Positions 1-34,362 of a stretch of DNA of 34,362 nucleotides are shown here, piece by piece. The stretch comes from Prevotella sp. Lineage in GTDB: Bacteria; Bacteroidota; Bacteroidia; Bacteroidales; Bacteroidaceae. How positions within the stretch are numbered: the first letter of the stretch is position 1; each line of letters starts with the position of its first letter. Under the pieces are notes generated by a model. That model had not been told where the DNA came from and did no database searches. It saw only the letters and a program-made list of their open reading frames with translations. The translations under genes and the position numbers were made by a program. The stretch lies in the NCBI GenBank assembly GCA_017415455.1, contig JAFQGS010000063.1, positions 1 to 34,362 on the forward strand. Direction: 5' to 3'.

Positions 1-2
1 AC

Positions 3-668
3 GGCACTATCGACTTCAACGACAAGAGCGTTACTGAGAACACACGCGTTTCTTACCCAATCAACCACATCAACAACATCCAGCCAGGTTCATCTGCTCC
101 AGCTGCAAAGAACGTTATCTTCCTTTCTGCTGACGCATTCGGTGTACTGCCTCCAGTATCTATCCTTACTCCAGAGCAGACACAGTACTACTTCCTCTCT
201 GGATTTACAGCTAAGCTCGCTGGTACAGAGCGTGGTATTACAGAGCCAACTCCAACATTCTCAGCTTGCTTCGGTCAGGCACTCCTTGAGCTGCACCCAA
301 CAAAGTATGCTCAGGAGCTCGTTAAGAAGATGAACATGTCTGGCGCTAAGGCATACCTCGTAAACACAGGTTGGAACGGTACAGGCAAGCGTATCTCTAT
401 TCCTGATACACGCGGTATCATCGACGCTATCCTCGATGGCTCAATCCTGAAGGCTGAGACCAAGAAGATTCCTATGTTCGACTTCGAGGTTCCAACAGCT
501 CTTCCAAACGTTAACCCTGCTATCCTCGACCCACGCGACACTTACGAGTGCGCATGCCAGTGGGAGGAGAAGGCTAAGGACCTTGCTGCACGCTTCATCA
601 AGAACTTCAGCAAGTACACAACAAATGAGGCAGGTAAGGCTCTCGTTGCTGCTGGTCCACAGCTCTAA
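3..668 (+). CDS. pckA: Phosphoenolpyruvate carboxykinase (ATP), C-terminal part
   Basis: The frame is open from base 3 to the TAA at 666-668, so only the last ~221 codons are present; the start lies before the window. The reading contains stretches typical of ATP-dependent PEP carboxykinase: [10 protein letters not shown] near the start, [17 protein letters not shown], then [20 protein letters not shown] and [15 protein letters not shown]. The enzyme interconverts oxaloacetate and PEP with ATP in the cytosol. In Bacteroidales it usually runs in the PEP-carboxylating direction toward succinate and propionate fermentation; that direction is family knowledge, not visible here. Codon use is strongly biased (GCT, CTC, AAG), as in highly expressed genes. 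A strong terminator follows at once, so it is probably not co-transcribed with the lipid cluster downstream. Confidence 0.95.
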
Positions 669-696
669 TTGAGGAATTAAAGATTTAAATATAACG

Positions 697-738
697 CAAG
701 ACTCGTTGCCGCTATCGGTGACGAGTCTTGTTTTTTTT
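697..738 (+). terminator. Intrinsic terminator of pckA
   Basis: A perfect 10-bp stem (CAAGACTCGT at 697-706 with ACGAGTCTTG at 721-730) is followed directly by eight T. It lies 28 bases after the pckA stop codon. Confidence 0.93.
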
Positions 739-1060
739 CATGCCAGACCCTTTTGTGAGCCAGCTGTTGGCTCCTTGAGCTATGCCGCAACATGTTGCGT
801 GGTCTTTCGTAGTGGTGATACATGATAATATTTCTTGTTTTATTTCATAGAAATAAATATGGTGGAAAACACGTTATAAATGATGTTTTTTGCACATAAA
901 ACACGTTTTTGTGGTTAAATTGTGTAAAAAAACTTTTTATAAATTCATAGTTTTTATTATTTGTAGTAACTTTGAACTCATTTTGTGGGTTATCCTATAT
1001 TATAAGGTGTAAAATGCCCATTTGCAATGAAGCATAGGGGCGTTTCTTTAAAGAACTATT
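739..1060 (+). promoter_or_regulatory. Upstream region of the lipid cluster with a candidate promoter
   Basis: There is no gene here. The sequence is AT-rich and holds TAACTTTG at 967-974, which matches the Bacteroidetes -7 box TAnnTTTG; a good TTTG -33 box is not evident at the right spacing. A 10-base direct repeat AAAACACGTT occurs at 866-875 and 898-907, three helical turns apart, and could be an operator pair. Downstream of the -7 box, 992-1013 carries a motif ending in AAGGTGTAAA that recurs elsewhere in the window. Transcription from this promoter would start near 980 and give a leader of about 80 bases. Confidence 0.45.
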
Positions 1061-2416
1061 ATGAGTAATAATGACAATAAGCCAGGAATGGTTTACCGCT
1101 TTTTCAAGACCTATCTGCGTTTTCTGCATGATAAGGTTTATTATAAGAAGACATATACCATAAACAACGAGATAATTCCCGCTGACGGTAATCCGTTACT
1201 GATAGTGTCCAATCATCAGAACTGCCTTAACGACCCGTTAGGAATATTGTTCTCCTTCCGCGACCGTAAGGCAAACTTCATAACGAGAGCAGACGTTTTC
1301 GCAATGTCTCCGCTTGCAAATAAATTCCTTCGTGCCATAGGACTGCTGCCTGCATTCAGATTGGATTATGAGGGAGAGAAGGCGCTGCAGCAGAATGAAG
1401 GAACCTTCAAGGCATCGGAAGAGGCACTTATCAATGGCAAGACCGTCATAATGTTTCCTGAGGCAGGGCATCAGGACAAGCGATGGCTCGGCAATTTCTC
1501 CTTCGGATATACAAAACTGGCATTTGAGGCTGCGGAGATAGGCGGCTTTGAGAAGGACGTGCAGATACTGCCATCGTGCAATCACTATTCTGATTATTTC
1601 GGTATGCAGAGGCAGTTCCTGGTAAAGTTCGGACAGCCAATATCGCTGATGCCTTATTATGAGCTTTACAAGACAAAGCCACGCACAGCGCAGAGAACGG
1701 TGAACGCGCTGGTACGCAAGCAGATAGAGGAGCTGATGCTGAACATCACTGACCTTGATAATTATGAGGTGATAGACTATATCCGCCTTACTTATGGAAA
1801 GAAGTTTGCCAAAGAGAACAACTGCAATCCAAGTCATCTGCCGTCACGATTGCTGTCGGACAAGAATCTTGTTGCGCGGCTTGATGAGGCAAAGGCAGGC
1901 AACGCAGAGGAGGTGGAGCAGATATATAAGCGCATGCTGACAGTGAAGAGCGGATGTAAGCGCATGGGAATAACTCATCGCCAGCTGGGTGAAAAGCCTT
2001 CCGTGGCATCGCTCATACTGCGCATACTGATGCTTGTTGTACTTCTTCCGTTATGGATCACATCACTGTGGCCAAGCCTTCTGTGCTATCTTGTACCAAT
2101 GGGAATATTCTGGAAGAAGGTGAAAGACCCTATGTTTGAAGGCACTTTCCTTTATGCTCTCAACGCACTGTTCCTGATACCGCTGATGAGCATAATCACA
2201 ATAATATGCTATCTTGGCACTTGCTGGTGGTTGGGGCTCATACATGTGGCGCTGTTCCCGGCGTTGATGCTGTTCGCATGGTATTACAAGGAGTGGAGCA
2301 TGGAAACGCTGCGCGATGTGATAAGCCTGAACAAGAAAAAGGAAGTGGCTTTGTTGCGTAAGATGAAAGACGCGGCATACGAGAAACTGGATAAGATATT
2401 AACAAGAAAACAATAA
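1061..2416 (+). CDS. PlsC-like glycerolipid/acyl acyltransferase, membrane-anchored
   Basis: This 451-residue protein belongs to the 1-acyl-glycerol-3-phosphate acyltransferase (LPLAT) superfamily. The catalytic block is NHQNCLND (His52, Asp58, one residue longer than the classic HX4D), and FPEAGHQD near residues 130-140 replaces the usual FPEGTRS-like block. The N-terminal ~230 residues form the acyltransferase domain. The C-terminal third has two to three strongly hydrophobic stretches (about 315-400), so it is an inner-membrane enzyme. It is the first gene of the cluster, with the ketosynthase only 10 bases downstream. In aryl-polyene clusters an acyltransferase attaches the finished chain to a lipid, and I infer that role here. 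A general phospholipid acyltransferase is the alternative. Confidence 0.85.
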   Translation: MSNNDNKPGMVYRFFKTYLRFLHDKVYYKKTYTINNEIIPADGNPLLIVSNHQNCLNDPLGILFSFRDRKANFITRADVFAMSPLANKFLRAIGLLPAFRLDYEGEKALQQNEGTFKASEEALINGKTVIMFPEAGHQDKRWLGNFSFGYTKLAFEAAEIGGFEKDVQILPSCNHYSDYFGMQRQFLVKFGQPISLMPYYELYKTKPRTAQRTVNALVRKQIEELMLNITDLDNYEVIDYIRLTYGKKFAKENNCNPSHLPSRLLSDKNLVARLDEAKAGNAEEVEQIYKRMLTVKSGCKRMGITHRQLGEKPSVASLILRILMLVVLLPLWITSLWPSLLCYLVPMGIFWKKVKDPMFEGTFLYALNALFLIPLMSIITIICYLGTCWWLGLIHVALFPALMLFAWYYKEWSMETLRDVISLNKKKEVALLRKMKDAAYEKLDKILTRKQ

Positions 2417-2426
2417 AACCACATTT

Positions 2427-3647
2427 ATGTTAAACAGAGTTGTAATAACAGGAATGGGCATTTACTCATGCCTTGGAAAGACATTAGACGAAGTACGTGA
2501 CTCGCTTTATAACGGCAAGTCGGGAATCGTTTTTGACCCAGAGCGCAAGGAAATGGGATTCCGCTCAGCGCTAACAGCAAAACTGGATATACCTGACTTG
2601 AAGAAGGAACTTAGTCGTTCGCAGCGTGTTTACATGCCGGAACAGGCAAAATATGCTTATTGTGCAACAGTTGACGCACTGCGTAACGCAGGAATAGACC
2701 AGGAATATCTTAACACACATGATGTAGGATTGCTTTATGGTAACGACAGCTCTACGGTGCCGGTGGTGAATGCCGTGGATAAGATGCGTGAGAAGAAAGA
2801 TACTACATTATGTGGCTCGGGAGCCATATTCCAGTCAATGAACTCAACCGTGACAATGAACTTAGGATGCATTTTCAAACTCAAAGGTATCAACCTTACA
2901 GTGTCGGGAGCATGTGCCAGCGGCTCTCATGCCATCGGACTGGGTGCGCTGCTGATACAGAACGGTTTGCAGGAAATGGTGGTTTGCGGTGGAGCTCAGG
3001 AGGTGAATGCCTGGTCTATAGGCTCATTCGACGGAATATCCGCATTCTCAATACGTGAGAGCGAACCAGAGAAGGCAAGCCGCCCGTTTGACAGAGACCG
3101 TGACGGACTGGTGCCTGGCGGTGGAGCGGCAACAGTCATAATAGAGAGTTACGAATCTGCGGTGCGCCGCGGTGCGCCGATATTGGCGGAAATCTTAGGT
3201 TATGGATTCTCATCTAACGGAGACCATATATCATCTCCGAATGTAGAAGGACCAACTAAGTCGCTGCTTATGGCTATCAGGCGTTCCGGAATATCGGTTG
3301 ACGAGATAGGATACATAAACGCTCATGCCACATCAACACACGTGGGAGACACCAATGAGGCAAAAGCCATATTCAACGTTATAGGCGACAGACGCATAGA
3401 AGTGACCAGCACAAAGTCTCAAACGGGTCATGAGATGTGGATGGCAGGAGCAAGTGAGGTGATATACTCTATGTTGATGATGAAGAATGGATTTATTGCG
3501 GGCAACCTGAACTTTGAGAATCCTGACGAGGACTCAGCAAAGCTCCTTATTCCGAGCACACGTATAGAGAAGAATTTCGACACATTCCTCTCTAACTCTT
3601 TCGGATTCGGAGGTACCAATTCCACACTTATCGTAAGAAATATGTAA
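2427..3647 (+). CDS. Beta-ketoacyl-ACP synthase (FabF/aryl-polyene type)
   Basis: This 406-residue thiolase-fold condensing enzyme extends an ACP-bound acyl chain with malonyl-ACP. The active site is complete: Cys163 in SGACASGSH, His300 in INAHATSTHVGDTNE, Lys330 and His335 in TSTKSQTGHE. With the Cys present it is a true synthase, not a chain-length factor. The usual GHTLGAAGA after the last His reads GHEMWMAGASE, which departs from housekeeping FabF. It is the only ketosynthase in the cluster. The ACP starts 79 bases downstream, so it sits in the middle of the operon. Its substrate range cannot be read from sequence alone. Confidence 0.93.
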   Translation: MLNRVVITGMGIYSCLGKTLDEVRDSLYNGKSGIVFDPERKEMGFRSALTAKLDIPDLKKELSRSQRVYMPEQAKYAYCATVDALRNAGIDQEYLNTHDVGLLYGNDSSTVPVVNAVDKMREKKDTTLCGSGAIFQSMNSTVTMNLGCIFKLKGINLTVSGACASGSHAIGLGALLIQNGLQEMVVCGGAQEVNAWSIGSFDGISAFSIRESEPEKASRPFDRDRDGLVPGGGAATVIIESYESAVRRGAPILAEILGYGFSSNGDHISSPNVEGPTKSLLMAIRRSGISVDEIGYINAHATSTHVGDTNEAKAIFNVIGDRRIEVTSTKSQTGHEMWMAGASEVIYSMLMMKNGFIAGNLNFENPDEDSAKLLIPSTRIEKNFDTFLSNSFGFGGTNSTLIVRNM

Positions 3648-3726
3648 GCGTGTGCAGTGTCTGCAATACATATAACAGTAAATAATAACAAGAATATTAA
3701 GTAAACCAATAAATTAATTTTTTACA

Positions 3727-3972
3727 ATGGAAAAGAACGAACTTATCGAGAAAATCAACGAAGTACTTGCAGAAGAGTTTGAGGTGGAAGTGGAAGATAT
3801 CACTCCAGAGGCTGATATCAAAGACACTCTTCAGCTTGACAGTCTGAGCCTTGTAGACATGGTCGCACTCATTGAATCAGAGTTCGGCGTGAAAATCAAG
3901 GGTACAGAGGTTGTACAGGTGAAGACCTTCAGTGCTCTCTATGACTTCGTTTACGAGAGAATGGGTGCATAA
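3727..3972 (+). CDS. Acyl carrier protein dedicated to the lipid cluster
   Basis: This is an acidic 81-residue four-helix carrier protein. The phosphopantetheine attachment site is Ser39 in QLDSLSLVDMVALIE. It would hold the growing chain for the neighbouring ketosynthase, reductase and dehydratases. Its stop codon overlaps the next start by one base (TAATG), indicating translational coupling. The motif is DSLS rather than the DSLD of housekeeping AcpP, and the gene is not next to a housekeeping fabF, so this is a secondary-metabolism or specialised lipid ACP. Codons are enriched in efficient ones (ACTCTT, CTTGAC). Confidence 0.93.
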   Translation: MEKNELIEKINEVLAEEFEVEVEDITPEADIKDTLQLDSLSLVDMVALIESEFGVKIKGTEVVQVKTFSALYDFVYERMGA

Positions 3973-4406
3973 TGAGCAGCACTCCATTGCTAAAAGGGGA
4001 AGGGCTTTATGCCCTCATCCCCCAAAGGCCACCGATAGTAATGGTGGATACTCTTGTTAGTGCCGATGATAATGGTGCCGTAACAGGGCTTCATGTAAAT
4101 GCAGATAATATGTTCTGCAGTGATAATGTGCTGCGTGAGGCTGGCATGATAGAGCATGTTGCCCAGTCGGCGGCAGCATTTGCGGGATATGCTCCATATC
4201 TGAGGGGTGAGACTCCAAAACTCGGATTCATCGGCGAGATTAAGAAATTCAGAATCGTTCGTCTGCCCAAAACAGGCGAATACATCACAACACATCTGAA
4301 CATACTTGGTGAGGCGGCAGGTGTAACACTGATATCTGCTCAGACGGAGAGTGCTGACGAGGTGCTTGCCACATGTCAGATGAAGATATTCATAAAAGAA
4401 GATTAA
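3972..4406 (+). CDS. 3-hydroxyacyl-ACP dehydratase, hot-dog fold (ApeP-like)
   Basis: This 144-residue protein has the hot-dog dehydratase pattern seen in aryl-polyene clusters: LIPQRPPIVMVDTL at about 15-28 and a long helix starting REAGMIEHVAQSAAA (Glu61, His62). It lacks the classic FabZ GHFPG block, which the second dehydratase of the cluster has. Two different dehydratases side by side is characteristic of polyene-forming pathways, where every cycle must stop at the double bond. It overlaps the ACP stop by one base and abuts the thioesterase (stop at 4404-4406, next ATG at 4407). The exact catalytic dyad is inferred by similarity. Confidence 0.85.
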   Translation: MSSTPLLKGEGLYALIPQRPPIVMVDTLVSADDNGAVTGLHVNADNMFCSDNVLREAGMIEHVAQSAAAFAGYAPYLRGETPKLGFIGEIKKFRIVRLPKTGEYITTHLNILGEAAGVTLISAQTESADEVLATCQMKIFIKED

Positions 4407-4826
4407 ATGACGTTAAGTGAGACAGTGCGCGTACAAGTGCGTTTCTCTGAGGTGGATTCCATAAAAATGGTATGGCATGGCCATTACATAAAGTATATGG
4501 AAGATGCCCGTGAGGCATTCGGCAGACGCTATGGGCTTGAGTACATGTATATATATCGCAGCGGATATCTTGCTCCGATGTTTGATATAAAGATGCGCTA
4601 TCACAATACAGCAACAGTAGATGACATACTGCTTGTAACCATTACATGCCGCAAGTCGAGGGGTGCCAAACTGATTTTTGACTATGAGATAAGAAAAGAA
4701 TCAGACCAGTCGCTGGTGCTTACGGCAGAGTCAACACAACTCTTCACTACTCTGCAAGGCGAGTTTGAGCCCTCATGCCCGCCTTTCCTGGAGGAGTGGA
4801 AGAAGAAATATGCCATTGACAAATGA
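4407..4826 (+). CDS. Acyl-CoA/ACP thioesterase, 4HBT (YbgC/FadM) family
   Basis: This 139-residue single hot-dog protein carries the 4-hydroxybenzoyl-CoA thioesterase signature: VRFSEVDSIKMVWHGHYIKY with Asp17 at the catalytic position, followed by MEDAREAF. It would hydrolyse or proof-read thioesters made by the cluster. Aryl-polyene clusters contain an equivalent thioesterase gene. It starts directly after the preceding dehydratase stop and overlaps the next gene by four bases (ATGA), so it is part of a tightly coupled operon. Confidence 0.88.
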   Translation: MTLSETVRVQVRFSEVDSIKMVWHGHYIKYMEDAREAFGRRYGLEYMYIYRSGYLAPMFDIKMRYHNTATVDDILLVTITCRKSRGAKLIFDYEIRKESDQSLVLTAESTQLFTTLQGEFEPSCPPFLEEWKKKYAIDK

Positions 4827-5206
4827 TAGAGATGCTAATAAAAGATTACTATTCTATTGACAACGCAACCGTCACTGACGACGGAAAAGGAACATTCGAA
4901 GTGTCACTAAATCCTGAATGTATGGTATATCAGGGACATTTCCCCGGGAATCCAGTATCGCCGGGAGTATGTAACATACAGATGATAATAGAATGTGCCC
5001 GGCAACTTACCGGCAAACAACTTATGCTCAGCAATCTGCAGCAATGCCGGTTGACAACACTTATCACACCACAAACACATTCAAGGCTTAAGATATCACT
5101 GGCAACAGAACCTAAGGGGGATGTCATAAAACTGAAGGCTGACATCTCAGACGACAGCGGGACATGCCTTGAAATGAAAGCAGAATTGAGCATAGAGGGG
5201 CAATAA
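4823..5206 (+). CDS. FabZ/ApeI-like dehydratase with Gln at the usual catalytic Glu position
   Basis: This 127-residue hot-dog protein has the FabZ signature GHFPGNPVSPGVCNIQ. His39 aligns with the catalytic His of FabZ. Fourteen residues later, where FabZ has its catalytic Glu, this protein has Gln53; Glu57 lies one helical turn further on. It may use different chemistry, act as an isomerase or accessory, or use Glu57. The chosen ATG overlaps the thioesterase stop in an ATGA junction; a second in-frame ATG lies at 4832. It forms a pair with the ApeP-like dehydratase two genes upstream. Confidence 0.82.
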   Translation: MIEMLIKDYYSIDNATVTDDGKGTFEVSLNPECMVYQGHFPGNPVSPGVCNIQMIIECARQLTGKQLMLSNLQQCRLTTLITPQTHSRLKISLATEPKGDVIKLKADISDDSGTCLEMKAELSIEGQ

Positions 5207-5258
5207 GTATGCTCAGGAGAAACACATCGCTTTCAGAAAACAATATTAAATGTATTAA

Positions 5259-7763
5259 ATGGAAAGATTTTTCATATCAATATACCGCTTTTTTGAGAAG
5301 AGAAGAAAGCTGCTATACACGTTGCTTGTTATCAGTACCGTGCTGTTTGCGGTTTTCGGACTGCGTCTCAATTATGAGGAGAATATCATAAAGCTGCTGC
5401 CGCAGACGGAGAAAGCGTCAGAGAGCGGCCTTGCTTTTGGAAACCTTAGAGTAAAAGACAAGATTTTCATACAGATTACCAGCAGGCCGACCAATGGTGA
5501 TAATACGGTATTGCATCTGACTGCCGACACTCTTGCGATGCTTTGTGATGAGTTTACCGGAAATCTGCTGCAGAAGGATTCCACAACGCATTATATAGAG
5601 AACATACTCTGTTCTTTTGATGATGACATGAAGATGATGGCTCTTGACTATGCCATTACCAATGTTCCCATATTCATCAGCGACGAGGCTTATCCTTTGT
5701 TTGACTCACTTCTCTCTGCCGACAGCATAAGAGAGCAGATGCAGAGAAATGCTGAACTCATCGCCAACGATGACGAAGAAGGCAATGCGACAATGATGGT
5801 AAGTCAGGATCCGGTAGCATTACGCAAGGCATTGTTGCGTCAAGGCAAGTCGCTGGCAGGTGGCATGGGGGGATTTGCGGTTATTGACAACCATCTTTTC
5901 TCACCCGACTCAACAGTGGCACTGGCATTCATAGCGCCGCGATTCAGTTCGCTTGATTCTAAGTCGGGCACAAAACTTATAGAACTTATAGAACAGGAGA
6001 TCCAATCCTTTGAGGAGAAACATCCACAGGCTGAGATTCTTTTTCACGGTTCACCTGTACAAAGTGTATTCAACTCACGTCAGATAAAGAGTGATCTCTG
6101 GCTTACCATAGGCATATCGCTTGTCATTATATGTATTATTATAGGTGTGTGCTTTAAGAAGAAGTCCACGCTTGTAATGCTTCTGTCACCAGTTATATAC
6201 GGAACGCTATTTGCCCTGGCTTGTGTTTACTGGATAAAGGGCAGCATGTCGTTGCTTGTCGTTGGTATAGGAGCAATAGTATTAGGTGTGGCGCTTAGCT
6301 ACTGCCTGCATATTCTCACTCACTCTAAATATATAGAAGATCCTATACAAATTCTCAAAGACCAGTCAACTCCCGTTTGCTTAGGATGCCTTACTACCAT
6401 CGGAGCCTTTGCCGGACTGCTGTTTACAGAGAGTGAGCTGCTTAAGGATTTTGGTATTTTTGCCTCTTTTGCCATGATTGGCACAACACTGTTCGCCCTT
6501 ATCTTCATGCCTCACTTCTTCAGGAAAGGTTGTAGTTCCCGCTCAGAGAAGGCCTTTGTCGTGTTGGATTCCATTAACTCCTATCCTTTGCATGAGCGCA
6601 GATGGTTGAGATGGGGAATAGAGGCGGTATGTGTTATGTGTCTTTTTACTGCCGGAATGGTAACATTCGACAGCAATCTCAGAAACATAGGATACAATGA
6701 ACCGAAGGTTATACGCTCAAATCAGTTATATTCTGAGAAGAACAACGGTGGAAATGCATCCATGTATTATGCAGTAAGCGCAGAGACTCTTGACAGTGCT
6801 CTCATATATAATAAGGTGCTGACATCCGTTCTTGACTCTCTTCAGTTGGAAGGAAAGCTCATCAGTTACTCAAAAGCAGTATCCCAACTGTTTGTCCCGA
6901 CATCTGAGCAACAGCGCCGTATAGGCTTATGGAGCAGTTATTGGACGGCAGAACGCATATCCGACGTGCGTCGTAATGTTAGCGTTGCGGCAAAAGAGAC
7001 GGGTGTGGATACAGACATCTTTGAGCCGTTCTATGCAATGCTTGAGTCTGACTATGAGCCATCGTCGCTCTATGATGCGGATGTCTTCCCAGAGAGTCTT
7101 GTTTCAAACTTCATAGAAAAAACCACAGATGGTCCCTATATGGTGTTCACATCTGCGCAGATGAGCGAGGAAGACAAGTCCGTTGTCAGCAATATTGTGG
7201 CAGAGAAACCTCATGCCGTTGTAATAGACCCGTTCTATTATACCAGTGATATGGTGAACCTACTCAACAACGACTTTAATACCATACTTGGTATATCCAC
7301 CGCTTTCGTGTTCGTCGTGTTGCTTCTTTCTTTCAGAAGCATACCATGCGCTGTTATTGCCTTCATACCTATGGCGCTCAGCTGGTATGTGGTGCAAGGC
7401 ATTATGGCTGTTTTCGGTTTGCAGTTCAATCTTATAAACATCATCATTGCCACCTTTATATTCGGTATTGGTGTTGATTATAGTATATATGTAATGACAG
7501 GTCTCATATCCAAGGCCCGTCATGCAGACGATAATCTTCTGACCTATCATAAGACGGCAATATTCTTCTCGGCATTGGTATTGATAACCGTTGTCATATC
7601 ACTGCTCTTTGCCACACATCCAGCTATTAAGTCAATAGGCATAAGTACACTGATAGGTATGAGCGCCACAATACTCATCACCTACACTCTTCAGCCGGCT
7701 TTGTTCTGGTATATGATGCGTTTTAGGTTTTTCTCAAAGCAATTCTCTGATGAAAAGAAATAA
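5259..7763 (+). CDS. MMPL/RND-family exporter
   Basis: This 834-residue inner-membrane protein has the duplicated RND layout: one N-terminal helix (about 15-35), a periplasmic domain, a block of helices (about 283-420), a second lone helix, a second periplasmic domain, and a final block of helices (about 670-825). The final block includes FGIGVDYSIYVMTGL, the Asp-containing helix expected for proton-driven MMPL exporters. Similar exporters in aryl-polyene clusters move the lipid product toward the outer membrane. It starts 52 bases after the dehydratase and its end overlaps the next gene by 14 bases. No fusion-protein or TolC partner is encoded nearby; the LolA-like protein downstream may be the periplasmic acceptor (inference). 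Confidence 0.9.
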   Translation: MERFFISIYRFFEKRRKLLYTLLVISTVLFAVFGLRLNYEENIIKLLPQTEKASESGLAFGNLRVKDKIFIQITSRPTNGDNTVLHLTADTLAMLCDEFTGNLLQKDSTTHYIENILCSFDDDMKMMALDYAITNVPIFISDEAYPLFDSLLSADSIREQMQRNAELIANDDEEGNATMMVSQDPVALRKALLRQGKSLAGGMGGFAVIDNHLFSPDSTVALAFIAPRFSSLDSKSGTKLIELIEQEIQSFEEKHPQAEILFHGSPVQSVFNSRQIKSDLWLTIGISLVIICIIIGVCFKKKSTLVMLLSPVIYGTLFALACVYWIKGSMSLLVVGIGAIVLGVALSYCLHILTHSKYIEDPIQILKDQSTPVCLGCLTTIGAFAGLLFTESELLKDFGIFASFAMIGTTLFALIFMPHFFRKGCSSRSEKAFVVLDSINSYPLHERRWLRWGIEAVCVMCLFTAGMVTFDSNLRNIGYNEPKVIRSNQLYSEKNNGGNASMYYAVSAETLDSALIYNKVLTSVLDSLQLEGKLISYSKAVSQLFVPTSEQQRRIGLWSSYWTAERISDVRRNVSVAAKETGVDTDIFEPFYAMLESDYEPSSLYDADVFPESLVSNFIEKTTDGPYMVFTSAQMSEEDKSVVSNIVAEKPHAVVIDPFYYTSDMVNLLNNDFNTILGISTAFVFVVLLLSFRSIPCAVIAFIPMALSWYVVQGIMAVFGLQFNLINIIIATFIFGIGVDYSIYVMTGLISKARHADDNLLTYHKTAIFFSALVLITVVISLLFATHPAIKSIGISTLIGMSATILITYTLQPALFWYMMRFRFFSKQFSDEKK

Positions 7764-9228
7764 TGTCGTTATAATAGGAGCAGGGCTTGGTGGTCTTGAA
7801 TGCGGTTATATTCTGGCACGCAACGGTATGAAAGTGACGGTGCTTGAGCGTGAGTCGCAGATAGGCGGATGCATACAGACATTCAAAAGAGGCGATGTTA
7901 CCTTCGATACCGGATTCCATTATATTGGAGCCATGGGCGAAGGCGAGGCTCTCAACAGACTTTTCGGCTATTTTGATCTGTTGTCGCTACCATGGACAAA
8001 GCTTGATGAGGATAATTTTGATGAGGTAGTGATAGGCGAGAGACATTTTCACTTCGCTAATGGGCACGCGAGGTTTGCTGAGACCCTTGCCCGTGAGTTT
8101 CCGCATGAGAGAGAAAACTTGCTACGCTTCACGTCATTGTTGAAGCAAGTTGGCGACAACATATTCACAACCTTTGGCGCAGAGGGCACCAATCTCAGTG
8201 GCTCTCTCTTCCAGCAGTCTGCCTATCAGTTTATCAATGATACCATTGGCGACCCCCTGTTGCGTAAGGTATTGTCGGGCACATCATTGAAGATGGAGCT
8301 CAATGCTCCAACCCTTCCGCTATATACATTTGCTCAGATTAACGACTCGTTCCTTCGGAGTGCATGGCGTTTAAGGGGTGGAGGTGCGCTTATTGCCGAT
8401 GCTCTGGCAGATAGCATAAGGAGAATGGGCGGTGAGGTTATAACCAACGCTCAGGTAACTAAGATATATGAGACAGACGGACAGGTGACAGGAGTAACTA
8501 TTGGAGGCACAGAGCATATTAGCGCCGATTATGTTATCTCCAGTGTTCATCCGGCATATACCGTGGCTCTTGTTGAGGAGAGCAGTCGCAAGATGCGCAA
8601 CTCATACCGCAAGCGCATAGCATCGCTTGCAAACACATTCGGTATGTTCACTGCAAACATCAGGCTGAAACCAGGGGCAATGCCTTATCTCAATAAGAAC
8701 ATATACATACATAAGCCTGAGGCAGACCTGTGGAATGTAAAGACAACGGCAACAGAAAGTGTGCTTGTCAACTATTCTGTACCGGAAGATGGCTGCACTA
8801 CTGCCGCAAACATAGACCTTCTCTCTCCGATGAGTTGGGAGGAAGTGAAAAAGTGGGCCTATCTGCCTGTGGGAAGGCGTGGTGACGACTACGTGGAGTA
8901 CAAACAGCATAAGACAGAGGACTGTCTGAGGCTTGTGGAGAAGACGTTGCCCGCACTGCGCGATGCCATAGACCACGTATATACAAGTTCGCCATTGTCA
9001 TACCATAGTTATACGGCAAGTGCTGAAGGATGTGCATACGGCATAAGGAAAGACTACAACAATCCTATGTTCACGGTGCTTACACCACGCACGCCGATAC
9101 AAAATCTGCTGCAGACAGGGCAGAGTCTTAACCTGCATGGAGTGCTGGGAGTGTCTATGACAGCCTTCCTCACATGTGCCGAGATATTGGGAATGGACAA
9201 GATACGTCAGGAGCTCAAACTGAAATAA
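7750..9228 (+). CDS. CrtI/RetSat-like FAD-dependent oxidoreductase
   Basis: This 492-residue protein starts with an FAD-binding Rossmann motif (VVIIGAGLGGLECGY, Gly10/12/15, then VLERE with Glu33) and continues with GGCIQTFKRG and DTGFHYIGAM, the pattern of phytoene desaturases and retinol saturases. The C-terminus has the second flavin motif region (GQSLNLHGVLGVSMTAF). Such enzymes add or remove double bonds in polyenes, which suits a polyene pathway; direction and substrate are not readable. The gene overlaps the exporter by 14 bases, which indicates co-expression. CrtI-like oxidoreductases also occur in ladderane-type clusters, so this gene does not by itself settle the product class. Confidence 0.88.
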   Translation: MKRNNVVIIGAGLGGLECGYILARNGMKVTVLERESQIGGCIQTFKRGDVTFDTGFHYIGAMGEGEALNRLFGYFDLLSLPWTKLDEDNFDEVVIGERHFHFANGHARFAETLAREFPHERENLLRFTSLLKQVGDNIFTTFGAEGTNLSGSLFQQSAYQFINDTIGDPLLRKVLSGTSLKMELNAPTLPLYTFAQINDSFLRSAWRLRGGGALIADALADSIRRMGGEVITNAQVTKIYETDGQVTGVTIGGTEHISADYVISSVHPAYTVALVEESSRKMRNSYRKRIASLANTFGMFTANIRLKPGAMPYLNKNIYIHKPEADLWNVKTTATESVLVNYSVPEDGCTTAANIDLLSPMSWEEVKKWAYLPVGRRGDDYVEYKQHKTEDCLRLVEKTLPALRDAIDHVYTSSPLSYHSYTASAEGCAYGIRKDYNNPMFTVLTPRTPIQNLLQTGQSLNLHGVLGVSMTAFLTCAEILGMDKIRQELKLK

Positions 9229-9296
9229 TGACATGAAAACAGTTCCTGTCCCTTAACTTCTAAACATTAATATTCAGAAATTAAACATTAAATAAA

Positions 9297-10025
9297 ATGG
9301 GATATGCATTAGTTACCGGCGGAAGCCGCGGAATAGGTCGTGCGGTGTGTGTCAAACTCGCACAGATGGGATATAAAATAGTAATCAACTATGTCTCTAA
9401 TGACGAGGAGGCAGAAAAGACACTGCAAATGGTGAGAGAGGCAGGCAGCGATGGAGAGCTTCTGAAGTTTGATGTCAGCGACAATGCTGCCACAGTAGCT
9501 GCCATTGAGGCATGGCAGGAGTCACACAGCGGAGAATTTGTAGAGGTGCTTGTGAATAATGCCGGCATAAGAAAAGACAATCTTATGTTGTGGATGGAGC
9601 CAGCCGACTGGGACAAGGTGTTGGGGATAGGCCTGCATAGTTTCTACAACGTCACACGTCCGTTGCTGCAGCCAATGCTCGTAAAGAAGCGCGGACGCAT
9701 CATCAACATGGCGTCGCTGTCAGGAATGAAAGGTCTGCCAGGACAATGCAACTACTCTGCCAGCAAGGGCGGACTTATTGCCGCTACAAAGGCACTGGCG
9801 CAGGAGGTGGGACGCAAGGGTGTGACGGTGAACGCTGTTGCGCCTGGATTCATACGCACCGACATGGTTGACGGACTTGATGAGAAGGAACTGAAGAAGA
9901 ATATTCCTCTTAACAGGTTCGGCGAGGCTGACGAGGTGGCTGAGCTGGTGGCATTCCTTGCATCAGACAAGGCGGCATATATCACAGGTGAGTGCATTTC
10001 CATCAACGGAGGTCTGTACACATAA
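9297..10025 (+). CDS. 3-oxoacyl-ACP reductase, FabG-like SDR
   Basis: This 242-residue classical short-chain dehydrogenase has TGGSRGIGRA (7-16) for NADP binding, NNAG at 87-90, and the catalytic Ser140, Tyr153 and Lys157 (YSASK). It would reduce the 3-oxoacyl-ACP formed by the cluster ketosynthase, the step before dehydration. It starts 68 bases after the oxidoreductase, and the LolA-like gene follows 28 bases later. It could substitute for housekeeping FabG, but its place between pathway genes argues for a dedicated role. Confidence 0.92.
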   Translation: MGYALVTGGSRGIGRAVCVKLAQMGYKIVINYVSNDEEAEKTLQMVREAGSDGELLKFDVSDNAATVAAIEAWQESHSGEFVEVLVNNAGIRKDNLMLWMEPADWDKVLGIGLHSFYNVTRPLLQPMLVKKRGRIINMASLSGMKGLPGQCNYSASKGGLIAATKALAQEVGRKGVTVNAVAPGFIRTDMVDGLDEKELKKNIPLNRFGEADEVAELVAFLASDKAAYITGECISINGGLYT

Positions 10026-10053
10026 TATTTAAACAACAGAAAGGATACACATC

Positions 10054-10671
10054 ATGAGAAGGATATTTTTAATATTGTTCACCGTGTTATGCACACTTGC
10101 CGCACAGGCGCAAGACAAGGCATTGCTGTCAGGGATAGAGAAAGCCAACGCAACGGTGAAGTCGCTGGAGGCACACTTCGTGCAGACAAAGACACTGAAG
10201 GCAAAGAAGACATCGGTGAAGTCGGAGGGTACTATATATCTGCAGGGCGCCGACAAGATGGCGATGGTATATCAGAAGCCTTCAACCGACAACCTTACAA
10301 TCAACGGCTCGCAGTTTTTCATGCAGCGCGGAAAGAAGAAGAGTCTTTTCAATACAACAAAGAACAAAATGATGCGCAGCCTTAGCAACACACTGCTATA
10401 CTGTGTTCACGGCAAGGTGCAGACACTGGCGGCAGAGAACAAGGCTAAGCTTACGACGGCACAGACTGCCGACGGCATAACGGTGACACTGAAGACTGAG
10501 AAGAAGTCGGCACGCGGCTATTCAAAGATTGTACTCGTATATCATCCTACAACAAAACTGCTGACACGCATGCAGATGGACGAGTTCAACGGCAACAGCA
10601 CATTATACCAGATAAGTGGAATAAAGAAGAACGCCAGCGTAAATGCCAAGGTGTTTGAGATAAAGAAATAA
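10054..10671 (+). CDS. LolA-like periplasmic lipoprotein/lipid carrier
   Basis: This 205-residue protein has a clear signal peptide (MRRIFLILFTVLCTLAAQAQ, cleavage probably after AQA) and then the LolA-like arrangement: a helix with NATVKSLEAHFVQTKTLK followed by many short beta strands with the DKMAMVYQKP and MQMDEFNG type segments. LolA-fold proteins carry acylated molecules through the periplasm. In aryl-polyene clusters a LolA-like protein accompanies the MMPL exporter, and I infer the same pairing here. It is the last gene before a terminator, so it probably ends the operon. Confidence 0.87.
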   Translation: MRRIFLILFTVLCTLAAQAQDKALLSGIEKANATVKSLEAHFVQTKTLKAKKTSVKSEGTIYLQGADKMAMVYQKPSTDNLTINGSQFFMQRGKKKSLFNTTKNKMMRSLSNTLLYCVHGKVQTLAAENKAKLTTAQTADGITVTLKTEKKSARGYSKIVLVYHPTTKLLTRMQMDEFNGNSTLYQISGIKKNASVNAKVFEIKK

Positions 10672-10680
10672 GCAAAAAAG

Positions 10681-10712
10681 AAGGGCATCCCGAAAGGAGT
10701 GCCCTTTATCTT
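10681..10712 (+). terminator. Terminator after the lipid cluster
   Basis: AAGGGCA-TCC pairs with GGAgTGCCCTT across a CGAAA loop, with one bulged base, followed by the T-rich TATCTTTTAT. It lies just after the LolA-like stop codon. Confidence 0.8.
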
Positions 10713-10770
10713 TTATAACGTGAACGACAACCATCGTTCGTTGTTTACTGTATCCATATTTGTTTCTATT

Positions 10771-10797
10771 AGCGGGGATTCGTATGAGGTTCCCGCT
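10771..10797 (-). terminator. Candidate terminator of the PAP2 gene
   Basis: AGCGGG (10771-10776) and CCCGCT (10792-10797) form an inverted repeat four bases after the minus-strand stop codon. The tract that follows is only A/T-mixed, so this is a weak call. Confidence 0.4.
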
Positions 10798-10800
10798 TTA

Positions 10801-11814
10801 TCATTTCATTCCCATTCTCTTTCCTGTTGCCATCAGAGTATAGTAGAGCAAGGCACCGGTGAAGAGTCCGGCAATGGCATCAATAGCATAGTGGGCTTGT
10901 ATGTACACGGTGGCGAAGAACATGAGAGTGAAGAATGGAACGAGCAGCCAGAAGAACTTGCGGTTGCCGGTATGCCATGCCAGCAGTACGAGCACGGTTG
11001 TTATACCCACGTGGCTGCTTGGGAAGGCTGCCGTAGGGCGTTCGCCAGCCTGTTTTGCACCTTCCACCATTTTATAGAACAGTCCGTCGTGATGTCCCGG
11101 GCTTGGCAGGCACTCCTGATGTGTGTTGAAATAGTCGTTTACGTTAGGGAACACGCCGTTCACTATGTTGTCAATGCCAACCGCCTTGAAATAGAAAGTA
11201 GGACCCGTTACAGGCACGAGCACGAAGATGACGTAGAAGATGAAGAACGACGTGAGTATTACGAATGCCGCCTTCTCAAACTCGTTATACCTGAACAGGA
11301 AGTAGAATAATGTAACGAGCAGAATCATGGGGTAGTAAGAGGCGTATCCCATATCCATCATCTCGCTGAATACAGGACTTGAGAATGTCTGATGGAATAC
11401 TAATGCCGGCTGCAGTCCGAAGATGCTTTGCTCCCATTGTGCGAATACATGGTCGAGGTTAGGCAACACACGGTTAAGCTCGTAAGTGTCAGGATACCAC
11501 CAGCCGAGGAATGCCAGCTGTATGGCAATGCGCAGGAACCGTGTCAGTCGGCAGGGTAGTATTCTGTAAAGTCCCCACAGTACTGCTGTTATGACGAGTA
11601 TACATCCGCGGCCCCATATCATTTCACCGGGATGAGTTAGCTTAGAGTAGTTGAGCGCCATGAAGACGATGGTGAAAAGCATATATGCCAGCATTATCCA
11701 TTCAGCAGCCAGCAGTCCTTTACTTGGTTTCTTCTCCAGTAGGAAAAGTTTTTTTATGAATTTTATCATTGTTGCTCTTGTCTTTCTTGTTATTAGCTTG
11801 TCTGTTTTATCCAT
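10801..11814 (-). CDS. PAP2-superfamily membrane enzyme, Aur1 (inositol phosphorylceramide synthase)-like
   Basis: This protein of up to 337 residues has about six hydrophobic helices. The phosphatase/phosphotransferase signatures are FPSSHVG (near residue 270) and AHYAIDAIAG (near 317), each containing a catalytic His, as in PAP2 and Aur1-type enzymes. The long N-terminal membrane part and GPTFYFKAVG resemble Aur1-like proteins more than simple phosphatases. The first ATG gives a 22-base overlap with the upstream dehydrogenase gene; ATG codon 16 (start 11769, MIKFIKKLF) would make a more normal start, and I cannot decide. The reaction is either lipid phosphate removal or headgroup transfer to a sphingolipid or diacylglycerol. 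Confidence 0.82.
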   Translation of the reverse strand: MDKTDKLITRKTRATMIKFIKKLFLLEKKPSKGLLAAEWIMLAYMLFTIVFMALNYSKLTHPGEMIWGRGCILVITAVLWGLYRILPCRLTRFLRIAIQLAFLGWWYPDTYELNRVLPNLDHVFAQWEQSIFGLQPALVFHQTFSSPVFSEMMDMGYASYYPMILLVTLFYFLFRYNEFEKAAFVILTSFFIFYVIFVLVPVTGPTFYFKAVGIDNIVNGVFPNVNDYFNTHQECLPSPGHHDGLFYKMVEGAKQAGERPTAAFPSSHVGITTVLVLLAWHTGNRKFFWLLVPFFTLMFFATVYIQAHYAIDAIAGLFTGALLYYTLMATGKRMGMK

Positions 11815-12824
11815 CCGTTATCCTTATACCATTCCATGGTAAGATGAACTCCATCCTTCAGATCATACTGCGGGATGTATCCCAGTTCGTCCTTTGCCGG
11901 TGTGATGTCGCATTTCCAGTTGCGCTGCCTCATGATGTTGTACTTGTCGTTGTTCAGCGCCGTGGGCTTGCCTGTCAGGCGTCCTATATGCTCCCCTACG
12001 AATGTTATGACGCGCAGCATCCATATAGGAGCCTTTATGCGCAGCAGTGAGCTGACGCCCAGCTCCTGCTTTATGAGGTCGCTGAATGCCTTTGAGTGAT
12101 AAGCGTTGCCGTCGCTTATGAAGAACTTCCTTCCGCATACATCGCGCTCCATGGCAAGGAACACTGCCTGTACCACGTCCTGCACATAGACGAATGTAAG
12201 ATGCTGAGGTTTGTATCCTACGGCGAAATCTATATGGCTCGCGATGCTTTTTGCCATCATGAAATAATCCTTCTCACGCGGTCCGTAAACGCCCGTCGGT
12301 CGCAGGATGACAAAAGGGAATGCCTGCAGCGACTCGAGGTATTGCTCGCTCAGCAGTTTGCTCTTTCCGTATATGGTGTTTGGCTGTGGCTCGTCGTCCT
12401 CCTTTATCTCTGTGTGAGGCACCTCCTCTCTTACAGGGCCGCATACGCTGAGGCTGCTGATATATACAAATCGGCTGAGATTGATGCCCAGATGCACCAA
12501 TGCCTGTACAAGATTCTTTGTACCCTCGGTGTTTATCCGGTAGAAGTCAGAGGCGTCAGTGCTTTTTGTTATGCCCGCGGCATGTACCACATAGTCAAAG
12601 CTGAGCCCTGCCATCTGCTCCATCATTCTCTCCGTGCTGTTAAGGTCGAGCTTAAGAAAATGTATGCGTGTGTCCTGGAGATACTCCCTGCTGCTTGTCT
12701 GTCGTACCGCAACCCACACGTCCATTCCTCTTCTCAGAGCCTCCTCGGCTATAAAACTTCCTATGAACCCCGTGGCTCCTGTAATAAGAATACTGTTTTG
12801 TTCCATCATCTGTATTATGCGCAT
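11793..12824 (-). CDS. NAD-dependent epimerase/dehydratase (extended SDR)
   Basis: The 343-residue reading has the NAD-binding motif LITGATGFIGSFIAEEAL and catalytic Tyr/Lys in NTIYGKSKLLSE, with Ser in YISSLSVCGP, as in 3-beta-HSD or dihydroflavonol-reductase-like extended SDRs. ATG codons 6 and 7 (MMEQNSIL) are equally plausible starts, since little precedes the Rossmann motif. It overlaps the PAP2 gene, so the two are co-transcribed. A B. thetaiotaomicron enzyme of this broad family (BT_0972) is a 3-ketosphinganine reductase, and the Aur1-like neighbour makes a sphingolipid role attractive. Other sugar or lipid dehydrogenase roles remain possible. Confidence 0.85.
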   Translation of the reverse strand: MRIIQMMEQNSILITGATGFIGSFIAEEALRRGMDVWVAVRQTSSREYLQDTRIHFLKLDLNSTERMMEQMAGLSFDYVVHAAGITKSTDASDFYRINTEGTKNLVQALVHLGINLSRFVYISSLSVCGPVREEVPHTEIKEDDEPQPNTIYGKSKLLSEQYLESLQAFPFVILRPTGVYGPREKDYFMMAKSIASHIDFAVGYKPQHLTFVYVQDVVQAVFLAMERDVCGRKFFISDGNAYHSKAFSDLIKQELGVSSLLRIKAPIWMLRVITFVGEHIGRLTGKPTALNNDKYNIMRQRNWKCDITPAKDELGYIPQYDLKDGVHLTMEWYKDNGWIKQTS

Positions 12825-12897
12825 AGCACGATGTTATCATCCGTTGTAAAAGGCATGGGTATGCTATGCTTGCGTAGTAATATATAAAATATGTGTG

Positions 12898-12905
12898 CAA
12901 AGTTA
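12898..12905 (-). promoter_or_regulatory. Candidate promoter -7 box of the dehydrogenase/PAP2 pair
   Basis: On the minus strand the sequence reads TAACTTTG, a full match to TAnnTTTG, with a TTTA (one base off TTTG) about 20 bases upstream. It would give a leader of roughly 65 bases before 12824. Confidence 0.5.
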
Positions 12906-13126
12906 ATGCAAAAAAGCCTTATTCGCTCTAAAAAGACGTAAGTTTGTCATGATTATTACTCAAAGCATGTTGCATTTAGGCATAAAAAAGCAAAATAATC
13001 ATAAAGGATAAATGATTTTTCAGGATAATTTCGTTACTTTGCTAATAGAATACAAATGGCATGTCGCTGTTGTATAACGTGATGACAGGATGCGCCTGTA
13101 ATAATAACTAACATAATACGAATGTT
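12906..13126. other. Divergent intergenic region between the dehydrogenase and rnr
   Basis: This region is AT-rich and non-coding. On the plus strand TTACTTTG at 13034-13041 is one base off the Bacteroidetes -7 box and may serve rnr, leaving an ~80-base leader. I see no terminator or RNA gene. Confidence 0.4.
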
Positions 13127-15358
13127 ATGGCAAAGGCAAAAAACACAAGACGACGTCTGAACAAGAGGCAGATGGCAGAGTTGCTGCAGGATTTCTTCAT
13201 ACAGCATCCAGACGAGAATATTTCGTTCAAGAACATTTTCAGGCAGCTGAACCTTGACACCCATCCCATGAAAATGCTTGCGGTGGATGTCATGGAGGAA
13301 ATGGCATGGGACGACTTCATATCCAAGGTGGCTATGAACGCATACCGTCTGAACACCAAGGGACAAGTACAGACGGGCCGTTTTGTGAGAAAGAGCAACG
13401 GAAAGAACAGTTTTATTCCCGACAACAGCGACAAGCCTGTGTTTGTGGCAGAGCGAAACTCCATGTTTGCGCTTAGCGGCGACAGGGTGGAGGTGATGTT
13501 TATGGCACGCCGCAAGAATCACATCAAGGAGGCCATGGTCACAAAAATCATAGAGAGGGCACACGACAGTTTTGTCGGCCGCTTGCAGGTGGAGCGCGAT
13601 TTCGCGTTTATGATACCAGACGGGAATATCTTCGCACATGATATCTTCGTGCCAAAGAAGAAGCTGAAAGGCGGAGAGCATAACGACAAGGTGCTGGTGA
13701 AGATTGTGCAATGGCCTTCCAACGAGAACAAGAATGTGATTGGCGAGGTGGTGGATGTGCTGGGAAAATCCGGAGAGAACGATGCGGAGATGCACTCCAT
13801 ACTGGCGCAATACGGCCTGCCCTACAAGTATCCTCAGAATGTGACGGCTGCCGCTGAGAGAATAAGCGGTGAGATAACCGAGAAGGACCTTGCCGAGAGA
13901 GAGGACTTCAGAGATGTCTTCACCTGCACCATCGACCCTAAGGATGCAAAGGATTTTGACGACGCACTGAGCATAAGAAGGCTTGACGCCGGACAGGGTT
14001 CACGCAAGAAGAGCATCAAAGGCTCGTTGTGGGAGGTTGGTGTGCATATTGCGGACGTATCACATTATGTCACCGAGGGGTCGGTGATAGACAAGGAGGC
14101 ATACAAGAGAGCCACGAGCGTCTATCTGGTGGACCGCACCATACCGATGCTGCCGGAGAGATTGTGCAACTTTATATGCTCGCTGAGACCCGACGAGGAG
14201 AAACTCGCCTATAGCGTTATATTCACTATGGACGAGGAGGCTGATGTGAAAGACTGGCGCCTGGTGCACACTGTTATCAAGAGCGACCGCCGTTTCGCCT
14301 ATGAGGAGGTGCAGGAGATTCTTGAGATGAACGGTGTTGTGGACGGAACCGGCATGCCTGCTCCGTCTCCCGGCAAGGAAGGCTATAAGGGCGAGCATGC
14401 CGACATGCTTGTGATGCTGGACTTGCTGGCTAAGAAACTGCGTGCCGCCAGGTTCAAGAATGGTGCGGTGAAGTTTGACAGAGAGGAGCTAAGGTTTGAC
14501 ATTGACGAGACAGGAAAGCCTACGAACTGTTATTTCAAGAAGTCGAAAGACGCCAACAAGCTTATTGAGGAATTCATGCTGCTGGCCAACAGAACCGTTG
14601 CCGAGGGCATAGGAAAGGTGGCTAAGGGAGAGAAGGTGAAGACATTGCCATACAGAATACATGACATGCCAGACCCTACAAAGCTTGAGACTCTGCGCGA
14701 GTTTGTTGTTAAGTTCGGTTATAAGGTAAAGACCAGCGGAACCAAGGGTGAGATATCGCGAAGCATGAACAAGCTGATGGACGACTGCGAGGGCAGGAAG
14801 GAGCATAACGTGATACAGACCGTTGCGCTCAGGGCTATGATGAAGGCTAAGTACTCGGTGTATAACATAGGGCACTACGGACTGGCTTTCGACTATTATA
14901 CCCATTTCACCAGTCCTATACGACGTTATCCCGACATGCTGGTGCACCGCCTGCTGACACGCTATCAGCAGGGAGGCAGGAGCGCCAACAGAGATTTGTA
15001 TGAGGAGTATTGTGAGCATTCGAGCGACATGGAGCAGATAGCCCAGAATGCAGAGCGCGACTCCATAAAGTACAAGATGGTGGAGTTTATGTCAGACAAG
15101 ATTGGAAACGTGTATGATGCGCACATCAGCGGCATAACATCCTATGGCATCTATTGTGAGATAGACGAGAATCATTGCGAGGGAATGGTGTCGATGTTCG
15201 ACCTTGACAATGATTATTATGAGTTTGACGAGCGCAACTATTGCCTCGTGGGAAGGCATCATCATAACAAATATCAGCTCGGCGATGCAGTGAGGATACA
15301 GGTTGTGAAGGCTAATCTGGAGAAGAAACAGCTTGACTTTATTCTTGCCGACGACTGA
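13127..15358 (+). CDS. rnr: Ribonuclease R (RNB-family 3'-5' exoribonuclease)
   Basis: The 743-residue protein has the RNase R/II order: an N-terminal winged-helix segment (RRLNKRQMAELLQDFF), cold-shock domains (about 80-240), the RNB catalytic domain, and a C-terminal S1 domain (about 660-740, GNVYDAHISGITSYGIYCEI). The metal-binding Asp cluster is visible in TCTIDPKDAKDFDDALS, and YSVYNIGHYGLAFDYYTHFTSPIRRYPD is the conserved end of the RNB domain. It degrades structured RNA, including rRNA and mRNA fragments, in the cytosol. It is shorter at the C-terminus than the E. coli enzyme and lacks its Lys-rich tail. It stands alone with no clear co-transcribed partner. Confidence 0.96.
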   Translation: MAKAKNTRRRLNKRQMAELLQDFFIQHPDENISFKNIFRQLNLDTHPMKMLAVDVMEEMAWDDFISKVAMNAYRLNTKGQVQTGRFVRKSNGKNSFIPDNSDKPVFVAERNSMFALSGDRVEVMFMARRKNHIKEAMVTKIIERAHDSFVGRLQVERDFAFMIPDGNIFAHDIFVPKKKLKGGEHNDKVLVKIVQWPSNENKNVIGEVVDVLGKSGENDAEMHSILAQYGLPYKYPQNVTAAAERISGEITEKDLAEREDFRDVFTCTIDPKDAKDFDDALSIRRLDAGQGSRKKSIKGSLWEVGVHIADVSHYVTEGSVIDKEAYKRATSVYLVDRTIPMLPERLCNFICSLRPDEEKLAYSVIFTMDEEADVKDWRLVHTVIKSDRRFAYEEVQEILEMNGVVDGTGMPAPSPGKEGYKGEHADMLVMLDLLAKKLRAARFKNGAVKFDREELRFDIDETGKPTNCYFKKSKDANKLIEEFMLLANRTVAEGIGKVAKGEKVKTLPYRIHDMPDPTKLETLREFVVKFGYKVKTSGTKGEISRSMNKLMDDCEGRKEHNVIQTVALRAMMKAKYSVYNIGHYGLAFDYYTHFTSPIRRYPDMLVHRLLTRYQQGGRSANRDLYEEYCEHSSDMEQIAQNAERDSIKYKMVEFMSDKIGNVYDAHISGITSYGIYCEIDENHCEGMVSMFDLDNDYYEFDERNYCLVGRHHHNKYQLGDAVRIQVVKANLEKKQLDFILADD

Positions 15359-16587
15359 AATTAAGCCGGCGGGATGCTTGGCGGCATATATGTGCGCACT
15401 GGCTGGGTGTCTGCCTGTTGCGCCTTTTGCCGGTCTGCTGATGCGGTTGACGTTGTGGATAGCGATTGCAGGCTATGCGGCTTGCAGTCGCTGTTTTTTC
15501 ATGCTCTTTCCGTAAGCGACGTTCTGCGTCTGCCATATAGTTTCCCGATGTTCTGCATGACAGGAAAATAATGCTGGCGGACAAGCGTGATTTTTTTCTT
15601 TTTTTTTGACAAACGCAACTTCCGAAATAGAGTTTCACCCTATGCGAAAGATGCCCTTTTGCGGTCTTCAAACAGCTGTCGTAAGCCCGTCACTCAGTGT
15701 TAACAAACCCAAAAGATGCCTGACAATTGGCGTAAAGCGATTTTTTCAGCAATAATTTTTGTGTTTTCCATAGTTGCTTTAGTGCCTATAATTGCATTAC
15801 TCCTAATCGATGCCTTTGCCATTCCTATGCCATGGCATCATCATGGAGGCGGAATGGCGGTATGGTTGCATATGAGACGGCGCTGCGATTACTATGCCAT
15901 TGCGGTATGATAACAATGCCATCATGGCGCGATGGCTATTTTATGGCACTGCCGTGACAAAGCCATCATTCCGCCATGACGTTGCGATGCTGTGGTCGTT
16001 AATATGTAATGGCACCGCCGTTAATATGCGATGATGAGGCGAAAGAATAGATATTTCTTGTCAAGGAGATGCGCCTTATTTTGTAACCTTCTGTTTGTCA
16101 GTGTGTTACATTTGCGACTACAATAACTCATCATTCCGCGCTGATTGTGTGCATGAGAATGCTCATTTCTTGTCATGCGGCAGCGTGCTGTAAATGCCTG
16201 CGTACTGATTTTTTGAAAATAATTTTGAACTTTGCCAATTCCTGTGCCGTTTTTTCACGTTCATGCAACATGCGTTCTCGCAATTTTCCCGTCGGCATTC
16301 CGAGGCTGTTGCGACATATTGCATATTCATCAGAAATCCATGTGCTGGGGAGCAAGGCACAAAGGTGCGGTGGCTGCTTTGAAAGACCCGCAACGAGGCA
16401 GTGTGCGGAGAATAGCAATTGACATATTTGATGCGTAAAAACTAATAAAAATGCAGTTTTTTCTGCATAAATGCATAAATTAACACGAATAATTGCATTT
16501 TTATTTAAAAACATTTTGATAATTCAATAAACTTTAAGACCTTTACACCTTATTATTTATAGGATAAGTTTAAAAAGCTATATAAAG
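15359..16587. other. 1.2-kb region without a convincing gene; ATGCC-rich and repeat-like
   Basis: Short open frames occur on both strands, but none has a believable start, family or composition. Three kinds of sequence are visible. AAAGATGCC occurs at 15647-15655 and 15712-15720 within what looks like a degraded repeat. From 15816 to 16020 GCCAT or ATGGC occurs about a dozen times, including the perfect palindrome ATGCCATGGCAT at 15827-15838, and GGCGGAAT (15849-15856) is mirrored by ATTCCGCC (15968-15975). From 16230 to 16430 is a mixed-composition block that resembles intergenic repeat sequence I associate with Prevotella genomes (recollection, unverified). The last 150 bases are AT-rich and probably hold the korA promoter. 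Confidence 0.5.
16542..16565 (-). promoter_or_regulatory. Recurring TAAGGTGTAAA-type motif upstream of korA
   Basis: Read on the minus strand, this stretch begins ATCCTATA and ends AATAAGGTGTAAA. It closely matches 992-1013 (plus strand) and resembles 25124-25150. It is partly palindromic (CCTATA...TAAGG). It sits 23 bases before the korA start; its function is unknown. Confidence 0.4.
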
Positions 16588-18435
16588 ATGGCAGAAAAAT
16601 TAGAAGTAAAAGAATTGGATCAAGTTGTAGTGCGTTTCTCGGGCGACTCGGGCGACGGTATGCAGCTTGCAGGTAACATTTTTTCCACGGTTTCAGCAAC
16701 CGTAGGTAATGGTATTTCTACGTTCCCGGACTATCCGGCAGACATCCGCGCCCCACAAGGTTCGTTGACGGGTGTGTCTGGTTTTCAGGTTCACATTGGT
16801 GCAGGCAAGGTTTATACTCCAGGTGACAAGTGCGACGTTCTCGTAGCAATGAACGCGGCAGCGCTGAAGACACAGTATAAATTTGCCAAGCCTCAGGCAA
16901 CAATCATCATCGATACCGACAGCTTCGGTCAGAAGGACCTCGAGAAGGCTCAGTTCAAGACTGAGGATTATCTCGGCGAGATGGGTATCGACAGCGACAG
17001 GGTGGTGGCTTGCCCTATCACACAGATGGTGAAGGACTGTCTTGCTGACAGCGGAATGGACAACAAGGCCATGCTGAAGTGCCGCAACATGTTTGCACTT
17101 GGCTTGGTGTGCTGGTTGTTCAATCGCGATTTGGAACTTGTAAACAACTTCCTGCGCGAGAAATTCGCCAAGAAGCCTGCCATAGCAGAAAGCAATATCA
17201 AGGTGGTACAGGCCGGCTATGACTACGGTCATAATGTTCATGCCAGCGTTCCTGCCACCTATCGCATAGAGTCAAAGGACAAGGTTAAGGGCCGCTATAT
17301 GGACATCACAGGTAATAAGGCAACAGCCTACGGACTTATTGCAGCTGCAGAGAAGGCCGGTTTGCGCCTCTTCCTCGGTTCTTATCCTATCACTCCTGCA
17401 ACAGACATCCTGCACGAACTGTCAAAGCACAAGTCATGTGGCGTCATCACAGTACAGTGCGAGGATGAAATCAGTGGTTGCGCAAGTTCTGTTGGTGCTG
17501 CTTTCGCTGGTGCTCTGGCAGCCACATCAACATCAGGACCTGGCATCTGTCTGAAGTCGGAGGCCATCAACCTCGCCGTTATCGACGAGCTGCCATTGGT
17601 TATTATCGACGTTCAGCGTGGCGGTCCGTCAACAGGTCTGCCAACAAAGAGCGAGCAGACAGACCTTCTGCAGTCATTGTACGGCCGTAACGGAGAGAGT
17701 CCGATGCCGGTAATAGCAGCCACCAGTCCTACCGACTGCTTCGATGCTGCATACGCTGCGTCAAAGATAGCTCTGGAGCACCTCACACCGGTGATTCTGC
17801 TTACAGATGCGTTCATAGCTAACGGTTCTGCTGCATGGAAACTGCCTACAATGGACGAGCTGCCAGCCATAGCTCCTCACTATGCCACACCAGAGATGAA
17901 GGGCAACTACACCCCATATTTCCGCGACGAGGAAAGCAAGGTGCGCTACTGGGCAGTGCCTGGTCAGGAAGGATACACACATATCCTTGGCGGTTTGGAG
18001 AAGGACGGCAAGACAGGTGCTATCTCTACCGACCCAGACAACCACGACATGATGTGTCGTCTGCGTGCCGAGAAGGTGGCAAAGATTCCTGTACCAGACC
18101 TTGAGGTTGAGGGTGACGAGGATGCCGACCTGCTCATTGTCGGTTTCGGCAGCACATACGGCCATCTGTACAGTGCCATGGACGAGTTGCGCAAGCAGGG
18201 CAACAAGGTTGCACTGGCACAGTTCAAGTACATCAATCCGCTGCCAAAGAACACGGCAGAGGTGCTTAAGAAGTACAAGAAGGTGGTTGTGGCAGAACAG
18301 AACCTCGGTCAGCTTGCTACATGGCTCCGTGCCAATGTTGATGGCTTCGCACCTTATCAGTATAATGAGGTTAAGGGACAACCCTTCGTTACAAGCTCTC
18401 TTATTGGTTCTTTCGAAGAGATACTAAACAACTAA
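16588..18435 (+). CDS. korA: 2-oxoglutarate/2-oxoacid:ferredoxin oxidoreductase, fused gamma-alpha subunit
   Basis: In this 615-residue protein the gamma domain comes first (about 12-200, VVRFSGDSGDGMQLAGNIFS), followed by the alpha (POR N-terminal) domain from about 230 (KATAYGLIAAAEKAGL and SYPITPATDILHELS) and a transketolase C-like end. This gamma-alpha fusion is the usual KorA form in Bacteroidetes. With KorB it oxidatively decarboxylates 2-oxoglutarate (or runs in reverse) with ferredoxin, in the anaerobic central metabolism of the cytosol. Codon bias is strong, which suggests high expression. Its partner korB is 600 bases downstream instead of adjacent, because a GxxExxY gene with repeats lies between them. 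Confidence 0.93.
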   Translation: MAEKLEVKELDQVVVRFSGDSGDGMQLAGNIFSTVSATVGNGISTFPDYPADIRAPQGSLTGVSGFQVHIGAGKVYTPGDKCDVLVAMNAAALKTQYKFAKPQATIIIDTDSFGQKDLEKAQFKTEDYLGEMGIDSDRVVACPITQMVKDCLADSGMDNKAMLKCRNMFALGLVCWLFNRDLELVNNFLREKFAKKPAIAESNIKVVQAGYDYGHNVHASVPATYRIESKDKVKGRYMDITGNKATAYGLIAAAEKAGLRLFLGSYPITPATDILHELSKHKSCGVITVQCEDEISGCASSVGAAFAGALAATSTSGPGICLKSEAINLAVIDELPLVIIDVQRGGPSTGLPTKSEQTDLLQSLYGRNGESPMPVIAATSPTDCFDAAYAASKIALEHLTPVILLTDAFIANGSAAWKLPTMDELPAIAPHYATPEMKGNYTPYFRDEESKVRYWAVPGQEGYTHILGGLEKDGKTGAISTDPDNHDMMCRLRAEKVAKIPVPDLEVEGDEDADLLIVGFGSTYGHLYSAMDELRKQGNKVALAQFKYINPLPKNTAEVLKKYKKVVVAEQNLGQLATWLRANVDGFAPYQYNEVKGQPFVTSSLIGSFEEILNN

Positions 18436-18446
18436 TTATATTTACG

Positions 18447-18476
18447 ACAACGAATTAATCGAATTAAACGAATTAT
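18447..18476 (+). repeat. Left inverted repeat of the cassette
   Basis: This 30-base arm begins ACAACGAATT and ends ACGAATTAT. It ends two bases before the ATG of the GxxExxY gene, so it also serves as the gene's leader. GAATTA-type steps recur within it. Confidence 0.7.
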
Positions 18477-18477
18477 A

Positions 18478-18891
18478 ATGGGGGATTTGTTATATAGAAT
18501 GGAAGTCCATGAGATTATAGGTGCAGCAATGAGTGTGCATCGTGAGCTCGGATGTGGATTTACAGAAAAAGTATATCAAGATGCCCTGGAGATTGAGTTT
18601 AGAAATAATAATATCTCTTATGTTCGTGAGCCAGAACTATCTGTGATTTATAAGGGTGAGAAGACGGGAACTGTTTTTAAACCAGATTTTGTCTGTTTTG
18701 ATTGCATAATAGTTGAATTGAAAGCGGTAAAAGAATTGGAAGATATCCATCGGTCGCAGGCTATAAACTATGCAAAGGTGTCACAAAGTCCATTGGCTTT
18801 ATTGATTAATTTTGGTGAATTGTCTTTACGTTTCGAGCGATTGCCAAATTTCAATCGAATTAATGAACTAAAGAATAATTCGTCTAATTAG
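18478..18891 (+). CDS. GxxExxY protein (PD-(D/E)XK nuclease-like small protein)
   Basis: This 137-residue protein carries the family-defining motif GFTEKVY at 27-33 (Gly27, Glu30, Tyr33). Asp70 in FKPDF followed by Glu80-Leu-Lys82 in VELKAVKEL gives a PD-(D/E)XK-like metal site, so a nuclease fold is likely; no activity is established for the family as far as I know. MEVHEIIGAAMSVHRELG is the usual N-terminus, which may mean the true start is M8 (18499). The last ~13 codons lie inside the first copy of the downstream repeat, so the repeat encodes the tail NRINELKNNSSN. Lower GC and AAT/TTA-rich codon use contrast with korA and korB and suggest transfer. Confidence 0.9.
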   Translation: MGDLLYRMEVHEIIGAAMSVHRELGCGFTEKVYQDALEIEFRNNNISYVREPELSVIYKGEKTGTVFKPDFVCFDCIIVELKAVKELEDIHRSQAINYAKVSQSPLALLINFGELSLRFERLPNFNRINELKNNSSN

Positions 18892-18906
18892 TTAAATTCG
18901 TTGTGT
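18852..18906 (+). repeat. 55-base direct repeat, copy 1 (right arm)
   Basis: This copy matches 18939-18993 except for one base (C at 18884, T at 18971). It overlaps the end of the GxxExxY gene, and its inner 30 bases mirror the left arm. Confidence 0.9.
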
Positions 18907-18938
18907 ACAAATATAAAAAAATATGTGAGTAAACTGCA

Positions 18939-18993
18939 CAATCGAATTAATGAACTAAAGAATAATTCGTTTAATTAGTTAAATTCGTTGTGT
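18939..18993 (+). repeat. 55-base direct repeat, copy 2 (right arm)
   Basis: This second copy lies 87 bases after the first, separated by a 32-base AT-rich spacer. It ends 41 bases before korB. Because copy 1 includes coding sequence, copy 2 looks like a gene-end duplication and not an independent site. Confidence 0.9.
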
Positions 18994-19034
18994 TTATAAA
19001 AAATATACTTTGTATAATTTAAAAAATTAAAGAT

Positions 19035-20042
19035 ATGTGTGAATATACAGCCCAAGATTATAAAAAAGGACAGCCACGTTGGTGTCCTGGTTGTGGCGAC
19101 CACTTCTTCCTCGCATCATTGCATAAGGCAATGGCGGAGGTGGGTGTAGCTCCACACGACATGGCAGTAATCTCAGGTATCGGATGTTCAAGCCGTCTGC
19201 CATACTATGTCAATACTTACGCAATGCAGACCATCCACGGTCGTGCGGCAGCCATCGCCACAGGTGCTAAGGTGGCTAACCCAAACCTGTGTGTGTGGCA
19301 GATTAGTGGCGACGGTGACGGACTGGCTATCGGTGGCAACCATTTCATCCACGCCATGCGCCGTAATATCGACCTTAACATGATTCTGCTCAACAACCGT
19401 ATCTACGGACTTACCAAAGGACAGTACTCTCCAACATCGCCACGCGGCTTCGTGAGCAAGTCAAGTCCTTACGGAACAGTAGAAGACCCGTTCCGTCCGG
19501 CAGAGTTGTGCTTCGGCGCGCGCGGTCATTTCTTCGCCCGCTCGGTGGCTACCGACAATGCCGAGACCGTTGAGGTGCTGAAGGCGGCATATAAGCATAA
19601 GGGTGCGTCTGTATGTGAGATTCTCCAGAACTGCGTCATCTTCAATAATGGTTGCTACGACCCGATATATAACAAGGAAGGTCGCAAGAAGAATGCCATC
19701 TATGTTCGTCACGGTGAGAAGCTCGTGTTCGGTGAGAACAATGAGTTCGGACTCGTTCAGGAAGGTTTCGGCTTGAAGGTCGTTGAGATAGGCAAGGATG
19801 GATATACTATTGACGATATTCTTGTTCACGATGCCCATTGCGAGGACAACACACTCCAGTTGAAGCTTGCCATGATGGACAACGAGAGCGGTTTCCCTGT
19901 AGCCCTCGGCGTTATCCGCGACGTTGAAGCACCGACCTACGACGATGCCGTTCATGAGCAGTTGGCAGAGGTGAGCAGTCAGAAGAAGTATCACAACTTC
20001 ATGGAACTGCTTGAGACCAATGACACTTGGGAAGTAGTGTAA
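19035..20042 (+). CDS. korB: 2-oxoglutarate/2-oxoacid:ferredoxin oxidoreductase, beta subunit
   Basis: The 335-residue thiamine-diphosphate subunit shows RWCPGCGDHF (Cys17, Cys20) and Cys51 (GIGCSSRL), which with a distal Cys bind the [4Fe-4S] cluster. The ThDP/Mg motif is SGDGDGLAIGGNH (92-105) and continues LLNNRIYGLTKGQ. It pairs with the KorA product to form the oxidoreductase. No delta (ferredoxin) subunit is encoded here. A strong terminator follows, so korB ends the transcription unit. Whether it is still co-transcribed with korA across the inserted cassette is open. Confidence 0.95.
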   Translation: MCEYTAQDYKKGQPRWCPGCGDHFFLASLHKAMAEVGVAPHDMAVISGIGCSSRLPYYVNTYAMQTIHGRAAAIATGAKVANPNLCVWQISGDGDGLAIGGNHFIHAMRRNIDLNMILLNNRIYGLTKGQYSPTSPRGFVSKSSPYGTVEDPFRPAELCFGARGHFFARSVATDNAETVEVLKAAYKHKGASVCEILQNCVIFNNGCYDPIYNKEGRKKNAIYVRHGEKLVFGENNEFGLVQEGFGLKVVEIGKDGYTIDDILVHDAHCEDNTLQLKLAMMDNESGFPVALGVIRDVEAPTYDDAVHEQLAEVSSQKKYHNFMELLETNDTWEVV

Positions 20043-20087
20043 TTATCTTTTAGCAGGTATTAAATGATGAATCTATTCCTATAATAT

Positions 20088-20135
20088 TATCTGGTAGCGG
20101 ACATTTTGATATTGTCTGCTGCCAGATATTTTATA
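20088..20135 (+). terminator. Strong terminator after korB
   Basis: A 16-bp stem (20088-20103 with 20113-20128, two G-T pairs) has a 9-base loop and is followed by TTTTAT. It lies 46 bases after the korB stop. Confidence 0.88.
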
Positions 20136-20388
20136 AATAACCCTCTGATTAGGATTTTATACCTGTGTCGGATTTTATGTAATGGGCTTTGTGTGTTGCC
20201 TGAACGCCAGGTCTTTTGTTGATTGCCTGCACATCAGAGTATATAAAGTCTGTGGTTCACAAGGATGAGGTATGCCTTGTTTGTGTTCCATGCTCCTTGG
20301 ATAAGTACTATTGAATGAAACCTTCCGGGCTTGAAACCTGTTACAGGTTGTAGCGGCTCTGAAAATAACGAACCTTAAAAACACAACT
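20136..20388 (+). promoter_or_regulatory. Leader region of the helix-hairpin-helix protein gene
   Basis: This 253-base region has no gene. It has mixed composition and several local hairpins: ACAAGG/CCTTGT at 20259-20280 and AACCTG/CAGGTT near 20334-20348. GGATTTTAT is repeated at 20152 and 20170. It may be a structured leader, but I recognise no riboswitch class and no clear -7 box. Confidence 0.35.
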
Positions 20389-22380
20389 ATGAAAAGATAC
20401 TTCTTGCTGGTGATATTTGTATTATTGTCTGTTATTGTAAAAGCACAGGACTCGCAGGCGTGGGAGAAATATTTCTATCAGTTGGCTGAACTTGAAGATA
20501 TAGAATCATCATCGTTGCAATCGGTGTATGATATCTTATGCGACCTTGATGACAATCCGATAAATATTAACACAGCAACGAGAGAAGATCTTATGCTCAT
20601 TCCGTTTCTGAACGAAAAGGATATAGAAGACATCAGCGCCTACATATATCAATATGGACCATTGAAGACAATGGGAGAGTTGTCCATGATAGAGTCGATA
20701 GGTCATAACAAGCGGATGCTTCTTGGTTATTTCGTTTATATTGGAGACCCGGAGAAAGAGTCATTCCCGTCTGTTGGCAAGATGCTTGGCAACGCGCATC
20801 ACGAGATTATGGCAACAGGTAAGATTCCAACATACAGCCGTAAGGGTGACAAAGATGGTTATCTGGGTTATAAGTACAAGCATAATGTGCGCTATGACAT
20901 GACCTACGGCGATTACTTCAGGCTTGGAGTCGTTGGCGCCCAGGATTCAGGAGAGCCGTTCTTTGCGCATAAGAATAGTGCCGGATATGACCATTATTCT
21001 TTTTATCTTCAGCTGAAGAAACTGGGAAGAATAAAGAATCTCGTTGTTGGAAGGTATAGGGTGAACTTTGGAATGGGTTTGGTGATAAACAATGATTTCA
21101 CTCTTGGCAAGGTCGCCATGCTTACATCCCTGGGCAAACAATCGTATAATATACGTCCGCATTCGTCCCGCTCGTCATCAAATTATCTGCAGGGAGCGGC
21201 AGCAACAGTACAACTCTCCAAGGGACTGGACATCAGCGGTTTCGTGTCTTATCGCAAAATAGATGCCACTCTCAATAAAGACAGTTCCATATCAACCATT
21301 CTTGACAACGGATATCATCGCACAGAGACGGAGATGTCAAAGAAAAACAACACCTCCCAATGGCTTGCCGGAACCAATATAAGGTATAAATTCAAGAACT
21401 TTCATGTCGGAGCGACAGCCATTTACACATCACTCAACCGCAGTCTCAGCCCTAAGACCGAGACGCTTTATCGTCGTTACTATGCAACTGGTGACAATTT
21501 CTATAATATAAGTTTGAATTATGGATACCGTAACAGCAGGATATCCTTCAATGGTGAGACCGCAACAGGCGATTGTGGAGCTCTGGCAACAATCAACACA
21601 CTTAGTTTCCGTGCCTCAGACAGGCTTGATCTCCTTGCAGTTCAGCGCTTTTATTCATATAAGTACTATTCTCTTTTCTCGCAGAGTTTTAGTGAAGGCG
21701 GTTATGTTCAGAATGAGAGCGGCATCTATCTTGGTGCCAACTGGCGCCCGCTTCGTAATCTAAGCGTCATGGCTTATACCGATTATGCTTATTTCGCATG
21801 GCCGAAATACCAGATATCAGACGCGTCACATTCCTTTGATAATATGCTTACCCTTGCCTATACGCCAGGAAACTGGGCTTTTACAGCCCGTTACAGGCTG
21901 CGGATAAAAGACCGTGATAATGAGGAGAAGACATCACTCATACGTCGTGTAGAGCAACGTGGCCGCGTGTCTGCAGCCTACAATGCCGACAGTTGGTCGT
22001 TGAAGACTCAGGCAGATATATCCAAATGCAAGTACAAGGATGACAGTTTCGGGTGGATGATCAGCCAGTATGCAGCCCTTCGCTTGTCAGATAAGCTCCG
22101 TTTCGGTGCCGTCTTCGGTTATTTCAATACCGACAGCTACGACAGCAGGTTATATATCTACGAGCAAGGAATGATGTACGACTTCTCGTTTCCTGCCTTT
22201 TACGGGGAAGGTATCCGCTATTCGTTGCTTATGCGGGGCAATATCACACCCCGTCTTATGATTACCGCGAAGGCAGGAACAACCAATTACTTTGACAGAG
22301 ACAAGATAAGCAGCAGCTATCAGCAGATAAACCACTCCTCCATGACAGACATAGAAGTACAATTGAAATATAAATTCTGA
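20389..22380 (+). CDS. Exported helix-hairpin-helix protein with beta-barrel-like C-terminus
   Basis: This 663-residue protein has a signal peptide (MKRYFLLVIFVLLSVIVKAQ). Residues about 50-125 contain a ComEA-like helix-hairpin-helix pair: NPININTATREDLMLIPFLN, then GPLKTMGELSMIESIG. The remaining ~530 residues are rich in alternating aromatic and polar residues (YRVNFGMGLVIN, FSVSLNYGYRNS-like strands) and the chain ends QLKYKF with a terminal Phe, as outer-membrane barrels do. Proteins of this design are common in Bacteroidetes but have no assigned role known to me. It stands alone between a terminator and a convergent gene. Confidence 0.85.
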   Translation: MKRYFLLVIFVLLSVIVKAQDSQAWEKYFYQLAELEDIESSSLQSVYDILCDLDDNPININTATREDLMLIPFLNEKDIEDISAYIYQYGPLKTMGELSMIESIGHNKRMLLGYFVYIGDPEKESFPSVGKMLGNAHHEIMATGKIPTYSRKGDKDGYLGYKYKHNVRYDMTYGDYFRLGVVGAQDSGEPFFAHKNSAGYDHYSFYLQLKKLGRIKNLVVGRYRVNFGMGLVINNDFTLGKVAMLTSLGKQSYNIRPHSSRSSSNYLQGAAATVQLSKGLDISGFVSYRKIDATLNKDSSISTILDNGYHRTETEMSKKNNTSQWLAGTNIRYKFKNFHVGATAIYTSLNRSLSPKTETLYRRYYATGDNFYNISLNYGYRNSRISFNGETATGDCGALATINTLSFRASDRLDLLAVQRFYSYKYYSLFSQSFSEGGYVQNESGIYLGANWRPLRNLSVMAYTDYAYFAWPKYQISDASHSFDNMLTLAYTPGNWAFTARYRLRIKDRDNEEKTSLIRRVEQRGRVSAAYNADSWSLKTQADISKCKYKDDSFGWMISQYAALRLSDKLRFGAVFGYFNTDSYDSRLYIYEQGMMYDFSFPAFYGEGIRYSLLMRGNITPRLMITAKAGTTNYFDRDKISSSYQQINHSSMTDIEVQLKYKF

Positions 22381-22431
22381 TTCCCGTTAGGTAAAGGTCA
22401 GGCTATGCTCTCACTCTGTCATAACCCTTAT

Positions 22432-23082
22432 TTATAAGTATGAGATAAGCACATCCCATACAGCTACAATGTGACAAACCGATCCTGCGAGCACGAAGAA
22501 GTGGAAAACGCTGTGCATGAATCTTTGTTTGTTGAGGCTGTAGAATATCGCTCCCGTTATGTAGCATACTCCCTCTGCTACAATCCATACAACAGCCGCA
22601 GTGCTTACAGTGTCGATGAGCGGTTTGAAAGCAACCAGAACAGAAAGCCCCATGCCCACGAAACATATTGTCTCAAGGTTGCTGTGGTCTTTCAATCGGA
22701 CAAAACTCATCACCGTTCCGATGATGGCACAAGTCCAGATAAATATCAGAAGGCTCCATCCCCAGTATCCTTCCTCCCTCAGGGCGATAAGCGTCAGCGG
22801 CGAATAACTGCCTGCAATATGCCAGTATATGGCAGCATGGTCCCATCGTCTCAGCTTCTCCTTCCATTTGCTTCTGCGTGGCAGAGCATGATAAACGGTA
22901 GAGGCTATGTATGAGCAGAGCATCCCGAAGAGGTAAAGCAATACCCCTGCCTGTGCCCATTTGTTGTCGGCTTTTACACACATAATGATAAAAAGTACGC
23001 CTATTATGACACCAATCATAATGCCTGCGGCATGTGACCACGTGTTCCATAATTCTTCCTTACGTGTGTATTTTATTGCCAT
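22432..23082 (-). CDS. Hemolysin III / PAQR-type membrane protein
   Basis: This 216-residue protein has seven hydrophobic helices and the family's His/Asp pattern: EELWNTWSHAAGI at the start, STVYHAL in helix 2-3, WDHAAIYWHIAGSYSPL, and HSVFHFFVLAGSVCH in the last helices. These residues form the presumed zinc site of the HlyIII/PAQR superfamily. The molecular role in bacteria is uncertain despite the hemolysin name. It converges on the helix-hairpin-helix gene with a 51-base gap and no obvious terminator between them. Confidence 0.92.
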   Translation of the reverse strand: MAIKYTRKEELWNTWSHAAGIMIGVIIGVLFIIMCVKADNKWAQAGVLLYLFGMLCSYIASTVYHALPRRSKWKEKLRRWDHAAIYWHIAGSYSPLTLIALREEGYWGWSLLIFIWTCAIIGTVMSFVRLKDHSNLETICFVGMGLSVLVAFKPLIDTVSTAAVVWIVAEGVCYITGAIFYSLNKQRFMHSVFHFFVLAGSVCHIVAVWDVLISYL

Positions 23083-23358
23083 TTTTTTGTTGTTTTTTAT
23101 GTATCATTCATCGCTCCACAGCGTTTCTTTCCTTGTTTCGCACCATGTTTGCAACTTGTAATATCCTTGTTGAATTTTCATTATTATATACTATAAACGC
23201 ATAAAAATACATGTTAGTATCTGTTTCCATGTTATTTTTTCATTCTCCGATACAGGTAAAAGGTGTAAAAAAATGACTAAAAGGGTGTAAAATTAGAGAA
23301 GTGCAATAATGAGTCGCCATTATGTGTATTTTTCCACCTTATAATTTTAATTGTTCTT
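23083..23358. other. AT-rich intergenic region with recurring GGTGTAAA motifs
   Basis: No gene is visible. AAGGTGTAAAAAAATG at 23265-23280, AGGGTGTAAAATTAG at 23282-23296, and on the minus strand TATAAGGTGGAAA around 23331-23344, all resemble the motif near 1005 and 16545. A T-rich tract lies just upstream of the hemolysin III start. Confidence 0.4.
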
Positions 23359-23579
23359 TACCTTTGCAATGTGAAATTTAAGTCACACAAATCATAGCCA
23401 TTCAAATCAAATACGATTTTATGGTGCAATTAATTAAAAACCGTTTGAGGTGACAGGGATGAATTTTTTAGGGTAAGATGATTGTTGTCATTTGTCCAAA
23501 TAAGGGATGGTTGGACAAGTATCAGGAATCTGCCGTCGGGGTTTTCCCCACGGGGTTAACATCCGGCGGCATTTTTTTT
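23359..23579 (+). ncRNA. Candidate structured small RNA, about 210 bases
   Basis: TACCTTTG at 23359-23366 matches the -7 box, so transcription would begin near 23372. No believable ORF follows. Inside is a hairpin of 8-10 bp (TTGTCCAA at 23492-23499 with TTGGACAA at 23511-23518, 11-base loop). The end is a strong terminator (23531-23579). The promoter, structure and terminator spacing fit a free-standing RNA of about 200 bases. The 6S RNA of Bacteroidetes is one candidate by size, but I cannot confirm its defining large internal bubble. Confidence 0.5.
23531..23579 (+). terminator. Strong two-tier terminator of the candidate small RNA
   Basis: TGCCGTCGG (23531-23539) pairs with CCGGCGGCA (23563-23571), and an inner CCCC/GGGG hairpin lies in the loop. 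Eight T follow. Confidence 0.88.
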
Positions 23580-23629
23580 AGACTTTAGTTTGTACACAAT
23601 AGTAGTAATTAGTAGTTATTTTTTTAAGC

Positions 23630-23668
23630 AAACAGGGTGTGTCTTGTGAAAGACGCACCCTGTTTTGG
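23630..23668. terminator. Inverted repeat, probable terminator between convergent units
   Basis: AAACAGGGTG...GTCTT pairs with AAGAC.GCACCCTGTTT with one unpaired base. TTTTGGTTT follows on the plus strand. On the minus strand, downstream of smalltalk, the stem is followed by an A-rich tract, so function there is less certain. Confidence 0.7.
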
Positions 23669-23765
23669 TTTACAAAAGACTTTTCACAAAGTCCAACTCA
23701 TCATTGTGACAAGTGTTGAAAGGATAAGAATTATTCTTAGAATTATCAGAACTTTTTCCCAATCT

Positions 23766-23882
23766 TTATTCCTCATTATCGCCGTCTCCTCCGTTAGCAC
23801 CTATTGCTCCCAGTATGGCAGACGCTATGGCGATTATCACTTTTATTATTACTTTCCAGTCGTTCAGTTTTATCTCACTCAT
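23766..23882 (-). CDS. Smalltalk-type microprotein
   Basis: This 38-codon gene is short but convincing. A strong ribosome binding site (AAAGGAG, seven bases before ATG) precedes a peptide with a short polar start (MSEIKLNDWK), one hydrophobic segment (VIIKVIIAIASAILGAIG) and an acidic tail (GGDGDNEE). That is the layout of the 'smalltalk' family found beside HU-like genes in Bacteroidetes, and it lies downstream of an HU-HIG gene here. It is probably a single-span membrane peptide of unknown function. Most members I recall end soon after the hydrophobic part; the acidic tail is longer here. Confidence 0.8.
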   Translation of the reverse strand: MSEIKLNDWKVIIKVIIAIASAILGAIGANGGDGDNEE

Positions 23883-23932
23883 GATTATTCTCCTTTTTTA
23901 GTTTAGTTAGTTATGTTTTGTTCTCAGGTTGT

Positions 23933-23967
23933 GGGCACTCCTGCTCTGTCTCAGGCATAGAGTGCCC
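23933..23967 (-). other. Intercistronic inverted repeat between HU-HIG and smalltalk
   Basis: GGGCACTC (23933-23940) and GAGTGCCC (23960-23967) are perfect inverted copies around a 19-base loop. No T tract follows, so it may be an attenuator or an RNA-stability element in place of a full terminator. Confidence 0.5.
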
Positions 23968-23988
23968 TGTGCCTTAGGTCACTGCTTA

Positions 23989-24432
23989 TTATTGTCCGTC
24001 AGTTTCCTCCTCCTCAACAACGGTGTTCTTAGGCAGCTCTTGTATGTTACATCCCGACACGAAGCTTCTTACCCTGTTGCGGTTGCTGTCTATTTTCACC
24101 TCAGGCTGGAACAAAACGTGCAGGTCCTTGATGTTGTTTGTGACGTTGAACTCCTTCACTGTTGGCGAGCCTTTTGAGCTTACGCCTATCTTGAAAGACC
24201 CGAGTCTGTCTATCTTCACCTTGTGTGAGTTCTGCAACTCAGTTGTCATCACCTCCACCAGCTCGCTTATCACCGCCAGGATGTCCGCTCTCTTCAGTGT
24301 GCAGTTGTTCTGCATGATGTCTGCCAGGTCGTTTATTGTAGTAGTGCTGGTCATCACAGTTCTTGCAAACCAGTGTCCTTTGTTCTTCGCATTGCTTCTG
24401 TTGTCTTGATATAGTTTATAAAAAACAGCCAT
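23989..24432 (-). CDS. HU-HIG family DNA-binding protein
   Basis: This 147-residue HU-like protein of the longer Bacteroidetes HU-HIG type starts MAVFYKLYQDNRSN, has the helical part DLADIMQNNCTLKRADILAVISELVEVM, and a beta-arm region with IDRLGSFKIGVSSKGS and an acidic tail (EEEETDGQ). It binds DNA in the nucleoid, or at specific island loci. Its promoter at 24610-24641 is one of the clearest in the window, and three 12-base repeats lie just upstream of it. The leader is about 170 bases. The gene is followed by the smalltalk microprotein, a familiar pair. Confidence 0.92.
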   Translation of the reverse strand: MAVFYKLYQDNRSNAKNKGHWFARTVMTSTTTINDLADIMQNNCTLKRADILAVISELVEVMTTELQNSHKVKIDRLGSFKIGVSSKGSPTVKEFNVTNNIKDLHVLFQPEVKIDSNRNRVRSFVSGCNIQELPKNTVVEEEETDGQ

Positions 24433-24609
24433 AATATTATTTCCTTTCTTTTTAGTTTAATTGTTAATACTTTAGTTTTTGTTAATCTCTTTTTGTGTTG
24501 TTTTTTCTGAAAGCTTTCATGTTGTCGCCCCTTTCCCTCTCCGCTTCCTGCCCGGAGCTTAACCGGTGCGCTCCTGCCTGAATTGGTGTCAGTTCCGTGT
24601 TGACATGTG
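24433..24609 (-). promoter_or_regulatory. Long leader of the HU-HIG gene
   Basis: About 170 transcribed but non-coding bases lie on the minus strand. The leader includes a CCGG-rich stretch and a palindrome GAAAGCTTTC (24509-24518). A possible 12-codon leader peptide (24520 to 24482, MKAFRKNNTKRD) overlaps the palindrome, with a purine-rich tract upstream. Confidence 0.35.
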
Positions 24610-24641
24610 CAAAGGTATGAAGAATGTTCTTGTGCGCCAAA
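24610..24641 (-). promoter_or_regulatory. Promoter of the HU-HIG/smalltalk unit
   Basis: On the minus strand, TTTG (24641-24638) is followed after 20 bases by TACCTTTG (24617-24610), matching both boxes of the Bacteroidetes sigma consensus. Confidence 0.75.
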
Positions 24642-24646
24642 AATCT

Positions 24647-24682
24647 ATGCGATACACAATACGATACACAATGCGATACATT
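24647..24682. repeat. Three tandem 12-base repeats upstream of the HU-HIG promoter
   Basis: ATGCGATACACA, ATACGATACACA and ATGCGATACATT lie head to tail with no spacer. They begin six bases upstream of the -33 box. A 12-base period with a conserved CGATACA core suggests a multimeric regulator-binding site. Confidence 0.8.
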
Positions 24683-24732
24683 TCATAATGTGTTGAGTAT
24701 CAGTGTGTTGTAAGGTGCGATTTTTCACTGTT

Positions 24733-25056
24733 TTAGTAGTAGTGCATGTTCATACATCTTCTGATAAGTGAATATTGCCTTGTTCCTTTGCGTGTCTGTG
24801 CCCTGTAAACATACGCCCTTGGGTTTGCCGGTTGCTTTGTTCCGAGCACGTTGTAAGCCATAGTCACCATCTCCTTGAACGACATCGGATTTCCCTCAGT
24901 TGTCATAATGCTCTCCGACAGATATGCGATGTAAATGCCCTCTATCAGATCCGTGTTGCAGGTGCACCATCTCTGGCAACTCTCCTTCTCGCCGTTTATC
25001 AGTTTTCTCACGTCCTCCGTCATTCTCTCACGGCATTTTGTCTCCAGTGTTTTCAT
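24733..25056 (-). CDS. Unknown small Cys-containing protein next to HU-HIG
   Basis: I do not recognise this family. The start chosen is MKTLETKC, because AAGGAGAGAGGAAAC immediately precedes it; an in-frame ATG 33 bases earlier (25089) has no such site. The 107-residue product is basic and probably cytosolic: no signal or membrane segment, Cys-rich centre (CQRWCTCNTD), a helical SFKEMVTMAYNVLG and a very basic end (QTRKGTRQYSLIRRCMNMHYY). It is transcribed in the same direction as HU-HIG, with a separate promoter between them. Island context suggests an accessory gene. Confidence 0.65.
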   Translation of the reverse strand: MKTLETKCRERMTEDVRKLINGEKESCQRWCTCNTDLIEGIYIAYLSESIMTTEGNPMSFKEMVTMAYNVLGTKQPANPRAYVYRAQTRKGTRQYSLIRRCMNMHYY

Positions 25057-25089
25057 GTTTCCTCTCTCCTTGTTGGTTACGTTTTCCAT

Positions 25090-25344
25090 GTCTTCTCTTA
25101 GTTTTTCTTTTAGTGTTAATAATACCTATATATTATATATAAGGTGTAGATAAGTTATCCCGCACACCCGAGTGTGTCCTTTTCTGAGCCATTCAGTTTT
25201 AGTTATTCACATCAACCGGTGCAAAAATAGCATCAAATGGTGCACAATATGTTCACAAAACGATATTTGTTTGTTAAAAAACCGAAACTCAGGTGTTTCC
25301 CCTCCCGTGTTTAGGGAAACTCCCCTTGCGTTTAGGGAAAACAT
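25090..25344. promoter_or_regulatory. Divergent control region with two sets of 21-base-spaced repeats
   Basis: No gene is present. CATCAA..GGTGCA.AA occurs at 25210-25226 and 25231-25247, and GTTTAGGGAAA(A)C at 25309-25320 and 25330-25342. Both pairs repeat at exactly 21 bases, two helical turns. GTTTCCC (25295-25301) is an inverted mate of GGGAAAC (25314-25320). On the minus strand TATTTTTG (25229-25222) fits a -7 box for the 107-residue gene, overlapping the first repeat pair. The TAAGGTGTAGA motif occurs at 25124-25150. Confidence 0.5.
25309..25342 (+). repeat. GTTTAGGGAAAC direct repeat pair
   Basis: The two copies start at 25309 and 25330. The second ends two bases before the -33 TTTG of the next gene's promoter, a position expected for an activator site. 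Confidence 0.7.
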
Positions 25345-25376
25345 TTTGCGCAGTCCGTTTTATATTGCTTTCTTTG
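25345..25376 (+). promoter_or_regulatory. Promoter of the exported Tyr/Trp-rich protein gene
   Basis: TTTG at 25345-25348 and TTTCTTTG at 25369-25376 are separated by 20 bases. The -7 box has one mismatch (T for A). The predicted leader is about 48 bases. Confidence 0.55.
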
Positions 25377-25430
25377 CAGTAGAAAAAAGAGTTAGTAAAC
25401 AAGAAGTATAACCTTTAAAACGAAAATGTC

Positions 25431-26087
25431 ATGAAGAAGATTTTACTTTCACTCACAGTAATGCTCACCACAACGTTAAGCATAAGCGGAATGAGCCTCA
25501 GTCAGTCACGCACCGAGTCATTGTTCCTCACCGATAAGATGGCCTACGAGCTGCAGCTCTCCGTAAGTCAGTATGACGCAGTATATGAGATAAACCTCGA
25601 CTATTTCCTGAGTCTCCGCTCATCAAGCGACATCTACGGCAGTGGCTGGACCCGCCGCGACATCGATCTCGGCTATGTCCTGAACAACTGGCAGTATAAC
25701 CGCTACCGCAGTATTGACTATTTCTACCGCCCCGTATATTGGAACTCAGGCTGGAGATACAGCATATACACCAGATACACCAACCGTTCGCACTTCTACT
25801 ACGGCCGTCCGACGGTATATTCCACATACAAGGGCGCACACAACTGGCGCAACAACGGTAACAAGAGCTGGTATAAAGGACGCACATTCGACAACAGTCA
25901 TAAGATGACCGTTATCCACAAGCCGTCAGGCAGCCATCCGGGCAGCAACCGTCCGGGCAACAGCGACAACTGGCGCACCACCAACAAGAAGCCTGATAAC
26001 AATGTGAGGCCCAACGGAGGGCATCATGACAGCGCTCCGAAAGTGACAAACAACCGAGGTGCTCACGTGACAACACCCCTAAAGTGA
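25431..26087 (+). CDS. Exported Tyr/Trp/Asn-rich hypothetical protein, frame-shifted near its end
   Basis: The 218-residue reading has a signal peptide (MKKILLSLTVMLTTTLSISG). A helical segment, TDKMAYELQLSVSQYDAVYE, is followed by INLDYFLSLRSSSDIYGSGW and then an aromatic, basic region (YFYRPVYWNSGWRYSIYTRY). This domain order recurs in Bacteroidales secreted proteins of unknown function. From about residue 150 the sequence is low complexity. The C-terminus consists of KVTxNRG repeats; the second repeat is out of frame, so the ORF stops at 26087 although coding-like repeats continue to 26170. It is either a truncated gene or a phase/length-variable tail. Confidence 0.75.
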   Translation: MKKILLSLTVMLTTTLSISGMSLSQSRTESLFLTDKMAYELQLSVSQYDAVYEINLDYFLSLRSSSDIYGSGWTRRDIDLGYVLNNWQYNRYRSIDYFYRPVYWNSGWRYSIYTRYTNRSHFYYGRPTVYSTYKGAHNWRNNGNKSWYKGRTFDNSHKMTVIHKPSGSHPGSNRPGNSDNWRTTNKKPDNNVRPNGGHHDSAPKVTNNRGAHVTTPLK

Positions 26088-26170
26088 CAACAAACCGAGG
26101 CGGTTCTCACGACAACACGCAGAAGGTGACAACCAACCGAGGCGGCACTTTCGGTGGAAAGAGAAAATAA
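26029..26170 (+). repeat. KVTTNRG-encoding tandem repeats spanning the frameshift
   Basis: Three ~40-base units each encode HD(N/S)(A/T)xKVT(T/N)NRG. Units 2 and 3 continue in another frame to TAA at 26168-26170, ending GGTFGGKRK. The change is at about 26064-26069, where CACGTGACAAC stands where CACGACAAC would keep the frame. Confidence 0.75.
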
Positions 26171-26301
26171 GAGAACACATCAGAGCATACAAGCGAGAGC
26201 CACATGCGGCAGCAAAAGAACTTCATTCCACATCAAACAGCCGCAAAGATGTAGTCGGATTTGTATAGCACTGATAATCAGATAGATATAAAGCCTGTAG
26301 A

Positions 26302-26338
26302 AAAAGGTCATCAAACGAGTTATGTTTGATGACCTTTT
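26302..26338. terminator. Perfect 15-bp bidirectional terminator
   Basis: AAAAGGTCATCAAAC (26302-26316) pairs perfectly with GTTTGATGACCTTTT (26324-26338) around a 7-base loop; A and T runs flank both sides. Confidence 0.88.
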
Positions 26339-26570
26339 GCGTTGCGTTAAGGCATCATCCGGCACGCGTTCAGGCATCAGTCACAGCCAGGGGCGACAAT
26401 CACCCTGCTGCCTTATGACACCGCCGCCGCCGTTATGCGGCATGAGCCATCCCCTTGCAGCTGCCGTCCCGGCATGCCAACGGCATCCGGCTGAGCCGCC
26501 CTCAATGCCAAATGCCACCCGGCGGCGGCAAAAATGCCATGCCCCTCTGTTATTTACCGCCCATTATTAA
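26339..26570. other. GC-rich ATGCC/GGCAT-rich spacer
   Basis: This is non-coding as far as I can tell. GGCAT, ATGCC and GCCAT recur many times together with CCGCCGCCGCCG and CGGCGGCGG runs. Composition and word use resemble 15816-16020. Open frames here are by-products of the GC content. Confidence 0.45.
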
Positions 26571-26600
26571 TTTGATTCTCAATTCTTTATTGTATCTTTG
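26571..26600 (+). promoter_or_regulatory. Promoter of the rpoN transcription unit
   Basis: TTTG (26571-26574), an 18-base spacer and TATCTTTG (26593-26600) make a full consensus promoter. Start near 26607 leaves a leader of about 60 bases. Confidence 0.78.
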
Positions 26601-26669
26601 CAATGAAAAGAAACACCCTCTGCCGTATGGCGCAAGGGCATTATAAACATCATCTTAACACAAACGACA

Positions 26670-27311
26670 ATGCACAGCCTGTGGTCAGACGAATATTGGG
26701 TGCTGCTGATGCAGCTCTACCAACGCAAGCCCGTCGGAGTAAAACCCATGTACTCCCGCGGCATGGTGGACCTCAGCCTGGAACTCCACATACCTCCAGG
26801 CTGCCTCTACGAGCAGATGTTCCGTTTAAGGAGAATAGACTCGCCGATGATTCAAAGACTATGGGACAGGTATGGCGACAATCCCCGCCGCCTTACACGC
26901 GATGCCCGCCAGTTGCGCGCTATGAAAGCATTCAGCACCAGCGGACTCTTCTTTGACGGCGTGGAGACGGTAGAGTCATTTGAGAAAGACTTCCGTCCGC
27001 TTCCCGACAGGACAGACATCACACCCGTGATGCTCATCGTGATACTCGACCTTTACTTCCGTCTCACACCCATTACCATGACCGACGAGACCCCCGAGGT
27101 GGTAGAACTGGCGCAACTTCTTAAACTGAAGCCATCCAATGTTACCGAGGTTATGGAGATATTCCAGATTTGCGACCCCTATCTTAAGCGCGAGGCATTT
27201 GTGGTAAGTCCGCTGATGTGCCCCTGTCAGGACATCTGGAACAGATACGGCAACGACAACCCGGAGGCTCTGGCGGCATTGGCGGCACAGCTGAAAGACT
27301 ACTTCAAGTGA
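26670..27311 (+). CDS. Conserved hypothetical protein upstream of rpoN
   Basis: The 213-residue soluble protein starts MHSLWSDEYWVLLMQLY. I recognise no domain family. It is helix-rich and charged, with SLELHIPPGCLYEQMFRLRR, then RLWDRYGDNPRRLTRDARQLR, and a matching segment near the end, DIWNRYGNDNPEALAALAAQ. The internal WxRYGxNP similarity suggests a duplicated helical unit. There is no signal peptide or membrane span. It is the first gene after a clear promoter and lies 27 bases before rpoN, so it is co-transcribed with it. The in-frame ATG at 26670 gives a compact leader; a longer overlapping frame at 26603 is unrelated. Confidence 0.75.
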   Translation: MHSLWSDEYWVLLMQLYQRKPVGVKPMYSRGMVDLSLELHIPPGCLYEQMFRLRRIDSPMIQRLWDRYGDNPRRLTRDARQLRAMKAFSTSGLFFDGVETVESFEKDFRPLPDRTDITPVMLIVILDLYFRLTPITMTDETPEVVELAQLLKLKPSNVTEVMEIFQICDPYLKREAFVVSPLMCPCQDIWNRYGNDNPEALAALAAQLKDYFK

Positions 27312-27338
27312 CAAACGGGCAGCAGGTAAACATTCACA

Positions 27339-28853
27339 ATGGCAATAACACAGAGACAGGAGCAGATTCAGGAGCAGAAGCTTGTGCAACAGCAGAAACT
27401 CACTCAGCAGCATATGATGATGATTCATCTGCTGGAAATGCCGTTGACTGAGCTGGAACAGAGCATCAAGGCAGAGCTGGACGACAACCCGGCACTGGAG
27501 ACCGCCGACCATGTTGATGCCATGATGGCAGGCGCCGAGGGCACTGCCGGCATGGGCGACGACTCCGCCGACGAGGACTTCGAGGCCCGGACAGAGCGCG
27601 AGGAGCGTGAAGACGCACTCGACACGGCGCTGTCTGGATTAGGCATGGACGACGAGATGCCCGAGCCTTCCTTTGCAATGGACAATATGGAGAGCGCCGA
27701 CTACGAGGAGATTGTGTATGGAGACCGCATGTCTTTCTATGACCGCCTGAAGGAACAGATGGTTGATGTGGAGCTTACCGAGGTGCAGGAATATATCATA
27801 GAGTATATCATCGGCTCGCTCGACAGCGACGGACTGCTGCGGAAAGACACCGGAAGCATCAACGACGAGCTGGCAATATACCATAACATAGACACCACCG
27901 ACGAGGAGATAGAGCACGTGATAAGGATACTGCAGACCTTCGACCCGCCGGGAATAGGTGCCCGCAGCCTGCAGGAATGCCTGCTGCTGCAGATAAAAAG
28001 AAGAAAACCGTCGGCCGTAGGAGAACTGATGACAACGGTTATAAGCTCTTGCTTCGACGCCTTCATGGGCAAAAACTGGAAAAAGATAGCCCAGACGCTG
28101 TCGCTGGACGACGCTCAGCTCAGCGCAGTACGTGACGAACTGCTGCGCCTTAATCCAAAACCCGGCTCGTCGCTGGGCGAGACAGAGGGGGTGAGCATGC
28201 ATCAGATAACACCCGACTTCATCATAGACACCGCCGACGACGGCACGATATCATTCACCATAAACAACGGAGAGATACCCGAACTGAATATCTCGCCGTC
28301 GTTTACCGACATGATAAAGCGCTATCAGAAGAGCAAGGCGCAGATGACAAGACAAGAGAAGGAGGCCCTGCTGTATGCCCGTGAGAAGGTGGAGCGTGCC
28401 AGAGGATTCATCGAGGCGGTAAAACAACGCCACCGTACGCTGTATGTAACGATGAAGGCTATTATTGATATTCAGCGCAAATACCTGACAGACGGCGACG
28501 AGGCAGACTTGAAACCCATGATACTGAAGGATGTGGCAGACCGCACCGGGCTTGACATCTCAACCGTGTCGCGCGTCAGCAACATGAAATACGCACAGAC
28601 AAGATGGGGCACTTTCAGGCTGCGCCACTTCTTCAGCGACAGCATAAAGTCCGACAATGGAGAGGAGATGTCAACCAGAAAGATAAAGGCGGCGCTGAAA
28701 GATGTCATAGACAGCGAGGACAAGAGTTCTCCGATGAGCGACGACGCGCTGAAAGATGAGATGAGAAAGAGAGGATATCCCGTGGCAAGACGCACCATAG
28801 CGAAATACAGGGAACAGATGAACATACCCGTAGCAAGACTGAGAAGAAGATGA
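27339..28853 (+). CDS. rpoN: RNA polymerase sigma-54 factor
   Basis: The 504-residue protein has all three sigma-54 regions: the Gln/Leu-rich region I (MAITQRQEQIQEQKLVQQQK, then MIHLLEMPLTELEQSI), the acidic linker (about 60-130), the core-binding and helix-turn-helix region (about 330-440, DVADRTGLDISTVSRVSNMK) and the RpoN box ARRTIAKYRE at 483-492. It directs transcription that needs AAA+ activators; no activator gene is in the window. It overlaps the next gene by four bases (ATGA). Bacteroidetes RpoN often lies with metabolic genes, as here. Confidence 0.96.
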   Translation: MAITQRQEQIQEQKLVQQQKLTQQHMMMIHLLEMPLTELEQSIKAELDDNPALETADHVDAMMAGAEGTAGMGDDSADEDFEARTEREEREDALDTALSGLGMDDEMPEPSFAMDNMESADYEEIVYGDRMSFYDRLKEQMVDVELTEVQEYIIEYIIGSLDSDGLLRKDTGSINDELAIYHNIDTTDEEIEHVIRILQTFDPPGIGARSLQECLLLQIKRRKPSAVGELMTTVISSCFDAFMGKNWKKIAQTLSLDDAQLSAVRDELLRLNPKPGSSLGETEGVSMHQITPDFIIDTADDGTISFTINNGEIPELNISPSFTDMIKRYQKSKAQMTRQEKEALLYAREKVERARGFIEAVKQRHRTLYVTMKAIIDIQRKYLTDGDEADLKPMILKDVADRTGLDISTVSRVSNMKYAQTRWGTFRLRHFFSDSIKSDNGEEMSTRKIKAALKDVIDSEDKSSPMSDDALKDEMRKRGYPVARRTIAKYREQMNIPVARLRRR

Positions 28854-29467
28854 CAGAAAGACAGATAATATTCACTGCGAAGTATCTTGGAAAGATATTC
28901 GCGCCATACTACCTGCCGATAGTGGGCATGATAGCGCTGTTTCTGTTCAGTTATCTGAGTCTGCTGCCGGTCAGCTACAAGGCATTTGTGCTTATCCTGG
29001 TATATATCTTCACTGTGTTGCTGCCCACACAGCTCATCAGGTTCTACACGAACTATAACGGATGGAAGCCCTTTCACCTGAAGGACAAACAGCGGAAGGT
29101 GGTACCCTACATCATATCCATAGCCTGCTACTGGCTGTGCAGCCATCTTATGTATGCCATGCACATACCGCATTTCATGGTAAGCATACTGGCGGCGGCC
29201 CTTGTTATACAGATAGTATGCTTCCTGATAAACATCTTCTGGAACATCTCCGAGCACATGGCAGCCATAGGAGGAGTGACAGGTGCGCTGATGGCATTTG
29301 CCGAGATGTTTGTGTTTAATCCCGTATGGTGGCTGTGCCTGCTGTTCATAATAGCAGGAGTGGTGGGCACCAGCAGGATGATATTGCGCATGCACTCGCT
29401 CGGACAGGTGACGGGTGGATTCATCATTGGCGCTATATGCGGACTGTTCGCAGTGAACCTGATATGA
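28850..29467 (+). CDS. PAP2-like integral membrane protein
   Basis: This 205-residue protein has about six membrane helices. The end HSLGQVTGGFIIGAICG resembles the last PAP2 motif (His followed by a Gly-rich helix), and WNISEHMAAIGGVTGALM resembles the middle one with His. The basic catalytic KxxxxxxRP motif of PAP2 is not obvious, so phosphatase activity is uncertain. Such proteins sit downstream of rpoN in other Bacteroidales as I recall. The ATGA overlap with rpoN means translational coupling. Confidence 0.7.
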   Translation: MTERQIIFTAKYLGKIFAPYYLPIVGMIALFLFSYLSLLPVSYKAFVLILVYIFTVLLPTQLIRFYTNYNGWKPFHLKDKQRKVVPYIISIACYWLCSHLMYAMHIPHFMVSILAAALVIQIVCFLINIFWNISEHMAAIGGVTGALMAFAEMFVFNPVWWLCLLFIIAGVVGTSRMILRMHSLGQVTGGFIIGAICGLFAVNLI

Positions 29468-29526
29468 CGGAAGACGCATAACGCAACGTTACGTACAATA
29501 AGGAAAAACAATAAAACATAAATAAC

Positions 29527-30036
29527 ATGACACCAATAGTAAGCATCATCATGGGCAGCACAAGTGACATGCCCGTAATGGAGAAAGCATGTAAGTTTCT
29601 CGACGATATGAAAGTGCCTTTCGAGGTTAACGCGCTGTCTGCGCACAGAACACCCGACGCAGTGGAGAAGTTCGCGAAAGAGGCCAAAGGCAGAGGCATA
29701 AAGGTAATTATTGCGGCGGCAGGCATGGCGGCGGCATTGCCAGGAGTGATAGCGGCAAGCACCACACTGCCGGTGATTGGAGTGCCGGTGAAGGGCAGTG
29801 TGCTCGACGGTATGGACGCAATGCTCAGCATTATACAGATGCCTCCGGGAATACCTGTGGCGACGGTGGGCGTGAACGCCGCAATGAACGCCGCCATTCT
29901 GGCTGTGGAGATAATAGCAGTGGCAGACGAGGAGATGGCAGAGAAGATGGCGGCTTACAAGGCAGGACTTGGAGAGAAGATAGAAAAGGCAAACAAGGAA
30001 CTGGCAGAGGTGAAGTATGCCTATAAGGTAAACTAA
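29527..30036 (+). CDS. purE: N5-carboxyaminoimidazole ribonucleotide mutase
   Basis: This 169-residue enzyme of purine synthesis shows MGSTSDMPVM (Ser11, Asp14), NALSAHRTPD (His40) and GVPVKGSVLDGMDAMLSIIQMPPGIPVATV, the complete PurE signature. It converts N5-CAIR to CAIR in the cytosol as an octamer. It starts 59 bases after the membrane gene and ends 10 bases before ispG, so it shares a transcript with ispG. Confidence 0.97.
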   Translation: MTPIVSIIMGSTSDMPVMEKACKFLDDMKVPFEVNALSAHRTPDAVEKFAKEAKGRGIKVIIAAAGMAAALPGVIAASTTLPVIGVPVKGSVLDGMDAMLSIIQMPPGIPVATVGVNAAMNAAILAVEIIAVADEEMAEKMAAYKAGLGEKIEKANKELAEVKYAYKVN

Positions 30037-30046
30037 ACAGAAAAAT

Positions 30047-31936
30047 ATGGACTTGTTCAATTACAGGCGGCGTGAGAGCACGGTGACAAACGTGGGAGCC
30101 ACTCCGATGGGTGGTGAGAATCCGGTGCGTGTGCAGTCAATGACAACAACATCGACCAACGACACGGAGGGCAGCGTGGCCCAGGCCAGGCGCATTATAG
30201 ATGCCGGCGGAGAGTATGTGAGACTCACAACTCAGGGAGTAAGGGAGGCAGAGAACCTTAAAAACATAAACGCCGCATTGAGAAACGCCGGATATACGGC
30301 ACCAATCGTTGCCGATGTCCACTTCAATCCGCATGTGGCGGAGGTGGCGGCGATGTATGCCGAGAAGGTAAGGATTAATCCGGGAAACTACGTTGATCCT
30401 GCACGCACGTTCAAAGAACTGGAATATACGGATGAGGAATATGCTGCCGAGCTGGACAAGATAGAGCGTCAGTTGCTGCCGCTGATAGATATATGCAGGA
30501 GGAATAACACTGCAGTGCGTGTCGGTGTGAACCACGGCTCACTGTCGGACCGCATAATGTCAAGATATGGAGATACTCCGGAGGGCATCGTTGAGAGCTG
30601 CATGGAGTTTCTGAGAATATTCAAGCGTGAGAACTTCACCGATGTGGTGATTTCAATAAAGGCAAGCAATACGGTCGTGATGGTGCGCTCGATGAGGCTG
30701 CTCGTTGATGCCATGGAGCGTGAGTGCATGGCTTATCCGCTGCATCTGGGAGTGACCGAGGCTGGCGAAGGTGAGGATGGACGCATAAAAAGTGCCGTGG
30801 GCATCGGAGCACTGCTGGCAGACGGCATCGGAGATACTATCAGAGTGTCGTTGAGTGAGGAACCGGAGGATGAGATACCGGTGGCAAGGCATCTTGTGGA
30901 TTATATCGGCAGGAAGGCCGGTCATATGTTCATCCCCGCTGAGATGTGTGACAGGTTTGACTATCTCAGACCAGAGAGGAGACAGACAAAGGCGGTGGGT
31001 AACATCGGCGGTGACAATGTGCCGGTGGTGATAGCGTCGCAGATGGCGGCTGGCAAGGTGTGCTATGATGAGGATACTCGTCCCGACTATATATATGTAG
31101 GGTCGCAGATGCCTGCGGAGGTGGATGCCGGACAGGCTTATATAATGGACTTCGCAGCGTATAATGAGTATGTAAGCGGCAGGCAGGAAAGCAATGACGG
31201 CAGTGGGATGTCGCCTGAGGTATATCCCATCTTCCCGCATACGGCAATGCCTTTTGTGTCGATGGTGAAAGCCGGGAGAAAGTTTCTTGTACTGCAGTAT
31301 GGCGTTCCTGTGGCAGAGTATGTTGCCTGTCTGAAACATAATCCGGAGGTTGTGGTTGTATGTGTGAGCAATCATGACAACAGGCTTGGCGAGCAGAGGG
31401 CGCTGCTTCATGAGCTTATGCGCAACGATGTGTCTAATCCTGTGGTGTTCTGTCAGATGTACAGACACTCAAATGAGGAGAAGGGCGACTTCCAGTTGGA
31501 GGCTGCCGCAGACATGGGGGCACTGATGATGGACGGACTCACCGACGGACTGTGGCTGATGAATGACGGAACGATTGGCATGCAGGATATATGTGGTACG
31601 GCTTTCGGCATATTGCAGGCTGCAAGGCTGCGCACTTCAAAGACGGAATATATAAGTTGTCCGGGCTGTGGAAGAACGTTATACGACCTGAGGTCTACCA
31701 TAGCACGCATCAAGGAGGCCACAAAGCACATGAAAGGGCTGAAGATAGGCATCATGGGATGTATCGTGAACGGTCCTGGCGAGATGGCGGATGCCGACTA
31801 CGGATATGTCGGAGCGGCAAGGGGAAAGGTGTCGCTCTACCGCAGAAAAGAGTGTGTGGAGAAGAATATTCCGGAAGAAGAGGCTGTTGAGAAACTGTTG
31901 AGGCTGATAGAGTCAGATGCTGCCAGAAATAAATAA
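30047..31936 (+). CDS. ispG: 4-hydroxy-3-methylbut-2-enyl diphosphate synthase (long form)
   Basis: This 629-residue enzyme of the MEP isoprenoid pathway converts MEcPP to HMBPP. The N-terminal TIM barrel starts at GGENPVRVQSMTTTSTNDT and contains VADVHFNP and RINPGNY; the C-terminal iron-sulfur domain has Cys538 and Cys541 (CPGCGR), Cys572 (MGCIVNGPGE) and Glu579 for the [4Fe-4S] cluster. The length is explained by the inserted middle domain (about 270-500) typical of Bacteroidetes and plants; the E. coli form is about 370 residues. It follows purE by 10 bases. Confidence 0.97.
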   Translation: MDLFNYRRRESTVTNVGATPMGGENPVRVQSMTTTSTNDTEGSVAQARRIIDAGGEYVRLTTQGVREAENLKNINAALRNAGYTAPIVADVHFNPHVAEVAAMYAEKVRINPGNYVDPARTFKELEYTDEEYAAELDKIERQLLPLIDICRRNNTAVRVGVNHGSLSDRIMSRYGDTPEGIVESCMEFLRIFKRENFTDVVISIKASNTVVMVRSMRLLVDAMERECMAYPLHLGVTEAGEGEDGRIKSAVGIGALLADGIGDTIRVSLSEEPEDEIPVARHLVDYIGRKAGHMFIPAEMCDRFDYLRPERRQTKAVGNIGGDNVPVVIASQMAAGKVCYDEDTRPDYIYVGSQMPAEVDAGQAYIMDFAAYNEYVSGRQESNDGSGMSPEVYPIFPHTAMPFVSMVKAGRKFLVLQYGVPVAEYVACLKHNPEVVVVCVSNHDNRLGEQRALLHELMRNDVSNPVVFCQMYRHSNEEKGDFQLEAAADMGALMMDGLTDGLWLMNDGTIGMQDICGTAFGILQAARLRTSKTEYISCPGCGRTLYDLRSTIARIKEATKHMKGLKIGIMGCIVNGPGEMADADYGYVGAARGKVSLYRRKECVEKNIPEEEAVEKLLRLIESDAARNK

Positions 31937-31938
31937 GT

Positions 31939-32019
31939 ATGTCTGACAGGCCCCAATGGCGCCAGCAGCTACTATGGTATAAGGATGCTTACGGACTGAT
32001 TACGGGTGCTTTCGGATGA
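31939..32019 (+). CDS. Possible 26-codon ORF after ispG
   Basis: ATG two bases after the ispG stop opens a frame for MSDRPQWRQQLLWYKDAYGL... with TGA at 32017-32019. I see no family or ribosome binding site. It is likely fortuitous and is listed because it lies directly in the operon. Confidence 0.15.
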   Translation: MSDRPQWRQQLLWYKDAYGLITGAFG

Positions 32020-32154
32020 CGGCAGAGCACAATCCGCACAGGGGAAGGCTCCTTTACGGAGGGAGTGTGGAGAGCCTGTTGAATATAATTAATATTGGAA
32101 CGCGCGCGTATAGGGAAAGAAATGAAGTCCGGGAACAGGCTATAAGACTTGATA
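32020..32154. other. Non-coding tail of the ispG unit
   Basis: Hairpin-forming sequence is present (AGGCTC around 32047 with GAGCCT around 32073, and CTCC/GGAG inside), followed by CGCGCGCG at 32101. I recognise no RNA family. Confidence 0.35.
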
Positions 32155-32190
32155 TAAAAAGAAAAGAGGATGCATGAGCACCCTCTTTTC
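32155..32190. terminator. Shared terminator of ispG and HU
   Basis: GAAAAGAGG.TGC pairs with GCA.CCTCTTTTC (one A-C mismatch). On the minus strand it is followed by TTTTTAT, a proper T tract for the HU gene; on the plus strand only TTATG follows. Confidence 0.8.
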
Positions 32191-32209
32191 TTATGTCCTT
32201 AGCCAAATA

Positions 32210-32482
32210 TTAGTTGATGGCGTCTGCCAAATCAGCACCAGCCTTGAACTTAGCTACCTTCTTCGCAGCGATGTTTATCTTCTCGCCTGTGAGCGGATTA
32301 ACGCCTTCACGAGCTGGACGCTCGCTTACACTGAATGTACCAAAGCCTACCAAAGCAACCTTGTCACCTGCTACGAGAGCGTCCTTTACAGCTGCCATTG
32401 TAGCGTCAAGAGCCTTCTTTGCGTCTGCTTTTGTCAGTCCTGAACCAGCAGCGATTTTCTCAATAAGTTCTGTCTTGTTCAT
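32210..32482 (-). CDS. HU-family histone-like DNA-binding protein
   Basis: The 90-residue protein is canonical [22 protein letters not shown] dimerisation helices, [20 protein letters not shown] with the DNA-intercalating Pro on the beta arm, and [16 protein letters not shown] at the end. It binds and bends DNA across the nucleoid. Codon bias is strong, its promoter is nearly perfect, and it has its own terminator, all consistent with high expression. It differs from the 147-residue HU-HIG protein in length and type; this one is the housekeeping paralogue. Confidence 0.97.
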
Positions 32483-32538
32483 AATCTTGCTATTTAAAAT
32501 ATTAGTATTAGGATTAATTAATATGCGTAATTGTCTCG

Positions 32539-32569
32539 CAAATATACTTTATTGTTTTTATAAATCAAA
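32539..32569 (-). promoter_or_regulatory. HU promoter
   Basis: On the minus strand, TTTG (32569-32566), exactly 19 bases, then TATATTTG (32546-32539) match the Bacteroidetes consensus completely. The leader is about 50 bases. Confidence 0.85.
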
Positions 32570-32651
32570 CAAAAAATAAAAAAAAGTGATTATTTTGATA
32601 AAAAAAAGTTGTCAAACTGCTTATTTCATGCATGATAACAGATATTTTTAG

Positions 32652-32659
32652 TACTTTTG
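32652..32659 (+). promoter_or_regulatory. Candidate -7 box of the rhomboid unit
   Basis: TACTTTTG matches TAnnTTTG, about 35 bases before the rhomboid ATG; no clear -33 TTTG is seen at the usual spacing. Confidence 0.45.
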
Positions 32660-32693
32660 CCAAATAAACATTATAGATTTTAAGAATTAAAAC

Positions 32694-33602
32694 ATGCGCA
32701 ACATACCAACAATAACAAAGAACTTGCTGATTATTAACGTGTTGATGTTCGCAGCGACTTTTGTTTTCAAATCGCGCGGAATCTTCTTTGATGATATCTT
32801 CGGACTGCATTTCTTCCCAGCCTCAGATTTCCATGTTTATCAGTTTGTTACTTATATGTTCATGCATGCGGACATCATGCATCTATTCTTTAATATGTTT
32901 GCTTTATGGATGTTCGGATGCGTGGTGGAGAATGTATGGGGACCCAAAAAGTTCATTCTCTATTATATGGTGTGTGGAATAGGTGCCGGACTGATACAGG
33001 AGCTGGCACAGATGGGCGAGTTCTACATGCGGGTGAGTGCTCAGAATCCGTCTATCTCATTGTCGGGAGTGTTTCAAGTGGCAGAGATGGGCGCCGATGC
33101 GCTGAATGGATGGAATACGGTAGGAGCCTCTGGGGCGGTATATGCTATATTGCTCGCTTTCGGTATGACGTTTCCTGAGGAGAAGATTTTTATCTTTCCG
33201 CTGCCTGTGCCCATAAAGGCCAAGTGGTTTGTCATGATATATGTGGTTATAGAGTTGCTCTCAGTGATGTCTGTCTCAAATAGCAACGTGGCTCATTGCG
33301 CACATCTTGGAGGTATGTTATTTGGCTGGATGCTGATAAGATACTGGCGGAAAAGTGGTCCTGGAGGTGGTTATGGATATGGAGGAAACAGCTCTTTCGC
33401 CTCTAAAATAAGGGACGGATGGAAGAAATATACAGCCCCGAAGAAAGACAATAAGACCAAGGACAACGCAGACTGGGACTATAACCGCAGGATGAAGGAA
33501 AGGCAGGATGAGGTGGACCGCATACTGGACAAGGTGAGAAGAAGCGGATATGCAAGTCTGACAGAGGAGGAGAAGAGAACGCTCTTCAATAATGGGAAAT
33601 AG
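32694..33602 (+). CDS. Rhomboid intramembrane serine protease
   Basis: This 302-residue protein has about six helices. The catalytic Ser146 is in GASGAVYAI and the catalytic His204 in AHCAHLGG (helix 6). The conserved loop YMFMHADIMHLFFNMFALW (about 54-72) has the His/Asn of the oxyanion region. A cytoplasmic basic/charged tail (about 225-302) includes KKDNKTKDNADWDY and a predicted helix (RMKERQDEVDRILDKVRRSG). It cleaves membrane-protein helices within the inner membrane; substrates are unknown. It overlaps the next gene by 11 bases, so the two are coupled. Confidence 0.94.
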   Translation: MRNIPTITKNLLIINVLMFAATFVFKSRGIFFDDIFGLHFFPASDFHVYQFVTYMFMHADIMHLFFNMFALWMFGCVVENVWGPKKFILYYMVCGIGAGLIQELAQMGEFYMRVSAQNPSISLSGVFQVAEMGADALNGWNTVGASGAVYAILLAFGMTFPEEKIFIFPLPVPIKAKWFVMIYVVIELLSVMSVSNSNVAHCAHLGGMLFGWMLIRYWRKSGPGGGYGYGGNSSFASKIRDGWKKYTAPKKDNKTKDNADWDYNRRMKERQDEVDRILDKVRRSGYASLTEEEKRTLFNNGK

Positions 33603-34362
33603 CCGTTTAGTATCAGACGGTGCCCAAAAGAAACTTGATGGTGATATGTTTAAGAAGATAAGGACAATTACGATAAATTTGATTGCCGCGGCAAATATAG
33701 TCACGGCAATCATTATGTTAATGATAGGGTATAGCGGAAGAGTATGTCTTGCAGATTATCCGTTGTTGGCGAATATAGGTTTGGTATTCCCGTTGTTTGT
33801 TATTCTGAACCTGCTCTTTCTCGTCTTCTGGCTGATATTCTATAAAAGATGCGCCCTGATACCGTTTGTCGCATTTGTTTTATGTTATTATCCAGTCCGC
33901 GATTATGCTCCACTTAATATGTCGCAGGATACACCGGAGGGCGCTCTTAAGATTCTTTCATATAATGTCTGTATGTTTGGAGCAGAGACATTGCCCGATA
34001 TGAGGAATAATCCGATAATCAATTATATAAGGGAGTGCAATGCAGACATCGTATGTTTGCAGGAAGCAAGAATAGACGCGCAACTCATTTCTGAGACCAA
34101 GGATATATATAATTACCGTGATTCAGCGGTGAAGTATCCTTCTGGTACGGCGCTGGTTGTGCTCAGTAAGTATCCGGTTGTTGGAAAGGAACACATCAAT
34201 TATGCGTCAAGAGGCAATATAAGTACTGCCTTTTATATAAAGATAGACAATGACACAGTGGTCGTTGTCAATAATCATCTGGAGACAAGCGGCCTTTCCT
34301 TGAGCGACAGGGCGGCGCTTAATGATATAATGAAAGGCAAGTCAAAAGAGAGAATAAATAAG
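33592..34362 (+). CDS. Membrane-anchored endonuclease/exonuclease/phosphatase-family protein (partial)
   Basis: The frame begins with ATG inside the rhomboid gene end and stays open to the window end, 257 codons, so the C-terminus is missing. Residues about 25-110 form three hydrophobic helices (LIAAANIVTAIIMLMIGY, then LVFPLFVILNLLFLVFWLIF, then LIPFVAFVLCYY). From about 125 the metal-dependent EEP fold begins: KILSYNVCMFG, then ADIVCLQEARID with catalytic Glu, LVVLSKYPV and VVNNHLE with His. This membrane-helix plus EEP arrangement is common in Bacteroidetes. The substrate (nucleic acid or phospholipid/inositol phosphate) is open. Confidence 0.88.
   Translation, partial: MGNSRLVSDGAQKKLDGDMFKKIRTITINLIAAANIVTAIIMLMIGYSGRVCLADYPLLANIGLVFPLFVILNLLFLVFWLIFYKRCALIPFVAFVLCYYPVRDYAPLNMSQDTPEGALKILSYNVCMFGAETLPDMRNNPIINYIRECNADIVCLQEARIDAQLISETKDIYNYRDSAVKYPSGTALVVLSKYPVVGKEHINYASRGNISTAFYIKIDNDTVVVVNNHLETSGLSLSDRAALNDIMKGKSKERINK

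Follow-up and report, generated by a model that had tools for sequence, protein, structure and literature searches.

A GxxExxY gene between periodic inverted repeats in a korA-korB operon: a probable one-gene mobile cassette

Two genes of a metabolic operon in a Prevotella-like bacterium, korA and korB, are separated by 599 bases that hold a single gene, a member of the GxxExxY family, and this gene lies between inverted repeats. Is it an ordinary member of the operon, or a small piece of mobile DNA? We analysed the surrounding window, i.e. the whole stretch of 34,362 nucleotides, together with genomes of relatives and of more distant bacteria. The original prediction had favoured a minimal mobile unit. 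Since arms of the same build flank most of the other GxxExxY genes read, sites free of the gene exist, and gene-less arm pairs as well as solo arms are found, this has proved to be the best reading; in our judgement, the insert is rather probably a mobile cassette with one gene, some 545 bases long and consisting of left arm, GxxExxY gene and right arm.

The insert and its gene

The inverted-repeat cassette between korA and korB was confirmed. The left arm matches the first right arm in 26 of 30 positions (87%) and the second in 27 of 30 (90%), exactly as claimed, and local inverted-repeat alignment gives the arm pair a score of 22.5, whereas 1000 dinucleotide shuffles of these two stretches reach 14.5 at most. 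The left arm is itself periodic (period 9, 3.0 copies, 88% matches). Its three-unit pattern, searched with up to three mismatches, occurs three times in the window, always at the cassette; 100 shuffles gave no match. In agreement with the prediction, the coding end of the GxxExxY ORF, final codons and stop included, runs into the first right arm, and the 55-base repeat noticed there was recovered as a direct repeat (Table 1). The insert was also said to be more AT-rich than its surroundings, and indeed GC content is 0.307 in the korA-korB gap and 0.357 in the GxxExxY ORF versus 0.517 in korA and 0.514 in korB.

Table 1. Features of the korA-korB insert and its neighbours (positions in the window)
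Feature	Position	Strand	Basis or remark
korA, 2-oxoacid:ferredoxin oxidoreductase-type subunit, upstream host gene	16588..18435	+	Pfam POR_N, POR, PFOR_II; name from the original prediction
Left arm	18447..18476	+	three units, period 9 (ACGAATTnn)
GxxExxY gene, PD-(D/E)XK-type nuclease, 137 aa	18478..18891	+	ORF and profile matches
55-nt direct repeat, copy 1, contains right arm	18852..18906	+	repeat comparison
First right arm	18875..18904	-	overlaps 3' coding end of GxxExxY gene
55-nt direct repeat, copy 2, 87 nt downstream (start to start)	18939..18993	+	repeat comparison
Second right arm, outer cassette end	18962..18991	-	inverted match to left arm
korB, thiamine-pyrophosphate-binding subunit, downstream host gene	19035..20042	+	Pfam TPP_enzyme_C; name from the original prediction

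The only ORF of at least 80 amino acids lying wholly between the arms is that of GxxExxY. Its product matches TIGR04256, the GxxExxY family, with 135.8 bits (cut-off 35) and PF13366, the PDDEXK_3 family, with 129.9 bits (cut-off 22), bearing out the assignment of the sole gene to PD-(D/E)XK-like GxxExxY proteins. In searches of Pfam and NCBIfam this ORF matched neither a transposase, by which a classical insertion sequence is known, nor a HUH tyrosine transposase of the REPtron (RAYT) kind. An alignment of 62 rows (of 69 available, seven were omitted, fragments among them) displays a conserved core, with E30, D70, K82, Q94 and Y98 invariant and E80 conserved in at least 90% of rows; its Q-xxx-Y element is presumably RecB-like. 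Among 21 gene pairs, which are not independent, dN/dS has a median of 0.07 and a maximum of 0.24. With catalytic residues invariant or nearly so and a low dN/dS, the nuclease probably is active and of use either to the element or to its host. In one near-identical pair of genes (L309 and L310), both outside the 62 aligned rows, R stands where these rows have Q, and their enzyme may therefore be altered.

Sequence comparison with proteins of solved structure gave nothing significant, the best entry being Endonuclease I (E 0.22), which we take to be that of phage T7. Two other roles were considered and rejected. A defence gene is not indicated, as GxxExxY matches no PADLOC-DB model at E up to 10; phage cargo is not indicated either, the family having no match in the phage collection and occurring in 2 viral contigs and 8 records of the plasmid collection. 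PHROGs gave weak matches only (E 0.085 and 0.12). The literature passages that name GxxExxY contain no tested function, in keeping with the prediction that none has been assigned, and nothing on repeats; one paper names it under DNA replication, recombination and repair, and another mentions it as neighbour of a reverse transcriptase.

Gene and arms as one unit at many unrelated sites

The family occurs in 37 of 60 genomes of the window's order, its own included, with 0 to 12 matches per genome, and in 43 of 99 genomes from the phylum of a Thermoguttaceae genome (G060), the Planctomycetota. Taking a local score of at least 14 as definition of an arm pair, we found such pairs at 56 of 69 distinct loci of the first survey (60 genomes, the window's own and its relatives). 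As controls, flanks exchanged between loci gave arm pairs in 9 of 273 cases, and other ORFs in the same DNA in 5 of 202. An enlarged set of 152 loci, mostly from Bacteroidota and including 80 named loci and six from plasmid or viral records, had two members dropped for short flanks; arms were present at 122 of the remaining 150, and 28 had none at the threshold of 14. In eight multi-copy genomes, 43 of 59 tested loci had arms (60 loci, one dropped; 6 of the 60 repeat earlier loci). The planctomycete search yielded arms at 24 of 30 best-match loci, or 24 of 29 excluding L236, which has none. Swapped flank pairs there score higher (91 of 812), because arms of different planctomycete loci resemble each other. 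The loci analysed here, both GxxExxY (order and planctomycete) and the korB and TIGR02436 loci treated below, were the best matches listed, and the shares may be biased. The best arm period is 8 to 10 nucleotides in 134 of 156 cases (9 in 88), and in 41 of 156 after shuffling. In several elements (L137, L095, L088) the arms are multiplied at either end; some five copies can be counted by eye in L095.

The original prediction had proposed to test whether other GxxExxY genes carry the same arms. The arms share their build but are not one common repeat, each protein clade having words of its own. In a group of four related genes (L094, L098, L103 and L109) the arms are of the form TCAAGAATT-GAGAATT-GAGAATT, another clade uses ACGGACT, and kor-site genes use ACGAATT, CGGATT, CAGATT or AAAGATT. 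At non-orthologous sites, arm distance correlates with protein distance (r 0.404; 122 loci, 6272 pairs), the largest of 999 permutations reaching 0.185. Arm and gene therefore form one unit of descent. A search for the region of the protein that tracks arm type gave weak signals only.

Outer limits of this unit can be seen where copies are compared. A copy away from kor (L143) and one at kor (L155) are alike over the full span between their outer arm ends, to within one base, and unlike beyond it. L309 and L310, two copies in one genome with unrelated surroundings, are 91% identical over 481 bases, and their similarity stops 4-33 bases from the computed arm ends. The L183 pair also shares sequence of the upstream gene and is no clean duplication of an element. 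When 64 loci of the first survey were sorted by site, 44 classes resulted, 33 with a single member and 11 with several. Sequence comparison shows gene and arms to be a single evolutionary unit; it occupies many unrelated sites, and its edges coincide with the outer arm ends or lie close to them.

Arms also occur without the gene. In the whole genome from which the window derives (G000), the three-unit arm pattern has 15 matches and its backward control none; 12 of the 15 fall outside the cassette (two of these overlap), so the repeat is dispersed as in REPtrons. Gene-less arm pairs were found in this genome (C122, arms 67 bases apart) and in two relatives (L046 and L043, gaps of 83 to 197 bases). 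These three are MITE-like, being short, gene-less and bounded by inverted ends; the window copy is not. In the window genome C122 and C125 (L004, L009) are gene-less arm pairs that enclose another repeat, ACACGTCG-like.

Gene-free counterparts of occupied sites were seen in two comparisons. Genome G026 has no GxxExxY match where its relative G003 carries L032, the two aligning only from the right flank on (93%), and contains 12 stretches resembling the right arm of L032 and one resembling its left arm. L342 and L343 of another Prevotella genome, G162, correspond to gaps of 28 and 110 bases in the window genome. Neither comparison, not even that of G003 with G026, the closest pair, yielded a base-exact empty site, the junctions being too diverged, and no excised form of the cassette was seen. 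Over 139 loci, target-site duplications of 3 to 6 bases showed no clear excess over swapped pairs.

Orientation was compared with that of neighbouring genes at 142 non-kor loci, of which 14 have no called neighbour (one pooled set containing 6 repeated loci among 60). In the other 128, the GxxExxY gene runs in the same direction as its upstream neighbour 115 times and as its downstream neighbour 100 times, which makes expression of the GxxExxY gene by read-through likely. A third GxxExxY copy of the window genome (L073) lies just before an ORF that, from its first residues, we take to be acetate kinase-like, again beside a gene of central metabolism.

The korA-korB site in relatives

Comparison of kor loci among relatives, as the original prediction had proposed, did reveal sites free of the gene. 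Of 56 korB matches, 30 were read as kor loci; 8 contain GxxExxY (one broken, L050) and 22 do not. Among these 22 gaps, L043 retains an arm pair, L046 has an arm pair of another word and L054 a single arm; 18 have no arms by eye. The gap of L044 holds a four-helix-bundle gene with its own arms. In one further relative (L056) it contains a different small ORF without evident arms.

The arrangement is nevertheless no one-off, for kor genes stand beside GxxExxY in 44 of 79 named loci scanned (the 80 best matches less L154, dropped for its short flank), a share that is inflated because the query was rich in kor-site proteins. The prediction had held that conservation of korA-GxxExxY-korB across distant genera would speak for a stable operon member, and this applies in part: the gene recurs at kor and its kor copies cluster in the protein tree, but the 22 of 30 kor loci without it do not fit such stability. 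The cluster also includes five non-kor genes, and three second copies lie elsewhere in the tree. Every kor copy points along the operon, the host genes running in the direction of the GxxExxY gene. Distances between GxxExxY genes correlate with those between korB genes (r 0.28, n 46; best permutation 0.16), and this, along with the clustering in the tree, indicates vertical descent at kor. A parsimony count over kor loci (15 changes; shuffles mean 20.7, minimum 15) was set aside, three occupied loci (L050, L058, L070) having been scored as empty in it.

Divergence of the gene does not keep step with that of kor. Between L125 and L137, fourfold-site differences amount to 0.25 in the kor genes and 0.69 in GxxExxY, and the arm words differ; between L137 and L135 the values are 0.36 and 0.11. 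Differing arm types occupy the kor site among the loci. On our reading, a lineage belonging to this site would have been passed on by descent, lost in places and moved from species to species, either by itself or together with the operon. L116, the closest relative of the window gene, belongs to G162. The korA-GxxExxY-korB block of that genome (L349, compared with window positions 16588-20043) is 94-98% identical per 500 bases and 92% over the gene end and arms, and lies within a 60-kb stretch without other window match (DNA of 150 bases, protein at E 1e-10). Four other flanking stretches compared between these two genomes are 73-87% identical. Judging from these identities, it is probable that the kor operon moved horizontally together with its cassette.

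Explanations and nearest known elements

How might such a cassette work? The GxxExxY gene would mostly be read through from the upstream gene, and its PD-(D/E)XK nuclease would recognise the units, 8-10 nt long, of the arm type that belongs to it and cut or nick there; we propose this step because it would fit a nuclease with a repeated target of its own at both ends. Strand transfer or repair copying might then bring the cassette into a new site without duplicating the target; arms that stand alone, or in pairs without a gene, would be remnants or non-autonomous copies. Against a simple transposon stand the lack of target duplication, the strong upstream co-direction and the position of kor-site genes together in the tree. 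The uniform orientation at kor is also unlike the insertion of a transposon, which goes either way, unless selection removes the rest.

Several of these traits would be expected, too, if the arms were not the ends of a transposon but a target, sites with the nuclease's own arm type being cut and repair from a gene-bearing copy installing the gene. Such homing-like spread agrees with gene-less arm pairs, one of them at kor itself (L043), with the absent target duplication, with the recurrence of a single site with different arm types and with the discordant divergence of GxxExxY and kor genes in L125/L137 and L137/L135. We consider it unlikely, however, as 18 of the 22 gene-less kor gaps are armless by eye, and the likeness of L309 and L310 up to near their arm ends in unrelated surroundings is explained equally well by simple transposition. 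The idea of an ordinary accessory gene of the kor operon, its arms kept alike by slippage and template switching, would account for kor genes beside 44 of the 79 named loci (with the biased query), for kor copies standing together in the tree, for the dN/dS of 0.07 and for some correlation with korB. It seems very improbable in view of the 22 of 30 kor loci without the gene, of the discordant divergence and of the 44 site classes with like arm build; moreover, slippage alone would not tie arm type to protein at unrelated sites.

Finally, the arms might act in RNA by pairing within the transcript of the operon, like those of 23S rRNA intervening sequences (IVS), so that the gene is cut from the mRNA or the stem sets expression. 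The RNA of the gap does fold better than all 100 shuffles (z -3.79), with the left arm region paired to the right end, and the cassette is oriented along its operon; in addition, four-helix-bundle genes share the anatomy, and S23p of the 23S IVS is a four-helix bundle according to passages of PMC4990558. However, G-U-compatible arm mismatches are in no consistent excess (38 versus 59 at kor, 82 versus 64 at other loci of the main set, 36 versus 31 in the planctomycete set and 20 versus 28 in the four-helix family), pairing would not need the 9-nt periodicity within arms, and solo arms occur. Because the mismatches do not favour G-U pairs, RNA seems not to be what keeps the arms alike, and we reject RNA pairing as cause of their complementarity; an RNA-level element as a whole appears quite improbable. 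The mobile cassette remains the preferred reading.

Among known elements, MITEs are miniature inverted-repeat elements, and the gene-less pairs L046, L043 and C122 resemble them, but no known transposase family was found that would supply their ends. I-Ssp6803I is a PD-(D/E)XK homing endonuclease. Genes of this kind share with GxxExxY the nuclease fold class and the patchy occupation of one site, whereas GxxExxY stands free between genes with arms of its own and not in an intron or intein. REPtrons and TIRtrons, as described in passages of PMC3733652, consist of RAYT or TIRYT tyrosine transposase genes with REPs or terminal inverted repeats; like our cassette they have a single nuclease gene between inverted repeats, and the repeats are also dispersed alone. 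They differ in their HUH tyrosine transposase, where the cassette has a PD-(D/E)XK-type enzyme, and REPtron arms are GTAG- or CGTC-tagged palindromes, not periodic units of 8-10 nt. The 23S IVS with S23p ORF is likewise a small single-ORF insert with terminal inverted repeats, which form a 28-bp stem, and has been termed a selfish element (PMC4990558, in the passages concerned). The cassette, in contrast, lies between korA and korB and not in 23S rRNA, encodes a different protein family and has no wobble signature of RNA pairing. On the basis of these passages, REPtrons/TIRtrons (PMC3733652) and 23S IVS elements (PMC4990558) are the nearest known kinds. Literature searches with family accessions, related terms and six repeat words found no description of GxxExxY cassettes in the passages returned.

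The recurrence of such genes, each with its own matching arms, at numerous sites of distant bacteria points to miniature mobile DNA that is widespread yet has drawn little notice. We tentatively extend this to a general scheme, which we regard as possible though still doubtful: GxxExxY proteins would drive one-gene cassettes that cross phyla and need no transposase, every nuclease clade using an arm word particular to it (as a rule three units of 8-10 nt) and each gene-arm pair recognising itself; TIGR02436 genes would form a second, independent class that lives in the same way, and both classes would have left their traces in many of the periodic repeats between genes of Bacteroidota and Planctomycetota. 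The cassette reading would explain what a protein family found in several phyla does, and where one class of periodic intergenic repeats comes from. With its own arm words for each protein clade, it would also offer a recognition code between small nucleases and DNA that can be read from natural variation and is directly testable.

TIGR02436, which we take to be a four-helix bundle and the S23p family, is present in 48 of 60 genomes, the window's own included. Its loci have the build of GxxExxY cassettes with another protein and other arms. Arm pairs occur at 24 of 31 best-match loci (L204-L233 and L044), compared with 10 of 181 swaps. The arm words are such as AGTTAAGA or AGGTGAGA, and the best arm period is 7 or 8 in 15 of the 24 and 14 in 7.
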